NCBI GenBank assembly: GCA_030680835.1
Contig: JAUXUD010000057.1
Coordinates: 1-64,000, forward strand
Direction: 5' to 3'
Length of the DNA stretch: 64,000 nt
Source: Bacteroidota bacterium
GTDB taxonomy: Bacteria; Bacteroidota; Bacteroidia; UKL13-3
This document shows, one piece after another, positions 1 through 64,000 of the stretch; within the stretch, counting starts at the first letter, position 1, and every line of letters begins with the position of its first letter. The position numbers and the translations under genes were made by a program. The notes under the pieces were generated by a model, which saw nothing but the letters and a program-made list of their open reading frames with translations, was not told the origin of the DNA and did no database searches.

Positions 1-130
1 GGATTTATGGACTGCAAAACAGCAGAGCCTTCATTTATTTCAGGTGGGTCAGTTTGCCGCGGAATGGGTGGGTCAATTTGCCGCGGAATCAGTGGACCTC
101 TTTAGTGCGGAATGAGTGGGTCAGTTTGCG
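1..130. mobile_element. End of an IS21-type insertion sequence, cut by the window edge
   Basis: Four copies of a 22-base motif (GTGGGTCAGTTTGCCGCGGA plus AT) begin at 44, 68, 92 and 116, an exact 24-base period. The third copy is diverged and the fourth breaks off at 130. Arrays of multiple terminal repeats acting as transposase sites are a feature of IS21-family ends, and GGAAT-GGGTGG-type repeats are common downstream of istB genes. No transposase is visible because the element would continue to the left of base 1. The assignment rests on repeat structure only. Confidence 0.55.
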
Positions 131-303
131 CGTATTCTCCAGAATACGAACTTACTCCAGCATTGATTCAAAATATAGTGTTTCAAATGAACACAGATAA
201 ATTGATTTTTGGGCAGGAACCAGATAAATCAAGAGTGATGCAATTAATTGAAAAGGAAGTGGAATTTGGTGGCGTTGGTAGGAATAAAAAAGTAGGATTT
301 TAA
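131..303 (+). pseudogene. Unrecognised ORF remnant beside the IS end
   Basis: An open frame runs into base 303, but its only ATG (112) lies inside the IS repeat array, so the chromosomal part has no start of its own. It encodes an unremarkable acidic tail ending in VGRNKKVGF. In a shifted frame from about 297 a hydrophilic open stretch continues (DEQDKNIWEEFGKVFYKR) until the tRNA terminator region, which suggests one older gene broken by the insertion and a frameshift. I do not recognise the family. The whole stretch 131-371 may simply be non-coding. It begins with a perfect palindrome, CGTATTCT-CC-AGAATACG (131-148). Confidence 0.25.
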
Positions 304-371
304 TGATGAACAGGATAAAAATATTTGGGAAGAATTTGGGAAGGTATTTTATAAAAGGAAGCGAAAAGGTG

Positions 372-418
372 ACGAAAATAAAATCCCCATACCTGAAAAC
401 CCTTGTCAGATATGGGGA
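372..418 (-). terminator. Rho-independent-like terminator of the tRNA transcript
   Basis: On the minus strand an 8-bp stem, TCCCCATA/TATGGGGA (411-418 with 384-391), is followed at once by a T-rich run (TTTTATTTTC). It lies just downstream of tRNA-Pro in the tRNA direction, so it most likely ends a tRNA-Ser/tRNA-Pro transcript. The loop is long at 19 bases. Confidence 0.5.
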
Positions 419-433
419 CTTGCCTGTATTTTG

Positions 434-507
434 TCGGGGTGGCAGGATTCGAACCTACGGCCTCCACATCCCAAATGTGGCGCGATACCAGGCTACGCTA
501 CACCCCG
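434..507 (-). tRNA. tRNA-Pro (anticodon UGG)
   Basis: A 74-base cloverleaf reads on the minus strand. The acceptor stem CGGGGTG/CACCCCG is perfect and has C1-G72, typical of bacterial tRNA-Pro. The anticodon stem-loop is CCACA-TTTGGGA-TGTGG with anticodon TGG, and the T arm carries GGTTCGAATCC. The discriminator is A and CCA is not encoded. It lies downstream of tRNA-Ser on the same strand. Confidence 0.95.
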
Positions 508-602
508 ATTCTTTAGTTTTCTCTGCCTGTTTAAATTTTGTTTCCAATTTACCTGTTGCCAGATTTCTCATCAACCGCTTTAACAGCTTCTTTTAAACAG
601 AT

Positions 603-630
603 GCCCGCCATTGCTTTAGCGAAGGCGGGC
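603..630. repeat. REP-like hairpin between the two tRNA genes
   Basis: GCCCGCC (603-609) and GGCGGGC (624-630) form a 7-bp GC-only arm, extended after one A/A mismatch by TTGC/GCGA around a TTTA loop. It is far richer in GC than its surroundings and begins three bases after the CCA of tRNA-Ser. No T-run follows on either strand, so it looks more like a REP-type palindrome or an RNA-processing hairpin than a terminator. Confidence 0.6.
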
Positions 631-635
631 GATGG

Positions 636-724
636 CGGAGGGAGAGGGATTCGAACCCTCGATACACTTTGCAGCGTATGTCGGTTTAGCAAACCGGTGG
701 TTTCAGCCACTCACCCATCTCTCC
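636..724 (-). tRNA. tRNA-Ser (anticodon GCU)
   Basis: An 89-base class II tRNA reads on the minus strand, with acceptor stem GGAGAGA/TCCCTCC (one A-C mismatch), discriminator G73 as expected for serine, anticodon loop TTGCTAA (anticodon GCT), a long variable arm, and a T arm with GAGGGTTCGAATCCCTC. Bases 633-635 happen to supply an encoded CCA, although the neighbouring tRNA-Pro has none. Confidence 0.93.
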
Positions 725-954
725 GTGCCGAATTCTAAAGGACTGCAAATGTAGGACTCCTTTCTTAATTATCAAGCCTTATTTTAATCTTTTAATTTTT
801 TCGTAAAATATTTGTAAACACTTTAATTTGTGTACATCCTAAGTGAATGATTTATAGTCTATTATTTTAAAACTTAAAATTTTAAGATTTTTTTCAGGTT
901 TAGATATACGCTTTCTCTCAGATTTGTTGTTGTATTGATAGTAATTTAAAGATT

Positions 955-3558
955 ATGGCTAAGGATCTACCGCAAAATTACAAGTTTAGAGACTTGAAAA
1001 TTTTTGGCTCAACCGAATGGTTGGCCAATAATGAAAAGAAATATCGCTTGGTATATGATGAGGCAGAATGCACCTTTATCTATTGCGAACTCTCTTTTTT
1101 TAATAAATTATTTGATGAGGATGACTGGAATGTACGTATCAGCCTTAAGTGCGTGAACCAGGAAGATGGCAATGAAGTTTGTAACCTAAGTGCTGAACGA
1201 TCTATATTAAAAGATGAAAATATTGTTTTTGTAAGAGAAGGATGGGGAGTTAAAACCCCCGGCAACTATTGGAAAAAAGGTACTTACCGCTGGGAAGCAT
1301 GGATTGATGGAATATTTGTGGCCGAAAAAACTTTTTATGTAATTGATATTGGCATTGTTTCCGAAACGGTAAATCCCTTTTTTAATTTTCAAAAAATACG
1401 ATTGTACGAAGGCTCTGAAGCCAATGTTCCAAAGAAAGACCGTAAGTATTATTCTGTTTTCAGTAGTGAAAGTACCCGTTATGTATGGCTCGAAATGCAG
1501 ATGGAAAATCTGGTTACCGAACCTGTTACCTGGCCTTGTGAACTGCAGTTTTATTTTAACACGCATACGGGTCAGCTTAAAGGTTCCATAGAAAAATTAC
1601 TCTTTGTTGAACCATCCGAAAAAACATTTGAATGCAGTATTGGCTGGGGCAGTGAATTAAAAGGTACCTGGGGCATTGATGCCTATTCCATAAGCATCGT
1701 ATTTATGGATCAGATAATCGCTACCGTTCCATTTGAAGTGGGGGAAGTTTTTATTGAAGAAAATAAAACAGAAACTGCCAAAGCGAAAAGTAAAGATGTT
1801 GTGAAACCATTAAGCACGGAAGTGAAAATTGACGATGTACTTAAAGAACTCGATGATCTGATTGGCCTTGATTCCATCAAGAAAAAAGTAAAGGAATATA
1901 CCACCTATCTCAACTTCCTGAAGATAAGAAAAGAAAAAGGTTTTGAGGATACTGAAAAAATAAATTTACATGCCGTATTTACAGGCAACCCGGGTACCGG
2001 AAAAACAACAGTCGCCAAAATGCTGGGCAAAATTTATCATCAGTTGGGATTGGTTTCGAAAGGGCATGTTCTGGAAGTGGACCGGAGCGATCTGGTTGCT
2101 GAATATATCGGTCAAACCGCACCTAAAACCAAAGAAGCCATCAAGAAAGCAAAGGGAGGTATTCTGTTTATTGATGAAGCCTATTCACTTGCCAGAAAAA
2201 ATGATGATTCAAAAGATTTTGGCAAAGAAGCAATCGAAATATTACTGAAAGAAATGAGTGACGGGGATGGTGACCTTGCAATTATTGTTGCCGGTTACCC
2301 AACCGAAATGAATAGCTTTCTGGAGTCGAATCCGGGTATGAAATCCAGGTTCAGTATGTTTTATGATTTCCCGGATTATGTGCCACAGGAACTCATGCAG
2401 ATTGCCAGTTTTACCATGCAAAAAAGAGGCGTACTATTGAGCGCCTCTGCAAAGGATTATTTGTATAAAAAACTTGTAGAAGCGTATCGCAACCGGGATA
2501 AAATGTTTGGCAATGCACGTTATGTGAACTCCATTATTGATGAAAGTAAAATGAATATGGGCTTGCGTTTGATGCAAACCATTAACCCTACCGGTTTAAG
2601 CAATGAAGAACTCTCGACCATAGACAGCGTGGACATTGCCAAAATATATGAAGGTAAAGTTAAAAACCTTGCTGATATCCCGATTGATGAAGATTTATTG
2701 AAATCGGCCTTGTCGAATTTGCACAGCATGATTGGACTGAACGGGGTTAAAAATGAAATTGATGAACTGGTTAAACTGGTACGATTTTATAAAGAAATTG
2801 GTAAAGATGTGCGCCAGAGTTTTTCATTACATGCTGTATTTACCGGCAATCCGGGTACCGGAAAAACAACAGTTGCCCGCATTTTGGCACAAATATACAA
2901 GGCTTTGGGAATACTGGAAAGGGGTAATCTGGTTGAATGCGACCGGCAGGCTTTGGTAGGTGGATTTGTGGGTCAAACTGCCCTGAAAACAACTGAAGTA
3001 TTAAACCGTGCCCATGGGGGGGTTTTGTTTATTGATGAAGCTTATGCATTAAGTGAAGGCGGAGAATCGGATTTTGGCAAAGAAGCCATTGAAACCATTC
3101 TGAAAAGAATGGAGGATAACCGTGGAGATTTTATAGTAATTGTTGCAGGGTATACCGAAAACATGAAACAGTTTTTGGAAAGCAATCCGGGTCTGCGCTC
3201 AAGGTTCGATCGTGAATTCCATTTTGAGGATTATGGTGCCGAACAGTTATATGAAATTGCCATTAAAATGCTTGCTGCAAATATGATTACTCCCGATGAA
3301 AAAGCAAGCTCGCACTTAAAAGCATATCTTGGGTTTTTATATGAAACGCGTAACCGCAACTTTGGCAACGCACGCAATGTGAGAAAAGTGGTTGAAGAAA
3401 CCATTAAAAATCAGCATTTGAGACTAGCTAAATTAGATTCCAATGAGCGTTCATCGGATATGATCCGCACATTACATATTGAAGATGTTGAAGAATTTAA
3501 GATTGATCCGAATGCCATACCCACCCACAGGGGAATCGGGTTCAAGCAAAATTCATAA
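955..3558 (+). CDS. Double AAA+ ATPase, CbbX/SpoVK type, with an unusual N-terminal half
   Basis: The 867-aa protein has two AAA+ modules of the CbxX/CfqX (CbbX, SpoVK) kind. Walker A GNPGTGKTTVAK lies near residue 344 and GNPGTGKTTVAR near 631; Walker B FIDEAYSL lies near 405 and FIDEAYAL near 690; arginine-finger-like NPGMKSRF and NPGLRSRF follow each. CbbX proteins remodel rubisco, but this organism shows no rubisco here, so the client is unknown. The first ~280 residues are not AAA: two stretches with the pattern KGTYRWEAWIDG...F.V and KGTWGIDAYSIS...F.V suggest two tandem beta-sandwich domains, possibly client-binding. No signal peptide, so cytoplasmic. It stands alone, convergent with the UbiA gene 31 bases away. 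Confidence 0.9.
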   Translation: MAKDLPQNYKFRDLKIFGSTEWLANNEKKYRLVYDEAECTFIYCELSFFNKLFDEDDWNVRISLKCVNQEDGNEVCNLSAERSILKDENIVFVREGWGVKTPGNYWKKGTYRWEAWIDGIFVAEKTFYVIDIGIVSETVNPFFNFQKIRLYEGSEANVPKKDRKYYSVFSSESTRYVWLEMQMENLVTEPVTWPCELQFYFNTHTGQLKGSIEKLLFVEPSEKTFECSIGWGSELKGTWGIDAYSISIVFMDQIIATVPFEVGEVFIEENKTETAKAKSKDVVKPLSTEVKIDDVLKELDDLIGLDSIKKKVKEYTTYLNFLKIRKEKGFEDTEKINLHAVFTGNPGTGKTTVAKMLGKIYHQLGLVSKGHVLEVDRSDLVAEYIGQTAPKTKEAIKKAKGGILFIDEAYSLARKNDDSKDFGKEAIEILLKEMSDGDGDLAIIVAGYPTEMNSFLESNPGMKSRFSMFYDFPDYVPQELMQIASFTMQKRGVLLSASAKDYLYKKLVEAYRNRDKMFGNARYVNSIIDESKMNMGLRLMQTINPTGLSNEELSTIDSVDIAKIYEGKVKNLADIPIDEDLLKSALSNLHSMIGLNGVKNEIDELVKLVRFYKEIGKDVRQSFSLHAVFTGNPGTGKTTVARILAQIYKALGILERGNLVECDRQALVGGFVGQTALKTTEVLNRAHGGVLFIDEAYALSEGGESDFGKEAIETILKRMEDNRGDFIVIVAGYTENMKQFLESNPGLRSRFDREFHFEDYGAEQLYEIAIKMLAANMITPDEKASSHLKAYLGFLYETRNRNFGNARNVRKVVEETIKNQHLRLAKLDSNERSSDMIRTLHIEDVEEFKIDPNAIPTHRGIGFKQNS

Positions 3559-3589
3559 TTTATAATTACAACCTTGAACCTATCATTGG

Positions 3590-4480
3590 TTAAATTGGAA
3601 GTTCAGGTAAATTTTTGATCACAAAAACACTTATAAAATAAAGATTTAAAAAGCTTGATGCGAATTTATTAAACAGCATGGTATACCTGTAGTTTGTCTG
3701 TTTGGGATCATTCCATACTTTACCTGCCCACCATAAAAAATAAGCCATTACCGGGAATAAAAAAATAATGAAAACATAAAATAAATGGGATTGATTGGAA
3801 CCAATAAAATGATATCCCATCAATAATGCAACTGCAGCAAAGCAAATGGCTGAAAACTCAAAAGTACCCCTTATTCCTAGCCACATGCTAAACGATTGGA
3901 TTCCTGCTTTAGCATCTGATTTGTGCTTATAAACCTGCGATAAGGGATATATTCCGGCTGCAATTAGGGAGCTGATTAAAGCAGGCATTGCATAATTTTC
4001 CTGTAAAATGGCTTCACTGAATGAAATGTTTTGGCAAAAAACATAAACAATGCTGAAAATATAAGCACCCTGAAAAAAAACCACTGTTAAAAAGCTTAAC
4101 AAGGCATACTTTTTTAACCTGATTCCATGCCAGCTATACATGCGTGAAGCCAAAACATAAACCAGCACGGCATAGCATAAACCTGCACTTAAATAATAAC
4201 AAATCCACAAGCCAATAAAATCAAAAAGTATAGAAACATACAATACTTCTTTGCCTGCTTTGGGTGGGTTTTTTAAACCTCCAATGCTTGATACATCCTG
4301 ATCCATAAAACTATTATAGGCATTACTGGCCGGATAAATAAACAAATGCAGGGCAATAAATAACAGTATGCTGTTTTCATAATTCCAGGTGCCAGCCATG
4401 CTAAAAGCAAATAGAAAAACAGGAGTTAAATAATATGAAACAGGAATCCTTAGTAATTGTATTATGGGGTAAATCTGCAT
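3590..4480 (-). CDS. UbiA-family prenyltransferase-like membrane protein
   Basis: The 296-aa protein is almost entirely hydrophobic, with about eight or nine predicted membrane segments. The UbiA signature is degenerate but visible: NAYNSFMDQD near residue 55, corresponding to the first Asp-rich motif, and YKHKSDAKAG near 185, corresponding to the second. Members transfer prenyl groups from a diphosphate donor to an aromatic or other lipid precursor in the membrane. No quinone or heme gene is adjacent, so the substrate cannot be named. It starts at ATG with a 206-base divergent spacer to the response regulator. Confidence 0.75.
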   Translation of the reverse strand: MQIYPIIQLLRIPVSYYLTPVFLFAFSMAGTWNYENSILLFIALHLFIYPASNAYNSFMDQDVSSIGGLKNPPKAGKEVLYVSILFDFIGLWICYYLSAGLCYAVLVYVLASRMYSWHGIRLKKYALLSFLTVVFFQGAYIFSIVYVFCQNISFSEAILQENYAMPALISSLIAAGIYPLSQVYKHKSDAKAGIQSFSMWLGIRGTFEFSAICFAAVALLMGYHFIGSNQSHLFYVFIIFLFPVMAYFLWWAGKVWNDPKQTNYRYTMLFNKFASSFLNLYFISVFVIKNLPELPI

Positions 4481-4686
4481 GATACTCTTAATAAATTCTT
4501 TAATTTTTCTAAAGTTTATCTTAATATTAAGGGACCAAAATAACGAATAATCTATTGAAAATGTGTGCGAAATTCTGGTTTTACGATTACTTTTAATCTA
4601 AATAACGCAATAAAGATAATGATTTTACACAGAAGACAAACAAAATACTATTTAAAGAAGTAAATTCGTATTGTAATAATTAAATT

Positions 4687-5400
4687 ATGAGTTTAGAATC
4701 TACACCCCACATATTGATTGTTGAAGACGAAACAGCGCTTTCGGCTTTGCTTAAAGAAAACCTGAAACTGGCAGGATACTCCACCCGTTTATGTAAAGAC
4801 GGAGAAGAGGGCTGGCAGGTGTTTCAGAAAGAACGCTTTGATTTATGCCTACTTGATGTAAACATGCCCAAGAAAAACGGGTTTGAACTTGCCAAACTGA
4901 TTAGGGAAGAAGATGCCTTTACCCCCATCATTTTTTTAACAGCCAATACTGCCGAAGAAGATAAATTAAAAGGGTTTGCTTTAGGAGGAGATGAGTATAT
5001 TACCAAGCCTTTCAGTACACAGGAATTGGTAGCCCGGATAAAGGCCATATTAAAACGCACAAGTGTGATCAAGCCCGATATCAATGTGAAGGAGGAAATT
5101 TATCATATTGGCGATTTGAAAATTGATATTCCCAATCATATCATATATCTGAGCGGTGAAGAGAAAAAAATGAGTGGTACCGAAGGTGAATTGCTCAAAT
5201 TATTTGTTAAAAACAAAAACCAGTTATTAACCCGAAATAGTTTGTTGCTGAGTATTTGGGGTCGTGATGATTTTTATACAGCCAGAAACCTGGATGTTTA
5301 TATAAACAAATTAAGGAAAATATTAAAAGATGAACCCAGTGTTGAAATCATTAATGTGCATGGTTCAGGCTTTAAATTAATTGAAAATATTACCACTTAA
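4687..5400 (+). CDS. Response regulator, OmpR/PhoB (RprY-like) type
   Basis: The 237-aa regulator has an N-terminal receiver domain (residues ~7-125) with acidic pocket EDE (13-15), phospho-acceptor Asp57 in LLDVNMP, Thr in FLTAN and Lys in YITKPF. The C-terminal winged helix (~140-235) carries the OmpR-type recognition region DFYTARNLDVYINKLRK. The histidine kinase gene begins three bases after its stop, so the two are cotranscribed and form a cognate pair. The inducing signal and target genes are not evident. Confidence 0.95.
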   Translation: MSLESTPHILIVEDETALSALLKENLKLAGYSTRLCKDGEEGWQVFQKERFDLCLLDVNMPKKNGFELAKLIREEDAFTPIIFLTANTAEEDKLKGFALGGDEYITKPFSTQELVARIKAILKRTSVIKPDINVKEEIYHIGDLKIDIPNHIIYLSGEEKKMSGTEGELLKLFVKNKNQLLTRNSLLLSIWGRDDFYTARNLDVYINKLRKILKDEPSVEIINVHGSGFKLIENITT

Positions 5401-5403
5401 TTT

Positions 5404-7422
5404 GTGAACAAAAGTTTTCACATTCTATTTTATCTGCTTTTTTGTTTCGGACTTAATTGTGTTTTTGCACAACAGGACACATTAACAACCAAAACAAATC
5501 TTCGCCAGCTTTTACAGGAAGCACTGCTCAAAAACAACGCGCAACCGGCGCAGGCAACGGGATTATTTGAACAACTGCTGAAACTCAGTGAATCTGAAAA
5601 AGACTTTGCAATTTATTGTGAATGTTTAAAACAATTAGCCATTCAGGAAATTGGCCTGGGACATTTTAACGATGCCAAAGGATATATAACAAAAGGCAGT
5701 CAGACAGCTGAAACACTCCAATTTCCAAATTATAAAGCCGATTTTTCATACTTGTTTGGAACCATTTTTTATGCCCAGGGAAATCTGCCGGCTGCGGTTC
5801 AGAAATACCTGGAAGCATTGCGCTATTATGAAAGTGTAAAACAGGATGCCGGCGCATTAACAACGTATACCGCTTTGGCCGAAATTTATCAGCGGCAAAA
5901 TAATTTCAGTAAGGCCATAGAATTTAACCTCAAAGCTTTAAAACTTTTTGAACAGCGTAACGACAAGTTCAGGTTATTGAATATTTATGAACAGGTAGGT
6001 TCGATATATCACCGCCAAAAAAATACATCCAAAGCAAAAGATTATTATATCAAAGCACTTTTTCTATATAAAGATATAGGCAATCAGGCAGGCGAAGCGG
6101 CAACCATGATTAATCTTGCCAATTTGGATGTTGATCTGAATCAGTGTGAACCGGCAGTTATCCGGTATAAAAGGGCTTTGGCAATTGCTGCTAAATTAAA
6201 TGCGGTTCCTTTACAGGTACAGGCATTAAACGGACTTGCAAAATGTCATGTAAATTTAAAAGATTACGAATCTGCAAATAAAGAGTTCAGACAGGCAATT
6301 GTATTGGCCAAACGGAGTGGATTGAAAATTGAACTGGATGAAGCCTATAATGGCTTGTCGGATATTTATAAATCGCTCAATAATTTTGGCAAAATGAGAA
6401 CTTACAGAGCGTTAAGCACTGAAATCCGGGATTCACTGTTTAACGATTCGGTTTTGAAAAAAACTGCAGATTTGCAGTTGTTGTATGAGACAGAAAAAAA
6501 ACAGGCGCAAATCGAATTGTATAAAAAAGATGATATTGTTAAAGAGCTTGAATTGAAGCAGACCAGGCAGGTTAAGAATTTTTTTATCGCACTTTCAATT
6601 TTGCTTGTATTGCTGGTAATCGTTTTTATTTATTTTATATCTCAAAACCGGAAAATAAACAAGGCGCTTACCATTGGCCTGACTGAACTTGAAGTAAAGA
6701 ATCACGAAATTGAAGTTCAAAAGGAACAACTCACCCAGTTAAATCAGGTGAAAGATCGTTTTTTCTCAATCATCTCTCATGATTTAAGAAATAATCTAAC
6801 TACCATGAAATTGTATTTTGACCTGGTAAGCCATAAAGAATTCAATCCCGAATCCCACAGTGAATTAAGCAAACAGGTTGCTTCTTCGGTTCAAAACACA
6901 ATCGACTTGCTGGAGAATTTACTCGTATGGGCATCTGCACAGATTAAAGGAGTTTCCATTAAACCTGTTAATATCAAATTACATGAACTTGCCGAAGAAA
7001 ACTGTCAGCTGTTAAGCAGTATGGCTTTTAACAAGAAAATTCAGTTAAGCAATCAGGTTGATGAAGATACTGTGGTTTTTGGAGATATAAATATGGTGAA
7101 CCTGATATTGCGAAATTTGCTTTCGAATGCCTTGAAATTTACCGCCGAAAATGGCTCAGTCAGTATCATTTCTGAAGATGAAGAAACCTGTATAAAAATA
7201 TCGGTAATTGATAACGGGGTTGGGATAGCCGAATCAAAAACACAATCCCTTTTTACCGATCATGCAAATACCAGTACTAAAGGAACCGGCAATGAAAAAG
7301 GAACCGGCCTGGGTTTGATGCTCTGTAAAGAATTTGTGGAAAAATCTGGTGGAAAAATCTGGGTGGAAAGTGAAGAAAACAAGGGAAGCAGTTTTTGTTT
7401 TACTTTACCGAAAAAGGGTTAA
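5404..7422 (+). CDS. TPR-repeat sensor histidine kinase
   Basis: The 672-aa protein has a signal peptide (to about residue 23, VFAQQD), a TPR array (~45-330) that would lie in the periplasm, a coiled stretch, one membrane segment (~395-417), a second coiled coil, then HisKA with H-box FFSIISHDLRNN (His about 459) and HATPase with N box NLLSNALKF, G1 DNGVGI and G2 GTGLGLML. It therefore senses outside and phosphorylates the response regulator encoded just upstream. The start chosen is GTG at 5404, since it gives an intact signal peptide and immediately follows the regulator's stop. The 3' end converges on the sprT-like gene. Confidence 0.93.
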   Translation: MNKSFHILFYLLFCFGLNCVFAQQDTLTTKTNLRQLLQEALLKNNAQPAQATGLFEQLLKLSESEKDFAIYCECLKQLAIQEIGLGHFNDAKGYITKGSQTAETLQFPNYKADFSYLFGTIFYAQGNLPAAVQKYLEALRYYESVKQDAGALTTYTALAEIYQRQNNFSKAIEFNLKALKLFEQRNDKFRLLNIYEQVGSIYHRQKNTSKAKDYYIKALFLYKDIGNQAGEAATMINLANLDVDLNQCEPAVIRYKRALAIAAKLNAVPLQVQALNGLAKCHVNLKDYESANKEFRQAIVLAKRSGLKIELDEAYNGLSDIYKSLNNFGKMRTYRALSTEIRDSLFNDSVLKKTADLQLLYETEKKQAQIELYKKDDIVKELELKQTRQVKNFFIALSILLVLLVIVFIYFISQNRKINKALTIGLTELEVKNHEIEVQKEQLTQLNQVKDRFFSIISHDLRNNLTTMKLYFDLVSHKEFNPESHSELSKQVASSVQNTIDLLENLLVWASAQIKGVSIKPVNIKLHELAEENCQLLSSMAFNKKIQLSNQVDEDTVVFGDINMVNLILRNLLSNALKFTAENGSVSIISEDEETCIKISVIDNGVGIAESKTQSLFTDHANTSTKGTGNEKGTGLGLMLCKEFVEKSGGKIWVESEENKGSSFCFTLPKKG

Positions 7423-7438
7423 TTTGTTTCGACCATAG

Positions 7439-7458
7439 AGACGCGATGAATCGCGTCT
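7439..7458. repeat. Palindrome AGACGCGATGAATCGCGTCT, copy 1
   Basis: A perfect 9-bp inverted repeat (AGACGCGAT/ATCGCGTCT) with a GA loop, seventeen bases after the kinase stop and facing the end of the convergent sprT-like gene. The identical 20-mer recurs at 33130-33149, also in a convergent junction. It may act as a bidirectional terminator or be a small mobile palindrome; the flanking TTTACA does not give a strong T-run. Confidence 0.75.
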
Positions 7459-7472
7459 TTACAACATATCAA

Positions 7473-7509
7473 CCGATTACCGCTTACCGATTACCGCTTA
7501 CCGATTACC
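7473..7509 (-). repeat. 14-base tandem repeat across the sprT-like stop codon
   Basis: The unit CCGATTACCGCTTA occurs at 7473-7486 and 7487-7500 with a third partial copy at 7501-7509. On the gene's strand it reads TAAGCGGTAATCGG. The sprT-like stop codon is inside the second unit, so the last residues (VIGKR) are encoded by the repeat. Confidence 0.85.
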
Positions 7510-8159
7510 TCTACCTCGGCCATAGCATGTACCCGATACTTCCATTTTCCATCTTCACTTTCGCATGCTACATAAGTACGTAATTTATTAATCCTGCGTA
7601 AAATATTGCCATCATTTTTCATTTTAAACAAAGCTCCGTCAGGCAGTTGCGATAAGGTTACAATATGTGATTTCCGCAGATCATATTTCTTTAAAACTTC
7701 CAGCAATTTCAAGTCGGCCGACTGTGAATATTTAGGGTTTTGCATGTGCCGGGCAAGAATGGCCCGAAGGTCGTAAGGGAAAATATCCAGTTCAAAAAAC
7801 GGTCGCATTACATTTTTAAATTCATGCTTCCATTCAACTCCATGTGCATCATGTTTCGGACCATGTTTTAAATACGTTGTGTGATGTGCCAGTTCATGAA
7901 TAAAGGTAATCAGGAATTCATACTTACTTAAATTGTGATTCACCGAAATCCTGTAACCCTTTCCCAAATGCGGTGTATAATCACCGTACCTGCCCTTTCT
8001 TTCCACTTCAATATGTAGGTGCATTTTGTAGTACATGATGAGTTCGGCACAATAATTTACCGAATTTTCGGGGATGTAATTATGCAATACTTTCATCAAA
8101 GCAGCTTTATGTTCCGCTTGCTTTTCGGTGAGCGTATCAAATAATTTAGGGTGAGTCAT
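7491..8159 (-). CDS. SprT-like zinc metalloprotease domain protein
   Basis: The 222-aa protein carries the SprT-type HExxH site (HELAHH near residue 90) with a downstream HG/E region (HDAHGVEWKHEF) typical of the family, in which the two histidines and a third His bind zinc. No signal peptide is present, so it acts in the cytoplasm. SprT/Spartan relatives cleave DNA-protein crosslinks in eukaryotes; the bacterial role is not established. It follows murI by 80 bases on the same strand. The C-terminal few residues come from a tandem DNA repeat and may be dispensable. Confidence 0.88.
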   Translation of the reverse strand: MTHPKLFDTLTEKQAEHKAALMKVLHNYIPENSVNYCAELIMYYKMHLHIEVERKGRYGDYTPHLGKGYRISVNHNLSKYEFLITFIHELAHHTTYLKHGPKHDAHGVEWKHEFKNVMRPFFELDIFPYDLRAILARHMQNPKYSQSADLKLLEVLKKYDLRKSHIVTLSQLPDGALFKMKNDGNILRRINKLRTYVACESEDGKWKYRVHAMAEVEVIGKR

Positions 8160-8239
8160 TTTTAAATTGAATATCCAAAATTAAAAAATAATAATGGAGC
8201 AGCTTTGCTTGATGAAGTATATTCTTACAGTGAATTTTT

Positions 8240-9082
8240 TCAATCTTCCCAGATATTAAACTGCTTTAATTTAACTTTTTCTTCAAAGAAAATTTTACTT
8301 GATTCTTCAAAACTTTGGGTATAATCGCTTACATAAAATTGCTGGGCTTTTTTGCCGAGTCCAAACTTACCTGCATTATCTGTATTTAAAAGCTTATGCT
8401 TTGTTAATACCTCTTTCACTTCCAGCGCAACAATTTCGCTACTATCTATTACCTCCACTTTTTTACCGTAGTACTTTTTGATTTCATTTTTTATCAGGGG
8501 ATAATGGGTGCATCCTAAAATAAGCGCATCAATTTTATTCAACCTCGATTTTGACAGATAAGAATTGATAATGGTTTGTGAAATTTTATTATTAAAAAAT
8601 CCCTCTTCAATCATAGGAGCCAACAGCGGGGTAGCCAGTTGAACAACATCTGCCACCGGGTCGAGTGCGGCGATTCTTTTTGCATACACATTAGAACTGA
8701 TGGTTCGCTTTGTTCCTATAATACCTATCCTTTCGCGGTAATGATTTTTCACCACATAAGCAGCTGCAGGATCAATCACATTTACAATTAAATCTTTCAT
8801 TCCTGTATCTTTCACTACAGCCTTAAATCCCGCTGCAGAAGCAGTATTACAGGCAATCACAATCATTTTGCAATTCTTGAATTTTAAAAACTCAGCAATC
8901 TTAACCGAATAATGTTTAATGGCTTCTGCACTCTTTTCTCCATAGGGCATATGAGCCGTATCTCCAAAGTAAATAATCTGTTCGTTGGGCAATAATTTAG
9001 TGATTGCTTTGGCTACCGTAAGTCCGCCAATGCCCGAATCAAATATTCCAATAGGTTGTGAAGGTTTGAAGTTCGTAATCAT
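8240..9082 (-). CDS. murI: Glutamate racemase
   Basis: This 280-aa enzyme interconverts L- and D-glutamate for peptidoglycan. The family motifs are present: FDSGIGGLTV near the start, catalytic Cys in ACNTASA, and the second catalytic Cys in LGCTHYP. I start at ATG 9082 rather than the TTG three codons upstream, because family members begin just before the FDSGIGG motif. It sits last in the outer membrane biogenesis run (uppS-bamA-skp-skp-murI), a common Bacteroidota gene order. Confidence 0.96.
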   Translation of the reverse strand: MITNFKPSQPIGIFDSGIGGLTVAKAITKLLPNEQIIYFGDTAHMPYGEKSAEAIKHYSVKIAEFLKFKNCKMIVIACNTASAAGFKAVVKDTGMKDLIVNVIDPAAAYVVKNHYRERIGIIGTKRTISSNVYAKRIAALDPVADVVQLATPLLAPMIEEGFFNNKISQTIINSYLSKSRLNKIDALILGCTHYPLIKNEIKKYYGKKVEVIDSSEIVALEVKEVLTKHKLLNTDNAGKFGLGKKAQQFYVSDYTQSFEESSKIFFEEKVKLKQFNIWED

Positions 9083-9191
9083 ACGATGCAAGATACAAAA
9101 AAGCCGTTACATATTTTATTCGCAGTATCCCTTGCAATGCAAAGTCACTACAATTAAAATTTGTAACGGCATTAACTATCTTTTTCTAAAA

Positions 9192-9710
9192 TTACAGGAT
9201 GCCTAGTTTTTTCTTCACTGCGCCCAATACATTGTCTCCTTCAGGTTTGTAAAGGAAACCTGCAACACTGCTGTCGAAAATATAACTATAACCACCTTCT
9301 TTTGCAACCTGACTGATTGCATTTTTTGCTTTTTCGATAATGGGTTTCAACAATTCAGACTCTTTTTTTCTTACGTTTTCCTGGGCTGATTGCTGGAATT
9401 CCTGAATACGTGTTTGCATATCCTGTAATTCCTTTTGCTTTACTTCGCGAATCGGCTCCGACAAGGTTTTTTCAACTTTTTGAAACTCGGCTACTTTTTT
9501 CTGAAATTCTTCACTCATTTTTTTCAACTCATCTTCCAGCGATTTGCCAAAAGCTTCCATATCTGTGTTTGCTTTTTTGTATTCCGGCATCATCTGCATC
9601 AGTTCCTGCAAATCAACATAACCGGTTTTCTGTGCTTTCACGCTGCTACCTGCGCCTGCGATAATCAATACGGCTAATAGTACCATTACCGGTTTTAAAA
9701 TGTTCTTCAT
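9192..9710 (-). CDS. OmpH/Skp-family periplasmic chaperone (second copy)
   Basis: The 172-aa protein has a signal peptide ending near VKAQK, followed by a long charged coiled coil (~45-130) as in Skp, the trimeric holdase that carries unfolded outer membrane proteins to BamA. It is downstream of another Skp-like gene and of bamA, 67 bases apart. The two copies share the layout GYVDLQELMQMMPEYKK / AYVDTEYILDMLPEYRS, so they arose by tandem duplication. The C-terminus (SSVAGFLYKPEGDN) matches the usual Skp end. Confidence 0.93.
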   Translation of the reverse strand: MKNILKPVMVLLAVLIIAGAGSSVKAQKTGYVDLQELMQMMPEYKKANTDMEAFGKSLEDELKKMSEEFQKKVAEFQKVEKTLSEPIREVKQKELQDMQTRIQEFQQSAQENVRKKESELLKPIIEKAKNAISQVAKEGGYSYIFDSSVAGFLYKPEGDNVLGAVKKKLGIL

Positions 9711-9777
9711 TTGTTAATTGTTTAGTGTTTATTAATAGTATTCCTGTTTATTGTGTTCCAATCTAAAATCGTGCCAA

Positions 9778-10344
9778 TTACTTTTCGCCGCCGCCACTGT
9801 TGGAAGGTTGAGAATTTTTGTTTTTTTGAACGCTAACCCCTAATTCCAATAACACCTCATCACTTTTATCGTATTTGGCATTGCTGTATAACATAATCAT
9901 TTCAGCACTTTTGGCAAATATAAAGTCAAGCGCGCTTTGTTTTGCTATTTTTTGACAAGCATCAAAAACTTTATCCTGAATGGGCTTCACCAATTCCTGT
10001 CTTTTTTTAAATAAATCACCTTCATAGCCAAATTTTTTATTCATAAACTCTTTTAAATCAGCTTCTTTAGCTTTTATTTCACTTTCTTTCTTTTTCTTGA
10101 GTTCTTCTGTCAATAAAATTTGTTCCGCCTGAAAATCTTTTTGCATTTTATCAATTTCGGCTTTTTTTGCTTCTGCTTCCTTCTGCCAGATTTCAGCAAT
10201 ATTATCCAGTTGCTTTTGTGCTGAGCGGTATTCGGGCAACATATCCAGAATGTACTCGGTATCTACATATGCAAAACGTTGTGCGGTTGTAGTGTTCAAA
10301 CCGAAAATAAGAAGGGCAATAATGCCGGTAATTACTTTTTTCAT
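9778..10344 (-). CDS. OmpH/Skp-family periplasmic chaperone (first copy)
   Basis: The 188-aa protein has a signal peptide (cleavage after about TTTAQ), a Lys/Glu-rich coiled coil (~45-135) and the Skp-type C-terminal head region. It starts eleven bases after bamA ends, so it is cotranscribed with the translocase it serves. Compared with the second copy it carries a longer, Ser/Asn-rich and Gly-rich tail (SQPSNSGGGEK). Different clients for the two copies are possible but not shown. Confidence 0.93.
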   Translation of the reverse strand: MKKVITGIIALLIFGLNTTTAQRFAYVDTEYILDMLPEYRSAQKQLDNIAEIWQKEAEAKKAEIDKMQKDFQAEQILLTEELKKKKESEIKAKEADLKEFMNKKFGYEGDLFKKRQELVKPIQDKVFDACQKIAKQSALDFIFAKSAEMIMLYSNAKYDKSDEVLLELGVSVQKNKNSQPSNSGGGEK

Positions 10345-10355
10345 AATTGGTAAAA

Positions 10356-12905
10356 TTAAAATTGCTGACCCAACAAAAAGTGAAAATTGCCACCGTTAAT
10401 CTGGTCGGGGTTGGGATGATACGGTGCTTTATCAATACCCCAGCCATAATCCAGTCCGATCATCCCAAACATGGGTAAGAAAATACGTACTCCCAATCCA
10501 TAAGAGCGGCTTACTTCAAAAGGATTGAAATCCTTTATATCTAACCAGGCTCCTCCGGCCTCAGCAAAAACCAGCGGAAACACCGTTGCCTGTGGATTTA
10601 AAGAAATCGGGTACCGAAGCTCCATGGTATAACGGTTATAAATGGTTGCGCCGGTTTGGTTATAACGAAAGTTTATGGGATTAATGGTATAAGGCGTAAG
10701 GGAATTATCCTGGTAACCGCGTAAAGCAATTAATTCACGTCCATCAAGATTAAACCCTGTCAAGCCCGATCCCCCTACCCAAAAACGTTCAAATGGGGTT
10801 ACTCCCCTGTCTTTATTATAGGCACCGATAAAACCAAAGTTTACACGTGTCATTAAAACCAGCGGTTTGGTATTGCCTAAAATTTTATTATACCAGGTAG
10901 CATCAAACTTCCATTTGTAATATTCAAGCCATTTGGTTTTATCCAGCGAGCTTGCTTTTGAATAATCCTTACCGTCAATAAGTGAATAAAGGGGTGATGA
11001 AGTAAGTGACAATGAAATATTTGAACCGCCACTGGGATAGATAGGTGTATTAATGGAATTCCTGCCCAACACTATTTTAAAATAAAGATTGTTTGATCCA
11101 TAAGTAGGAATGGTTGAATAAAAAACACTACCGTTAACATCCGGAACATTGTTATAAAACTTGTATCCCAACTCATACTGAATGATAAAAAAATCGTCGG
11201 GCCAGCGCAGTCGTTTTCCCAAGCCAACGGATGCACCTGTTGTATATAAACCCGAGCGGTTAATGCCCGATAAACCGTTTGATTGAATGGAATGATAAAC
11301 GCCAACTGTTAATGCATTGGGTCTTTTGCCTCCCAGCCAGGGTTCTGTAAAACTTGCTGAATACGATTGATAATACGTACCATTGGTTTGGGCCCTCAGC
11401 GAAATCCGTTGCCCGTCACCTGAAGGAATCGGTGTCCAGTATTTACGTTGCACGGTTTTACGGGCCGAAAAATTATTCAGTGTCAAGCCCAGAGTTCCTA
11501 CAACGAAACCTGCCCCCCAACCCCCGGATAATTCAATCTGGTCGTTGGCACGTTCTTCAACTTTATATTCAATATCTACAGTTCCTGTTTGCGGGTTTGG
11601 CACCGGGTTTACATTTAAAGCCTCCGGGTTAAAATAACCAATCTGAGAAAGTTCGCGTAAAGAACGGGTAACATCAGAGCGGCTAAAAAGCTGACCGGGT
11701 TTGGTTCTTAGTTCCCTTAAGATCACATGGTCACTGGTTTTTGAGTTCCCTTTAACAGTAACATTGTTAATGTATGCCTGCTGACCTTCATAAATACGTA
11801 TTTCCAAATCAATGGAATCATTTTCTACCAATACTTCAACCGGTTCAACCCTGAAAAACAAGTAACCGTCATCCATATATAATGTACTCAAATCCAAACC
11901 ATCCGGGCTCATGTTTAATCGCTGATCCAACACCGATTGATCGTAAATGTCTCCACGTTTAATTCTGAGCAATCTCGATAAATCTTCTGATGGGTATTTT
12001 GAATTTCCGATAAAACTGATGTTTCTGAAAAAATATTTCCTTCCTTCAAACAGGTTAATATGAATGTTGATTCCTTTTGAATCGCGCCAAACCGAATCGG
12101 AAACGATTTGCGCATCGCGGTATCCCAGACTTAAATACTTGTCAATAACGCTTTGTTTGTCTGCTATGTAATTGTCCTCAATATATTTTGATTTGGTCCA
12201 AAACCACTTTTTGGCTTTGGTATCTTTCATTACCTTTTTAAGTTTTTTTTCTTTTATCGCTGTAACTCCGGAAAAGCTAATTTCCGAAATTTTTATTTTA
12301 CTGCCACGATTCACGGTAATACGGAGTTTCACTGTGTTCTTTCTAACATCATCTGGTATCTGTTCAAATACTGCTTTTGCATCCAGGAATCCTTTTTCGG
12401 AAAAGTAATTGTGGATTTCTCTTTGTGTACTGTTTAGCACATTTTCGGTAACAATCTGTCCCGTCCTGAGTGTTAATTGTTCTCTCAGGTCTTCGGCTTT
12501 ACCTTTTCTAAGGCCTTTTATCGAAAAAGTTGAAAGTCTTGGTTTTTCAATCAGAATTATTTGAAACCAGATTTTATCATCTTCTATTTTGCTGATGTTT
12601 AATTTGATATCCGTAAAAAGTTTCTGCTTCCACAAATTGCTGATGGCTTTGGCGATGTCGTCAGACGGGACTCTTATTTTTTGCCCAATCTGTAGACCAC
12701 TTAAAACGAGCAAAACACTTTTATCGTAATATTCGGTTCCAATAATATCCAAACCGGCAATAATATATTGTTTGGGATTTGAATAATTAAGATCAAAATA
12801 ACTGGAAACATTTCCTTTCACCAAAGAAGTATCCTGCGCCGAAGCGCTTGTATATATAACACATAGTGTCAGGTAAATAAAAATTCTTTTGAGGTTTATA
12901 ATCAT
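10356..12905 (-). CDS. bamA: BamA, outer membrane protein assembly factor
   Basis: The 849-aa protein has a signal peptide, then POTRA domains (~40-450; for example GLDIIGTEYYD, FSIKGLRKGKAEDL, ISFIGNSKYPSEDL, VTVKGNSKTSDHV) and a C-terminal 16-strand barrel (~450-849) with the surface-antigen motif region RGYQDNS and a final Gly/Phe-rich strand ending in F. It inserts beta-barrel proteins into the outer membrane. The gene begins exactly where uppS ends (12905/12906), and skp follows 11 bases after its stop, forming one transcription unit. Confidence 0.97.
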   Translation of the reverse strand: MIINLKRIFIYLTLCVIYTSASAQDTSLVKGNVSSYFDLNYSNPKQYIIAGLDIIGTEYYDKSVLLVLSGLQIGQKIRVPSDDIAKAISNLWKQKLFTDIKLNISKIEDDKIWFQIILIEKPRLSTFSIKGLRKGKAEDLREQLTLRTGQIVTENVLNSTQREIHNYFSEKGFLDAKAVFEQIPDDVRKNTVKLRITVNRGSKIKISEISFSGVTAIKEKKLKKVMKDTKAKKWFWTKSKYIEDNYIADKQSVIDKYLSLGYRDAQIVSDSVWRDSKGINIHINLFEGRKYFFRNISFIGNSKYPSEDLSRLLRIKRGDIYDQSVLDQRLNMSPDGLDLSTLYMDDGYLFFRVEPVEVLVENDSIDLEIRIYEGQQAYINNVTVKGNSKTSDHVILRELRTKPGQLFSRSDVTRSLRELSQIGYFNPEALNVNPVPNPQTGTVDIEYKVEERANDQIELSGGWGAGFVVGTLGLTLNNFSARKTVQRKYWTPIPSGDGQRISLRAQTNGTYYQSYSASFTEPWLGGKRPNALTVGVYHSIQSNGLSGINRSGLYTTGASVGLGKRLRWPDDFFIIQYELGYKFYNNVPDVNGSVFYSTIPTYGSNNLYFKIVLGRNSINTPIYPSGGSNISLSLTSSPLYSLIDGKDYSKASSLDKTKWLEYYKWKFDATWYNKILGNTKPLVLMTRVNFGFIGAYNKDRGVTPFERFWVGGSGLTGFNLDGRELIALRGYQDNSLTPYTINPINFRYNQTGATIYNRYTMELRYPISLNPQATVFPLVFAEAGGAWLDIKDFNPFEVSRSYGLGVRIFLPMFGMIGLDYGWGIDKAPYHPNPDQINGGNFHFLLGQQF

Positions 12906-13652
12906 CTATTGCTTACTTATTTGTTCGCTTGTCCTACCAAAGCGTCTTTCTCTGTTTTGAAAATCCAAAATTGCCTGATATAAATCCTCTTTTGTAAAGT
13001 CGGGCCACAATTTCTCTGTAAAGTATAATTCACTATAAGCGATTTCCCATAGCAAAAAGTTACTAATTCTTTTTTCACCACTTGTGCGAATAAGTAACTC
13101 GGGGTGAGGCATCCAATTGGTAGACAAATATTTATCAACCAGTTTGTCATTGATATCCTCGGGTTTTATTTTTCCTTTTTTGGTATCTATAGCAATATTT
13201 TTTACGGCCTGAACCAAATCCCATTTTGCGCTGTAACTAAGGGCCAACACCAGGTTCATTCTTGTATTTTCCCTGGTTTCATCCATCGTTAACTGCAGCT
13301 GATTTTGGCATTTTTCGGGTAAATCTGCCAGGTTACCTATAAAGGATAAACGAATATTATTTTTCATCAAAGTTGGAGCTTCCTTTCGCATGGTATCAAC
13401 CAAAAGCTCCATTAATGCCCTTACTTCTAATTTGGGCCGATTCCAGTTTTCGGTTGAAAAGGCATATAGGGTGAGATATTTAACTCCAATTTCTGCGGCA
13501 GCTTCGGTAATGGTTTTTACGGTGCCCACCCCGTTTTTATGCCCAAAAATCCTGAATTTCCCCTTTCCTTTTGCCCATCTTCCATTGCCATCCATAATGA
13601 TAGCGATGTGTTTGGGCATTTTGCCAGGGTCAATTTTTTCCTTCAAACTCAT
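12906..13652 (-). CDS. uppS: Isoprenyl transferase (undecaprenyl diphosphate synthase)
   Basis: This 248-aa cis-prenyltransferase builds the C55 carrier lipid for cell wall and surface glycans from farnesyl diphosphate and isopentenyl diphosphate. Motifs visible: HIAIIMDGNGRWAK with the catalytic Asp, GHKNG, YAFSTENWNRP, and the C-terminal RTSGEKRISNFLLWE block. Length is normal. It abuts bamA with no spacer and follows the DUF6089 gene by 41 bases. Placement between envelope genes is conserved in Bacteroidota. Confidence 0.97.
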   Translation of the reverse strand: MSLKEKIDPGKMPKHIAIIMDGNGRWAKGKGKFRIFGHKNGVGTVKTITEAAAEIGVKYLTLYAFSTENWNRPKLEVRALMELLVDTMRKEAPTLMKNNIRLSFIGNLADLPEKCQNQLQLTMDETRENTRMNLVLALSYSAKWDLVQAVKNIAIDTKKGKIKPEDINDKLVDKYLSTNWMPHPELLIRTSGEKRISNFLLWEIAYSELYFTEKLWPDFTKEDLYQAILDFQNRERRFGRTSEQISKQ

Positions 13653-13693
13653 TATATCTGTTAAATTTCGCTTCTGAATTAATTACTGCGAAT

Positions 13694-14479
13694 TTAAAAA
13701 AATCTTGCACACTTTATTCTTGTATGAATTCTCATCGCAATAGAAACGGTGCAACTCATATACCAATCTTTATAATCTGGATTTCCCCTCCGGTAGCCAA
13801 GTTTGTTCTGAGGTGTGCCGTAAAGCTCTACCGAGCGATCGGTTAAAATTGATTTCACAGTACCAGCGTCCGATGCGTTCACACCCGGATATACAGTACT
13901 CACATCATCAAGATGATCTGTAAAAGTTTTTCTGAACCCTAATTGTCCTTCAATTGCAAACTTGTTGCTGAGCATATATTTTATTCCAATGCCAAAGGGT
14001 ATAGCCATTGAAAACTTATTATACAGTACGTTTTCAGTTTGATAATCCCTCAAATCGTAATATTTATCTTTTAATTTTGCCTGTGGATTAAAAGTAAATC
14101 CGGCAATCCCCGCATACACATAGGAGGTTATTTTTTTATGAAGCACAAAAGGACCATACTTGAGATAGTTAAATTCCAAAATTACTGCCAATTCATTAAT
14201 TCCACTTCGGAAACTTAAATTTCGGGGGGCATTTACTTCAAAATTTTTGTCGCTGCCGGAAACGGAGTAGTGGTTAAATTCACCTTTCAAAGCCCAGGTA
14301 TGATTAAAGTTGAGTCTCCCAAAAAAGCCTGCTGTTCCTTTAGTTTCGCTTAATTTTACCTTTGGAGCCAAATCTCCCCAATAATTGCAAATACCTGCCT
14401 GCAAACCCAATTCAAATTTTTGCGCCTGAACAATAAAAATCCCACAAAGATTAAACAGCAAAAAAAGAATTTTTTTCAT
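13694..14479 (-). CDS. DUF6089 outer membrane protein (PorG-like), copy 2
   Basis: The 261-aa protein has a signal peptide (to about VQAQK) and then an alternating pattern of short hydrophobic strands consistent with an eight-strand beta barrel, starting FELGLQAGICNYWGDL. That opening and the order next to uppS/bamA match DUF6089, the family of PorG, an outer membrane component tied to the type IX secretion machinery in Porphyromonas. Several T9SS cargo proteins in this window fit that role. It lies eight bases after a paralogue, so the pair is a tandem duplication; which copy is the true PorG is unknown. Confidence 0.82.
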   Translation of the reverse strand: MKKILFLLFNLCGIFIVQAQKFELGLQAGICNYWGDLAPKVKLSETKGTAGFFGRLNFNHTWALKGEFNHYSVSGSDKNFEVNAPRNLSFRSGINELAVILEFNYLKYGPFVLHKKITSYVYAGIAGFTFNPQAKLKDKYYDLRDYQTENVLYNKFSMAIPFGIGIKYMLSNKFAIEGQLGFRKTFTDHLDDVSTVYPGVNASDAGTVKSILTDRSVELYGTPQNKLGYRRGNPDYKDWYMSCTVSIAMRIHTRIKCARFF

Positions 14480-14487
14480 TTAGCTGA

Positions 14488-15441
14488 TTAATAGATTAAC
14501 GGGCATCCTTGTCCTCTGAATCTTAAAACATATGAAATAGTGATTCCGGCCATAAAATACATGTCGTTTTTGTTAAAGTGCCGGTCGCTTCTTTTATCCC
14601 CTTCTGTAAAACCATGCGCTACACCATCCTTATCAATATAAGGGGTCCAGTTCAGGTCTTTTAGCGGAAATTCAGTATTGGGGTCGGCGCCCGGAGTGAG
14701 TTCCCAGGTCCTGTCCGACAATAAAAGACCTGCCCTGCCCGTAGCGCCTCCAATTACCGATCTGTCGGCATATTTGCCGCCCACATCATCTAAATAATTT
14801 GTATTTGTAAAGCGGATACCCGCCTCAATTCCTATAAAAAAATCATCCCCAATTTTTTGCCGAAAACCCAAACCAAGGGGCAAACAAATGGTTGTTAAAG
14901 GGTATTTCTTAAGGTCATTGTATGTAGTAGATCCTTGCCCTTCAGTTCCTAGGGGTTGTAATTCAACTGTTTTCCCCAAAAACTTGGTTTTCGGATTAAA
15001 ATTAAACATGCCCAGGCCAATAAAAACATAGGGTAAAAAAGGCCGGGTGGTATAATATTTCAGGTTATTGGGCAGTAAATTATATTCAGCATGTATCGAA
15101 AATTCATAAATATCACTGTAGAAATTCAGGTTCCGGTATTTATTAAATTCGTAATCCGGTATATTATTATAATCTCTTTTTGCTGTAATAAAATTTTTAT
15201 CATCGCCCGAAACACGGCCGTACCCAATAAATCCATTCAGGGCAAAACGGGGTGTAAAATTATATCTGCCAAACAATGCAGCGGCAAAATGGGACTCTTT
15301 TAACAAAAACGATTCATTACTTAAATCGCCCATATAATTGGAAGCCCCCAAAAGCATTCCCACTTCAATTTGCTGACTTTTTGCAACAAATATGGAAAGG
15401 GAGAAAAGCTGAAAAAACAATAATTTCTTTAAACTTAGCAT
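14488..15441 (-). CDS. DUF6089 outer membrane protein (PorG-like), copy 1
   Basis: The protein is 317 aa from the chosen ATG at 15441 (MLSLKKLLFF), which gives a clean signal peptide ending at VAKSQQ; the open frame extends 36 codons further upstream, but that would bury the signal peptide. The mature start IEVGMLLGASNYMGDL resembles the paralogue just downstream and DUF6089 proteins in general. An insert of roughly 50 residues relative to copy 2 accounts for the greater length. Predicted beta barrel in the outer membrane, possibly a T9SS component. Confidence 0.82.
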   Translation of the reverse strand: MLSLKKLLFFQLFSLSIFVAKSQQIEVGMLLGASNYMGDLSNESFLLKESHFAAALFGRYNFTPRFALNGFIGYGRVSGDDKNFITAKRDYNNIPDYEFNKYRNLNFYSDIYEFSIHAEYNLLPNNLKYYTTRPFLPYVFIGLGMFNFNPKTKFLGKTVELQPLGTEGQGSTTYNDLKKYPLTTICLPLGLGFRQKIGDDFFIGIEAGIRFTNTNYLDDVGGKYADRSVIGGATGRAGLLLSDRTWELTPGADPNTEFPLKDLNWTPYIDKDGVAHGFTEGDKRSDRHFNKNDMYFMAGITISYVLRFRGQGCPLIY

Positions 15442-15478
15442 AAAAGCAAAAATATAGAAAAATAGTAAACTGCAAACA

Positions 15479-15865
15479 TTAACGTAAATGATTGTATGAA
15501 TGGTACAATTTAGGACCCAGGATGAATAACCCTGCAAGTATTGCCGCAATAGAGAATATCAGGACAGCTCCGGCAGCGAAATCCTTAATCCTGCCGGCCT
15601 TTGCGCTGATTTCGGGTGAAACCAGATTAACCACCTGTTCTATAGCCGAATTGAGGATTTCGGCCCCAATTACCAGTGCAATACAAATTATTAAAATTGA
15701 CCATTCTACAGCATTTAGGTTCAAAAATGCAGACAAAAGTAACACAAAAATCGTAAAAAAGGCATGAATACGCAGATTATGTTCACTTATAAACGCATCT
15801 TTTATTCCTTTAATTGCCGGCAAAAAAGATTGAATTCGAACTTTAAAAGAAAACGGTTTATGCAT
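15479..15865 (-). CDS. dgkA: Diacylglycerol/undecaprenol kinase family membrane protein
   Basis: This 128-aa integral membrane enzyme has three hydrophobic segments and the DgkA signature EILNSAIEQVVNLVSPE followed by KDFAAGAVLI. In Gram-positive relatives the enzyme phosphorylates undecaprenol; in E. coli DgkA it acts on diacylglycerol. Proximity to uppS and envelope genes is compatible with lipid-carrier recycling, but substrate choice cannot be read from sequence. It starts two bases after nadK stops. Confidence 0.9.
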   Translation of the reverse strand: MHKPFSFKVRIQSFLPAIKGIKDAFISEHNLRIHAFFTIFVLLLSAFLNLNAVEWSILIICIALVIGAEILNSAIEQVVNLVSPEISAKAGRIKDFAAGAVLIFSIAAILAGLFILGPKLYHSYNHLR

Positions 15866-15867
15866 AC

Positions 15868-16761
15868 TTACACTCTGAAATTCCGGTTATCGTATCCCCA
15901 CATTAATTTTTCACGCAGGGTTTTCAAATAATTTTCACTATTCGAACGTATCAGATTCAGACTAAATCCTGCTTTTTTAATAGCTAACTGGGTTTTATTG
16001 TCAATACTTTCTGAACGCGAATCCAGGGTTGCCAGAAAGCTGCTGCTTCTGCCTTCAATTTCAAATGAAATTACATTTTCATCTGAAATAATAATGGGTC
16101 TAACATTTAAATTATGCGGTGCAATGGGAGTGATTACAAAACTTTGTGATGATGGATAGAGTATGGGGCCTCCGCAACTCAGATTATATCCTGTTGAACC
16201 GGTTGGTGTTGAAATGATTAAGCCGTCGCTCCAGTACGAGTTTAAAAATTCGCCGTTGATATAGGTGTGAATGGTAATCATGCTGGAACTGTCTTTTTTA
16301 TGAATAACAAAATCATTGAGGGCGTATTTTACGCCACCAAACATTTCATTATCAGACTCTAGTTCCAGCACCGTACGCTTTTCAATTGAAAAATGTCCTT
16401 TGTCCAGTTCATTTAAAAATCCGGGAGCATCTTTGGCAGCCAGGCCTGCTAAAAATCCCAATCTGCCGGTATTAATCCCAATGATGGGAGTTTCAGCTTC
16501 CATTACAAACTCGAGGGTGTTTAAAATGGTTCCATCACCTCCAATACTGATCACATAATCAATACCAGCCGCCGAAAAATCTTTTTCAGTACTAAATGTT
16601 TGTTTATCTGCCGGTATTTTTAAACCATATTTCAAACAATCTTCAAAATACCTGTCATAAACAATATAATCCATGTGTTTACTTTCCAAGGTATCGAAAA
16701 ATTGCTGGATCTCGGCAAACCGTTCATCTTTAAAGTATTTTCCGTATATGGCCAGGCGCAT
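15868..16761 (-). CDS. nadK: NAD kinase
   Basis: The 297-aa cytoplasmic enzyme makes NADP from NAD with ATP or polyphosphate. It shows the GGDGT motif (ISIGGDGTIL near residue 75), GRLGFLAG, and the Gly-rich TPTGSTGYNLSCGGPI segment. It is packed between the CBS gene (2 bases) and dgkA (2 bases). The order CBS protein-nadK-envelope genes-uppS-bamA is a familiar Bacteroidota cluster. Confidence 0.97.
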   Translation of the reverse strand: MRLAIYGKYFKDERFAEIQQFFDTLESKHMDYIVYDRYFEDCLKYGLKIPADKQTFSTEKDFSAAGIDYVISIGGDGTILNTLEFVMEAETPIIGINTGRLGFLAGLAAKDAPGFLNELDKGHFSIEKRTVLELESDNEMFGGVKYALNDFVIHKKDSSSMITIHTYINGEFLNSYWSDGLIISTPTGSTGYNLSCGGPILYPSSQSFVITPIAPHNLNVRPIIISDENVISFEIEGRSSSFLATLDSRSESIDNKTQLAIKKAGFSLNLIRSNSENYLKTLREKLMWGYDNRNFRV

Positions 16762-16763
16762 AA

Positions 16764-17426
16764 TCAGGTATTTAAATATTTAACCAACCACTGAAATCTG
16801 TCGTCCATGTTTTGATTCGGATCAAGAGCTGAATTAGTGAAAACTATTTTATACCCAAAACGATCCAGGCTTGCAATTACATGACTTAAAAACTGTTTGT
16901 TTAATTTAATTGAAACGCGCAGGGTATTTGCTTCATCCTTTAAGGTTTCAACCATTAAATGTATAATTTTTGCATCGTTGCTTTCACAAATTCTGGCAAT
17001 TTCGGCAACAGAATACTGAATGGCTGATATTTCCAAAACAATAAATGATCCTTCCTGCATGATGGCTGAATTTGAAAAAGACTGCAGGGCTATATCCTGA
17101 ACTGAAATTACGCCTTTATATAAACCATCAGCATTTATTACTGCAAGCGATGTTAAGCGGTACTGACACATTCGTTGCCATATTTCGTAAACATGATAGT
17201 GTTCAGGAATGCAATAATGTGCTATATCCAGTAGCATAAGTTCATCCACTTTTTTATCCGGGTTTTCCAATAAAGAAAGCTCATTTACAAAACCCAAAAC
17301 TTTTAAATTGTCAACTACAGGCAATTCTTTAACCATCCAATCGCTCATAAACATAAGCGCAGTTTCGGCATTGTCTGATTTCTTTAAAGAAAAAATTTCG
17401 CTTGATATATACTGATTTGCAAACAT
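16764..17426 (-). CDS. Tandem CBS-domain protein
   Basis: The protein is 220 aa from ATG 17426; the frame runs 29 codons further upstream into the hydrolase gene, but that start is unlikely. Two CBS motifs occupy residues ~5-65 and ~70-125 (EIWQRMCQYRLTSLAVIN, GVISVQDIALQS), forming a Bateman module that usually binds adenine nucleotides. The rest (~130-220) has an ACT-like alternation, EISAIQYSVAEIARICES. Its position directly before nadK suggests sensing of an adenylate or NAD-related ligand; that is inference. It starts two bases after the hydrolase gene. Confidence 0.85.
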   Translation of the reverse strand: MFANQYISSEIFSLKKSDNAETALMFMSDWMVKELPVVDNLKVLGFVNELSLLENPDKKVDELMLLDIAHYCIPEHYHVYEIWQRMCQYRLTSLAVINADGLYKGVISVQDIALQSFSNSAIMQEGSFIVLEISAIQYSVAEIARICESNDAKIIHLMVETLKDEANTLRVSIKLNKQFLSHVIASLDRFGYKIVFTNSALDPNQNMDDRFQWLVKYLNT

Positions 17427-17428
17427 GT

Positions 17429-18193
17429 TTACTGACCTAATTGTTTTTGATAAAATGCATCCGCATACGCATTGAATTCTTCGGGACATTCCATCATGGG
17501 TGCATGTCCGCATTTATCAATAAAATGTTTTTCGGAATCCGGGAAAAGGGTATAAAACTCTTCACAAACTTCCGGAGGGGTAATAATGTCCTGTTTCCCC
17601 CAGATTAAGCAAACAGGTAAGTGGAAATTGGGAATATCCTTTCGCATATTATGGCGGATGGCCGACTTTGCCATAGTTAAAATGCGCAATAATTTCCCTT
17701 TATCCTGCAAGGCATCAAAGACTTCATCAACCAGTTCTTCTGTGGTTGAAGCCGGGTCGTAAAAGGTCAAACTGATCCTGTCTTTTAGATAGGAGCGATC
17801 GCCTTTTCGGGGATAGGATGCCCCAAAAGCATTCTCATACAGGCCGGAACTGCCGGTTAACAATAATGTTTTTACTTTTTCAGGGTATTTCTTAATATAA
17901 ACGAGGGCTACATGTCCGCCCAGGGAATTGCCCAGGAGGTTTACCCGTTCAAATTTTTTATATTCAATAAAATCATGAATAAAATTTGCGAGACCTTCAA
18001 CGCTTAACTTTAAAATGTTCATTTCGTAAATGGGCATGATGGGAATTACCACCCTGTAATGCTTACCAAAATGATTGAGTACATCCTTAAAATTGCTCAA
18101 TGCTCCAAACAATCCATGAAGTAAAAGTAATACCTCACCTTCACCTTCGTCGATGTAATTAAATTTGTTTTCTTTTCTAACTTGATACTCCAT
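17429..18193 (-). CDS. Alpha/beta hydrolase
   Basis: The 254-aa alpha/beta-fold hydrolase shows oxyanion region LLHGLFGAL, nucleophile elbow GNSLGG (Ser about 95), acid in WGKQDIITPP and catalytic His in CGHAPMMECPEEF. There is no signal peptide. The chosen start is ATG 18193 (MEYQVRKEN); a TTG lies seven codons upstream. Members of this group cleave esters, C-C bonds or epoxides, so the substrate is unknown. It is the first gene of a tightly spaced unit with the CBS gene, nadK and dgkA. Confidence 0.9.
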   Translation of the reverse strand: MEYQVRKENKFNYIDEGEGEVLLLLHGLFGALSNFKDVLNHFGKHYRVVIPIMPIYEMNILKLSVEGLANFIHDFIEYKKFERVNLLGNSLGGHVALVYIKKYPEKVKTLLLTGSSGLYENAFGASYPRKGDRSYLKDRISLTFYDPASTTEELVDEVFDALQDKGKLLRILTMAKSAIRHNMRKDIPNFHLPVCLIWGKQDIITPPEVCEEFYTLFPDSEKHFIDKCGHAPMMECPEEFNAYADAFYQKQLGQ

Positions 18194-18226
18194 GAACCCC
18201 TTTTTCAAAGTCAAATATATGGAAAT

Positions 18227-18805
18227 TTAGGAATGGGCAATTTTTTTTACCTGATTAAAGAAGTTTTTCAACAAATTGATCCCAAATTCGGTTTGACAAC
18301 TTTCAGGATGAAACTGCAAACCCCAAATTGGCAGTGTTTTATGTACAAAACCCATCAATTCATTTTTTGAAGTACAAGTTTGAATTAAAGATTCCGGTAA
18401 ATTTTCCAGAATCAGGGAATGGTATCTTGTAGCTTTAAACTCACTGGGTATTCCATCAAAAATAGAATTTCCGTTGTGTGTTATCTTGTCGGCTTTACCA
18501 TGGCGGGGCAGTTTTGATTTTGTTAAGCGGGCTCCGAAATATTCTCCCAGGGCCTGATGTCCAAGACAAATACCCAGAATGGGTTTAAGCATTATCCATT
18601 GTTGCAGTAAGGCATTTAGTTTCCCAGCTTCAACAGGTTTTTTAGGTCCCGGAGAAATTACAATCGCATCAAAATTGTTTAAATCAATCCGATCCAAAAG
18701 CGGGTCATCATTTCGGTAAACCATACAATCATTGCCGCATTGCTCAATATAATCTTTAAGCATATAGGTAAACGAATCATAGTTATCGAGTAATAGGATT
18801 TTCAT
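18227..18805 (-). CDS. Class I glutamine amidotransferase, PabA/TrpG type
   Basis: The 192-aa protein is the glutaminase half of anthranilate or aminodeoxychorismate synthase. It has the triad: Cys in GICLGHQALG (~78), and His and Glu in LQFHPES (~170). The N-terminus LLLDNYDSFTYML is characteristic. No trpE/pabB partner occurs in the window, so folate (PabA) versus tryptophan (TrpG) use is undecided. It overlaps the end of the upstream glycosyltransferase by four bases (ATGA-type), so the two are translationally coupled despite unrelated functions. Confidence 0.92.
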   Translation of the reverse strand: MKILLLDNYDSFTYMLKDYIEQCGNDCMVYRNDDPLLDRIDLNNFDAIVISPGPKKPVEAGKLNALLQQWIMLKPILGICLGHQALGEYFGARLTKSKLPRHGKADKITHNGNSIFDGIPSEFKATRYHSLILENLPESLIQTCTSKNELMGFVHKTLPIWGLQFHPESCQTEFGINLLKNFFNQVKKIAHS

Positions 18806-19953
18806 GCCAATAAATGTATTGTTGCACTCATAACTTCTTCAACTTTAATCTCATCAATTGATGCTGAGGAGCCAAATCTGGTTCTTTCGATTGCTTTTTT
18901 TTCGTCTTGTATTAAACTCTGAAATCGTTTGGGATAAAGTGTAATCAGGTTGAGACATGTTCCTTTAGGGTAGGGGGCAAACCTTCCATAATGGCGACCT
19001 GAAAGAAGGCATACAGTTGGTGTATCCAATGCTGCTCCTATATGCAATGCACTTGAATCATTTGTAATTAACAATGCTGCTTCATTAATGAATTCTATCA
19101 ATTGCGGAAGTGTAGTATTCCCGCAGTAATTAATTACCTTTTCTGAGTCTATAGCATATTTAATTATTTCATTGGCCAGTGAAATATCCTGTTTTGAACC
19201 GCAAATGTAAATTGGATTAGAAAACTTTTTCCTGAATTCCCTAATGAATTTACCAAAATTTTGTACCGACCATTGCTTTTGTTTTTCCCCTGCTCCAGGA
19301 AATAGTATGATTGAATCAATCCTTTTAAAATTAGGTAAGTTAAATGTTGGTTTTTTGATTGAAACCTTTTCATTCAATAGCACTTCAAAAAATATTTTAT
19401 TTCGATCAAACTCAAAAATTGGTACCGCATTTTTTTTTATCAATGTAGTGAACCATCTATCCGAAATCCATTTGAAAACACCAAGATCATTAGCATTATC
19501 ACCTACTGAACCGATCCTGTAGGTTGCATTACTTGCCTTTATTACACTATCTCCCCACAAAAACTCGCGCGAGAAATTTGGTTGAACTGCGTACTCAAAG
19601 CCCTGTTGAAAGATGTGCATGAAAAGTGATTTTCTGTATGTTAAATCCAAAGCCAATTTCTTTTTATCCACCCAAATAAAGTTATCAATAAATTCCTTAT
19701 CGAACCTTTCTGCAATGTCTTTCCAGATGACATTTCCACATAAAGTAATATGAAAATCGTGGAACTTTCCGGATGATTTTACGATTGATAAAAAATTACG
19801 TACAAGTATATAATCTCCAATAGCTTCAAGCCTAACAATCAGCATAGTTTTAGGTACAATTCCAACAGTTCCTCTTGAAATAAATTCATCCCTGATGGCA
19901 AAATATGTACATTTAATAAAATGACGAATTCTAAAGAAACGTTTCCAATTCAT
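18802..19953 (-). CDS. Glycosyltransferase family 9 (heptosyltransferase-like)
   Basis: The 383-aa protein resembles GT9 ADP-heptose transferases: the N-terminal lobe has MLIVRLEAIGDYILVRNFL, and the C-terminal lobe has LFPGAGEKQKQWSVQNF and LLITNDSSALHIGAALDTP with PTVCLLSGRHYGRF. It would add a sugar to lipopolysaccharide core or another surface glycan at the inner membrane face. The start is ATG 19953; a TTG lies three codons earlier. The gene looks more AT-rich than the preceding run, and no other glycan gene is adjacent, compatible with lateral acquisition. Confidence 0.85.
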   Translation of the reverse strand: MNWKRFFRIRHFIKCTYFAIRDEFISRGTVGIVPKTMLIVRLEAIGDYILVRNFLSIVKSSGKFHDFHITLCGNVIWKDIAERFDKEFIDNFIWVDKKKLALDLTYRKSLFMHIFQQGFEYAVQPNFSREFLWGDSVIKASNATYRIGSVGDNANDLGVFKWISDRWFTTLIKKNAVPIFEFDRNKIFFEVLLNEKVSIKKPTFNLPNFKRIDSIILFPGAGEKQKQWSVQNFGKFIREFRKKFSNPIYICGSKQDISLANEIIKYAIDSEKVINYCGNTTLPQLIEFINEAALLITNDSSALHIGAALDTPTVCLLSGRHYGRFAPYPKGTCLNLITLYPKRFQSLIQDEKKAIERTRFGSSASIDEIKVEEVMSATIHLLA

Positions 19954-20159
19954 TTGCCTCAAAGAAAATGAAATAATTTGAACTTGTTTAACTGTAGATT
20001 AAATATTATTTAATGATAGGGACATTCATGCTGTAATACTAAAGGTAAAGTGATGTCTTTAAGTAAATCTATTGGCAACTTATTACTAAGTGATGGCCCC
20101 ACAAATTCTGAATTCCTGAACTGCATTTTCCAGGATAAGAGGTAAAGAAGAAAGAACCA

Positions 20160-20849
20160 TTAACGGCAAATTTCGGTTTGCGGCAATCCATTATTCAATT
20201 TTGGACTCAGGTAAGGAATCCCCATGTTTAATCCTCTCAAAATAAACAAACCTCCAATTAACAATGCCAGATATGGGCTTAAGCGGTTAAGTTTATTTCG
20301 CAGGTTTCCTGTTAGGAATTGGCCTGATATACCTACTATATACATAAAAGGCAGCGTTCCCAATCCAAAAAAAATCATAAACAAAGCACCTTCAGGTATT
20401 CCCTGGGTGGCACTGGCAGCAATTAAAGCGATATATACAAATCCACATGGCAATAACCCGTTTAGTAATCCAATTACAAACAAGGCGAAAATTGATTTTG
20501 AACCAAATAACCCTTGAACCCATTTTGATGAAAACATTTTTAATGGATTAAATGAAACCAGCCTGAACCGGCTTTGGTTCAGAATAACTGTAGTGATAAT
20601 AATGAGACCCGCTGCGATGCTAAGCCCTTGCTGAATACCCGCCAGTTTTAAACCCAATCCAAATGTTCCGGATATTAAACCCAATAATGCATAGGTAAAA
20701 ATTCTTCCGGCATTATTAATTAGGCGCCCAATGTAAAATCTTGTCCCATGATTTCTGATACCGGGCAATGCAAATGCAATGGGTCCGCACATACCCGCGC
20801 AATGAAAGCTTCCAAACAAGCCCGTAATAAAAGCAGTTACATACAGCAT
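20160..20849 (-). CDS. SafE/TauE-like (UreH/DsbD-2 type) membrane protein of the cbb3 locus
   Basis: The 229-aa protein has about six membrane segments. Its first helix ends in SFHCAGMCGP, the Cys/His motif typical of the UreH-like, DsbD-like group found next to ccoG/ccoH in cbb3 clusters and often proposed to handle metal or thiol groups in oxidase assembly. A second motif, GLLNGLLPCGFVY, carries another Cys. It overlaps the end of the fixH/ccoH gene by one base, so it belongs to the cbb3 operon. Copper handling is an inference from the motif and position. Confidence 0.83.
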   Translation of the reverse strand: MLYVTAFITGLFGSFHCAGMCGPIAFALPGIRNHGTRFYIGRLINNAGRIFTYALLGLISGTFGLGLKLAGIQQGLSIAAGLIIITTVILNQSRFRLVSFNPLKMFSSKWVQGLFGSKSIFALFVIGLLNGLLPCGFVYIALIAASATQGIPEGALFMIFFGLGTLPFMYIVGISGQFLTGNLRNKLNRLSPYLALLIGGLFILRGLNMGIPYLSPKLNNGLPQTEICR

Positions 20850-21304
20850 TACAATTCTATTTCCTTTTCAAACAGATGTTTAATATGATTGCGCTCCCAA
20901 TTCAGGATAATTTTCCATTTGCCTTTTGACAAATTTGTAACATCAAACAATGCGGGAATTGAGTCTATCAACCTGAAGTCCTTGTTAAAATCCATTTTTG
21001 CATCAGATGCCCTGTAAAAAAAAGCATTCCCGTAAATTGTATCACCTAAGGTATACTTTTGAAGGAATACCCATTTCGAACTGGAATCAAAACCAACCAT
21101 ACTGATTCTTCCCACAAAAACGTTTATCAATTTATCCGCACCTTTTTTGCGATCTATTTCCTGCTGGTATCCGATTCCTTTTTCGTAATAATTTTCTTCA
21201 ACCAAAGGAATATCTGTCTGTGAAATCCGAATGACCATAAATACAACAAAACCCATAAACAATATGGCAAAGAATGCCAGTTTGGTGCCCCAGTTTATTT
21301 TCAT
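20849..21304 (-). CDS. ccoH: FixH/CcoH-family cbb3 oxidase assembly protein
   Basis: The 151-aa protein has one N-terminal membrane anchor (~8-28, LAFFAILFMGFVVFMVI), followed by ENYYEKGIGYQQEIDR, a signature of FixH, and a small periplasmic beta domain. CcoH/FixH is needed for stable assembly of cbb3 oxidase. It sits 31 bases after ccoG and overlaps the SafE-like gene by one base. The C-terminal domain ends in NWERNHIKHLFEKEIEL. Confidence 0.92.
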   Translation of the reverse strand: MKINWGTKLAFFAILFMGFVVFMVIRISQTDIPLVEENYYEKGIGYQQEIDRKKGADKLINVFVGRISMVGFDSSSKWVFLQKYTLGDTIYGNAFFYRASDAKMDFNKDFRLIDSIPALFDVTNLSKGKWKIILNWERNHIKHLFEKEIEL

Positions 21305-21335
21305 TGATTATGCATTTGCTGGCTAATGTACGAAA

Positions 21336-22751
21336 TTAATGCGTATTCTTAAAAACGGGACCATTGAATTTTGATTGCATGGATTCAATTAAAATACCAT
21401 TACTGTATACTTCCAAGGTTACAGGTGTTGAATTTTTCCTGATTTCTTTCGGATCAACATTTAAAAAGAAAGAGGTTTTACCGATACTTTCCTTGTGCAC
21501 AATAATTTTTTCTCCGTCAATAATTTTAATATCGCCTTTTGGTTCAATTAATTTTAATTCAACAGGCAAATCCTTAAATGTTTTATTTACAAACTCAATA
21601 CTATACATGTTGCTTATTTTACCATCCTGTTGTTTCTGATAAAGCATTCCGGGTGTACGCAACATGGTTGTTTCAATCAGTTTACGTGTAACCAACAGGT
21701 ATACAAACACACCGAACAAAGCTGCCAATACAATTGTATACGCAACATTTCTTGCATTTAATCCCATTTTTGCCCCTTCGGTAATGCCATTTAAAGATGC
21801 AAAGCGTATCAATCCCTTTGGCTTTTCAATTTTTACCATTACTTCATCACATGCATCAATACATGCAGTACAGTTCACACATTCCAGTTGGGTTCCGTTT
21901 CTGATATCAATTCCCGTAGGACAAACATTCACACATAATTTGCAATCAACACAATCCCCGTTATTTGTTATCACGTCTTTTTTTAATTTACCTCTGGGCT
22001 CACCCCTTACAAAATCATAGGCAACCACCAGTGAATTTTTATCGAGCATTAATCCTTGCAAACGGCCATAAGGACAAATAAAAACGCAAACCAATTCGCG
22101 CATTCGGGCATAAACAAAATAAAAAACGCTTGTAAAAATAGCCAGTGAAATAAACTTACCCAAATGAGCCACCGGTCCATCTCTAACCAATAATTTCAAT
22201 TCGTCAACTCCTATTATATATGATAAGAATGTGTTGGCAATTACAAATGACAGAATCCAGAAAAGTATGTGTTTGCTTGTTTTCTTAAGTATTTTTTGTC
22301 CGGTCCATTCCTGCTCATCAAGCTTTATTTGCTGATGGGCATCTCCTTCAATAAAATATTCAATTCTTCTGAAAAGCATTTCCATAAATATGGTTTGCGG
22401 GCATGCCCAGCCACACCAAACTCTGCCAAATAATACGGTAAACAATACAATAAACAATATAAAAGAGAGCATCAGAAGGGCAAAGAGATTTAAATCCTGA
22501 GGCCAAAATACCATTCCAAAAATGATGAATTTCCGTTCCAGTATATTTAATAAAAGCAGAGGTCTGTCATTAAGTTTCATGTAAGGACCTGCAAACATCA
22601 ATACCATTAATATCCAGCTGAACCAGATGCGGTAATTATAAAATTTTCCTTTGGGTTTTTTAGGATAAATCCAGAGTCTTGAACCTTTGTGATCAACATT
22701 AGAGAGTTCATCTCTAAAATGTTCATTGTCTAATGGATGTGCACTACTCAT
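21336..22751 (-). CDS. ccoG: CcoG, cbb3 oxidase accessory iron-sulfur protein
   Basis: The 471-aa membrane protein has about five hydrophobic segments, the WCGWACPQTIFMEMLFRRIE motif, CVFICPYGRLQ, and two ferredoxin-type 4Fe-4S motifs (CVDCKLCVNVCPTGID and CVNCTACIDACDEV). The C-terminal ~120 residues form the periplasmic Ig-like domain of the family. CcoG is implicated in reducing copper during cbb3 maturation. It follows ccoP after an 85-base gap that contains a large hairpin. Confidence 0.96.
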   Translation of the reverse strand: MSSAHPLDNEHFRDELSNVDHKGSRLWIYPKKPKGKFYNYRIWFSWILMVLMFAGPYMKLNDRPLLLLNILERKFIIFGMVFWPQDLNLFALLMLSFILFIVLFTVLFGRVWCGWACPQTIFMEMLFRRIEYFIEGDAHQQIKLDEQEWTGQKILKKTSKHILFWILSFVIANTFLSYIIGVDELKLLVRDGPVAHLGKFISLAIFTSVFYFVYARMRELVCVFICPYGRLQGLMLDKNSLVVAYDFVRGEPRGKLKKDVITNNGDCVDCKLCVNVCPTGIDIRNGTQLECVNCTACIDACDEVMVKIEKPKGLIRFASLNGITEGAKMGLNARNVAYTIVLAALFGVFVYLLVTRKLIETTMLRTPGMLYQKQQDGKISNMYSIEFVNKTFKDLPVELKLIEPKGDIKIIDGEKIIVHKESIGKTSFFLNVDPKEIRKNSTPVTLEVYSNGILIESMQSKFNGPVFKNTH

Positions 22752-22768
22752 TCTCTTATAAAATACAA

Positions 22769-22814
22769 TGAGAAGTTAAACAGCAAGTACTTAAACAAGC
22801 AGTTTAACTTCTCA
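22769..22814 (-). repeat. 13-bp stem hairpin between ccoP and ccoG
   Basis: TGAGAAGTTAAAC (22769-22781) is exactly complementary to GTTTAACTTCTCA (22802-22814), separated by 20 bases that contain a further small dyad AAGTACTT. In the operon's RNA this forms a stem between ccoP and ccoG. There is no clean T-run, so it may protect the upstream message or reduce readthrough rather than terminate fully. Confidence 0.65.
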
Positions 22815-22836
22815 GATTTAAACAATTAAAATAATT

Positions 22837-23727
22837 CTATTGGTTTAATGCAGTTGATTTTGCAACTACCAAAGTATCAACAGGAGGTTTAACAGTTATA
22901 CTATCTTCCTTAAACAATATCCCTTGTGGTTCCTTGGCATTTGGCGGGTTGGTTCCTCTCAGACTTTTGATAAACGAAGCCAGTTGCTGAATCTGCAATC
23001 CACTCAAAGAATTTTGCCACGGAATCATACCCTTTGCCGGAACCCCATATTTAATGGTTTTGAAAATCGATTTCACATCACCACCATGCAACCAGTAGTC
23101 GTCGGTAAAATTCGGCCCCAAACCAATTTTACCTTCACCTTTTTCACCATGACAAACCATACATTTTTCCTTAAAATTTTTGGCACCTGTTTCGATTGCT
23201 TTTGCATCCTTTAACAAAACAACAGAATTTTCATCAATAAGATTTCCTGCTTTTTTCAAATAGGCTTCTACTGCAATTTTAGATGCGGATACATCACTTG
23301 TATATTCCGCCTCCTGTAGTTTGCCAAATTTTAATACATGGTAATTTAACATATATATTACAGCGGCGAGAATGCTGGTATAAAAAATAAAATTAAACCA
23401 TGGCGGCGGAGGATTATCCAGCTCAGAAATGCCATCATAATCTTCTTCGATTGTTAATTCTTCTTCTGTCTTTTCTGATTTGAGTGCTGCAAATTTATCC
23501 CACCAGGTAATGGTTGATTTTTGATCATTGCCTGAGCGTAATTTTTTTACAGCTGAAGTAAGTACAAATAACAATACTACTACAAACAACAGTAAAAGTG
23601 CATTTATAAAAATCAGAATATTTGTAACTCCGTATCCCGGATTTTGTGAGTCTATACTTGTATTTTGGGCAAAAAGAGAACCCGAAATCAATACAAGAGC
23701 CAATAATATAACTATTTTTTGTTTCAT
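22837..23727 (-). CDS. ccoP: CcoP, cbb3 oxidase cytochrome c subunit with one heme site
   Basis: The 296-aa protein begins with a signal-peptide-like segment (LISGSLFAQ) and two membrane helices (~25-60 and ~110-128), with a DNPPPPWFNFIFY stretch before the second as in CcoP. Only one heme c site is present, CMVCH near residue 188, with GLGPNFTDDYW and axial Met region GMIPW; classic proteobacterial CcoP has two. It delivers electrons to CcoO/CcoN. It begins 14 bases after ccoQ. Confidence 0.94.
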   Translation of the reverse strand: MKQKIVILLALVLISGSLFAQNTSIDSQNPGYGVTNILIFINALLLLFVVVLLFVLTSAVKKLRSGNDQKSTITWWDKFAALKSEKTEEELTIEEDYDGISELDNPPPPWFNFIFYTSILAAVIYMLNYHVLKFGKLQEAEYTSDVSASKIAVEAYLKKAGNLIDENSVVLLKDAKAIETGAKNFKEKCMVCHGEKGEGKIGLGPNFTDDYWLHGGDVKSIFKTIKYGVPAKGMIPWQNSLSGLQIQQLASFIKSLRGTNPPNAKEPQGILFKEDSITVKPPVDTLVVAKSTALNQ

Positions 23728-23741
23728 TTTTTTATTTCTTT

Positions 23742-23903
23742 TTAGTTTTCAAACGGCTTGTTTTTCATGTCTTCTATATAAGCTTTGTCGGCTTTAAATA
23801 ACCACCAGATAATACCAAGAAAAAAAACGATAAATACGAGCATTGAAAAAATCAGATACCCGCTCTGAATTCCCGGTATATTTTGAATATGCTGTTTAAA
23901 CAT
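23742..23903 (-). CDS. ccoQ: CcoQ-like small subunit of cbb3 oxidase
   Basis: This 53-aa gene was found by direct translation between ccoNO and ccoP. The product starts MFKQHIQNIPGI, has one membrane helix (~16-37, LIFSMLVFIVFFLGIIWWLF) and a charged cytoplasmic tail ending KNKPFEN. Size, single helix, Trp pair at the helix end, and position (4 bases after ccoNO, 14 before ccoP) match CcoQ/FixQ, which stabilises the oxidase complex. Confidence 0.85.
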   Translation of the reverse strand: MFKQHIQNIPGIQSGYLIFSMLVFIVFFLGIIWWLFKADKAYIEDMKNKPFEN

Positions 23904-23907
23904 GTGG

Positions 23908-26031
23908 TTAATTTTTAGTTGATAATTTAATGTCAGTTCCCATTCTTTGGAGATAAGCGATCAGTGCAATAATTTCTTCATCTCCTTCAACCGGATATCC
24001 TTCTTTTGTGAGTTTGATTCCAATTCCTTTTGCCTGAGCCACCAAATCGGCCTCTGCCAAATCCTCAAATCCTTTCGGATAAGGTACACCCAGTGTTTTC
24101 ATCGCAACAATTTTATCCCGTGTATTGCTGATATCCAGTTTATTTTCAATTAACCATTTATAGGAAGGCATAATTGAACCGGGCGACATTAAGCCGGGTT
24201 CCATCATGTGATTGTAATGCCAGCTATCCGGATATTTCCCGCCAATCCGCATCAGGTCGGGACCGGTTCGCTTTGAACCCCATAAAAAAGGATGGTCATA
24301 AACAAATTCACCGGCTTTTGAATATTCACCGTATCTTTCTGTTTCACTTCTAAAAGGCCTGATCATTTGTGAATGACAGTTTACACAACCTTCCCTGATA
24401 TAAATATCTCTTCCCTGCAACTCAAGCGGAGTATAAGGTTTTACACTGGTAATGGTAGGTATATTTGATTTAATGGTAAGCAAGGGAACAATCTCCACAA
24501 TGCCGCCAATTAATATAACCACAATGGTAAGTACCATAAAAGTTAATGGTTTGCGTTCAAATGCCTTATGCCAGTATTTATGTGCTCCATGTGCAACATA
24601 ATTATTTTCGAGCGGGGGTGCTTCGGCAGCCTCATTGGCAATTAATTTACCGGCACCTGCTGTCTTCATCAGGTTGTATATTAACAAAAATATTCCGCTC
24701 AGGTATAAGGTTCCACCAATTGAACGCATGATATACATAGGAATGATCTGCAAGGTTGTTTCTAAAAAGTTTGGATACTTTAACATCCCTTCAGGTAAAA
24801 ACTCTTTCCACATCATACCCTGTGTAAAACCACTCCAGTACATTGGAATGGAATAAAATAAAATTCCCAGCGTAGCAATCCAGAAATGGGTATTTGCCAG
24901 GGATTTTGAATGCAATTTAACTCCGTAAATTTTAGGAACCAGCCAATAAAACATACCAAAAGTAAATAAACCATTCCAGCCCAGGGCACCCACATGAACG
25001 TGAGCAACAATCCAGTCGGTAAAGTGCGCAATGGCATTTACATTTTTTAACGAAAGCATAGGCCCTTCAAATGTTGCCATACCATAGGCAGTAACTGCAA
25101 CTGCAAAAAATTTCAGTACAGGTTCATCTCTTACCTTATCCCAGGCTCCCCTGAGTGTTAACAAACCATTTATCATTCCACCCCATGATGGTGCAATTAA
25201 CATAATAGAAAAAACCACACCCAGTGATTGTGCCCAGTTTGGCAGCGATGTATATAACAAATGATGAGGTCCTGCCCATATATACAAAAATATTAAAGTC
25301 CAAAAATGAACAATAGAAAGCTTATAAGAATAAACAGGCCGGTTGGCAGCTTTTGGCAAGAAATAATACATCATACCCAGATAGGGAGTGGTTAAGAAAA
25401 AAGCAACGGCATTATGACCGTACCACCACTGAACCAGCGCATCCTGAACACCGGCGTATAACATATAACTTTTAAACAGGCTCACCGGCAATTCAAATGA
25501 ATTTACAATATGCAATATTGCAACCGTAACAAATGTTGCGATGTAAAACCAGATTGCCACATACATATGTCGTTCACGGCGTTTGATAATGGTTCCAAAC
25601 ATATTTACACCGAATGCTACCCAAATCAATGCAATAGCAATATCAATCGGCCATTCAAGTTCGGCATATTCATGTGAAGTTGTTAAACCTAAAGGCAGTG
25701 TAACTGCTGCGGCCAATATGATTAACTGCCATCCCCAAAAGTGAATATTACTTAGTAAATCACTATATAATCTTGCTTTACAAAGTCGCTGAAGGGAATA
25801 ATAAACACCTGCAAAAATTGCATTTCCAACAAAAGCAAAAATTACAGCATTGGTGTGGAGGGGCCTGATTCTTCCGAAGGTAGTATAGGGTAAATTAAAG
25901 TTAAAAGCAGGGTAGTATAATTGAATGGCTGCAATTACACCTACCAGCATTCCAATAACTCCAAACACTACGGATGCAATGATAAAGTTTCGGACAATCC
26001 GGTTGTCGTAGTTAAATTGTTCGATTTGCAT
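23908..26031 (-). CDS. ccoN: CcoNO fusion, catalytic and monoheme subunits of cbb3 cytochrome oxidase
   Basis: A 707-aa fusion. Residues ~1-470 are CcoN, with about twelve membrane helices and heme/copper ligands in RPLHTNAVIF, WWYGHNAVAFF, AGPHHLLY and AHVHVGALGW. Residues ~490-707 are CcoO: a membrane anchor, then GRDIYIREGCVNCHSQMIRP (one heme c) and RTGPDLMRIGGKYPD. Separate genes are the rule in Proteobacteria; fused forms are known in Bacteroidota. The enzyme reduces oxygen with high affinity and pumps protons. It heads the operon ccoNO-Q-P-G-H-SafE; an FNR-like site lies 80 bases upstream and the inferred transcription start is about 23 bases before the ATG. Confidence 0.97.
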   Translation of the reverse strand: MQIEQFNYDNRIVRNFIIASVVFGVIGMLVGVIAAIQLYYPAFNFNLPYTTFGRIRPLHTNAVIFAFVGNAIFAGVYYSLQRLCKARLYSDLLSNIHFWGWQLIILAAAVTLPLGLTTSHEYAELEWPIDIAIALIWVAFGVNMFGTIIKRRERHMYVAIWFYIATFVTVAILHIVNSFELPVSLFKSYMLYAGVQDALVQWWYGHNAVAFFLTTPYLGMMYYFLPKAANRPVYSYKLSIVHFWTLIFLYIWAGPHHLLYTSLPNWAQSLGVVFSIMLIAPSWGGMINGLLTLRGAWDKVRDEPVLKFFAVAVTAYGMATFEGPMLSLKNVNAIAHFTDWIVAHVHVGALGWNGLFTFGMFYWLVPKIYGVKLHSKSLANTHFWIATLGILFYSIPMYWSGFTQGMMWKEFLPEGMLKYPNFLETTLQIIPMYIMRSIGGTLYLSGIFLLIYNLMKTAGAGKLIANEAAEAPPLENNYVAHGAHKYWHKAFERKPLTFMVLTIVVILIGGIVEIVPLLTIKSNIPTITSVKPYTPLELQGRDIYIREGCVNCHSQMIRPFRSETERYGEYSKAGEFVYDHPFLWGSKRTGPDLMRIGGKYPDSWHYNHMMEPGLMSPGSIMPSYKWLIENKLDISNTRDKIVAMKTLGVPYPKGFEDLAEADLVAQAKGIGIKLTKEGYPVEGDEEIIALIAYLQRMGTDIKLSTKN

Positions 26032-26057
26032 AGGGCACTTATTAAAAATTTTGAACC

Positions 26058-26065
26058 CAAAAATA
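26058..26065 (-). promoter_or_regulatory. Bacteroidota -7 element of the ccoNO promoter
   Basis: On the minus strand this is TATTTTTG, a perfect TAnnTTTG. It predicts transcription starting near 26054, a 23-base leader before ccoNO. The -33 region (around 26087) is poor, as expected for an activator-dependent promoter. Confidence 0.6.
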
Positions 26066-26081
26066 GGACCTCAATCCTATT
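26062..26081. promoter_or_regulatory. Inverted repeat overlapping the ccoNO -7 element
   Basis: AATAGGA (26062-26068) and TCCTATT (26075-26081) are exact inverted repeats with spacer CCTCAA. The left arm overlaps the -7 element, a position from which a bound repressor would block initiation. No second regulator is evident. Confidence 0.4.
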
Positions 26082-26110
26082 CAGAAAAATGATATTTTAC
26101 AGCTCGGAAA

Positions 26111-26124
26111 TTGATATACGTCAA
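26111..26124. promoter_or_regulatory. FNR/DNR-type binding site upstream of ccoNO
   Basis: TTGATATACGTCAA matches the FNR-family consensus TTGAT-N4-ATCAA with one change, and exactly matches the DNR/NNR form TTGAT-N4-GTCAA. Its centre (26117.5) is about 63 bases upstream of the predicted ccoNO start, a class I activator position. It also lies 89 bases before the divergent T9SS gene. The likely binding protein is the FNR-like regulator encoded at 30622-31332. Confidence 0.7.
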
Positions 26125-26212
26125 TAAACATATTAGTAAAATAACAGGTATGTATATATTTCCATTGCGTTTTAATAATTTATTGTTTATATCGCATCCA
26201 AATTAAATAATA

Positions 26213-27004
26213 ATGAATATCCGATTTGTTTTGTTGTTTTTCTCTGTGAGCGCTTTAATGAATCAAAGTGTAAATGCTGCTTTAACTGTAGAATCGAAAA
26301 ATCTCGTAGTGGACTCAGCCAACAATGCAGTGAATGTCACTTTTGGACCCTTTGTATCTCCCTTTTTCACTTTTAACTACTTTCCCAACGGTGCATTTTC
26401 CATCACAGGTAAACTTTCATCAGAGTTTAACAGTACGCTGGCTACAAAATCGGTTGGCGGGGTAAACTATACTCCTGTTAAAATATACAACAACAAAACT
26501 TTTGATAAATTAACAGTTTGGCAAAAACAACCTATATTTTTTCACAATCCGGTTTTAGGTTTTACAAGCGATTTTTTAGGCAAAGGCAATCAATACATTG
26601 GAGCCAAAGCCATTTTGTCAAATAGCGATATACTCTATTTCTGGATGCTTGTTAATCTGGACGCCGGCGGTAAAAAGTTAACGATTCTTAAACTGGGTTT
26701 CGAAGATGTTCCCGGTAACCCGGCATTAACCGGAAACGAAGGGGAAAACGCAGCAGGTATTTCAGAATTGTTTTTGCCTGATTTGAATATTTTCCCGCAA
26801 CCCGCTAAAAACATATTGACTCTTGACCTGGGTTCCGATGTGCAGGTTGCTTACCATATTTACAATTTAAACGGTCAATTGGTTCAAAAAGGAGATGCAT
26901 TTATCAGAAAAGAAATTGTTGTTTCTGAAATGGAAAAGGGGATTTATTTACTTGTTCTGACGAATGATCATGCACTTTTAATCCGAAAAATAATTATAGA
27001 GTAA
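26213..27004 (+). CDS. Secreted protein with T9SS C-terminal sorting domain, inside the cbb3 locus
   Basis: The 263-aa protein has a signal peptide (to about VNAA), an unrecognised ~165-residue mature domain, and a type A T9SS sorting domain at the C-terminus (~190-263) showing LNIFPQPAKNILTL, YNLNGQLVQKG and MEKGIYLLVL, ending with a basic strand. It should be exported by the Sec pathway and then secreted or attached to the surface. It is transcribed away from ccoNO, shares with it the intergenic FNR-like site, and converges on ccoS. Function unknown; a link to low-oxygen conditions is only positional. Confidence 0.85.
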   Translation: MNIRFVLLFFSVSALMNQSVNAALTVESKNLVVDSANNAVNVTFGPFVSPFFTFNYFPNGAFSITGKLSSEFNSTLATKSVGGVNYTPVKIYNNKTFDKLTVWQKQPIFFHNPVLGFTSDFLGKGNQYIGAKAILSNSDILYFWMLVNLDAGGKKLTILKLGFEDVPGNPALTGNEGENAAGISELFLPDLNIFPQPAKNILTLDLGSDVQVAYHIYNLNGQLVQKGDAFIRKEIVVSEMEKGIYLLVLTNDHALLIRKIIIE

Positions 27005-27033
27005 AATTTAATTTACGGCTCATTAACCGGAGC

Positions 27034-27207
27034 TTATTGATTGTCCTTTTTGGATTCGTCCGTTGTTGGGTTGTCTTCAAACAATATTCTTACTCCCGGG
27101 GTATAGTCGTCATCCATCTGCCCTGATTTTACAGACCAGATAAATGCAGCGAGAAAACCCAAAGCCAGAGTGAGGCTGCATCCTATAAGTAAATACATTA
27201 TCTGCAT
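27034..27207 (-). CDS. ccoS: CcoS, cbb3 oxidase maturation protein
   Basis: This 57-aa gene was found by direct translation downstream of ccoI. It begins MQIMYLLIGCSLTLALGFLA and continues with FIWSVKSGQMDDDYTPGVR and ILFEDN. The single helix followed by the W-x-x-x-SGQ-x-DD-x-x-TP-x-x-RIL pattern is diagnostic of CcoS, needed for cofactor insertion into cbb3 oxidase. It starts 11 bases after ccoI stops, so it is cotranscribed with it, and converges on the T9SS gene 29 bases away. Confidence 0.93.
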   Translation of the reverse strand: MQIMYLLIGCSLTLALGFLAAFIWSVKSGQMDDDYTPGVRILFEDNPTTDESKKDNQ

Positions 27208-27218
27208 GGTTATACCAA

Positions 27219-29639
27219 CTATATAATTTTATTTTTAATTGCATACAAATACGTTGCCGCAGTTGTAAACAAAATAACACTGATACTGCTCAAAGGCATT
27301 AAAATTGCAGCCATTACCGGAGATAATACACCTTTAACGGCAAAACTTAAACCAATCACATTATACAAAAGCGAAATTACAAAACTTATCCGGATTACCT
27401 TAACCGTATCTTTGGCATAATTAAAAAAATCGGGTAATTTTTCAAATACTGCTGCATCCATAATCACATCACTTGCCGGCGAAAAATGTGCAGTATTCTC
27501 AGTAACACAAATTCCCAGATCAGCAACTTTCAGCGCTCCGGCATCATTTAATCCATCTCCAATCATTGCTACTTTAAATCCATTCAACTTTTGCGTATCA
27601 ATAAACAACATTTTATCAGCCGGAGACTGATTAAACAACATTTCACCTGTTTCCGGGAAAAACTGTTTCAAATTGCTTCTTTCTGCATCCCGGTCGCCTG
27701 AGAGTAAACTCAATTTCCGGTTTATACCCATTTTGTGCAGTACAGGTTTCAATCCATCCCGATAGGCATGTTTGATACAAAAATTGCCGATTGTTTTATT
27801 GTTATAACTCAGATAAACATAACTAAGCAATAAATCCGCCTCGGGTTTTAAATACATGCCGTCAATAAATACATGCGAACCAGCCCTAAGTGAAATCCCG
27901 TTTACAATTCCCTCTATTCCCCTTCCGGTGATTTCCTTAAAGTCGTGAACCGAAATCTTTTTTAGGGAGTCTGATCCTAAAAAATTTGCAATTTTTTTGC
28001 TTAATGGATGCACAGAGTTGGAACACAAACTATAAAACTCAAGCTTTTGCTGCGTGCTTAATTCGGCTCCCTCGTAATAAATTGTTGAGCCTGCCGCCTG
28101 GGTAATAGTGCCTGTTTTATCAAAAACAACCGAATCAATCTTTGCCATGTGTTCTATATATCCAGGCGATTTTAGATAGAACTTACTTCGGCTCAGCATG
28201 CGCAAACTATTTCCCAAAGCAAACGGACTGGACAATGCCAGCGCACAGGGACATGCAATTATTAATACTGCGGTGAACGCATTGGAACTTAAGGAAGGAT
28301 CTTTGATGAACCAATATAAAGCTGCTGTAAAAGCAATACATAGGAGTACAATCGTAAAATATTTACTTACTACAGACTGAAATGTTTTTATACTGCTTTT
28401 GTTCTCCTTGGCAAAATGTTCGCTGTTCCATAATTGGGTAAGATAACTTTGAGAAACCGATTTGCTCACTTCCAACTCCAGGGTTCCGCCCACCTGCCTG
28501 CCTCCAGCGTATATGATTTCCCCAAAGACTTTCGATACAGGAAGACTTTCGCCTGTTACAAAACTAAAATCAATCAATGCTTCTCCACCCAGCAAAATGG
28601 AGTCTGCCGGTATTATTTCATTGTTGTGGATGATAATCCGATCTCCTATTTTTAATTTGGTAACGGGTAACGTAGTCTCTAAATTATCTTTTAACACAGA
28701 AACTGCTACCGGGAAATACGATTTGTAATCGCGTTCAAATGATAGCGTTTCAAAAGTTCTGTTTTGAACCCATTTTCCAATCAACAAAAAAAACACAAGG
28801 CCGGCAAGGGTATCAAAAAATCCGATTCCCGTGTGTGAAATTACCTCATAACTGCTCCGTACAAACATTACCAGGATGCCCAATGCAAGTGGAAAATCTA
28901 TATTGATAACTCCTTTGCGCAGACTTTTAAAAGCAGCTATAAAATAGTCGCGGGCACTGTATAAAAACACAGGCAATGCCAATGCCATATTAAGGAAGCC
29001 GAAAATGCGGGAGAATGACTGCTGCGAAAAACGATCCAGCCCAAAATATTCAGGAAAGCTAATGAGCATGATGTTTCCAAAACAAAAACCAGCCACACCA
29101 ATCTGGTATAAAAGCCTCCTTCCATTATCCTTTCTTTTTGCTTCATCCAGATTGCTCAGGTTCAGGGCCGGTTCATAACCCAGTGAAGAAAGCATTTCCA
29201 CCAGCTTGCGAAGACTCAGTTTGTGGTGATCGAAAGAAACAGATAATTGCTTCTTTAAAAAATCAACCCGGTTAAATAATATGCCCTTTTCGAGTTTATA
29301 TAAACTTTCAAGTAACCAGATACAACTGCTACAATGCATGGAGGGTATATGAAAAGTAACTTTCGAAATTTTTTCATCCCTGTAATCAATTAATTGCTTT
29401 TGAATCTGTTCATCGTCGAGGTAATTAAATTTCACCCTGGAAACCGGATTTTTCAGACTCAGCCCCGGATTTGAATCAAGCGTATAATAATCACATAAAT
29501 TATTATCTGCCAAAATCTCATAAACACCCCTGCACCCGGTGCAGCAAAAATGTTTATTATCAAAATTTATTGGAAAATTACCGGCATGATCTCCGCAGTG
29601 GTAACATTTAATTCCTGCAATTACCTTTTTGTTCGGCAT
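27219..29639 (-). CDS. ccoI: CcoI/FixI-type copper-exporting P1B ATPase
   Basis: The 806-aa ATPase moves copper across the inner membrane for cbb3 assembly. Order of features: an N-terminal Cys cluster (CYHCGDH...CCTGCRGVYEIL) typical of the CcoI/FixI group, an HMA domain with MHCSSCIWLLE (~95-103), eight predicted helices, the CPC ion site (~463-465, ACPCALAL), the phosphorylated Asp in DKTGTIT (~507) and hinge GDGLNDAGAL. It starts six bases after the upstream universal stress gene and is followed by ccoS. Confidence 0.96.
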   Translation of the reverse strand: MPNKKVIAGIKCYHCGDHAGNFPINFDNKHFCCTGCRGVYEILADNNLCDYYTLDSNPGLSLKNPVSRVKFNYLDDEQIQKQLIDYRDEKISKVTFHIPSMHCSSCIWLLESLYKLEKGILFNRVDFLKKQLSVSFDHHKLSLRKLVEMLSSLGYEPALNLSNLDEAKRKDNGRRLLYQIGVAGFCFGNIMLISFPEYFGLDRFSQQSFSRIFGFLNMALALPVFLYSARDYFIAAFKSLRKGVINIDFPLALGILVMFVRSSYEVISHTGIGFFDTLAGLVFFLLIGKWVQNRTFETLSFERDYKSYFPVAVSVLKDNLETTLPVTKLKIGDRIIIHNNEIIPADSILLGGEALIDFSFVTGESLPVSKVFGEIIYAGGRQVGGTLELEVSKSVSQSYLTQLWNSEHFAKENKSSIKTFQSVVSKYFTIVLLCIAFTAALYWFIKDPSLSSNAFTAVLIIACPCALALSSPFALGNSLRMLSRSKFYLKSPGYIEHMAKIDSVVFDKTGTITQAAGSTIYYEGAELSTQQKLEFYSLCSNSVHPLSKKIANFLGSDSLKKISVHDFKEITGRGIEGIVNGISLRAGSHVFIDGMYLKPEADLLLSYVYLSYNNKTIGNFCIKHAYRDGLKPVLHKMGINRKLSLLSGDRDAERSNLKQFFPETGEMLFNQSPADKMLFIDTQKLNGFKVAMIGDGLNDAGALKVADLGICVTENTAHFSPASDVIMDAAVFEKLPDFFNYAKDTVKVIRISFVISLLYNVIGLSFAVKGVLSPVMAAILMPLSSISVILFTTAATYLYAIKNKII

Positions 29640-29645
29640 CCGGTA

Positions 29646-30470
29646 CTATCCTAAGAATATAGAACGTTTGCCATCCATAAAAAATGAATTGTTCTTGTTA
29701 AAAATAAGATCTTCAATTATTTCATTCCTGTTAACACCGGTTACCAGAAGAAAAGAACTGAAATCTCTTAAAAGTACCAGCAAATCTGAGAAATAATTTT
29801 CGGGGTAAACCCGGTTAATTGCAAAATGCTGTTTATAGTTTTTAAGATAATTGATAATGTTTTTTTCCTGCGAATTGGAATTTTCTGTAACCACAATATT
29901 CAAAATTACATTGCAGTTATCCATTTGGTCGGCCATTAAATACATAAACAGTTTAATTGCCTCAAACGAACGGTTGCTGCCATCATACAAGAGTATAATA
30001 TTTAGAAATTCTACCTGTTCACATGATAAAAGTAAAATCGGGCATTTGGTATTTCTTAATACAGTTTCAATGGAATAAAAGGATTGTTTGTTTATGTTTT
30101 CCTTTTTAAAAATATCTTTTCCAATTACAAACAAATCATTGTACTGACTTTCATTTACCAAATCTTCATTCAATTCAATACCCGATAAATATACCTTTGT
30201 TTTTAAAGATAACTCTTCGCATTTATGTACAAATCTTTCAATAAATTCATTGCTGTTATGAAGGTTTGTATGCAGTATTTTTTCTATTATTTCTGAACGT
30301 GTATACTGTGAATTCAAAAATTCGGGACTGTCAAAAACCTGGTTTAAATTACCTGTACTTATTCCTTCAACAAAAGCACCGTTAAAGCGGTCCTGACTGT
30401 TGTGAAAAATCTTAATCGAACAATCCAATAAACGTTCCGAATAATCCGAACCGTCCATCAATATCAACAT
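29646..30470 (-). CDS. Universal stress protein family, tandem-domain type
   Basis: A protein of about 274 aa with two UspA-like halves: the first opens MLILMDGSDYSERLLDCSI, the second has NIILLYDGSNRSFEAIKLF near its start. I choose ATG 30470, not the ATG at 30506 twelve codons earlier, because UspA domains begin at the ILxxxDGS strand and because the predicted transcription start (~30504) falls after the earlier ATG. Usp proteins often bind ATP and are induced under low oxygen or stasis. It heads the operon usp-ccoI-ccoS with six bases to ccoI, behind an FNR-like site. Confidence 0.78.
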   Translation of the reverse strand: MLILMDGSDYSERLLDCSIKIFHNSQDRFNGAFVEGISTGNLNQVFDSPEFLNSQYTRSEIIEKILHTNLHNSNEFIERFVHKCEELSLKTKVYLSGIELNEDLVNESQYNDLFVIGKDIFKKENINKQSFYSIETVLRNTKCPILLLSCEQVEFLNIILLYDGSNRSFEAIKLFMYLMADQMDNCNVILNIVVTENSNSQEKNIINYLKNYKQHFAINRVYPENYFSDLLVLLRDFSSFLLVTGVNRNEIIEDLIFNKNNSFFMDGKRSIFLG

Positions 30471-30507
30471 ATGTCTAACCACCTTTTGAAAAGTTTTTAT
30501 AGTCATA

Positions 30508-30515
30508 CAAAGCTA
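30508..30515 (-). promoter_or_regulatory. Bacteroidota -7 element of the usp-ccoI-ccoS promoter
   Basis: On the minus strand this reads TAGCTTTG, a perfect TAnnTTTG. The implied start near 30504 leaves a leader of about 34 bases before ATG 30470. Its spacing to the upstream palindrome nearly equals that at ccoNO. Confidence 0.58.
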
Positions 30516-30558
30516 TCTTTAAATTAATTTTAAAACATGACCATACTCATTGGCTCAG

Positions 30559-30572
30559 ATGACTTTTGTCAT
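30559..30572. promoter_or_regulatory. FNR-type palindrome upstream of usp-ccoI-ccoS
   Basis: ATGACTTTTGTCAT is a perfect 5-bp inverted repeat around TTTT. It shares the TGAy-N4-GTCA core with the ccoNO site. Its centre (30565.5) lies about 62 bases upstream of the predicted start, the classic class I position. The FNR-like regulator gene ends 50 bases further upstream. Confidence 0.65.
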
Positions 30573-30621
30573 AATTTGCAGGCGTTTTAAGAAGGGATTA
30601 ATTTAACGTTCAGACAAGGAT

Positions 30622-31332
30622 TTATACGGATGCGTGTGATATTTTTTCGAGTGCTTTTCTGTCCAGAATTCTTATCTTTTTGCCTTCCATATCAATGATT
30701 TTATCATTCTTAAATTCCGACAAAAGTCTGATTACAGTTTCTGTTGCAGTACCAACTATATTGGCAATGTCTTCTCTGGGCAATGTTACCGAAATTAATG
30801 CGATATCTATATCTCCGTTATTCAGAAATGTTTGCTGTAAAAACAATAAGGTTTCGGCCAAACGTTCCCGCACACTTTTTTGAGCGAGACTTTGAATTCT
30901 TTCATCCGCCAGACCCAAATCGTGACAAAGCGCCTTGAGCATATATTTATTCAGACCTGAATTATTTTCAAGTACTTCCATAAAAATATTTCTGGGAACA
31001 AAACAACAAATGGTATCCTCGATACAGGTTGCAGTGGCAACCAATGGCTCATCAGCTATTAAAGCACGATACCCTAAAAACTCACCATCACGTGCAAAAC
31101 GAATTATTTGCTCTTTGCCATCTTTATTTGAGCGGGTTAATTTAATTGCACCTTTACTAATACAATATATACCCAGAGGTATATTGTCTTCATAAAAAAT
31201 TGATTGCCCTTTTTTATAGTGACTGCATGATTTGCCCTGACTTACTTTTTCGCACTCCTCTTCTGTGCAGTATGATAAAAAAGAAATGCTCTTGGCATCA
31301 CAATGTTGGCATTCAAGGTGTATTTTTTGCAT
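30622..31332 (-). CDS. Crp/Fnr-family transcriptional regulator
   Basis: The protein is 236 aa from ATG 31332 (MQKIHLECQHC); the frame continues to 31425 but would overlap the M61 gene by 44 bases. The N-terminus is Cys-rich (Cys8, 11, 22, 27, 36), followed by a cyclic-nucleotide-type beta roll (GIYCISKGAIKL, EFLGYRALI) with further Cys in CIEDTICCF. The helix-turn-helix (~175-200) has TATETVIRLL, keeping the Glu and Arg of FNR's E..SR recognition contact. An oxygen-labile cluster is plausible but not proven. It lies between the M61 gene and the usp-ccoI-ccoS operon and probably controls both cbb3 operons. Confidence 0.9.
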   Translation of the reverse strand: MQKIHLECQHCDAKSISFLSYCTEEECEKVSQGKSCSHYKKGQSIFYEDNIPLGIYCISKGAIKLTRSNKDGKEQIIRFARDGEFLGYRALIADEPLVATATCIEDTICCFVPRNIFMEVLENNSGLNKYMLKALCHDLGLADERIQSLAQKSVRERLAETLLFLQQTFLNNGDIDIALISVTLPREDIANIVGTATETVIRLLSEFKNDKIIDMEGKKIRILDRKALEKISHASV

Positions 31333-31381
31333 TTTTGAGTTCTTTATTTCGGAGCCGATTCTAAAAATTTCTGCGAAACTA

Positions 31382-32845
31382 TTATAATCCACCCCATATT
31401 TCAAATAAGTATTGCTGAGCATCATTTATATTGCTCATTTTCAGTAGTTTCACATTTTGTTCGCCTTCTGAATTTTCTTCAAATATATAGGTTAACCCAA
31501 TATCCTCCAGTACCCGTTTCAAATACTTTTCAATATTTCCACTTCCATCAATCACTTCTTCAAAATAGGTATCAAACGAGATTCGGCCTGTTTGCTCTAA
31601 AAAAGTTTTGTAAAGCTCTTTGGTATATCCAATTCCCTTTTTAAATGTTTCTTCATATAAAAGCTTCATTGCCTGGTCAAGACGTGCATTGCCGTTTGTT
31701 GCTTTCAGTAACATGATATCCGCTATCAGAGCTGCCAGCATCCCTTCCATATAAATTGAAACCTTTCGGCCTTTCACCCCAGGTACATATCCATCCAGCC
31801 AGGTATCAAAACTTGATTGTGCCACCGAATAATTAAAACGTCCGGGATTGTCAAAATGTTTTTGCAGCACTTTGTTAAAGCTCAATTGGTATTGCGAAAA
31901 GTTCCAAACCCTGCTCCGTAACAAAATCAAATCGCCATAATATGTGGTAACTCCTTCATAAATATAACCAAGTTCAGAATAATTTTCTTTGCTGAAGTCA
32001 TAGGGAAGCATCTCTGCCGGCCTGATTCTTTTAACATTCCAGAGATGGAAAAGTTCATGGGAGCTGATTGCCAGAATATCATTGTAAAATGCATGATTTC
32101 CCCATTCTGTATCCGGTCCCATTGCAATTACAGTTGAATCGGTATGCTCCACTCCATGCCTGAACTGAAAAGGCAGAATGAGATATAAAAAATGAAATTC
32201 CCTGCAGGGTAAGTCTCCAAAAATTTCTTTCTGAACCTTAATGTAAGAGCTGGTATCTGAAATTAACTGATTCATATCCGGGCAAGGTACACCCTGAAAC
32301 CAAAAGTGAATTCGGGTCTCATCTACTTGAAAAGTATTTTGGGTTAAGCTTGCACTTGCCACAAAAGGACTGTCGGCCAGTTGATCGAAGTTCTGGGCAT
32401 AAAGTAATTTATCCTTTGCGGGCAACTGGCATGCAATTTTATAGGATGAAGGAATATCCAATTCCACAACAATGCTTTCACCCATCCTATCAACTACATA
32501 CATCAGGCAATTAACCGGATTCACATACAATTGCTGCTCATCAACAAAACTTGCCCCGGCATCATATTGGTTTGCATAGTACTCATATTGAACCAAAATT
32601 TCATTCTGACCCTCAGAAAATACCTTCCATCGGTCTTTTGTAATTTTTTTAAATAAAATATTTTCGCCTTTATTATTCTTAACAGAGAACAGGCGAATAT
32701 TTTTTGCATAGTTGGCAAGCTCATATCTGCCGGGTCTCCAGGCCGGTAACTGGAGCTCAAGGGTTGCCTTCAATTCGTTTTTTATCAGCCATTCAACACC
32801 AATAAAATGTTCGGCAGGGTTTGAAATAAAAATTTTGTAGTGCAT
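31382..32845 (-). CDS. M61 family (glycyl aminopeptidase-like) metallopeptidase
   Basis: The protein is 487 aa from ATG 32845 (MHYKIFISNP). It has the N-terminal beta domain of M61 (EWLIKNELKATLELQLPAW), then the zinc site SSHELFHLWNVKRIRP (~262) with the gluzincin Glu in YIYEGVTTYYGDL. Most M61 proteins are about 600 aa and end in a PDZ domain; this one stops shortly after the catalytic domain, so PDZ is missing. No signal peptide is visible, which suggests a cytoplasmic enzyme. It is divergent from a small membrane protein gene with 13 bases between ATGs. Confidence 0.9.
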   Translation of the reverse strand: MHYKIFISNPAEHFIGVEWLIKNELKATLELQLPAWRPGRYELANYAKNIRLFSVKNNKGENILFKKITKDRWKVFSEGQNEILVQYEYYANQYDAGASFVDEQQLYVNPVNCLMYVVDRMGESIVVELDIPSSYKIACQLPAKDKLLYAQNFDQLADSPFVASASLTQNTFQVDETRIHFWFQGVPCPDMNQLISDTSSYIKVQKEIFGDLPCREFHFLYLILPFQFRHGVEHTDSTVIAMGPDTEWGNHAFYNDILAISSHELFHLWNVKRIRPAEMLPYDFSKENYSELGYIYEGVTTYYGDLILLRSRVWNFSQYQLSFNKVLQKHFDNPGRFNYSVAQSSFDTWLDGYVPGVKGRKVSIYMEGMLAALIADIMLLKATNGNARLDQAMKLLYEETFKKGIGYTKELYKTFLEQTGRISFDTYFEEVIDGSGNIEKYLKRVLEDIGLTYIFEENSEGEQNVKLLKMSNINDAQQYLFEIWGGL

Positions 32846-32858
32846 ATTCGCTGCAAAT

Positions 32859-33104
32859 ATGAACATTGCATACGTAGTTTCCATCATTTCGGTATTACTT
32901 TTATTGGTTTTTGGGATTTTATCTTTCTTAAAATCCTCAAATCCCAGGATTCAACTTTTATATATAGTTGTTGCCACATTTACTGTTGGTGTTTTTTGCA
33001 GCATCATTCTCATTAATTTTCAGTCAAAATCAGTAATAATCTGGCCCTGTTTAATTTTAATCCATGTTATTACAAAGGTTCGTGAATTAATGAAGCGCTT
33101 GTAA
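32859..33104 (+). CDS. Small hydrophobic protein, unrecognised
   Basis: An 81-aa product with two clear membrane segments (~4-23 and ~32-52) and a third weaker one (~58-73), ending in a basic tail (KVRELMKRL). I do not recognise a family. Its ATG lies 13 bases from the divergent M61 ATG, leaving almost no room for two promoters, so one of the two genes may have an internal or overlapping promoter. Membrane-like character over its full length favours a real gene. Confidence 0.5.
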   Translation: MNIAYVVSIISVLLLLVFGILSFLKSSNPRIQLLYIVVATFTVGVFCSIILINFQSKSVIIWPCLILIHVITKVRELMKRL

Positions 33105-33129
33105 AACAAGATTCATGCGTTTAATCCAA

Positions 33130-33149
33130 AGACGCGATGAATCGCGTCT
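33130..33149. repeat. Palindrome AGACGCGATGAATCGCGTCT, copy 2
   Basis: Identical over 20 bases to the copy at 7439-7458, again between two gene ends facing each other (the small membrane protein and TIGR02757 genes). Identity extends by only a few bases on either side. Confidence 0.75.
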
Positions 33150-33159
33150 CTACATGAAC

Positions 33160-33209
33160 ACCTATCACGAATCTTCATACACTCCTATCTTCATACCCTC
33201 CTACACTCA
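33160..33209 (-). repeat. GAGNGTAGGAG-type repeats after the TIGR02757 stop codon
   Basis: On the minus strand, a few bases after the stop, come GAGTGTAGGAGGGTATGAAG and then GATAGGAGTGTATGAAG. The same G-rich, nearly C-free family follows the stops of the YjbR gene (37383) and the DUF4293 gene (51501 downward). Confidence 0.65.
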
Positions 33210-33215
33210 TTCCCG

Positions 33216-33989
33216 TTACATCTCCCCTTCAACCCCCAATCCAAAAAGGGCAAAATCATACTTAACCGGATCATGGGCATCAAACCTTTTAAGGTTATGG
33301 GTCAGTTCAAGGGCTGCTTTCCAATCGTTTTGAGTTCTTGTTAATAAACCGAGTTTTCGTGCAACACGCGCCACATGTAAGTCCAGCGGACAAATCAACT
33401 GTGCCGGTTTTATTGTTTTCCAAATACCAAAATCCACTCCGGTTTGGTCCGTTCTTACCATCCACCTCAAAAACATACTGAGTCGTTTACAGGCCGAATT
33501 TTGCAGAGGGGATGATATATGCTTAAAGGTCCGGGGTGGTGCATCAGGCAAGCTAAAAAAGTAGATCCTGAACCCATTCAGGGATGATTGAATGTTCTCG
33601 TCATTTTCGGAATAGCCTTTTAAAAAAGCAGATTCAAGTGACCCGGATTTCTGATAATGGGATTTTAAAAAAGCTATAAAATAAAGCAAATCGGTGTCAT
33701 TAAATGTACGGTGTTTGAATCCTACCATATTTTTTAAATCCTGTTCCTGATGATTTACCATGAAATCATAAGGCCGTCCATCCATCCTTGCTATAAGCTC
33801 TTTGCTTTTCTGAATTATGGTTTTTCTTTGACCCCAGGCAAACAGGGCTGCAAAAAAGCCCATTATTTCAATATCCGCATTTTGGGAAAATAAATGCGGA
33901 ATTCCAACCGGGTCATTTTCGATAAACCGGGGAATTTGATAGTGCTTTACCTGCTTGTTTAAAAACAATTTGAGTTCTTTATGATTCAC
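33216..33989 (-). CDS. TIGR02757 (DUF2400) family protein
   Basis: The 257-aa protein matches TIGR02757 throughout: FIENDPVGIPHLFSQNADIE near the start, FFAALFAWGQRKTI, CKRLSMFLRWMVRTD and LDLHVARVARKLGL, the last resembling the helix-hairpin-helix/Nth-like DNA glycosylase fold. The function is not established; a DNA-related role is inferred from fold similarity. The start is GTG at 33989 with no better in-frame ATG. It stands alone, convergent with the small membrane gene. Confidence 0.9.
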   Translation of the reverse strand: MNHKELKLFLNKQVKHYQIPRFIENDPVGIPHLFSQNADIEIMGFFAALFAWGQRKTIIQKSKELIARMDGRPYDFMVNHQEQDLKNMVGFKHRTFNDTDLLYFIAFLKSHYQKSGSLESAFLKGYSENDENIQSSLNGFRIYFFSLPDAPPRTFKHISSPLQNSACKRLSMFLRWMVRTDQTGVDFGIWKTIKPAQLICPLDLHVARVARKLGLLTRTQNDWKAALELTHNLKRFDAHDPVKYDFALFGLGVEGEM

Positions 33990-34181
33990 GCGTGCAATGA
34001 AAAGAAAATTTTTGATTTTTATTGAAATGGTTTTATAAAGCAGAATAATGCATTGTATTTTTAAAGGTTAAATAAATTAATTTATCAAACCATTAATCCC
34101 ATTTAACTACCATTTATTTCATATTTCGGCACCTTTGTGCTTAATAAAGCAAATGTCATTAGCAGATTGGGAGCAAGTTTA

Positions 34182-34189
34182 TATATTTG
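34182..34189 (+). promoter_or_regulatory. Candidate -7 element of the DPP III gene
   Basis: TATATTTG, a perfect TAnnTTTG, 23 bases before the ATG at 34213. A second candidate (CACCTTTG, 34131-34138) with one mismatch lies further upstream. No clear -33 TTG is at the expected distance for either. Confidence 0.4.
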
Positions 34190-34212
34190 TTCAAATTTAA
34201 AGGAACTCAACC

Positions 34213-36276
34213 ATGAATATTAAACAAACTTTTATGTACACAGCCCTTGGTGCGGCAGCATTATTTAGCAGCTGTTCAAACAACGGACCTAAAACCGATG
34301 AGAAAGAGAAAGCCTCAGATTTTGAAGTAAATTGTGACCAATTTGCCGATTTGCAGGTATTGCGTTTCGAAATTCCTGGTTTTAATGAACTTTCGGCGCA
34401 ACAAAAAGAACTTGCCTATTATTTATATGAAGCAGCCAATTGCGGCAGGGATATTTTTTACGACCAGCGATACAAACACAACTTAACCATTCGAAGAACC
34501 ATTGAAGCCATATTAAACACCTATAAAGGCGATAAAAATTCTGAAGACTGGAAAAAATTTGAAGCCTATGCCAAAAGGGTATTTTTCTCAACCGGAATTC
34601 ATCACCATTATTCCAATGTGAAATTCCTCCCTGATTTCAATGCCCAGTATTTCGAAAAATTGGTTTACGAGTGCGACCCAAATGCATTGCCCCTTGACGG
34701 GAAAACCGTTGAAAATTTATTAACTCTTTTAATGCCGGTTATTTTTGATCCAAAAGTAGATCCGAAATTGGTTGATCTTACCAAGAATATTGACAATGTG
34801 AAAGCCTCTTCCAATAATTTTTATGAAGGCGTCACCCAAAAAGAAGTTGAAGATTATTACAATGCAAAAACAGATATCAATGATTCGCAATCTGTTGAGT
34901 GGGGCTTGAATTCCAAACTCGTAAAAGAGAATGGAAAAATTATTGAAAAAATCTGGAAAGTTGGCGGAATGTATGGTCCGGCTTTGGAAAAAATTGTTTT
35001 CTGGCTTGAAAAAGCCATCAATGTGGCTGAAAATGATAATCAAAAAAAGGCACTCCAGTTACTGGTTGAATATATGAAAACCGGTGACCTGAAGAAGTGG
35101 GATGAATATAATATTGCCTGGATTCATGATACAGAAAGCCGACTGGATGTGGTAAATGGTTTTATTGAAGTATATGGAGATGCGATTGGAAAAAGAGGAA
35201 CCTATGAATCTGTTGTGAGTTTGAAAGATATGGAAGCTACCAAACGCATCGCTGCGATCGCCAAAGAAGCACAATGGTTTGAGGATCATTCGCCGATAAT
35301 GGATTCCCATAAAAAGAAAAACGTAACCGGCATTACGGCAAAAGTAATTACTGTTATTCAGGAGTCAGGAGCCAGTTCTCCTTCAACTCCCATTGGAATT
35401 AATTTGCCGAACTCCGATTGGGTTCGACAAAAACATGGCTCTAAATCGGTATCTCTGGGCAATATTGTGCATTCCTATAATATCATCAGCGCAAAAAGTC
35501 CGATGCTCAAAGAATTTGCCTTTAGCGAAGAAGAAATTGAACGCAGTGGTAAATATGCTGCATTAGCCGGCGACCTGCATACCGATATGCATGAAGTTAT
35601 TGGACATGCATCGGGACAATTAAACAAAGGCGTTGCAGGTCCCGATCAAACACTGAAAAACTATGCAAGTACCCTTGAAGAAGCCCGTGCCGATCTGGTA
35701 GCTTTATACTTTGTAATGGATCCAAAACTGGTTGAAATGGGAATCGTGCCGAATTTGGAAGTAGGTAAAGCTGAATATGACGGCTATATCCGGAACGGCT
35801 TAATTACTCAATTAACCAGAATACAATTGGGAGATAACCTGGAAGAAGCACACATGCGCAACCGCCAGTTAAATGCTGCCTGGGTATTCGAAAAAGGCAA
35901 AGCCGAAAACGTGATTGAAATGATTAAAAAAGACGGTAAAACTTATGTTCACATAAATAATTATGAAAAATTACGTGAGCTGTTCGGACAACTATTAAGA
36001 GAAATTCAGCGCATTAAATCGGAAGGTGATTTTAAAGCGGCTACCGAATTGGTTGAAGGTTATGGCGTGAAGGTGGATCAGGTACTTTTAAAAGAAGTGA
36101 AAGAGCGCTTTGCAAAATTAAACCTGGCAGCCTATAAAGGATTTATTCAACCCAAATTAATTCCGGTTATGAGCGGAGATAAAATTACAGACGTAAAAGT
36201 AGAATACCCGAACAATTGGCTGGCAGACCAGTTGGAACGCAGTAAAAACTATTCATTGCTTCCCAATAAAAATTAA
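34213..36276 (+). CDS. Dipeptidyl peptidase III (M49 family) lipoprotein
   Basis: This 687-aa metallopeptidase removes dipeptides from N-termini. It has a lipoprotein signal (AALFSSCSNNG, lipobox Cys about 21), so it is membrane-anchored, unlike cytosolic eukaryotic DPP III. The zinc motif is HEVIGH (460-465), the shorter HExxGH form, with the third ligand in LEEARADLVALYF about 30 residues on. The conserved GDLHTDMHE segment precedes it. Length is normal. A clear terminator follows at 36289. Confidence 0.94.
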   Translation: MNIKQTFMYTALGAAALFSSCSNNGPKTDEKEKASDFEVNCDQFADLQVLRFEIPGFNELSAQQKELAYYLYEAANCGRDIFYDQRYKHNLTIRRTIEAILNTYKGDKNSEDWKKFEAYAKRVFFSTGIHHHYSNVKFLPDFNAQYFEKLVYECDPNALPLDGKTVENLLTLLMPVIFDPKVDPKLVDLTKNIDNVKASSNNFYEGVTQKEVEDYYNAKTDINDSQSVEWGLNSKLVKENGKIIEKIWKVGGMYGPALEKIVFWLEKAINVAENDNQKKALQLLVEYMKTGDLKKWDEYNIAWIHDTESRLDVVNGFIEVYGDAIGKRGTYESVVSLKDMEATKRIAAIAKEAQWFEDHSPIMDSHKKKNVTGITAKVITVIQESGASSPSTPIGINLPNSDWVRQKHGSKSVSLGNIVHSYNIISAKSPMLKEFAFSEEEIERSGKYAALAGDLHTDMHEVIGHASGQLNKGVAGPDQTLKNYASTLEEARADLVALYFVMDPKLVEMGIVPNLEVGKAEYDGYIRNGLITQLTRIQLGDNLEEAHMRNRQLNAAWVFEKGKAENVIEMIKKDGKTYVHINNYEKLRELFGQLLREIQRIKSEGDFKAATELVEGYGVKVDQVLLKEVKERFAKLNLAAYKGFIQPKLIPVMSGDKITDVKVEYPNNWLADQLERSKNYSLLPNKN

Positions 36277-36288
36277 TTTTTATGCATT

Positions 36289-36323
36289 AAATCCCTCTCA
36301 TAAATTATGGGGGGGATTTTTTT
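36289..36323 (+). terminator. Rho-independent terminator after the DPP III gene
   Basis: AAATCCCTCTC (36289-36299) pairs with GGGGGGGATTT (36309-36319) as an 11-bp stem with two T-G wobbles and a 9-base AT loop, followed directly by TTTT. It lies 12 bases after the stop codon. Confidence 0.85.
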
Positions 36324-36348
36324 GTTTATAGGAATTTGAATTTTTATT

Positions 36349-36356
36349 TAGATTTG
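36349..36356 (+). promoter_or_regulatory. Candidate -7 element of the beta-barrel gene
   Basis: TAGATTTG, a perfect TAnnTTTG, 35 bases before the ATG at 36392 and just after the preceding terminator. A TTTG at 36321-36324 is 24 bases upstream, close to the -33 position. Confidence 0.5.
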
Positions 36357-36391
36357 TTATAAAATAAATACAATATTTAAATTAAACTCCA

Positions 36392-37027
36392 ATGAAAAAA
36401 CTACTTACTTCAATTGCTTTTCTATCTATTGTGTTTTATGCAAACGCCCAGGAACTGGAATTTGGAATTAAAGCAGGAATTAATACCGGTAAAGGAAGTG
36501 TTTCTGAAATCAAAAGCTGGTCGAATGACCCACAAACTTTTAATAGTTTAAATGGGGGTGTATATGGGCGGTTAAAAGTAATGCTGGTAGGGTTGTATGT
36601 GCAACCTGAAGTTGTTTTAAACAGCCGCAGCGGGGTATATAAGTTTTCTGATGCCACAAATGGTTCAATTAGTTTTGAAGCAACCAATAAAGCATTGTAT
36701 GTTGATGTACCCGTTTTGTTGGGTTTAAAAATGTTAAAACTCTTCAGGGTTTATGCAGGTCCGAATTTCCAGTTTCTGGTGAATCAGGAAACTACTTTTT
36801 CAAACATATCAGGCGGTGTCCTTCCCACAAAAAAAGATTTAAATAAGCAAAATACAGGAGTGCAAATTGGAGTGGGTCTGGATTTATGGAAACTCCGATT
36901 AGATGGAAAGTGGGACTGGAATCCGGGAAGCATGGGAAACTTTATGGAGTATAATAATAATGCGCCCACTTTAAAAAACAGTATGTTCACCGTGCAGCTC
37001 GGTTTTAAACTCTGGGGGATTTTGTAA
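36392..37027 (+). CDS. Outer membrane beta-barrel protein (PorT-like fold)
   Basis: The 211-aa protein has a signal peptide (cleavage after ANAQ) and mature start LEFGIKAGINTGKG, followed by about eight amphipathic strands (GVYGRLKVMLVGLYVQPEV, FRVYAGPNFQFLV, GVQIGVGLDLW) and a C-terminal strand MFTVQLGFKLWGIL. This is the opening of the OMP_b-brl_2 group common in Bacteroidota. No specific ligand or partner can be inferred. The YjbR-family gene begins at the base after its stop codon, so the two are cotranscribed. Confidence 0.85.
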   Translation: MKKLLTSIAFLSIVFYANAQELEFGIKAGINTGKGSVSEIKSWSNDPQTFNSLNGGVYGRLKVMLVGLYVQPEVVLNSRSGVYKFSDATNGSISFEATNKALYVDVPVLLGLKMLKLFRVYAGPNFQFLVNQETTFSNISGGVLPTKKDLNKQNTGVQIGVGLDLWKLRLDGKWDWNPGSMGNFMEYNNNAPTLKNSMFTVQLGFKLWGIL

Positions 37028-37381
37028 ATGCATATCGAACTGCTCAGGGAGCACTGTATCAAAAAAAAGGGTGTTGAAGAAACCTTTCCTTTTGGTGAAG
37101 ACACCCTGGTGTTTAAAGTAAAGGGCAAAATGTTTTGTTTAACCGGTTTAAGCGAACCCGATAATTGTAATTTAAAATGTGATCCCGAAAAATCTATTGA
37201 ACTCAGGCAGCAATATCAGGCGGTAAAACCTGGTTTTCACATGGACAAAAAACACTGGAATACCATCACCTATAACCTGGATTTAAGTGATCAGGAAATT
37301 TTAAGACTTGTTGACCATTCGTATGAACTGGTTGTGGCCGGGATGCCTAAAAAGGTGCAACAGGAGTTGCTTGATAGTTAA
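37028..37381 (+). CDS. MmcQ/YjbR family protein
   Basis: The 117-aa protein matches the YjbR (DUF419) family: opening RE.C..KKGVEETFPFGEDT, FKVKGKMFCL, and the C-terminal KKHWNTITYNLDLSDQEI and LVDHSYELVVAGMPKK. The fold is a CyaY-like double-wing proposed to bind DNA; the cellular role is unknown. The ATG directly follows the stop of the beta-barrel gene. Immediately after its own stop come tandem GAGGGTAA repeats. Confidence 0.92.
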   Translation: MHIELLREHCIKKKGVEETFPFGEDTLVFKVKGKMFCLTGLSEPDNCNLKCDPEKSIELRQQYQAVKPGFHMDKKHWNTITYNLDLSDQEILRLVDHSYELVVAGMPKKVQQELLDS

Positions 37382-37382
37382 T

Positions 37383-37419
37383 GAGGGTAAGAGGGTAAGA
37401 AAGGAGGAGTGTAAGAAGG
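37383..37419 (+). repeat. GAGGGTAA tandem repeat directly after the YjbR stop codon
   Basis: Two perfect 8-base units (37383-37390, 37391-37398) are followed by GAAAGGAGGAGTGTAAGAAG. The first unit begins two bases after the stop codon. The sequence on the coding strand is G-rich and lacks C. Related sequences follow the stops of the TIGR02757 and DUF4293 genes. Confidence 0.75.
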
Positions 37420-37491
37420 AAATGGTGAATGTGAATAAAATTGGTATTAAGTGACGTCCGGTTTTTATTTTGATAAAACGGCCTGCTTATG

Positions 37492-39144
37492 TTATTTTAC
37501 AACCATTACTTTTCTGTAAATTTTACTTTCGTTAACTTGTACTGAAATCAAATACATTCCGTTTGACATATTTTTTGTATTCAGATTAAAAAGCTGTTCA
37601 TTAGTTTTATCGATGTGGGTATCTTTAATAAGCATTCCTTTGGCATCATATAATTCAAATTCAGGGTTTTTAATTTGTGTTTGAAATGAAATATTGATGC
37701 TTTCGTTTGCAGGGTTTGGGTAAACTGAGACTGCCGAATTTGACAACATTTCATTGAGTCCATTGCTCTGATTGGTAATGGTAATATTTATAAATGCGGT
37801 TGCAAGGCTGTTATCTGCAGATGTGGCGGTAACTTTTACTATTCCATTAGATAAAGCTGTTACCAAACCGTTTGAATCAATAATTGCCTTGCTCAAATCA
37901 CTTACATTCCAATTTACCTTTTTATTAGGCGCATCCACAGGAACAATAATTGCGGTTAATGAAGTTTGCCCTTTATTAATATCAATATAACTTTGGCCGT
38001 CAATGATTAGTGATTTTACATACATATACATCACTGACTTTTTAACATGTATATATTTTTGACAGCTGGAAGGCCCACTACATGTGGTGAAATTGCCTGC
38101 TGTAATCACAGAGCTATCATTTGTATAAATGGAATGGTAATTTTCATAAGACATATTTTGTCCTTGATTTCCGTATAATACAGTATCCTTCCAAATTATT
38201 TTAAAATCAGTATCAACCATTATCACATTATTAGATGTTAGTATTAAAGTTGTATTATTAGGGGCAGCATTTAAATCATGAAGCGGATATACAACATAGT
38301 TTAGAATCGAATCTTTTATTTTTATTCCATCTAATGTATACCTTGCCACATACATTCTATATGTCGGATTAATTGGCAACGATGAATACAGAATTTCGGT
38401 TGAATCAAAGTTATAACATGCATATTTTTGATTAGATGACCCGTTATAAGCTAAAGTATAATAACTGCTTTGAACATTTCCAACATCATCAATTGTCAGG
38501 TTAAACAGGCTGCTGCCTTCAAAACCTATCAAATTTATTTCATTCGGCGATTTTTTATACACTTGCTGTATATAACCATTGGCACTGGCGTTTATAAAAT
38601 AATACTTTTGAAGTATGGTATTGCCAAGTGAATCTGTAAGTAATATGGTTGCTTGATTGTTCTTTGTTCCGGCAAATAAATATCTATTATTACCTAATTT
38701 AATAAAACTATAAGTGCTTAAATAATTTGTAGAATCTCCAACTTTTATTTCCCATTTTTTTATGCCATTTTTATCCAGTTTTATTAAACGATTTCCATTA
38801 ATTAATAAGGTAATAGTTGCACCTTGTTCTTCAAATACCTTTGTGTCATACACAGTAAGATAAGGAATTGTAGAAGTATCCTTATACGTCCATAAAGTAT
38901 TTCCACAAGTATTTATTTTAACAAAATAAGGACTGTATTTTATTGGGTCTCCACTATATGATTGATATGTGGTTCCTGCAATTAAAATATTCTTATCACT
39001 TAATTGAATAAGTTTCCTGCCTTCCGTTTTATCATAACCGAAACATCCATATGGAGAATCAAATTCGCATCTGGCTTGTGCCTGTATTTTTGTATAACCA
39101 CTTGTTAAACAAAAAAGTACTATTAATAAAATAGCGTTTTTCAT
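37492..39144 (-). CDS. Secreted T9SS cargo protein with bacterial Ig-like domain
   Basis: The 550-aa protein has a signal peptide (to about KIQAQ), a large region (~25-370) of repeating short strands with patterns like KLDKNGIKKWEI, typical of beta-propeller repeats, then a Big_2 Ig-like domain (~380-455; KVNWNVSDLSKAIIDSNGLV, KVTATSADNSLATA), then a type A sorting domain (~470-550; VYPNPANESINISF, LYDAKGMLIKD, MSNGMYLISVQ). It should be secreted or surface-attached by T9SS. No catalytic motif is recognisable. Composition is more AT-rich than neighbours. Confidence 0.88.
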   Translation of the reverse strand: MKNAILLIVLFCLTSGYTKIQAQARCEFDSPYGCFGYDKTEGRKLIQLSDKNILIAGTTYQSYSGDPIKYSPYFVKINTCGNTLWTYKDTSTIPYLTVYDTKVFEEQGATITLLINGNRLIKLDKNGIKKWEIKVGDSTNYLSTYSFIKLGNNRYLFAGTKNNQATILLTDSLGNTILQKYYFINASANGYIQQVYKKSPNEINLIGFEGSSLFNLTIDDVGNVQSSYYTLAYNGSSNQKYACYNFDSTEILYSSLPINPTYRMYVARYTLDGIKIKDSILNYVVYPLHDLNAAPNNTTLILTSNNVIMVDTDFKIIWKDTVLYGNQGQNMSYENYHSIYTNDSSVITAGNFTTCSGPSSCQKYIHVKKSVMYMYVKSLIIDGQSYIDINKGQTSLTAIIVPVDAPNKKVNWNVSDLSKAIIDSNGLVTALSNGIVKVTATSADNSLATAFINITITNQSNGLNEMLSNSAVSVYPNPANESINISFQTQIKNPEFELYDAKGMLIKDTHIDKTNEQLFNLNTKNMSNGMYLISVQVNESKIYRKVMVVK

Positions 39145-39209
39145 AAATTCTTGTTATTTAAGTATTTGGCTTACCAAATATAAAAAAAATAACGAATATT
39201 ATTGGCATA

Positions 39210-41924
39210 TTATGGTAAATTATTTCTAATAATTTCAACATCCTGCCAACCCGAACCTGTATATTGATAACTGCTTATTTGTGTGCAGTCTATTGCCAGG
39301 CTTTCATTTCCATTTTGAATAGGCGAAAGTCCATCTCCACTTGATATTTCAATATTTACAAATTTTATATCCAGTAAAGAATTTGCTTCAATACTATCAT
39401 AAAAATTTGCCTGAACCAAACAATAACACCCCGACATATCTATATTAAATGTATTGGTAGGTGGTGATGTTATTTGCCTGTTGCTCTCAAATGTAAGTTT
39501 CGAATATGAATTCCGTAATCCAAATAAAGTTAAATTTCTATCATCAGATGGCATCATGTAGGGAGTATTACAAGCCAGATCAACATTTCTAAAATACATA
39601 TTTACATTTCCTAATAATTCTATTTGACCAACTTGTGCAATAGGTTCTTCAACCCAGGTACCCTCAAAGAAAATTCTTCCTCTTGGCTTGTTTCCATCAG
39701 TGTCATAACTAGTAATTAAAATATCGCAATTTTGCAAGGATACTATTTCCAGGTTTTTATATGCTGCTCCTTCATTAGGTAATACTGATTCACCTATAAT
39801 AGGTGCTCCTTTTATATAAATTGTTTTAACAGGATTTAAGGTACTTTGATTATGAACCCTTACTAAAGCAGCGTCAAATGTTCGAACAGGATCTTTCTCA
39901 TTAAAGCCATAGTTTTCATCATTACCTGGGTATGGATTTGTTGAACTGTTAAAAGCACCATTTGGGTTAATATACACAGCTCCATAGTTTTGTCCAATGG
40001 GGCTTTCGTCAATAAAAACAATGTCAGGAGAATAATATCGTTTTGCATTAAGTATGGTATTTGCAAAAGAAATAACTCTAATTAACTCGCTGCTGTAATT
40101 GTTCACAAAAAGGTCTGTGGTAGGAACATGAGGATAGGTAGTGTTAAACGTTGGCTTTACACCACTAATTCTGGCAAAAACACCATTTCCAAAAAAGAAG
40201 CAGATATTTAGTCCGGCATCTGTTGGAGCTGCAAATAACAAACAATTTGCGTCTAAAATTCCCAAATAACCATTGTTAGCCGTAGATTCAGATGCACATA
40301 CAATTGAATACTTAGTTATTTTTTCAAAATATAAGCCACGCAAAGATGCACTCGATTGAATTAAAACCAAACCATTAAATATTCTTTCCCAAACAGTATC
40401 TGTAATGCTTAAGTTTTGTGAACCGGCTGATAAAATGCCACATCTGCCTCTTCTTACATTGTCATTTAATTTTAAATTATTTTCATAATATGACAGAGAC
40501 TGAATAAATCTAGGAACAGGATTTAGCTCGCCTTCCGGATAGAGGGTGTTGTTATTGGCAAAACCATTTATTACCGTATTACTTATTTGAACTACGTTAC
40601 ATCCAATTACTAAAATGCCCCATACATCTATTTTCATCCACACATGATCTAATGAACAGGCACCAAAACAATTGGAAAGCATAATTCCAATACTTGCCCC
40701 GGTTGGTACATTGGGATTTTCATAATTCGGCAGTATTTGAATATTACGGATTGTACTACATCCTGACCCAGATAACTTTATTCCACCTCCTTCAAATTGA
40801 CCATAAGTGGGACGGATTGCTAAATTTTCGATAATTATTCCCTCGCAATGAGTTATATAATAAAGATCAAAATCAATATTCTCAGCATATTCATCCCATC
40901 TCAGTGGATCTCCTGGAATGTGAGGATCTGGTATACCTGAAACAGTATTTGTAAAACATGCAGCTGATTGTATGGTCCAATAATAATTTGGATCCTCTAT
41001 AAAACTTACAGTGTAATCTGCACAAATTAAGGACCCTTTATAGTTATATGAACTATTATCCGTAATGTTAGGGAAATCGAATCCTCCTTCATTTGAAACC
41101 CCCATTAACCTGCAATTTTCTCCAACAAGTATGTTCTTGGTTATTCTGTAGACCCCTTCCGGGAAAAATACAGTACCTCCTCCATTTTTATTTTGTGTAT
41201 CCGTTGTACTATTCCAAATATCTGCGTAGTCGGTTTTACTTACCCAGTTTATTGCCGACTGAATGGCAATAATATCATCGGTAGTTCCATCACCAATAGC
41301 ACCAAACCATTTCACATTAATATATCCATCATAAATTCTTTTAAAAACTTTTCTATCCGCGTTTGCAGAAGGCAAGGGGGGAGATGTTAGAATGGTGCCT
41401 GTATTATCAATAGAAACAGTATCAATTCCTGCATAATACCATTCCCCTTCTTGCCCAATATCAGTTGTATAATAAACTCCACCGATCGTAAATTGTGTTA
41501 AAGCATTTCGTATTTGATTTATTGAAGTTTCAATTCTATTATAAATTTTCTTAAACCTCATGTTTGTACTTGTACTTCTAATTATTGTGGTTCCATTATC
41601 ACTGCTGGTTGTATCAGATGGATCATAATACCATAAACCTTCAAGTCCTGAATCAAGGATGTAATATTTGTCTGCGGTATTTGAAGTTTTGGCTCTTAAA
41701 CCGGCTATAACTGTTGTTTCTACCCCATCAAAAATTCTTTTAAATGTAAGCTGGGGAGCAGTTGGTGCAACTATAATGGTGTTTCCATTATCCGGGCTTG
41801 TGGTATCTGTATTGTCATAAAACCAGGTTCCCTTTTGTAATATGTCGGTAGTACAATAAGTGTTGTTTGTTGTTGCAGAAGTTTTGCCTCTTAAATCTGC
41901 AATCGTTAATGTTTCAATGGCCAT
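39210..41924 (-). CDS. Tailspike-like pectate-lyase-fold beta-helix protein
   Basis: The 904-aa protein starts with three imperfect ~67-residue repeats (~1-67, 68-132, 133-205), each with the pattern I..LR..T, Y.TTDIGQEGEWYY, DNGTTI and FKRIYDG. Then comes the pectate-lyase superfamily (Pectate_lyase_3) entry motif INVKWFGAIGDGTTDD (~206-221) and GGTVFFPEGVYRI, followed by a long right-handed beta-helix (to ~650) and a beta-rich C-terminal part. Similar layouts occur in phage tail fibres/spikes and polysaccharide-degrading enzymes. There is no signal peptide and no T9SS domain, and no other phage gene is nearby. Sugar binding or cleavage is inferred from fold only. Confidence 0.78.
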   Translation of the reverse strand: MAIETLTIADLRGKTSATTNNTYCTTDILQKGTWFYDNTDTTSPDNGNTIIVAPTAPQLTFKRIFDGVETTVIAGLRAKTSNTADKYYILDSGLEGLWYYDPSDTTSSDNGTTIIRSTSTNMRFKKIYNRIETSINQIRNALTQFTIGGVYYTTDIGQEGEWYYAGIDTVSIDNTGTILTSPPLPSANADRKVFKRIYDGYINVKWFGAIGDGTTDDIIAIQSAINWVSKTDYADIWNSTTDTQNKNGGGTVFFPEGVYRITKNILVGENCRLMGVSNEGGFDFPNITDNSSYNYKGSLICADYTVSFIEDPNYYWTIQSAACFTNTVSGIPDPHIPGDPLRWDEYAENIDFDLYYITHCEGIIIENLAIRPTYGQFEGGGIKLSGSGCSTIRNIQILPNYENPNVPTGASIGIMLSNCFGACSLDHVWMKIDVWGILVIGCNVVQISNTVINGFANNNTLYPEGELNPVPRFIQSLSYYENNLKLNDNVRRGRCGILSAGSQNLSITDTVWERIFNGLVLIQSSASLRGLYFEKITKYSIVCASESTANNGYLGILDANCLLFAAPTDAGLNICFFFGNGVFARISGVKPTFNTTYPHVPTTDLFVNNYSSELIRVISFANTILNAKRYYSPDIVFIDESPIGQNYGAVYINPNGAFNSSTNPYPGNDENYGFNEKDPVRTFDAALVRVHNQSTLNPVKTIYIKGAPIIGESVLPNEGAAYKNLEIVSLQNCDILITSYDTDGNKPRGRIFFEGTWVEEPIAQVGQIELLGNVNMYFRNVDLACNTPYMMPSDDRNLTLFGLRNSYSKLTFESNRQITSPPTNTFNIDMSGCYCLVQANFYDSIEANSLLDIKFVNIEISSGDGLSPIQNGNESLAIDCTQISSYQYTGSGWQDVEIIRNNLP

Positions 41925-42182
41925 AAAATTGTTATTAAATTTGGATAGATATTTAAGAAATTTTGTTTTTGTATGTTTAATTTATCACATAGTTTATAAT
42001 TTGTTTTTATGAAATTAATTCCTGTTTAAAATACTATTAATCAAAGTTTAACAATATATTCGGTGGCATTTTAATTTTTATATAATCGGAAATGGGGGGT
42101 AAGAGGCTGTTTTACTTATATAAGCAGTAGTATTCAATTGTAATATTTTTGACTGTAAACCATTAAATACTACAAGTCATTA

Positions 42183-44087
42183 TCATTTAACACCGGTTTC
42201 ATTATTAATTAATGCCTGATTATATTGCTGAATCATACTTTTTAGCAGGGAATCCATATTTAATTTTTGTAAATTGTATTTGTGATTATTCAGCAAATTC
42301 TGATTCATGAATGAATCTGTTTCAATATTAAAGAATCCCATTTCTTTTCGTCCGTCAAACTGATACACATAGGGCCATTGCACAAGCTGATAATATTGAT
42401 CCTGGAATTGCATAGCCCCGCCCTTATTTTCTTTATCTGCGGGGTTTAAATAGGTTCCAAAGCTGAAAAAAGGTTTATCATAATGAGCCTCTGATAATAT
42501 GATTGGCATAATGTCCAGTTGCGAAACTGTTTTTTCAATTTCATGATGCGTGGTCTGGCCTCCTTTATAAACAAATAAAGGAATCAAATATTTACCCTGC
42601 GGACTTTGATAAAAGGACTCCTGGTTTTCGGAACTGTGATCGGCTGTTATGATGAAAACAGTATTTTTAAACCAGGATTCTTTTTTCGCCATTTCAAAAA
42701 ATTGCTGCAAGGCAAAATCGGTATATTCAATGGTATTGTGAATGGGTAAACTTCCTTTTATAAACTTGTTTTTATATTTCCCAGGAAGTGAATACGGATG
42801 ATGTGATGATAGTGTAAAAACCGTACTGAAAAATGGAGTTGGTTTTTTATTGAGTTCTCTGGCAAAATATTTTAAGTAGGGTTCATCATAAATACCCCAT
42901 TTGCCATCAAAATCGGCTTCATCCTCATATTGGTTCAATCCAAAATAGGCACCTCCTTTACTGATTGCAATAAAATTATCAAAACTCATGGTACCATTCC
43001 TGCCTCCATGATAAAAGCTTGTTTGATATCCCATTTCATTTAAATAAGCACCTGTGCTGTTTAATGCATTGCTTTGGTAATAGCTGCTTAAATAAGGCGT
43101 ATTGAGCCAACTGGGCATCGAAGCAAGTATAGCAGGTATGCCCTCCACTGATTTTTTGCCACTGCTGTATGCATGTGAATAAACCGTACTGAACTTCATA
43201 AGTGAATCTAAAAACGGAGTATATCCCTGCTTATTAAAGTATCCTACATATTCCTTTCCCAGGCTTTCAACAATTATTAATACAATATTGGGGGGTGTTG
43301 CTATAACTTTTTGAGAATCGTTTACTTGTTGTACCGGACTAAATAATTTTTTTGCTGCTTCACCAGAAAAATAAGAAACATTTTGTAATCCGCTTTGCTG
43401 GGTACTGATGATCATATTAAAGGGTGTGTTCACCACCAACGGCACCAATTCAGGCCGTGTTTGACGTGCGGCATCAAAGGTGTTTAGCGGCAATAAACCA
43501 AAGCTTCCCCTGGCCCCGATAAAAGAAATTCCTGCTGTTAAAATCCATACCAATATGTATTTAAACCAAAAGGGTTTTGCTGAACCCACCTGCATGGAGG
43601 TTGATTTTTTATAGGTTAAAAGATACAAGCAAACCATTAAACCCAGTAATAAAAATAATATTACATACAAATACCAGAAATCAATTAAATAAGCCGTTTT
43701 TAATCCCTGTAATTCATCACCCATTTTAAACAAATCCATTCCGCTTCGTTTGCCGCTAAAGGCAAAATAACCTGTATCGATTAAATTTAAGAGGATGGCC
43801 GTTCCATTTGAAATTAAAAACAGACCCATTAAAATTTGCTGAAATCCCTTTTTATTTTGCAGGGCTAATGGCAATAAGTGCAACAATATAAAAAGGGCAT
43901 TCAGGTATATAAGTGCCGAAAAATCGTAAATAAAGCCATATAAAAATGCCTGAACCAAAACCAAAAAACCAAAAGAAAAGAATACCGGATTAAAAATTAA
44001 AAAAAATAAGCGGCACAGAAAAGCAAGAAAAAGGGCTAACAGGAGCCTTTGAATCAGTATTTTAATGTTTGGAAACTGGGTAAACAT
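42183..44087 (-). CDS. LTA synthase/sulfatase-family membrane protein
   Basis: The 634-aa protein has five N-terminal membrane helices (~10-180) and an extracytoplasmic alkaline phosphatase-superfamily domain (~260-580). Metal-site motifs include IVLIIVESLGKEYVG, a nucleophile region YSSGKKSVEGIPAILASMP (Ser where LtaS of Firmicutes has Thr), FTLSSHHPYSLPGKY and FIITADHSSENQ. Bacteroidota lack lipoteichoic acid, so the true reaction is probably transfer of a phospho-alcohol group to a surface glycan or lipid. It stands alone, divergent from murB. Confidence 0.86.
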   Translation of the reverse strand: MFTQFPNIKILIQRLLLALFLAFLCRLFFLIFNPVFFSFGFLVLVQAFLYGFIYDFSALIYLNALFILLHLLPLALQNKKGFQQILMGLFLISNGTAILLNLIDTGYFAFSGKRSGMDLFKMGDELQGLKTAYLIDFWYLYVILFLLLGLMVCLYLLTYKKSTSMQVGSAKPFWFKYILVWILTAGISFIGARGSFGLLPLNTFDAARQTRPELVPLVVNTPFNMIISTQQSGLQNVSYFSGEAAKKLFSPVQQVNDSQKVIATPPNIVLIIVESLGKEYVGYFNKQGYTPFLDSLMKFSTVYSHAYSSGKKSVEGIPAILASMPSWLNTPYLSSYYQSNALNSTGAYLNEMGYQTSFYHGGRNGTMSFDNFIAISKGGAYFGLNQYEDEADFDGKWGIYDEPYLKYFARELNKKPTPFFSTVFTLSSHHPYSLPGKYKNKFIKGSLPIHNTIEYTDFALQQFFEMAKKESWFKNTVFIITADHSSENQESFYQSPQGKYLIPLFVYKGGQTTHHEIEKTVSQLDIMPIILSEAHYDKPFFSFGTYLNPADKENKGGAMQFQDQYYQLVQWPYVYQFDGRKEMGFFNIETDSFMNQNLLNNHKYNLQKLNMDSLLKSMIQQYNQALINNETGVK

Positions 44088-44162
44088 GCGGGTGCGAAAA
44101 TAGTTTAAAATTTTTTAGTTCTTTTTTTGAAATGCTTTTGTTTATTTGTTGCCGTGCAAAAT

Positions 44163-45179
44163 ATGGTTATTTATCAAAACATATCTTTAAAACCTTATAA
44201 TACTTTTGGTATCGATGTAAAAGCCGACCAATTTGTAGAAGTAAAAACCATTGAAGAGGTTCAGGTACTTTGTACCACCTTTATTCTGGCCGAACGTAAA
44301 AATCTGATTTTAGGAGGTGGCAGCAATATTTTGCTTACCAAAGATTTTGATGGCATGGTTATCAAAATGAATCTGAAAGGTTTGGACATCATTAAAGAAG
44401 ACGAAAACCATGCATGGGTGAAGGCCATGAGTGGTGAAGTATGGCATGATTTTGTGATGTACTGTGTTAACAAAAATTTATCGGGTGTAGAAAACCTTAC
44501 ACTTATACCCGGCTGTGTGGGAGCTGCCCCCATGCAAAATATCGGTGCTTATGGTGTTGAGATAAAGGAAACTTTTGAAGAACTGTTTGCCGTTGAAATG
44601 GAAAGTGGCAAACTCGTTAAATTTACAAATGCCGAATGCAAATTTGGTTACCGCGAAAGTATTTTTAAGCATGAGGCAAAAGGAAAATATATTATTGTAG
44701 CAGTAACATTTAAACTATCCAAAAAACCAAATTACAATCTTAGCTACGGTGCGTTAAAAGAAACTTTGGCCAATCAGGGTATTGTTGAACCCAGCCTGAA
44801 AGCAATCAGTGATGCCGTAATTGCCATACGGGTAGCAAAGCTGCCTGACCCAAGAGAACTGGGCAATTCGGGTAGTTTTTTTAAGAATCCTGAAATCTCA
44901 TTGGCAGAATTCAATACCTTGAAAGAAAAATTTCCTGAAATAAAAGGATTTCCATTACCCGATAATAAAATAAAAGTGCCTGCAGGCTGGCTCATTGAAC
45001 AATGTGGATGGAAAGGCAAAAAGGTTGGTAACACAGGTGCTCATAAAAACCAGGCATTGGTTATTGTAAACTATGGCAATGCCACCGGAGAAGAAATCTG
45101 GAATATGGCATTAACCATTCAAAAATCGGTTCACGAAAAATTCGGAATCAAAATTGAACCCGAAGTGAATGTAATCTGA
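44163..45179 (+). CDS. murB: UDP-N-acetylenolpyruvoylglucosamine reductase
   Basis: The 338-aa FAD enzyme reduces the enolpyruvyl group to form UDP-MurNAc in peptidoglycan synthesis. FAD-binding motifs LGGGSNILLT and LTLIPGCVGAAPMQNIGAYG, catalytic Ser in NSGSFFKNP, and the terminal Glu in EPEVNVI are present; the layout with YKESIF-like YRESIF is that of type I MurB. The start is ATG 44163; a TTG start 12 codons upstream would add MKCFCLFVAVQN, which is unlike the family. It has short tandem repeats just after its stop. Confidence 0.96.
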   Translation: MVIYQNISLKPYNTFGIDVKADQFVEVKTIEEVQVLCTTFILAERKNLILGGGSNILLTKDFDGMVIKMNLKGLDIIKEDENHAWVKAMSGEVWHDFVMYCVNKNLSGVENLTLIPGCVGAAPMQNIGAYGVEIKETFEELFAVEMESGKLVKFTNAECKFGYRESIFKHEAKGKYIIVAVTFKLSKKPNYNLSYGALKETLANQGIVEPSLKAISDAVIAIRVAKLPDPRELGNSGSFFKNPEISLAEFNTLKEKFPEIKGFPLPDNKIKVPAGWLIEQCGWKGKKVGNTGAHKNQALVIVNYGNATGEEIWNMALTIQKSVHEKFGIKIEPEVNVI

Positions 45180-45186
45180 GGAAAGC

Positions 45187-45214
45187 AGAGGGCATGGAGC
45201 AGAGAGCATGGAGC
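45187..45214 (+). repeat. 14-base tandem repeat after the murB stop codon
   Basis: AGAGGGCATGGAGC (45187-45200) and AGAGAGCATGGAGC (45201-45214) differ at one base. They begin seven bases after the stop. The GGCATGG core recurs after the FadL-like gene at 63847. Confidence 0.75.
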
Positions 45215-45619
45215 AAATCCGTTTTCAGTGTAAGTGAAGTCCCCTGTAAGTTCGAGCGTAGTCGAGAACAGCATTGAGTGAAAGCAAATTTTTGGCTGAT
45301 AAGTAATAATTTGTCTTCAATAGTAGATAATTCTCGACTCCGCTCCTGAAATTAAATCAGCTATCACTGAATCAATGGTTCGGCAAGCTCACCATGACAA
45401 TGTCCACCAGAGTTTTGTCAAAAATAAAATGGAGAAATAATTTTTTGCTGGCAAAAAATTATTTCTCCATTTTATTTTTGACCCAAAGTACAAAATATGG
45501 GTGTCATCCTGAGGGATTACTTATGGGTCAACCCATAATTTTTGAACGTAATGACATCCAAATGAAGTGCTTGTTTTTCAAACACATACAAAAGATGTCA
45601 TTGGTAGCTTGTCGAAGGA
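45215..45619. other. Gene-free repeat-rich region between murB and xerD
   Basis: No coding gene is supported in this stretch. It contains AGTCGAGAA (45260-45268) facing TTCTCGACT (45331-45339), a GGCAAGCTCACCATGACA fragment (from 45382) and GCTTGTCGAAGGATCA (from 45608), of the kind scattered through many Bacteroidota genomes, an AATGACATC/GATGTCATT pair near 45549 and 45595, a TATGGGT-CA-ACCCATA dyad near 45525, and the large perfect palindrome listed separately. It looks like a graveyard of small palindromic mobile sequences. Confidence 0.6.
45417..45482. repeat. Perfect 32-bp inverted repeat with a 2-base loop
   Basis: Bases 45417-45448 (from GTCAAAAATAAAATGG to ATTTTTTGC) and 45451-45482 are exact reverse complements, separated by TG only. 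Complementarity stops abruptly on both sides (T against C). It lies between convergent genes. It is far longer than a typical terminator stem and is made mostly of A/T. Confidence 0.95.
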
Positions 45620-46540
45620 TCATCTCTCATCTCTAGCCCCCGCCCTGCTTCTCGGATGAAACTGCGTAACCACATCACGCAAATACTCCCTGTCGATATG
45701 CGTATAAATTTCGGTGGTGGTAATGCTTTCATGCCCCAGCATTTGTTGTACTGCCCTCAGGTCGGCACCGGCTTCTACCAAACTCGTGGCAAAAGAATGG
45801 CGCAAGGTATGCGGACTGATATTTTTTGCGATGCCGGCATTGGCTGCAAGACTTTTCAAAATATAAAAAATCATGACACGCGATAACTTGCCGCCCCTTC
45901 GGTTCAAAAATAAGATATCGTTACAACCTGGTTTGGGTGTTACGTGGTTGCGTACGCCCTCTTTATAATATCCAATATATTTTAATGCTGTTTGACTTAT
46001 CGGAACCAATCGCTCTTTATTGCCTTTCCCGGTTACTTTCACAAATTCATCGTCCGCCGAGATATTGGTAATTTGTAATCCGGTTGCTTCACTAACCCTG
46101 AGTCCGCAGCTAAACATGGTTTCAATAATTGCCCGGTTGCGTATGCCTTCATTTGTAGATTCATCAATCTGTTCCACCATTAAATCTATTTCATGTACAT
46201 CCAAAACATCGGGTAGTTTGCGGGTAAGTTTGGGGGCTTCGAGCAATTCGGCCGGACTTTGTTTCAGTTCATCTTCCATGAGCAGATACTTATAAAAGGC
46301 CTTGATACCAGAAATAATACGAGCCTGGCTGCTTGGGTTCAAACCGAGCTGAGAAATGTATTTTACGAAATTACGCAGGTGCTGCAATTTGATTTCGGTG
46401 GGTGCTAATTGCAGGTTTTCAATGGCAAGGTATTGAACCAATTTCTCTACATCATGCAAATAGGCTTCAATAGAATGCCCAGACAAGGATTTCTCCAATT
46501 GCAAATAAACTTTGAATCCTTTTAGGTAAGGTTGCCACAT
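45620..46540 (-). CDS. xerD: XerD-type tyrosine recombinase
   Basis: The 306-aa recombinase has an N-terminal SAM-like core-binding domain (~1-95) and a catalytic domain with Arg in FSCGLRVSEA, Lys in VTGKGNKERLVP, HTLRHSFAT, GHESITTTEIYTH and the Tyr of IYTHID region. The length fits XerC/XerD, which resolve chromosome dimers at dif, and no mobile element is attached, so a housekeeping role is likely. No dif-like site was recognised nearby. The tail RSRAGARDER is short and charged. Confidence 0.93.
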   Translation of the reverse strand: MWQPYLKGFKVYLQLEKSLSGHSIEAYLHDVEKLVQYLAIENLQLAPTEIKLQHLRNFVKYISQLGLNPSSQARIISGIKAFYKYLLMEDELKQSPAELLEAPKLTRKLPDVLDVHEIDLMVEQIDESTNEGIRNRAIIETMFSCGLRVSEATGLQITNISADDEFVKVTGKGNKERLVPISQTALKYIGYYKEGVRNHVTPKPGCNDILFLNRRGGKLSRVMIFYILKSLAANAGIAKNISPHTLRHSFATSLVEAGADLRAVQQMLGHESITTTEIYTHIDREYLRDVVTQFHPRSRAGARDER

Positions 46541-46561
46541 GATATTTCAAACATAAGCAAA

Positions 46562-46592
46562 AAAAATCCGGTACCTGCGGCACCGGATTTTT
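46562..46592. terminator. Bidirectional rho-independent terminator
   Basis: AAAAATCCGGT (46562-46572) pairs perfectly with ACCGGATTTTT (46582-46592) around the loop ACCTGCGGC. It has A/T runs at both outer ends, so it can work in both directions. It lies 19 bases after the Omp28-like gene's stop. Confidence 0.9.
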
Positions 46593-46611
46593 AACAATAA
46601 ATTTAATTTGA

Positions 46612-47502
46612 TTAATCCCAAGCTTTGGCTTTACCAACTTTTACAGTCTGTACATTATAAACCTTGCCACCTGGGGTATGTACAAAAGCAATCATGCTGC
46701 AATTTTCTTTGATACATCCGTTGTAGCTGAACATTCTGCTAAATTCTATAACTTTTCCTTTTTTGGTCAGAGCCGAATCCAATAATACTCCCTGAGGCGA
46801 AGGATATAATGCCCTTCTTAATACGTGGTTATGTTTGTAACCTATCAACACAGCAGGTTTGCTATAAAATGGGCTGCTCTCATAACCGGCCCGGCCCGAA
46901 AGAAAATTCTTTTGATCATATGTAGAGCCTGTTCCGGATACACTATCCTCAACCAGATATACACCCACATACAAAGGTACTTTTACGTCTTCAGCAAATG
47001 CAATTTTTACTTTGGGAGTAACTGCACTAGGATCTTCAAGGAGCGTAGCATCAATAGATAAACCTAAAGAAGCTTTAGCCATACTGGCATTAGCAACCGG
47101 TGTATTCCAGGGGCGGTTCATAACAAATAATCCTGCAGCATTTTTAATACGCTGAACTGCTGCCATCGGAAAACCTGTTACTTTAAAAGTAGGATTAAAA
47201 TAGGAAGCAAAATCGGAGGTTTCCATTGCATCGCCCTGATGTATCAAAATTGGAACCAAATTCGGATTAACCTCTGCAATTTGTTTCACGTTATAATGTC
47301 CGTCTACACACCAGCCGCACCATGCACCTGTGTATTCTTCAAGCATTACCTTTTGTGTAAACGAAGAAGGAACCGTTGGGTTGTTCGGATTATTCGGATT
47401 GTTCGGGTCAACAGGATCCGTTGTACTCGATTTTTTACAGCCTACAACTGTTAGTGATACGCCAATTAAAATGGCAAAAGTAGTTTTGAAGAATTTTTTC
47501 AT
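46612..47502 (-). CDS. Omp28-related lipoprotein with thioredoxin-like CxxC
   Basis: The 296-aa protein has a lipoprotein signal (SLTVVGCKKS, Cys 22), a linker with tandem NNP units (PNNPNNPNNPT) and then the Omp28 domain with LEEYTGAWCGWCVDG near residue 60. The CGWC pair in a thioredoxin-like context suggests thiol-disulfide activity in the periplasm or on the surface, but Omp28 function is not established. The C-terminal half (~170-296) is beta-rich. It stands alone and is followed by a strong terminator. Confidence 0.88.
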   Translation of the reverse strand: MKKFFKTTFAILIGVSLTVVGCKKSSTTDPVDPNNPNNPNNPTVPSSFTQKVMLEEYTGAWCGWCVDGHYNVKQIAEVNPNLVPILIHQGDAMETSDFASYFNPTFKVTGFPMAAVQRIKNAAGLFVMNRPWNTPVANASMAKASLGLSIDATLLEDPSAVTPKVKIAFAEDVKVPLYVGVYLVEDSVSGTGSTYDQKNFLSGRAGYESSPFYSKPAVLIGYKHNHVLRRALYPSPQGVLLDSALTKKGKVIEFSRMFSYNGCIKENCSMIAFVHTPGGKVYNVQTVKVGKAKAWD

Positions 47503-47607
47503 ATTATTTTAATTTTGGGTTTGTTGCGAATAATTAACAAATATTTAATAAAAAACGATAAAAACAAAATAAGTTTTCACATTTGTTTTGCAATATATGC
47601 AAGTAGT

Positions 47608-48462
47608 TTAGGAGGAAACACGAAGGCTGAGGTCCAAACTTTTTGATGAATGGGTTAAAGCACCCACAGAAATATAATCAACCCCGGAAGCTGCATAATC
47701 TCTGATGGTATCAATGGTTATGCCTCCTGACGCTTCTGTTTCAAACTGTCCGTCGATTAATTTTACCGCTTTTGTTAACAAATCGGGATTAAAATTGTCG
47801 AGCATAATCCGGTTTATGCCCCCAATACCCAAAACTTGTTTTACCTCATCCAGGGTTCTCGTTTCAATCTCAACCTGCAAATCAAGTCCTTTAAACTTTA
47901 AGTAATTATGCGTTTTCTCAATAGCTTGTGCAATGCCTCCAGCAAAGTCTATATGATTGTCCTTAATCATAATCATATCATACAAGCCCATTCTGTGATT
48001 ACTGCACCCTCCCAGTTGTACCGCCCATTTTTCAAGCAAACGCATTCCGGGTGTTGTTTTTCGGGTATCTAAAACCGTAGTGTGGAAATCTTTTACCAGT
48101 TCACTGATCATTTTGCTTTGGGTTGCAATGCCACTTAATCGTTGCATAAAATTTAATACCAGTCTTTCGGCAGTTAATATGCTGATATCGGCTCCATAAA
48201 CATCAAAAATTTTATCTCCGTTTACAATGGAATCTCCATCCGATTTATGCGGTACGTATTTAATATCCGAATCAATTCTTTTAAAAATATAGGCGGCTAA
48301 ATCAATCCCGGCAATCACCCCATCCTCCTTTGCTACACAATATGCGTGCCCTTGTTTATCTGATGGAATACATGCCAGTGAACTGTGATCCCCGCTTCCA
48401 ATATCTTCCCGAATCGCCAATTCAACCAGTTCCTTGATGTCAGGGTTATGCAATAATTCCAT
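47608..48462 (-). CDS. nadC: Nicotinate-nucleotide diphosphorylase (carboxylating)
   Basis: The 284-aa enzyme converts quinolinate and PRPP to nicotinate mononucleotide in de novo NAD synthesis. Motifs: REDIGSGDHSS near the start, ERLVLNFMQRLSGIAT, DTRKTTPGMR, GGCSNHRMGLYD, and the C-terminal EASGGI and GVDYISVGALTHS. It begins one base after hutH ends. nadA and nadB are not in the window. Confidence 0.97.
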   Translation of the reverse strand: MELLHNPDIKELVELAIREDIGSGDHSSLACIPSDKQGHAYCVAKEDGVIAGIDLAAYIFKRIDSDIKYVPHKSDGDSIVNGDKIFDVYGADISILTAERLVLNFMQRLSGIATQSKMISELVKDFHTTVLDTRKTTPGMRLLEKWAVQLGGCSNHRMGLYDMIMIKDNHIDFAGGIAQAIEKTHNYLKFKGLDLQVEIETRTLDEVKQVLGIGGINRIMLDNFNPDLLTKAVKLIDGQFETEASGGITIDTIRDYAASGVDYISVGALTHSSKSLDLSLRVSS

Positions 48463-48463
48463 C

Positions 48464-49969
48464 TTAATTTATTTTATAGTTCTTCAAAAATTCAATACTG
48501 CTCATGATGTCATCATGCAAAACACGATCGTTTTCCAATGCTTTCACTTTTTTTCTGTATGCCTTTAAAATCACTTCAATAACTGATGACGATTTTAAGG
48601 GTCTTCTGAACTCAATAGCCTGAGCAGCATTCATGAATTCAATAGCCAGAATTCTTTCTAAATTGTTTAGCACCTTCAGGCATTTGGTTGCGGCGTTTGC
48701 CCCCATACTTACATGGTCTTCCTGTCCGTTGCTGCTTACAATACTATCAACACTCGCAGGGGTACAGAGCTGTTTATTCTGACTCACAATACTTGCAGCG
48801 GTATACTGAGGAATCATGAAGCCTGAATTTAAGCCCGGATTTTTTGTTAAAAAAGGAGGCAGATTTCTTTGTCCCGAAATCAGCTGATAAGTTCTCCGTT
48901 CCGATATGCTGCCCAGCTCTGCCAGGGCTATGGCTAAAAAATCCAATATCAGCGCAAGGGGTTGTCCATGAAAATTTCCTCCCGAAATAATCTCATCCGA
49001 TTCCGGAAATATATTGGGGTTATCCGTTACAGAATTAATTTCCGTTGATACTACCTTTTTACAATAGTTTATTGTATCCAAACTAGCTCCATGAACCTGG
49101 GGAATACATCTGAATGCATAAGGATCCTGAACCTGTACCTTTTTTTGTACAGCAATTTCACTGTCTTTCAAAATCTTCCTTATGAATTTGGCTGTTTCCA
49201 CCTGCCCGGCATGGGGTCTGATCTCATGCAGTATTTTATTGAACGGTTCAAGTCTTCCGTCAAATCCATCCAGTGAAATGGCCGCAATGGTATTGGCCCA
49301 GTCACTTAATCGGGTTGATTGCAATAAAATATAAACTCCGTAAGCACTCATAAACTGGGTACCATTTATCAATGCCAATCCCTCTTTGGATTGTAATTTA
49401 ACAGGTTTCAATTTATGCTGAACCAATACAGATTCAGAGTCTTTAATTTCATACGAATTGCCTTTTTTTACAAATACTTTTCCTTCTCCCAATAAGGGCA
49501 AACTCAAGTGTGCCAACGGTGCCAAATCGCCACTGGCTCCCAATGAACCCTGCTCGAAAACAACAGGTAAAATATCATAGTTAAAAAAATATATCAAACG
49601 TTCAACCGTAAGCAACTGAACCCCGCTGTGGCCAAAAGCGAGCGATTGAATTTTTAGGAGCAGCATGAGTTTAACAATCGCCTGTGGCACCATGTCGCCC
49701 GTGCCACACGCATGTGAACGCAGCAAATTTTCTTGTAAAGTACTTAAATCATTATCAGATATTTTTGTGTTGCATAAAGAACCAAAACCTGTATTTATAC
49801 CATAAAATGTGGCTTCTTTATCTGCAATTTTTTTATCAAGATATGCACGGCAATGTTTAATTCTTTTTACTGCCTCAGGTACAAGTTTTAGCTGTAAATT
49901 TTCTTCAACAATTTTATGTATGTCTTCCGGTGTTAAAGATTTATTTATTATAAAATATTTATTTTTCAT
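48464..49969 (-). CDS. hutH: Histidine ammonia-lyase family protein
   Basis: The 501-aa lyase has the MIO-forming Ala-Ser-Gly (~142-144) in GSLGASGDLAPLAH, catalytic Tyr in FYGINTGFG and the RSHACG loop; SHACG rather than SHSSG-like loops favours histidine over tyrosine as substrate. It would release ammonia from L-histidine to give urocanate. The rest of the hut pathway is absent here; instead the gene is wedged between hisS (11-base overlap) and nadC (1-base gap), so it is expressed with them. Substrate specificity needs testing. Confidence 0.9.
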   Translation of the reverse strand: MKNKYFIINKSLTPEDIHKIVEENLQLKLVPEAVKRIKHCRAYLDKKIADKEATFYGINTGFGSLCNTKISDNDLSTLQENLLRSHACGTGDMVPQAIVKLMLLLKIQSLAFGHSGVQLLTVERLIYFFNYDILPVVFEQGSLGASGDLAPLAHLSLPLLGEGKVFVKKGNSYEIKDSESVLVQHKLKPVKLQSKEGLALINGTQFMSAYGVYILLQSTRLSDWANTIAAISLDGFDGRLEPFNKILHEIRPHAGQVETAKFIRKILKDSEIAVQKKVQVQDPYAFRCIPQVHGASLDTINYCKKVVSTEINSVTDNPNIFPESDEIISGGNFHGQPLALILDFLAIALAELGSISERRTYQLISGQRNLPPFLTKNPGLNSGFMIPQYTAASIVSQNKQLCTPASVDSIVSSNGQEDHVSMGANAATKCLKVLNNLERILAIEFMNAAQAIEFRRPLKSSSVIEVILKAYRKKVKALENDRVLHDDIMSSIEFLKNYKIN

Positions 49970-51392
49970 TCAAAAAACTTATTAATGTTTCAAGGGACAT
50001 TTCATCCTGCGTACCTTTTGTAAGGTTCTTTACAACCAGTTTTCCGGTTTGCATTTCATTTGATCCAATGATGCATGCAAATGGGATGCTGAGCTTGTTT
50101 GCATAATCAAGTTGTTTCCCTATTTTCTTTGTAATTTCCGGGTAAATTTCGGCAGGGATTCCTGCCTTTCGCAACAATGCAACTGCATTTAATGCATATA
50201 CCTGAGAGGGTTCATCAAAATAGCAAAATAATATTTTTGTATCACTTGCCTTAATGTTATCAGGAAACAGCTTAAGTCCTTCCATTACCAGGTATATGCG
50301 GTCAAGTCCGAAAGAAATACCTACACCCGATACATTTGGCAATCCAAAAATTCCGGTCAGGTTATCATATCTTCCGCCTCCGCCAATACTTGATTTAAAT
50401 TCGCCTTCATAGGCCTGAACTTCAACAATGGCTCCGGTATAATAACTCAGTCCGCGGGCAAGTGTAACATCTAATTTTACCGGATTATTTAAATGTAATA
50501 TTCCAAGGTATTCAAAAACTTTTTTCAATTCATCACAACCTTGCAACCCTTCTTTCGAATCAACAAATAACTGTTCGAGTTCAATTAATGCCTGATCACT
50601 TTTGGCCAGTGCTAAAAATGTTAAAATTTGTCTGGTCTGATTTTCATCAAGCCCATTATTTTGAAGTTCTGTGCTAACACCGCTTTCGCCAATTTTATCC
50701 AATTTATCAATCGCAACAGTAATGGTATTGAAGTGCGCTGAAGCTCCTATTAAATCAGCCAGGGCAGATAATATTTTGCGGTTATTGATGCGTATCAGAA
50801 CCGGTATATTCAGATATGTAAAAACCTCATCATAAATTTTTATCAGCTCCGCTTCACTTATCAAACTTTCGCTGCCAATTACATCGGCATCGCATTGCCA
50901 GAATTCCCGGTAACGCCCGTTTTGCGGCCTGTCGGCGCGCCATACCGGCTGCATCTGATAGCGCTTAAACGGGAATGCAATATCGTTCCGGTTCATTACC
51001 ACATAGCGGGCAAAGGGAACCGTTAAATCATAGCGCAATCCTTTTTCACACAAAAAAGGCAAAGCTATTTTGGCATTCAGGTTATTTACTTTACCATCCA
51101 ATGAAGGCAGGTACGTTTTATCCAGTTCTTCATGTGCCAGAGCTTTGTTATTATATTCAATCAGTTTTTTAAAATAATCGCCCGAATTCAATATTTTAAA
51201 TAATAACTGATCTCCTTCATCACCATACTTACCGGTAAGTGTACTGAGGTTTTCCATGGCAGGTGTTTCCAGCGGCATGAACCCATACTTTTTAAATACA
51301 CTTTCTATGGTGTTCAAAATAAATTTGCGCCTTTGCACCTGAGCAGGACTGAAATCGCGGGTTCCCTGGGGGAGTGTTGGTTTTTGAGCCAT
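49959..51392 (-). CDS. hisS: Histidyl-tRNA synthetase
   Basis: This 477-aa class II aminoacyl-tRNA synthetase has motif 1 around QGTRDFSPAQVQRRKF, motif 2 QPVWRADRPQNGRYREFWQCD, the histidine-specific RGLSYYTGAIVEV, motif 3 GVGISFGLDRIYLV and an anticodon-binding domain (~385-477). The start is ATG 51392; TTG four codons earlier is less likely. Its end overlaps the start of hutH by 11 bases. Confidence 0.97.
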   Translation of the reverse strand: MAQKPTLPQGTRDFSPAQVQRRKFILNTIESVFKKYGFMPLETPAMENLSTLTGKYGDEGDQLLFKILNSGDYFKKLIEYNNKALAHEELDKTYLPSLDGKVNNLNAKIALPFLCEKGLRYDLTVPFARYVVMNRNDIAFPFKRYQMQPVWRADRPQNGRYREFWQCDADVIGSESLISEAELIKIYDEVFTYLNIPVLIRINNRKILSALADLIGASAHFNTITVAIDKLDKIGESGVSTELQNNGLDENQTRQILTFLALAKSDQALIELEQLFVDSKEGLQGCDELKKVFEYLGILHLNNPVKLDVTLARGLSYYTGAIVEVQAYEGEFKSSIGGGGRYDNLTGIFGLPNVSGVGISFGLDRIYLVMEGLKLFPDNIKASDTKILFCYFDEPSQVYALNAVALLRKAGIPAEIYPEITKKIGKQLDYANKLSIPFACIIGSNEMQTGKLVVKNLTKGTQDEMSLETLISFLNEK

Positions 51393-51420
51393 AATTGTTC
51401 GCAAATGTAGGGAAAAAATA

Positions 51421-51501
51421 TGAGGGTAGGAGGGTAGGAAAATGGGAAGGTAAGAAGATAGTACCCCCTTCCTTTCTTACACTCCTACTCTCCTACCCTC
51501 A
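51421..51501 (-). repeat. GAGGGTAGGAG repeat after the DUF4293 stop, forming a large hairpin
   Basis: TGAGGGTAGGAGGGTAGGA (51421-51439) and TCCTACTCTCCTACCCTCA (51483-51501) are inverted repeats with one mismatch, and inner arms GTAAGAA (51450-51456) and TTCTTAC (51474-51480) pair too. Read along the DUF4293 gene, the G-rich arm starts nine bases after the stop, the same placement as the related repeats at 37383 and 33209. Confidence 0.8.
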
Positions 51502-51509
51502 CACACTCC

Positions 51510-51995
51510 TTATCGTATCCGGTCAGCACTCCGCACCAAATCTTCATCCTTTCTGATGAGGTAATAAACGCGAATAATGAGGTATAGGCAAAATATAAAT
51601 AATGCAATTCCCCAAACCGAATTGAGCATCATTTTATCAGAGCTGAAATTGGGTACAAACAAAATGGCTTTAACCGAAAAAGTAATTATTAAAAGTATAA
51701 TGAGTATCAGATTAATGAGCGTAAACTGCATCTGCCGGATTCTGTTTTTAAAACTAACAAGGGTATATACTGATAAGCCCATAATCACAGATGCAAGAAT
51801 GATCAGCGGCAATTGCAGGTTACTTTCCGTAAGTACACCATTTACTTTTACATTAAAATAGAAAAGGTTCAGAAAATACTCGGTAGTTTTTTTATCGGGT
51901 TCAACATATACCAAATGTAACACATCAATGCCGCAAAGGGTTGCAATAATAATAATGATAAGGGCCAAAAAAACCGATTGTATGCGTTGTATCAT
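51510..51995 (-). CDS. DUF4293 family membrane protein
   Basis: The 161-aa protein has four membrane helices: ~6-25 (VFLALIIIIIATLCG), ~63-82, ~92-111 (LINLILIILLIITFSVKAIL) and ~123-145. The opening MIQRIQSVFLALI and the four-helix pattern match DUF4293, a Bacteroidota family of unknown function. It follows msrA by 51 bases on the same strand and may be the last gene of the secA-deoC-SPOR-FAH-msrA run. A G-rich repeat hairpin follows its stop. Confidence 0.88.
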   Translation of the reverse strand: MIQRIQSVFLALIIIIIATLCGIDVLHLVYVEPDKKTTEYFLNLFYFNVKVNGVLTESNLQLPLIILASVIMGLSVYTLVSFKNRIRQMQFTLINLILIILLIITFSVKAILFVPNFSSDKMMLNSVWGIALFIFCLYLIIRVYYLIRKDEDLVRSADRIR

Positions 51996-52046
51996 AAGTG
52001 CAAAGAAAAGCTGAAATTGTTAAACCTCAAAATTAAACCTGAACAC

Positions 52047-52718
52047 CTATTTCTTTCTGAGTTTATCGCCGAAAACTTTTTCAAATTTTTCGAGTTTGGG
52101 GGCAATTACAAACTGGCAATAAGATTGCGAACTGTTTTGATTATAGTAGTTCTGATGATAATCTTCTGCTGGATAAAATTTTGTAAAGGCGGCAATTTCG
52201 GTAACAATCGGATTTTTAAATGCACCGCTGTTGCTCAACTCTTTTTTATATTTTTCAGCTACCTCTTTTTGTTGTTCAGTAGTATAAAAAATTGCGGATC
52301 TGTATTGCGTGCCCAAATCATTGCCTTGTTTGTTTAGGGTTGTAGGATCATGCGTTTGCCAAAAAACAGATAATAAGGTTTCGAATGAAACTTTTTTGGG
52401 GTCGTAAATCAACATACAAACTTCTGCATGTCCGGTTGTGCCCTCACAAACCTGTTTGTAAGACGGATTTTCAACATGTCCGCCACAATATCCCGATATT
52501 ACTTTTTCAACCCCATCAATGCGCTGAAAAACTGCTTCCACACACCAAAAACACCCTGCACCAAAAATGATAGTATCTGATTGTAAGTTTGTATTCATTG
52601 AATTTTGCATAATTATTTTTTTAGGTTCCTTCTTTTTTACCGGCTGAGATTCACAACTAAGCCAAAGCAAACTTAAGGCAATAAGAATAATTGATTTATA
52701 TGTGTCAATTGTGAACAT
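52047..52718 (-). CDS. msrA: Peptide methionine (S)-S-oxide reductase, lipoprotein form
   Basis: The 223-aa enzyme reduces methionine-S-sulfoxide in proteins. The catalytic motif is GAGCFWCVEAVF (~53-64), followed by SGYCGGHVENPSY and HAEVCMLIYDP, with AEDYHQNYY near the end. The N-terminus carries a lipoprotein-type signal (LLWLSCES), so this MsrA acts outside the cytoplasm rather than inside. It begins one base after the FAH-family gene stops. Confidence 0.95.
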   Translation of the reverse strand: MFTIDTYKSIILIALSLLWLSCESQPVKKKEPKKIIMQNSMNTNLQSDTIIFGAGCFWCVEAVFQRIDGVEKVISGYCGGHVENPSYKQVCEGTTGHAEVCMLIYDPKKVSFETLLSVFWQTHDPTTLNKQGNDLGTQYRSAIFYTTEQQKEVAEKYKKELSNSGAFKNPIVTEIAAFTKFYPAEDYHQNYYNQNSSQSYCQFVIAPKLEKFEKVFGDKLRKK

Positions 52719-52719
52719 T

Positions 52720-53736
52720 TTAGCTTTTTACATTTCCTTTTTTCAAAGCCAAAATGCTGTAATCTGTATTTTCCTTTTTAATGGTATTGTTTAAATGACC
52801 CAAACCGGTAATCTCCATTTCAACCACATCTCCATCCTGCAGCCATTGCGGTTTAAAATTTTTATCTTTTAATAATCCCGTTCCGTTTAATTCAAGAAAA
52901 CAGCCTGTTCCAACCGTGCCTGAACCAATTACATCACCGGGTAATATGTCAACCCCATAAGCGCAGCGTTCTATTATTTCAGCAAAGGTCCAATCCATAT
53001 CACCCATATTTCCCTCACTAACCAAAACGCCATTAACCCAACATTTCATATTCAGATTATAATTGTTCCCTATGTGTCCGGGTTTGGGGTCAATTTTATA
53101 TGATTCCAACTCATCAGGTGTTACAAAATAAGGTCCGATTACCGTACTGAAATCTTTTCCTTTGGCAGGGCCCAGGTTAAGCAGCATTTCCTCCATTTGC
53201 AATGTACGTGCACTAATATCATTCATAATCATATAACCGGCAATGTATGCATCTGCTTCAGTTGCCCTGACATTTCTGCCTTTTTTGCCAATAACAATCG
53301 CTGCCTCCAGTTCAAAATCCAGTTTTTGAAAATGGTCGGGCATACAAAGTACTTCACCGGGTCCCTGAATGGCATTGTGGTTTGTAAAATAAAAAATCGG
53401 ATATTGATCAAATTCTTCAATCATGGGAACTCCTCTGTTTTTACGTGCTGAGGCTACATGCTGTCTGAAAGCATATCCATCACGGCAGGAGCTGGGATGC
53501 GGAACAGGAGCTTCCAGTTTTACTTTACTCACCGAAACAGAATGTCCCAATACTTTTCCGGCTTTTAACTTTTTATCAAGCTTCATTGCCTTTTTCATTG
53601 CAGGTGCCCCGGCTTTGAGAAAATCCTGCATATTATCAGGCAGAGAATTATCCAGTTTATTTAATGACCAGATTTTTCCGGCTATAAAAATGCCAAGCCG
53701 GGTATTTTTTTTTGTTGTATAAGTAACTAATTTCAT
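52720..53736 (-). CDS. Fumarylacetoacetate hydrolase family protein
   Basis: The 338-aa protein shows the FAH catalytic domain: DFELEAAIVIGKKGRNV with the metal-binding Glu/Asp set, GYMIMNDISARTLQ, KGKDFSTVIGPYFVT and a C-terminal GDVIGSGTVGTGC. Family members cleave C-C bonds in acylpyruvates or fumarylacetoacetate, using a divalent metal. No tyrosine-degradation partner is adjacent, so the exact substrate is open. It lies in the tightly spaced unit secA-deoC-SPOR-FAH-msrA. Confidence 0.92.
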   Translation of the reverse strand: MKLVTYTTKKNTRLGIFIAGKIWSLNKLDNSLPDNMQDFLKAGAPAMKKAMKLDKKLKAGKVLGHSVSVSKVKLEAPVPHPSSCRDGYAFRQHVASARKNRGVPMIEEFDQYPIFYFTNHNAIQGPGEVLCMPDHFQKLDFELEAAIVIGKKGRNVRATEADAYIAGYMIMNDISARTLQMEEMLLNLGPAKGKDFSTVIGPYFVTPDELESYKIDPKPGHIGNNYNLNMKCWVNGVLVSEGNMGDMDWTFAEIIERCAYGVDILPGDVIGSGTVGTGCFLELNGTGLLKDKNFKPQWLQDGDVVEMEITGLGHLNNTIKKENTDYSILALKKGNVKS

Positions 53737-53761
53737 AATTTTTGTAATTAAAGCAGCGCAT

Positions 53762-54166
53762 TTAAAGCCTGGGGAAGTTTATTTTATCGGGAATAATAAG
53801 AACCTGCCCGTATGATTTTTGCAATTGCAGATACATTACCTGGGCTTCAATCATGTTTCTGAAATCACCTGCCCGGAGTTTATAATAGGGTTGCTGATAA
53901 ATGAGGTAAACAGGGGCTTCAGGGAATTCAATTTTAAATTTAGTTTTAATGGCATTCGCCTGTTTTCGGTCTGAACCCGAGAAAATCTGAATCCGGTAGC
54001 CATCCATAGAACTGATGTTTTTATTGATTTCAATATTATATTGAATCAATGAATCAAGCTCCGGATTGCCCACAATTTTAACTTCTGATTTTTGTGCAAT
54101 TGCAGGAATACAAAAGCTAAAAAAAGCAAACAGGATGAAAATATAAACCTTCAAATTCATGATCAT
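53762..54166 (-). CDS. Exported SPOR-domain protein
   Basis: The 134-aa protein has a signal peptide (to about CIPAIAQ) and a single C-terminal SPOR domain (~55-130) with GYRIQIFSGSDRKQANAIK, FPEAPVYLIYQQPYYKLRAG and DFRNMIEAQ. SPOR domains bind denuded peptidoglycan, usually at septa, so it probably acts at the cell wall. Its ATG overlaps the deoC stop by one base (TAATG), so translation is coupled. A second ATG two codons in is equally possible. Confidence 0.9.
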   Translation of the reverse strand: MIMNLKVYIFILFAFFSFCIPAIAQKSEVKIVGNPELDSLIQYNIEINKNISSMDGYRIQIFSGSDRKQANAIKTKFKIEFPEAPVYLIYQQPYYKLRAGDFRNMIEAQVMYLQLQKSYGQVLIIPDKINFPRL

Positions 54167-54834
54167 TACTTCTCATTCTGTACTTCAGTATCAAGTACCA
54201 GTTTTACTCCCGATGAGGTACCAATCCGGTCTGCCCCTGCTTCAATCAATGCCCTGGCAAACGCAATATCCCTGATTCCTCCGGCGGCTTTTATTTTAAC
54301 CTGTTTGGGTAAATATTTTCGCATAATCTGCACGGCTTCCACTGTGGCTCCTGATGGTCCGTAACCCGTTGATGTTTTTACGAAATTCGCTTCACAATCT
54401 GCGCATAACTTGCATGCAAATTTTATTTCTTCATCCGTTAAATAACATATTTCAATAATTACCTTAACCAGTTTATTTTGCAGGTGACAGGCTGTAACCA
54501 CCGACTGAATATCGTTTTGAACCGATGCGATGTCGCCGCTTTTAAATGCAGCAATATTCATCACCATATCTACCTCATGTGCCCCCGCGGTAATGGCCTT
54601 TTTTGTTTCTTCCACCTTGCTCGAAACCATATTATAACCAAATGGAAATCCCACAACCGTAACTATTTTTACATCACTTTTCTTGATGGTTTTTTTTGCC
54701 AGCTGCACAAAATAAGGGGCCACACAAACTGCGTAAAATCCGTGTTCAACGGCCTCGTTGCAAAGTGTAATAACATCGGAAGCGGTACATTCCGGTTTTA
54801 AATTGGTGTGTTCAATATGGATAGCAAGATTCAT
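54166..54834 (-). CDS. deoC: Deoxyribose-phosphate aldolase
   Basis: This 222-aa TIM-barrel aldolase splits 2-deoxyribose 5-phosphate to glyceraldehyde 3-phosphate and acetaldehyde in nucleoside salvage. The Schiff-base Lys is in FVKTSTGYGPSGAT (~157), with the proton-relay Lys in KIKAAGGIRD and GAHEVDMVMNIAAFKSGD upstream. It begins 20 bases after secA stops. No other deo gene is present here. Confidence 0.97.
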   Translation of the reverse strand: MNLAIHIEHTNLKPECTASDVITLCNEAVEHGFYAVCVAPYFVQLAKKTIKKSDVKIVTVVGFPFGYNMVSSKVEETKKAITAGAHEVDMVMNIAAFKSGDIASVQNDIQSVVTACHLQNKLVKVIIEICYLTDEEIKFACKLCADCEANFVKTSTGYGPSGATVEAVQIMRKYLPKQVKIKAAGGIRDIAFARALIEAGADRIGTSSGVKLVLDTEVQNEK

Positions 54835-54854
54835 AGTGTATAAATTAGCAAGTG

Positions 54855-57800
54855 TTACATCATTTCTTCTTTCCCGTGACAGGACTTATATTTTTTACCA
54901 CTCCCGCAAGGGCAAGGATCATTTCTTCCAATCTTAACCACACCTTTTATTTGCTGTTGCTTTGCAACCTCGTTGCCACCCTGTGCCGCAGCCTGATTAT
55001 TGCGTTGCGATTCGGCCAAATCGTCGGTACGGGAAGTTTTTAACTTGCTCATATCCTGTTTACGCGGCTGTTCGGCCTGCTTTACATCACTGGCACTTTC
55101 AACCGGAATAAATCCTTTAAACAGCATTCCCAAAACTTGTTTATTGGTGCGCGATAACATCGATTTAAACAAGTTAAATGATTCCAGTTTATAAATTAGC
55201 AAAGGATCTTTTTGTTCGAACACTGCATTTTGAGAAGATTGTTTCAAATCATCCATTTCACGCAAATGCTCTTTCCAGTCGTTATCAATTACATATAATG
55301 CGGCAAATTTTTCATAGGTTTTGCTAATCTCTTTACCTTTCGAATCATATGCTTTTTTCAGATTTACCGGCAATTGCATATTGTGAATTCCGTCGCTCAC
55401 GGGCACTGCAATCACTTCAAATTGCTGACCGCGGTTTCTAAACACATCGCTGATTACCGGAAATGCAATCCGCGACATATCTTCTGTTTTATGCTGATAG
55501 TGCGCCTGCAGTTCTTCAAATAACTGATCTACAATTTTTTCATGTTTTTCCCCTAAAAACGATTCTGCATCTATCGTAGTTTCATGCGCAAAAATACGCA
55601 TCACTTCAAATTTAAATTCCTGATAATTTCGGGTCTCCCGGTAGACTTCAACCAGTTCTTCGCAGGTATCGGCCAGCATATTGCTTAAATCGAGTTCAAG
55701 CTTTTCTCCATACAATGCGTTTCTGCGTTTGGTATAAACAACTTCACGCTGCGAGTTCATTACATCATCATATTCCAGCAGGCGTTTACGAATTCCAAAG
55801 TTGTTTTGTTCAACACGTTTCTGTGCCCGTTCAATATTTTTGGTGATCATGGAATGCTCAATATTTTCGCCTTCCTTCATCCCCAGTTTATCCATTATAT
55901 TGGCAATTCTTTCTGAACCAAACAAGCGCATCAAATCATCTTCGAGTGAAACATAAAACTTGGAAGAACCCGGGTCACCCTGGCGTCCTGCACGACCCCG
56001 CAACTGCCTGTCAACCCTCCTGCTCTCATGTCTTTCAGTTCCAATAATCGCCAAACCTCCCACTTCTTTTACACCTTCTCCGAGTTTGATATCCGTACCC
56101 CTTCCCGCCATATTGGTGGCAATGGTAACTGCACTTTTCTGTCCGGCTTCGGCTACAATATCCGCTTCACGCTGATGTTGCTTTGCGTTCAGCACATTGT
56201 GTTTTATTTTACGCATGGTGAGCATTCTGCCCAGCAACTCACTTACCTCAACCGAAGTGGTACCCACCAACACCGGCCTTCCGGCTTCTGTTAAGCGTAC
56301 AATATCATCAATTACCGCATTGTATTTTTCGCGTTTTGTTTTATAAATAGAATCTTCTTCATCTTTCCGCGAAATCGGCCGGTTTGTAGGAATCTCAACC
56401 ACATCCAGTTTGTATATTTCCCATAATTCTCCGGCTTCTGTTGTTGCTGTACCCGTCATTCCGCACAGTTTGTGATACATCCTGAAAAAGTTTTGCAGGG
56501 TAACCGTTGCATAGGTTTGTGTTGCTGCTTCTACCTTTACATTTTCCTTGGCTTCTATCGCCTGGTGCAATCCATCACTGTATCTTCTGCCATCTAAAAC
56601 ACGACCTGTTTGTTCATCTACAATTTTTACCTTGGCATCCTGTATAATGTATTCAACATCGCGTTCAAACATACAATATGCTTTAAGCAACTGATTGATG
56701 GTGTGAATGCGCTCCGATTTGATGGTAAATTCCATCATCAAATGCTCTTTTTTCTTTATCTTTTCATCTTCGGGCATGGCCGATTTTTCAATTTCGGCTA
56801 TCTCTGAACCTACGTCGGGTATTATAAAAAAATGCGGATCTTCACCTGAGTTGGTAATGAGTTCAACTCCCTTTTCTGTTAAATCTACCGAGTTTATTTT
56901 TTCATCAATAACAAAATACAAATCAGCATCCACCTTATGCATTTCCTTTTGCTGATCCTGCAGGTAGTAATTTTCTGTTTTTAGTAAAAGCTGCTTCATA
57001 CCCGGTTCACCCAAAAACTTGATTAATGAACTGTTTTTAGGCAATCCTCTCTGGGCCTGAAGCAGTTTAAATCCTCCGTCTTTTTCGTTCCCTGCATTAA
57101 TCAGTTTTTTAGCATCTACCAAAGCTGTATTGGTGTATGCTTTTTGTGTGTTTACCAGTTTTTCGATACGCGGTTTCAGCGCATAAAACTGCTGGTCGTC
57201 ACCACGAGGTACCGGACCTGAAATGATTAAAGGTGTGCGGGCATCATCCACCAAAACCGAATCCACCTCATCCACCATGGCATAATGATGTTTGCGCTGA
57301 ACCAGTTCATCTAAACTATTTGCCATATTATCGCGCAAATAATCAAAACCAAATTCATTATTGGTACCGTAAGTAATATCTGCCAGATACGCTTTTCTGC
57401 GCTCTGCCGAGTTGGGCTGATGGTAATCAATACAATCTACTTTGAGTCCGTGAAATTCAAATAAAGGTGCGTTCCATTCACAGTCGCGCCGGGCCAGGTA
57501 ATCATTTACGGTTACTATATGTACGCCCAAACCTGCAAGTGCATTTAAATAAGAAGGTAAGGTAGAAACCAGTGTTTTTCCTTCACCCGTTGCCATTTCC
57601 GATATTTTACCTTTATGCAGAACAATGCCCCCAATTAACTGTACATCGTAATGTATCATATTCCAGGTAATCATTCCACCCGCTGCTTCCCAGGTATTGC
57701 TCCATATAGCATTTTCACCTTCAATGCGAACGGGTTTTTTAGGTCGTGTACGGGCACTTAACTCTTTATCAAAATCGCTTGCCTTTACAATAAGTTCCTT

Positions 57801-58184
57801 TTTTTCAGAAAATCTTCGGGCAGTTTCTTTCACAACTGCGAAGGCTTCGGGCAGTAATTCCAATAAAATGATTTCTAATTCTTCATCTCTTTTTTTAGCC
57901 AGTTTATCAATTTCTTTAAAGAGGTTATCTTTCTCTATTAAATCGATATTTTCAACTTCAGTTTGTGTTTGCAACGCAGCAACTCGTTCATCTATTTCCG
58001 AAAGATGCGCCGAAATTTTTGCCTTTAATTCAGGTGTTTTTGCGCGTAATTCATCATCGCTCAAACGGCTTAATCCGGCAAATATTTGATTTATCGGATC
58101 CACCATGGGATTCAATTCTTTTAAATCGCGGTCGGATTTGCTTCCGAAAATTTTTGTTAATCCCTTAAAAATACTTCCAATCAT
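54855..58184 (-). CDS. secA: SecA preprotein translocase ATPase
   Basis: This 1109-aa motor drives export through SecYEG. Walker A is in [13 protein letters not shown], followed by [16 protein letters not shown], the DEAD-like [36 protein letters not shown] and [14 protein letters not shown]. The C-terminus ends with the zinc-binding SEC-C motif [17 protein letters not shown]. Length above the E. coli 901 aa comes from inserts within the nucleotide-binding region, common in Bacteroidota. It heads the unit containing deoC and the SPOR gene. Confidence 0.98.
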
Positions 58185-58286
58185 GCTGTTTATTCGTTCT
58201 CTTTTTGTACCTGTTGCGAATGCGCAAAGGGCGGTAAATTTATGCTTTTTTTTAGCTTCAGCACAAATTAATCCAATATCTCATCT

Positions 58287-58299
58287 TGCCAAATTGGCA
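58287..58299. promoter_or_regulatory. Palindrome TGCCAAATTGGCA upstream of secA
   Basis: A perfect 6-bp inverted repeat around one base, in the 134-base gap between the unknown gene at 58319 and secA. It may be an operator for secA; it does not fit a sigma-54 -24/-12 pair. It could be chance. Confidence 0.3.
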
Positions 58300-58318
58300 C
58301 TACCCTCTATAAAACACC

Positions 58319-59008
58319 TTATACGCCGGCTTCGTTTTCGGTTTCCATTCTAAAACCCAGATGCTTACCTGTTGGAACACCCCCACTAAAGCTCATTAAA
58401 TTCTTTTGCTCCACTGTAATATAGTTAATTGCGTCCAACGGAGGTGCCAATAAGTCAAAATTAAGGCAATAATACATCGCTTCAATAATCACATTTCTTA
58501 AAGTAACTTCATTAATGGTACAGCAGGCAAAATCGTTATACAAAAAAGCCAATGGCCTTTTTCCCTCAATAAAAAAATGTTTTTCCTTGTTTACAAAAAT
58601 TCTTCCAACCAAAAAACCCATATCTCCTTCGCGGTTATATTTAATTGAATCCGCTAAAAAATTATATATCTGAATCATGCCGCAAAATTCACGCATCGGA
58701 TCTTCTTTAACATAACTGGTTTTTTGAATATAATGATTGGGGTCAAAATCAAAAACATTTGTATGCATCATAAAAACGAGAGTATCCCCGCTGAATTTAA
58801 GATGAAGTTCGAGTTCACCCTTATCATAAAATTTAATTTCAACACTTGGATCCACTTTATAGATTTCATTGGTTAATTCATTGGTCAATGATTTCATTAT
58901 TTCTTTTAACTGTTCAAAAACCTGTTTGGTATTTCTAAAAACCAATTGTTTGGTTGAAGATTTTTCCAGTAATATTTTTTTAATGCTTTCCAGTTTTGAT
59001 TCCATCAT
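58319..59008 (-). CDS. Unrecognised protein downstream of proS
   Basis: The 229-aa cytoplasmic-looking protein has no signal peptide or membrane helix. An N-terminal helix-rich stretch (~1-50) is followed by a beta-rich part (EIKFYDKGELELHLKFSGD, LVFMMHTNVFDFDPNHY) and a region with MGFLVGRIFVNKEKHFFIEG. I do not recognise the family. It follows proS by 29 bases on the same strand. Codon use and length support a real gene; a nucleotide- or ligand-binding role would be a guess. Confidence 0.75.
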   Translation of the reverse strand: MMESKLESIKKILLEKSSTKQLVFRNTKQVFEQLKEIMKSLTNELTNEIYKVDPSVEIKFYDKGELELHLKFSGDTLVFMMHTNVFDFDPNHYIQKTSYVKEDPMREFCGMIQIYNFLADSIKYNREGDMGFLVGRIFVNKEKHFFIEGKRPLAFLYNDFACCTINEVTLRNVIIEAMYYCLNFDLLAPPLDAINYITVEQKNLMSFSGGVPTGKHLGFRMETENEAGV

Positions 59009-59037
59009 GTGTTGTTTCAGGTATTTAAATAATTAAT

Positions 59038-60513
59038 TTAGTAAGCTCTTGCAAACAGAACCCTTTGGGTTGAAGGCTTGCCGGTTAAAATACATTTTCC
59101 TGCTTCCTTATGATTATTCAATGGAATACAACGTATCGTGGCTTTCGACAAATCCTTTATCTTCAGTTCGGTTTCAGCGGTTCCATCCCAATGCGCACTG
59201 ATAAATCCTGCTTTGTTTTCAAGGATATCCATAAATTCATCCCAGGTATCGGCTGCATACATATTTTCACTTCGGAAATCCAAAGCGCGCTGATATATAT
59301 TGGTTTGAATCTGTTCCAGTAAATGTGGAATTTTATGTTCCAGATCAGCCGCACTCATCACTTGTTTTTCTTTGGTATCGCGGCGTGCTACTTCAACGGT
59401 TTCATTTTGCACATCTCTGGGTCCTATTGCAATTCTAACAGGTACTCCTTTTAATTCATACTCTGCAAATTTAAATCCTGGCGACTGGTAATCGCGGTCA
59501 TCCAACTTTACACTGATGCCTTGTTTTTTAAGTAATGCAGTATAGGCTTCTGCTTTTTCCATTACTGCAATTTTTTCTTCAGGCTTTCTGAAAATAGGTA
59601 TAATTACCACTTGTATCGGTGCCAGCCGGGGTGGCAATATCAGTCCTTCATCATCACTGTGGCTCATAATTAAAGCGCCCATTAAGCGGGTTGAAACACC
59701 CCATGAAGTAGCCCAAACATATTCCCTGCTGTTTTCTTTGGTCACATATTTTACATCAAATGCTTTGGCAAAGTTCTGGCCTAAAAAATGAGAGGTACCC
59801 ATTTGCAGTGCTTTTCCATCCTGCATGAGTCCTTCAATACAATAGGTTTCTATTGCACCTGCAAAACGTTCGTTCTCCGATTTAACTCCTTTAATTACGG
59901 GTACCGCTAAAATATTTTCTGCAAAATCAGCATACACATCCAGCATTTGCTTGGTTTCTGCAATGGCTTCATCGGCGGTGGCATGTGCAGTGTGACCTTC
60001 CTGCCATAAAAATTCGGTTGTTCTTAAAAATAAACGGGTACGCATTTCCCAACGTACCACATTGGCCCATTGGTTTAACAAAACCGGCAAATCGCGGTAG
60101 CTTTGAATCCACGAACGGTAGGTATTCCAAATAATGGTTTCGCTGGTGGGGCGAACAATTAATTCTTCTTCCAGTTTTGCTTCCGGATCCACAACTATCT
60201 CTTTGGTAATTTCATCAACCTTTAAACGGTAGTGGGTAACCACAGCACATTCTTTGGCAAAACCTTCAACATGACTTGCCTCTTTGGTAAAAAAGGATTT
60301 TGGAATAAATAGTGGGAAATATGCATTCTGGTGTCCAGTTTCTTTGAACCTCCTGTCCAGTTCCGCTTGCATTTTTTCCCAGATGGCATAGCCATAGGGT
60401 TTAATAACCATGCACCCTTTAACGTCTGAATGCTCAGCCAAATCTGCATTTTTTACCAAATTATTGTACCATGCACTATAATCTTCACTGCGTTTTACTT
60501 TTTTAATATCCAT
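59038..60513 (-). CDS. proS: Prolyl-tRNA synthetase, archaeal/eukaryal type
   Basis: The 491-aa synthetase lacks the inserted editing domain of bacterial ProRS and ends in the tyrosine-terminated C-terminal domain (VLFARAY), as in the archaeal/eukaryal type. Class II motifs: [17 protein letters not shown] (motif 1 area), [15 protein letters not shown] and [20 protein letters not shown] (motif 2), [18 protein letters not shown] (motif 3), anticodon domain from ~300. This type is standard in Bacteroidota. Confidence 0.97.
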
Positions 60514-60607
60514 GAATTAAAATTGGAATAATATTTGAACTAATAATAAAGAACAACAAAAATACTTTTTAGTTGTTACTTTGTTAAACGAATTAAAAAC
60601 CACTGTG

Positions 60608-62167
60608 ATGAAAAATTCAAGAATCTATTTTTTCTCCCTGTTAATGATAGGATTAGCAGCATGCGGAACTCAGAAAAATTTTGATGCAAATAATAGCACA
60701 GATGATGTTTACTGGTCGAAGGCCGATGCGTTAAAAAAGCCATTGACCGTGCAGGACCTCGAAAAAAATGAAAAGTCTCAAAAAGGTCCCTCGTCAGATT
60801 ATTCCAATTATGAGCCCACAAACCAAAATCAACCTGCAGGTTATGATAACATGCGCGCCCAATCTGCTTATGATACCTGGGATAAACAAAGAAATTTAAA
60901 AACCGGTTCCGATGATTCAGTCAATCAGATAGATTCCGGCTACAATCAAAATTACACATTATCAGATTACAAAAACGATGAGCGGGATACCCGGCGTTTG
61001 GGTGCTGAACGTACTTATTATTACGATGATCCCTATTACAATTCACTTAGTTCAAACTGGGGATGGACAAGCTTTTATGCACCCATATACAGACCCGGAT
61101 TTTACAGTTGGGCACCCGGATGGAATATTGGATTTGGTTATAATAGTTTTTCGGGCTGGGGCGGAGGTTATGGAATGAGCATGGGTTATGGCTATGGAAT
61201 AGATCCTTTTTGGGGTTATCCCTGGTATAGCCCGTGGTATGGATATGGGTTCAATAATTTTTACAATCCATGGGGTGCTTATTATGGTTATGGATACGGG
61301 TATCATCCTTACGGCTACTACCCATACGGGTATTATCCATACGGATGTTATCCATATGGATATGGCGGATATTACGGAAATGATTACGGTTATTATGGAA
61401 AAAACAGAAAAGGAAATATAACAGGCCGCCCGATGTTACATCCCAGAAATTCTGTTGGTTCAGACATCCCCGCCGGAGGGCGACCTGCTAATTATGTACC
61501 CGATGTGCAAAGAAACAGACCCGCGACTGGTGTTGTAAGTGGAACTGTGAATCCAGATGTACGAAATAATCAACCCATACAGTCAAATCCGGCAGCCATT
61601 GACGCGGGTGTGAATGTGAGACCAACAAGACCAGCCAATACTGTGGGTAATAATACCGGTTCGGTAAAACCCGGTGGCGAATTGATTAATGATGCCAGTA
61701 ACCGGCCAATATATATTGCACCTAATAACAGACCCTCAAACAGCAATAATCCGAATAGTGTTCGCACAAACCGCCCGGGTGGAGATTTAATACCCGGATC
61801 CAACGGATCTCAAATTTACGTTCCAGCCCGAACCAGTGCTACTTACGAAAACAATAACGCGCAACCATCATACAACTCGCAACCTGACCGGAACAGGAAT
61901 ACTCCATCCAATTCCGCTCCGGCCTATAATCCGCCTGCAAGATCATATTCAGCGCCCTCAAGATCCAATGCTCCGGCATACAGTGCGCCTTCCCGGTCAA
62001 ATAATATGCCTGCACCTTCTTATAGTGCACCATCCAGTCAACCTTCAAGTCAACCTTCAAGTGCCCCCTCAAGGTCCTATAGCAATCCAACCCCTTCTTC
62101 GGGCAATACGCCCTCAAGAGGCGGCGGTGGCGGTGGAGGTACAACACCCCGATCAAGACCACGTTAA
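60608..62167 (+). CDS. Tyr/Gly-rich low-complexity lipoprotein
   Basis: The protein is 519 aa from ATG 60608; a TTG nine codons upstream is ignored because the ATG gives a clean lipoprotein signal (MIGLAACGTQ, Cys 19). After a charged region come ~130 residues dominated by Tyr, Gly and Trp (~140-270), including YGYHPYGYYPYGYYPYG, then an Asn/Pro/Arg-rich stretch and a Ser/Pro-rich tail with APSRS and QPSSQPSS repeats, ending in GGGGGGGTTPRSRPR. It is probably an outer membrane or surface lipoprotein with disordered, sticky segments. No family recognised; divergent from proS. Confidence 0.8.
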   Translation: MKNSRIYFFSLLMIGLAACGTQKNFDANNSTDDVYWSKADALKKPLTVQDLEKNEKSQKGPSSDYSNYEPTNQNQPAGYDNMRAQSAYDTWDKQRNLKTGSDDSVNQIDSGYNQNYTLSDYKNDERDTRRLGAERTYYYDDPYYNSLSSNWGWTSFYAPIYRPGFYSWAPGWNIGFGYNSFSGWGGGYGMSMGYGYGIDPFWGYPWYSPWYGYGFNNFYNPWGAYYGYGYGYHPYGYYPYGYYPYGCYPYGYGGYYGNDYGYYGKNRKGNITGRPMLHPRNSVGSDIPAGGRPANYVPDVQRNRPATGVVSGTVNPDVRNNQPIQSNPAAIDAGVNVRPTRPANTVGNNTGSVKPGGELINDASNRPIYIAPNNRPSNSNNPNSVRTNRPGGDLIPGSNGSQIYVPARTSATYENNNAQPSYNSQPDRNRNTPSNSAPAYNPPARSYSAPSRSNAPAYSAPSRSNNMPAPSYSAPSSQPSSQPSSAPSRSYSNPTPSSGNTPSRGGGGGGGTTPRSRPR

Positions 62168-62170
62168 TTA

Positions 62171-62292
62171 GAGTCCGTCTATAATGTCCTCTGGCTGCGT
62201 TATGCTCATCCCCAAAAATGCTCATGTACACCAGCACACTACGCTTTTTGGTGAATCGCAAGCCTTGCCAGAGAACATTCTAGCTCAGACTC
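62171..62292. repeat. 122-base MITE-like imperfect palindrome
   Basis: The ends GAGTCCGTCTATAATGTCCT (62171-) and the reverse complement of the right end (62267-62292, GAGTCTGAGCTAGAATGTTC...) match at 20 of 26 aligned positions, and the inner part is also palindromic (CAAAAATGC facing GCTTTTTG around 62213 and 62243). It carries no ORF of note, starts three bases after the lipoprotein's stop, and resembles small non-autonomous elements scattered in bacterial genomes. Confidence 0.7.
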
Positions 62293-62342
62293 CTGAATAT
62301 ATGAACAAATACTAAATTAATTAAAAACTTAAAACTCAGTTT

Positions 62343-63845
62343 ATGAAAAAGACAATAACAGGGATTTTTATGTCGTGTTTTTTATTAAATGTACACGCAC
62401 AAAACCAGTTGGATATTTTCAGATACAGCAATCAAAACATTAGCGGATCAGCCAGAACGCTTGGACTTTCGGGAGCCTGGGGTGCGGTTGGTGCCGATTT
62501 ATCGGCTGCCGCATTTAATCCTGCCGGACTTGGATTGTACCGAAGGAATGACCTGATGGGTGCATTATCTGTTACATCAACCTTAAGTAAAACCGAATAC
62601 AGTAATAATTTGATGAGCGATTCGCGAACCGTATTTAATATTCCGAATCTGGGTGTTGCGTTTAACTGGCTCAATCAGTATAAAGGCAGGGATCAACAGG
62701 TTGGCGTAGTGAGTTTAACAGGTGCTATTGGGATGAATCGTGTTAATGATTTTCAATCCAATATTATTTATTCAGGAAACAATTCAAACACATCCATCGC
62801 GAATTATTTTGCAAAGCAGGCCAATGGAACGGATACTTCCGACATCAATAGTATTTATTACGATAACGAACCTTTTGCTCAGGCCTGGCGCGCCATTTTA
62901 ATTGATAACCCCAGCTCACCAAATAAATTCAAATCTATTTTCGAAGCCATGGGTGATTCATTGTATACCGTGAGACAGGGGCAAAGTATTCAAAACCGTG
63001 GTAGAGTAAATGAATGGTACATAGGAGGCGGAATGAACATCAGTAATTTGGTTTATCTGGGAGCCTCTCTGGTATTTGAAGATGTAAAGTTTTCGAGAGA
63101 AAAATCCTATAATGAGTCTGTAATCTCAGCTACGCATACCGACTCATTTTACAAATCCATGAACATGAATGAACACTTGATTTCAAGCGGTTTTGGGGTG
63201 GGTGGAAAATTCGGAATTATCATCCGGCCGTTGGATTTTTTCAGGTTTGGGTTCTCGTACCAAACTCCGGTTCGTATCCGTTTTTTAGATTCGGTTACCA
63301 ATTCATTATCCATGAATTACAACAATGGCTGGACCCCTGTTTATTATCCCGGTTATTCTGAATATACACGTTATCAAATTGTCACTCCTTCGCGTTTTGG
63401 AGCCTCTGCAGCCTTCATTTTAGGCAAGTTGGCGGTTATTGCAGCCGACTTTGAAATGGTTGATTACCGGGAAGGGCGTTTACAGGGTACCAAAGATTTT
63501 AATTTTGATTACTCCATTAGAAACAGCAATAACAAAGCAATTTATGATGTGGGAAGAAATTATAAAATTGGTGCTGAAATTGCGGTGGATTTTGTAAGGG
63601 TAAGGGTTGGTTATGCAATGCTTGGAAGTCCGTATAATACCAATGTTATAAGTAAAGCAGATGGAATGAAACACCTGATTAGTGCAGGTTTCGGATGGGT
63701 GTATGAAGGTGCTTATTTCTTTGATTTTGCCGTAAGCGACAGAATAGGAAAAGATATACTTACACCCTATGAAGGAAATACCTTATCGGCTACCCATACT
63801 TCCCATAAACTGAACTTTGTTATTGGAGGAGGATACCGGTTTTAA
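62343..63845 (+). CDS. FadL/OmpP1-like outer membrane protein
   Basis: The 500-aa protein has a signal peptide (to about NVHAQ), then SGSARTLGLSGAWGAVGADL and AAFNPAGLGLYRRND, the N-terminal plug motif of the OmpP1/FadL/TodX group, followed by many amphipathic strands and a C-terminal LNFVIGGGYRF, a typical barrel end. FadL proteins let hydrophobic compounds cross the outer membrane; the substrate here is unknown. It follows the Tyr/Gly lipoprotein and the MITE-like repeat, and ends at a strong terminator. Confidence 0.87.
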   Translation: MKKTITGIFMSCFLLNVHAQNQLDIFRYSNQNISGSARTLGLSGAWGAVGADLSAAAFNPAGLGLYRRNDLMGALSVTSTLSKTEYSNNLMSDSRTVFNIPNLGVAFNWLNQYKGRDQQVGVVSLTGAIGMNRVNDFQSNIIYSGNNSNTSIANYFAKQANGTDTSDINSIYYDNEPFAQAWRAILIDNPSSPNKFKSIFEAMGDSLYTVRQGQSIQNRGRVNEWYIGGGMNISNLVYLGASLVFEDVKFSREKSYNESVISATHTDSFYKSMNMNEHLISSGFGVGGKFGIIIRPLDFFRFGFSYQTPVRIRFLDSVTNSLSMNYNNGWTPVYYPGYSEYTRYQIVTPSRFGASAAFILGKLAVIAADFEMVDYREGRLQGTKDFNFDYSIRNSNNKAIYDVGRNYKIGAEIAVDFVRVRVGYAMLGSPYNTNVISKADGMKHLISAGFGWVYEGAYFFDFAVSDRIGKDILTPYEGNTLSATHTSHKLNFVIGGGYRF

Positions 63846-63846
63846 A

Positions 63847-63862
63847 GGCATGGGGCATGGGG
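63847..63862 (+). repeat. GGCATGG tandem repeat after the FadL-like stop codon
   Basis: Two abutting GGCATGG units (GGCATGGGGCATGG) plus GG, beginning one base after the stop codon, before the terminator. The same core occurs after murB. Confidence 0.65.
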
Positions 63863-63868
63863 TTATAA

Positions 63869-63903
63869 AAAAAGCCTGTTCAAGTAATTTGAACAGGCTT
63901 TTT
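63869..63903. terminator. Bidirectional rho-independent terminator
   Basis: AAAAAGCCTGTTCAA (63869-63883) pairs exactly with TTGAACAGGCTTTTT (63889-63903) around GTAAT: a 15-bp stem with A and T runs at the two outer ends. It serves both the FadL-like gene and the convergent T9SS gene. Confidence 0.93.
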
Positions 63904-63920
63904 ATTGATTCAATAATTTA

Positions 63921-64000
63921 TTATTCTGATTTAGTAAATGGTTTTGAAATAATGTGGTTCCCTTCACGGAACCGGATGAAGTAAATTCCATTTTGCAAAT
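63921..64000 (-). CDS. C-terminal end of a T9SS cargo gene (partial)
   Basis: Reading the minus strand from the window edge gives an open frame ending LQNGIYFIRFREGN and HIISKPFTKSE before a stop at 63921-63923. The pattern L-x-x-GIYF-[IV]-x-x-x..G followed by a last basic strand is the end of the type A T9SS sorting domain, so the gene extends to the right of this window and encodes a secreted or surface protein. Nothing about its main domain can be seen. Confidence 0.75.
   Translation of the reverse strand, partial: LQNGIYFIRFREGNHIISKPFTKSE

Follow-up and report, generated by a model that had tools for sequence, protein, structure and literature searches.

Control of cbb3 oxidase (ccoN/fixN) operons by FNR-family proteins (Anr/FnrL) is classical in Proteobacteria, and stress genes are also among the targets of these regulators. 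The locus described here resembles the class I/II systems of FNR (E. coli, A. fischeri) in the Crp/Fnr fold of its regulator, in boxes of the TTGAY-N4-RTCAA type, in activator positions near -41.5 or -61.5, and in having cbb3 and stress genes as targets, but differs from them in carrying two boxes 22 bp apart at a strict distance from the Bacteroidota -7 element, and in a regulator that lacks C29 of FNR and has a new invariant cysteine (C57). The rhizobial FixLJ-FixK2 system offers a second parallel, in that a Crp/Fnr protein is likewise proposed for low-oxygen control of cbb3 and a PAS kinase and a receiver output are encoded in a second gene island of the same genome (contig C38, below); however, the receiver and CRP domains are fused here, the cbb3 locus itself carries the gene for the FNR-like protein, and a heme-PAS is not evident. 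The HcpR/DNR proteins are also FNR-like and, in the part of the 2005 survey by Rodionov considered here, use TTGAC-N4-GTCAA or TTGAT-N4-ATCAA boxes; in that same part, the Bacteroides HcpR2 motif before hcp is GTAAC-N4-GTTAC, unlike the boxes of this locus, tandem sites concern NorR, and cbb3 is unmentioned (PMC1274295). Finally, two-site promoters are known for CRP, and class III (synergistic) promoters such as acsP2 also engage more than one activator dimer (PMC5449483); unlike in these promoters, the spacing reported here is nearly invariant over many genera and genes, and looks like a standing promoter grammar, not a single case.

The window, i.e., the whole stretch of 64,000 nucleotides analysed (contig C30 of the source genome assembly, G000), carries on its minus strand, in this order, genes for a Crp/Fnr regulator and a Usp-like protein, ccoI, ccoS and, beyond one gene of the opposite strand, ccoNO, ccoQ, ccoP and ccoG (Table 1). 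The intervening gene, a Por secretion-tail gene at 26213-27004, looks like an insertion since ccoS runs straight into the ccoNO promoter in several relatives. The preliminary description of this DNA had placed a site with matching spacing at the head of both cbb3 operons and the regulator gene 50 bases away, and all of its sequence statements hold on a coordinate check. The sites are of the Crp/Fnr type with nearly equal spacing, and the regulator gene ends at 30622. That is, the usp site ATGACTTTTGTCAT (30559-30572, read on the + strand) contains the core TGACTTTTGTCA with its centre at 30565.5, which lies 57.5 bases from the final G of the -7 element, and the ccoNO site TTGATATACGTCAA (26111-26124) has its core centre at 26117.5, at 59.5 bases from the end of its own -7 element; the two sites share TGAy-N4-GTCA, and both elements read TAnnTTTG, the Bacteroidota sigmaA -7 sequence, as do those of relatives.

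Table 1. Features of the cbb3 locus in the window (positions on the 64,000-nucleotide stretch).
Feature	Position	Strand	Remarks
Crp/Fnr-family regulator	30622..31425	-	likely start 31332 (MQKIHLECQHC)
Distal FNR-type box, usp promoter, TGACAAAAGTCA	30560..30571	-	centre ~ -62.5; kept in relatives
Proximal box, usp promoter, TGAGTATGGTCA	30538..30549	-	centre ~ -40.5; TTGAGTTnGGTCAT in relatives
-7 element TAGCTTTG, usp-ccoI-ccoS	30508..30515	-	consensus and -12..-5 placement from PMC9723704
Tandem Usp-like protein	29646..30506	-	likely start 30470 (ATG) or 30482 (GTG)
ccoI, heavy-metal P-type ATPase (copper, cbb3 assembly)	27219..29639	-	
ccoS (FixS)	27034..27207	-	
Distal box, ccoNO promoter, TGACGTATATCA inside TTGACGTATATCAA	26112..26123	-	centre ~ -64.5
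Proximal box, ccoNO promoter, TGTAAAATATCA	26090..26101	-	one core mismatch; centre ~ -42.5
-7 element TATTTTTG, ccoNO operon	26058..26065	-	sequence match, also in relatives
ccoNO fusion, cbb3 oxidase subunits I/II	23908..26031	-	
ccoQ	23742..23903	-	FixQ match, under curated cut-off
ccoP	22837..23727	-	
ccoG	21336..22751	-	

Only one site per promoter had been described, and that site is real, but a second, weaker TGA-N6-TCA-like box, overlooked in both promoters, lies exactly 22 bp gene-ward of it. The ccoNO pair consists of a strong distal box and a proximal one of which mainly the GTCAT half is preserved. According to data from Flavobacterium psychrophilum, TAnnTTTG spans -12 to -5 (PMC9723704), so that transcription would be expected to start near 30503 (usp) and 26053 (ccoNO), and on this placement the two members of each pair fall at about -41, near the class II activator position, and at about -63; the ccoNO sequence TTGACGTATATCAA is a TTGAY-N4-RTCAA-like palindrome, the type expected near -41.5 and/or -61.5 in class I/II promoters. 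Our reading, to which we assign a probability of roughly 0.74, is that the site first described forms the distal member of a tandem FNR-type operator that switches on usp-ccoI-ccoS and ccoNO when oxygen is scarce, with the adjacent FNR-like regulator as its likeliest binder. Under this model, a Crp/Fnr dimer would occupy each of the two abutting boxes, whose 22-bp spacing puts them on nearly one face of the helix, about -41 and -63 in a Bacteroidota sigmaA promoter; scarce oxygen would then turn on usp-ccoI-ccoS, and the ccoNO operon through its own copy of the element. The sequences directly show the boxes, their spacing and placement with respect to TAnnTTTG, their conservation in genus, family and class, the synteny, and the conserved cysteines and recognition helix of the regulator; that the boxes are bound, that they activate and do not repress, that oxygen is the signal and which paralogue acts are inferred. 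An inverted repeat 50 bp past the stop codon of the regulator gene could also be a repressor operator or part of that gene's transcription terminator, not an activator site, yet the stem is short and A+T-rich with no T run after it, and the palindrome is found again at ccoNO and at many further promoters, where it takes the activator positions (about -41 and -63) and leaves the -7 element and the start uncovered, which makes such a role very improbable. The terminator version in particular was rejected because there is no T run and the same palindrome stands at unrelated promoters.

How strongly chance can be dismissed depends on what is counted. The 12-mer TGAYNNNNRTCA alone is not rare, with nine occurrences in the window against 4.35 expected, a count reached by 8 of 100 shuffles; single boxes are common, and the argument from the window alone, on which the earlier claim that chance was unlikely had rested, is weak. 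Genome scans with single boxes were likewise abandoned, as they returned too many chance matches, and good separation from controls was obtained only for tandem or box-plus-promoter forms. Scored against the composite grammar (a box pair with 22-bp spacing, and TAnnTTTG), usp reaches 21/22 and ccoNO 20/22, levels that neither spacer reached in any of 20,000 Markov simulations, a result that is supportive and not independent, for the grammar was derived from relatives and these same sites. What upholds the earlier claim is conservation in relatives (below), which we regard as decisive against chance: the composite recurs across 34 genera while reversed controls give zero, and a coincidental match of the two sites within the window, which the abundance of single boxes might have suggested, is refuted by these comparative data to the point that we give it next to no weight.

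In the usp promoters of 13 relatives from the same family, both boxes are kept at 59.5 and 37.5 bp from TAnnTTTG (e.g., TGACTTAAATCA-N10-TGAGTTAGGTCA), whereas the other promoter sequence varies; the 57.5 of the window, correctly measured and set against 59.5 at ccoNO in the preliminary description, thus reflects a promoter 2 bp shorter that is peculiar to the source genome. Across 73 ccoNO loci (63 Bacteroidota and 10 not assigned to Bacteroidota), a strict box occurs within 300 bp in 50, compared with a mean of 1.7 and a maximum of 7 in shuffles. The distance from box to TAnnTTTG at these loci is 59 (15 cases) or 37 (12 cases), with any other value seen at most twice, the preferred offset of a second box is 22, and the correct geometry is present in 24 of the 73 vs. 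0.01 in shuffles. When slightly relaxed -7 elements are allowed, 27 of the 63 Bacteroidota loci show this geometry, and none of the 10 loci not assigned to the phylum (Ignavibacteria-like, Calditrichota, Neomarinimicrobiota and one unassigned MAG) does. Within the genus (19 genomes), the 112 box pairs listed include 76 with a spacing of exactly 22 bp, the next-best spacing accounting for four. At the class level (119 genomes), the exact composite has 92 occurrences, spread over 46 genomes from 34 genera, and the reversed-pattern control gave no match; freeing the gap added 23 composites, so that 92 of 115 have 22 bp, 12 have 23 bp and six have 33 bp.

A few variations on this layout were also observed. 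The six composites with the 33-bp spacing (G131, G169, G051, G150, G147 and G139) correspond to one further helical turn. At loci L146-L154, from genus g5 of the family, the strong box stands 81.5 from TAnnTTTG and a weak one 37.5, a separation of 44 bp or two 22-bp steps, which suggests a three-step 22-bp array. In several cbb3 operons of the family, a box directly before ccoNO was not found. A conserved palindrome, CGGAT-N6-ATCCG or a close variant, stands between a proximal box and the -7 element in several members of the genus (G014:C19:14579-14621, G003:C9:673484, G013:C164:5772 and G000:C92:27924) and adjoins an Rrf2-like gene in G013; it is possibly a second (Rrf2-type) operator that would provide dual control.

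The boxes are not confined to the cbb3 operons. In a sample of 30 members of the class, ccoS/ccoNO are the commonest downstream genes (about eight, those at ccoS by inspection), followed by DoxX (three); Hsp20, COX2, alcohol dehydrogenase and an HGD-D protein, similar to one that is boxed in G000, occur once each. Genes found after the pairs within the genus encode CBS-domain proteins and c-type cytochromes or belong to a nos region (named by inspection). Contig C38 of the source genome holds at least nine tandem 22-bp pairs within a 20-kb stretch (in the region 14001-36000; L254, L255), whose genes encode two Usp, Hsp20, a phosphoribosyltransferase, BON, an L,D-transpeptidase, DNA polymerase X, a PAS histidine kinase and a receiver-CRP fusion, a content that resembles a dormancy-like stress cluster. 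Since genes for Usp, Hsp20, phosphoribosyltransferase and cytochrome c, among others, are preceded by double boxes in the genus and class, the regulon is broader than the small one first envisaged, and from its gene content looks like a low-oxygen and dormancy response. For reference, cbb3 is strongly induced under oxygen limitation in F. psychrophilum (PMC9723704).

The adjacent regulator has Pfam cNMP_binding and HTH_Crp_2 domains, with the sensor domain, dimer helix and helix-turn-helix of the Crp/Fnr family, and its fold matches that of A. fischeri FNR (TM ~0.85); its score against the NCBIfam Fnr model PRK11161 is 88.2 bits, below the cut-off of 228. Counting from the start at 31332, C8, C11, C57 and C110 are invariant or nearly so among 48 homologues. 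In the alignment, C8, C11 and C110 correspond to C20, C23 and C122 of FNR, so that three of its four ligands (C20, C23, C29, C122) are conserved, an equivalent of C29 is absent, and C57, nearly invariant, is new with respect to FNR. The protein is therefore a probable iron-sulphur sensor of oxygen or redox state whose ligand set differs from that of FNR. Its recognition helix reads TETVIR where FNR has VETISR, i.e., the E and R of E209-x2-S212-R213 are present and S is replaced by I. Among homologues with S at this position, the flanking boxes are GTGA...TCAC (9 of 12 half-sites), and among those with I the corresponding base is mostly A or C (52 of 60 half-sites); this association between helix residue and operator flank (Fisher p 1.5e-6, with the S group being essentially one lineage) fits direct binding by the flanking protein. 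A strict box before the regulator gene itself was not found in the window's box list, and autoregulation was set aside as a candidate on that ground. An imperfect inverted repeat, TGAGCATCATTTATATTGCTCA (31427-31448), lies inside the end of an M61 peptidase gene, before the likely start of the regulator.

Which protein reads the boxes is a more delicate matter than the location of a Crp/Fnr gene next door, taken in the preliminary description to identify the binder, would imply. The adjacent FNR-like regulator does appear the likeliest binder, but the source genome has at least five Crp/Fnr-family genes (five matches) and encodes both this protein and the receiver-CRP fusion on C38, and the fusion flanks boxes of the same geometry elsewhere. 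It may share the boxes with the adjacent regulator or, alternatively, be their main reader, in a phosphorelay with the PAS histidine kinase of C38. The tandem boxes are dense around the fusion and kinase genes, the fusion adjoins cbb3, in place of the FNR-like protein, in other lineages of the phylum (Pedobacter-type loci; Pedobacter, Mucilaginibacter, Dyadobacter and others), and a perfect double box is kept at the cbb3 locus of genome G033, where the best match to the regulator is no more than fusion-like. Nonetheless, in the genus of the window the FNR-like gene often abuts the usp operator directly, with both boxes kept, and regulators of the cysteine type flank cbb3 in flavobacteria and others where no fusion was found nearby, and we consider it unlikely that the fusion is the principal reader and retain the adjacent FNR-like regulator in that role. 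A bolder possibility, which we advance tentatively and with doubt, is that Bacteroidota have a phylum-specific grammar for low-oxygen genes, in which two dimers at once bind an abutting FNR-type pair with a 22-bp spacing and a locked distance to the -7 element, and that the operator has changed hands between a receiver-CRP phosphorelay fusion and an FNR-like protein with four cysteines and a shifted ligand set, the DNA code outliving its reader.

The first gene of the usp operon also needed a second look. The first ATG of its open reading frame (30504-30506) coincides with the expected transcription start; the true translation start is predicted to be one of the two given in Table 1, and the leader that holds them has a conserved counterpart in relatives. 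Earlier called a universal stress protein, the product is a Usp by predicted fold, only a remote one of the tandem type: it has no match to Pfam Usp (PF00582), which its ortholog L179 reaches only at E 0.024, and a PDB sequence search was negative, while a profile built from its orthologues gives a weak match to a canonical Usp (E 0.0019), and its predicted model, of modest quality (pLDDT 62), has as best PDB match the tandem Usp 3ab8 (E 4e-6, TM only 0.43). The label "Usp-like" is fair.

In the open-access papers searched, we found no description of a 22-bp tandem grammar, of tandem FNR sites or of a Bacteroidota FNR/cbb3 regulon, which is weak evidence of novelty; a 2021 study predicted carbon sensing for Crp/Fnr homologues of this kind from Ignavibacteria, Flavobacteriales and Saprospiraceae (PMC8510549). 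Our results suggest a shared low-oxygen gene switch in Bacteroidota that is apparently undescribed. How most members of the phylum sense a fall in oxygen and switch to the cbb3 oxidase has apparently been little charted, and a fixed, searchable composite operator would give direct access to this regulon across many genera, with two candidate sensors named. It also makes it possible to ask how an operator persists while the regulator that reads it is exchanged.
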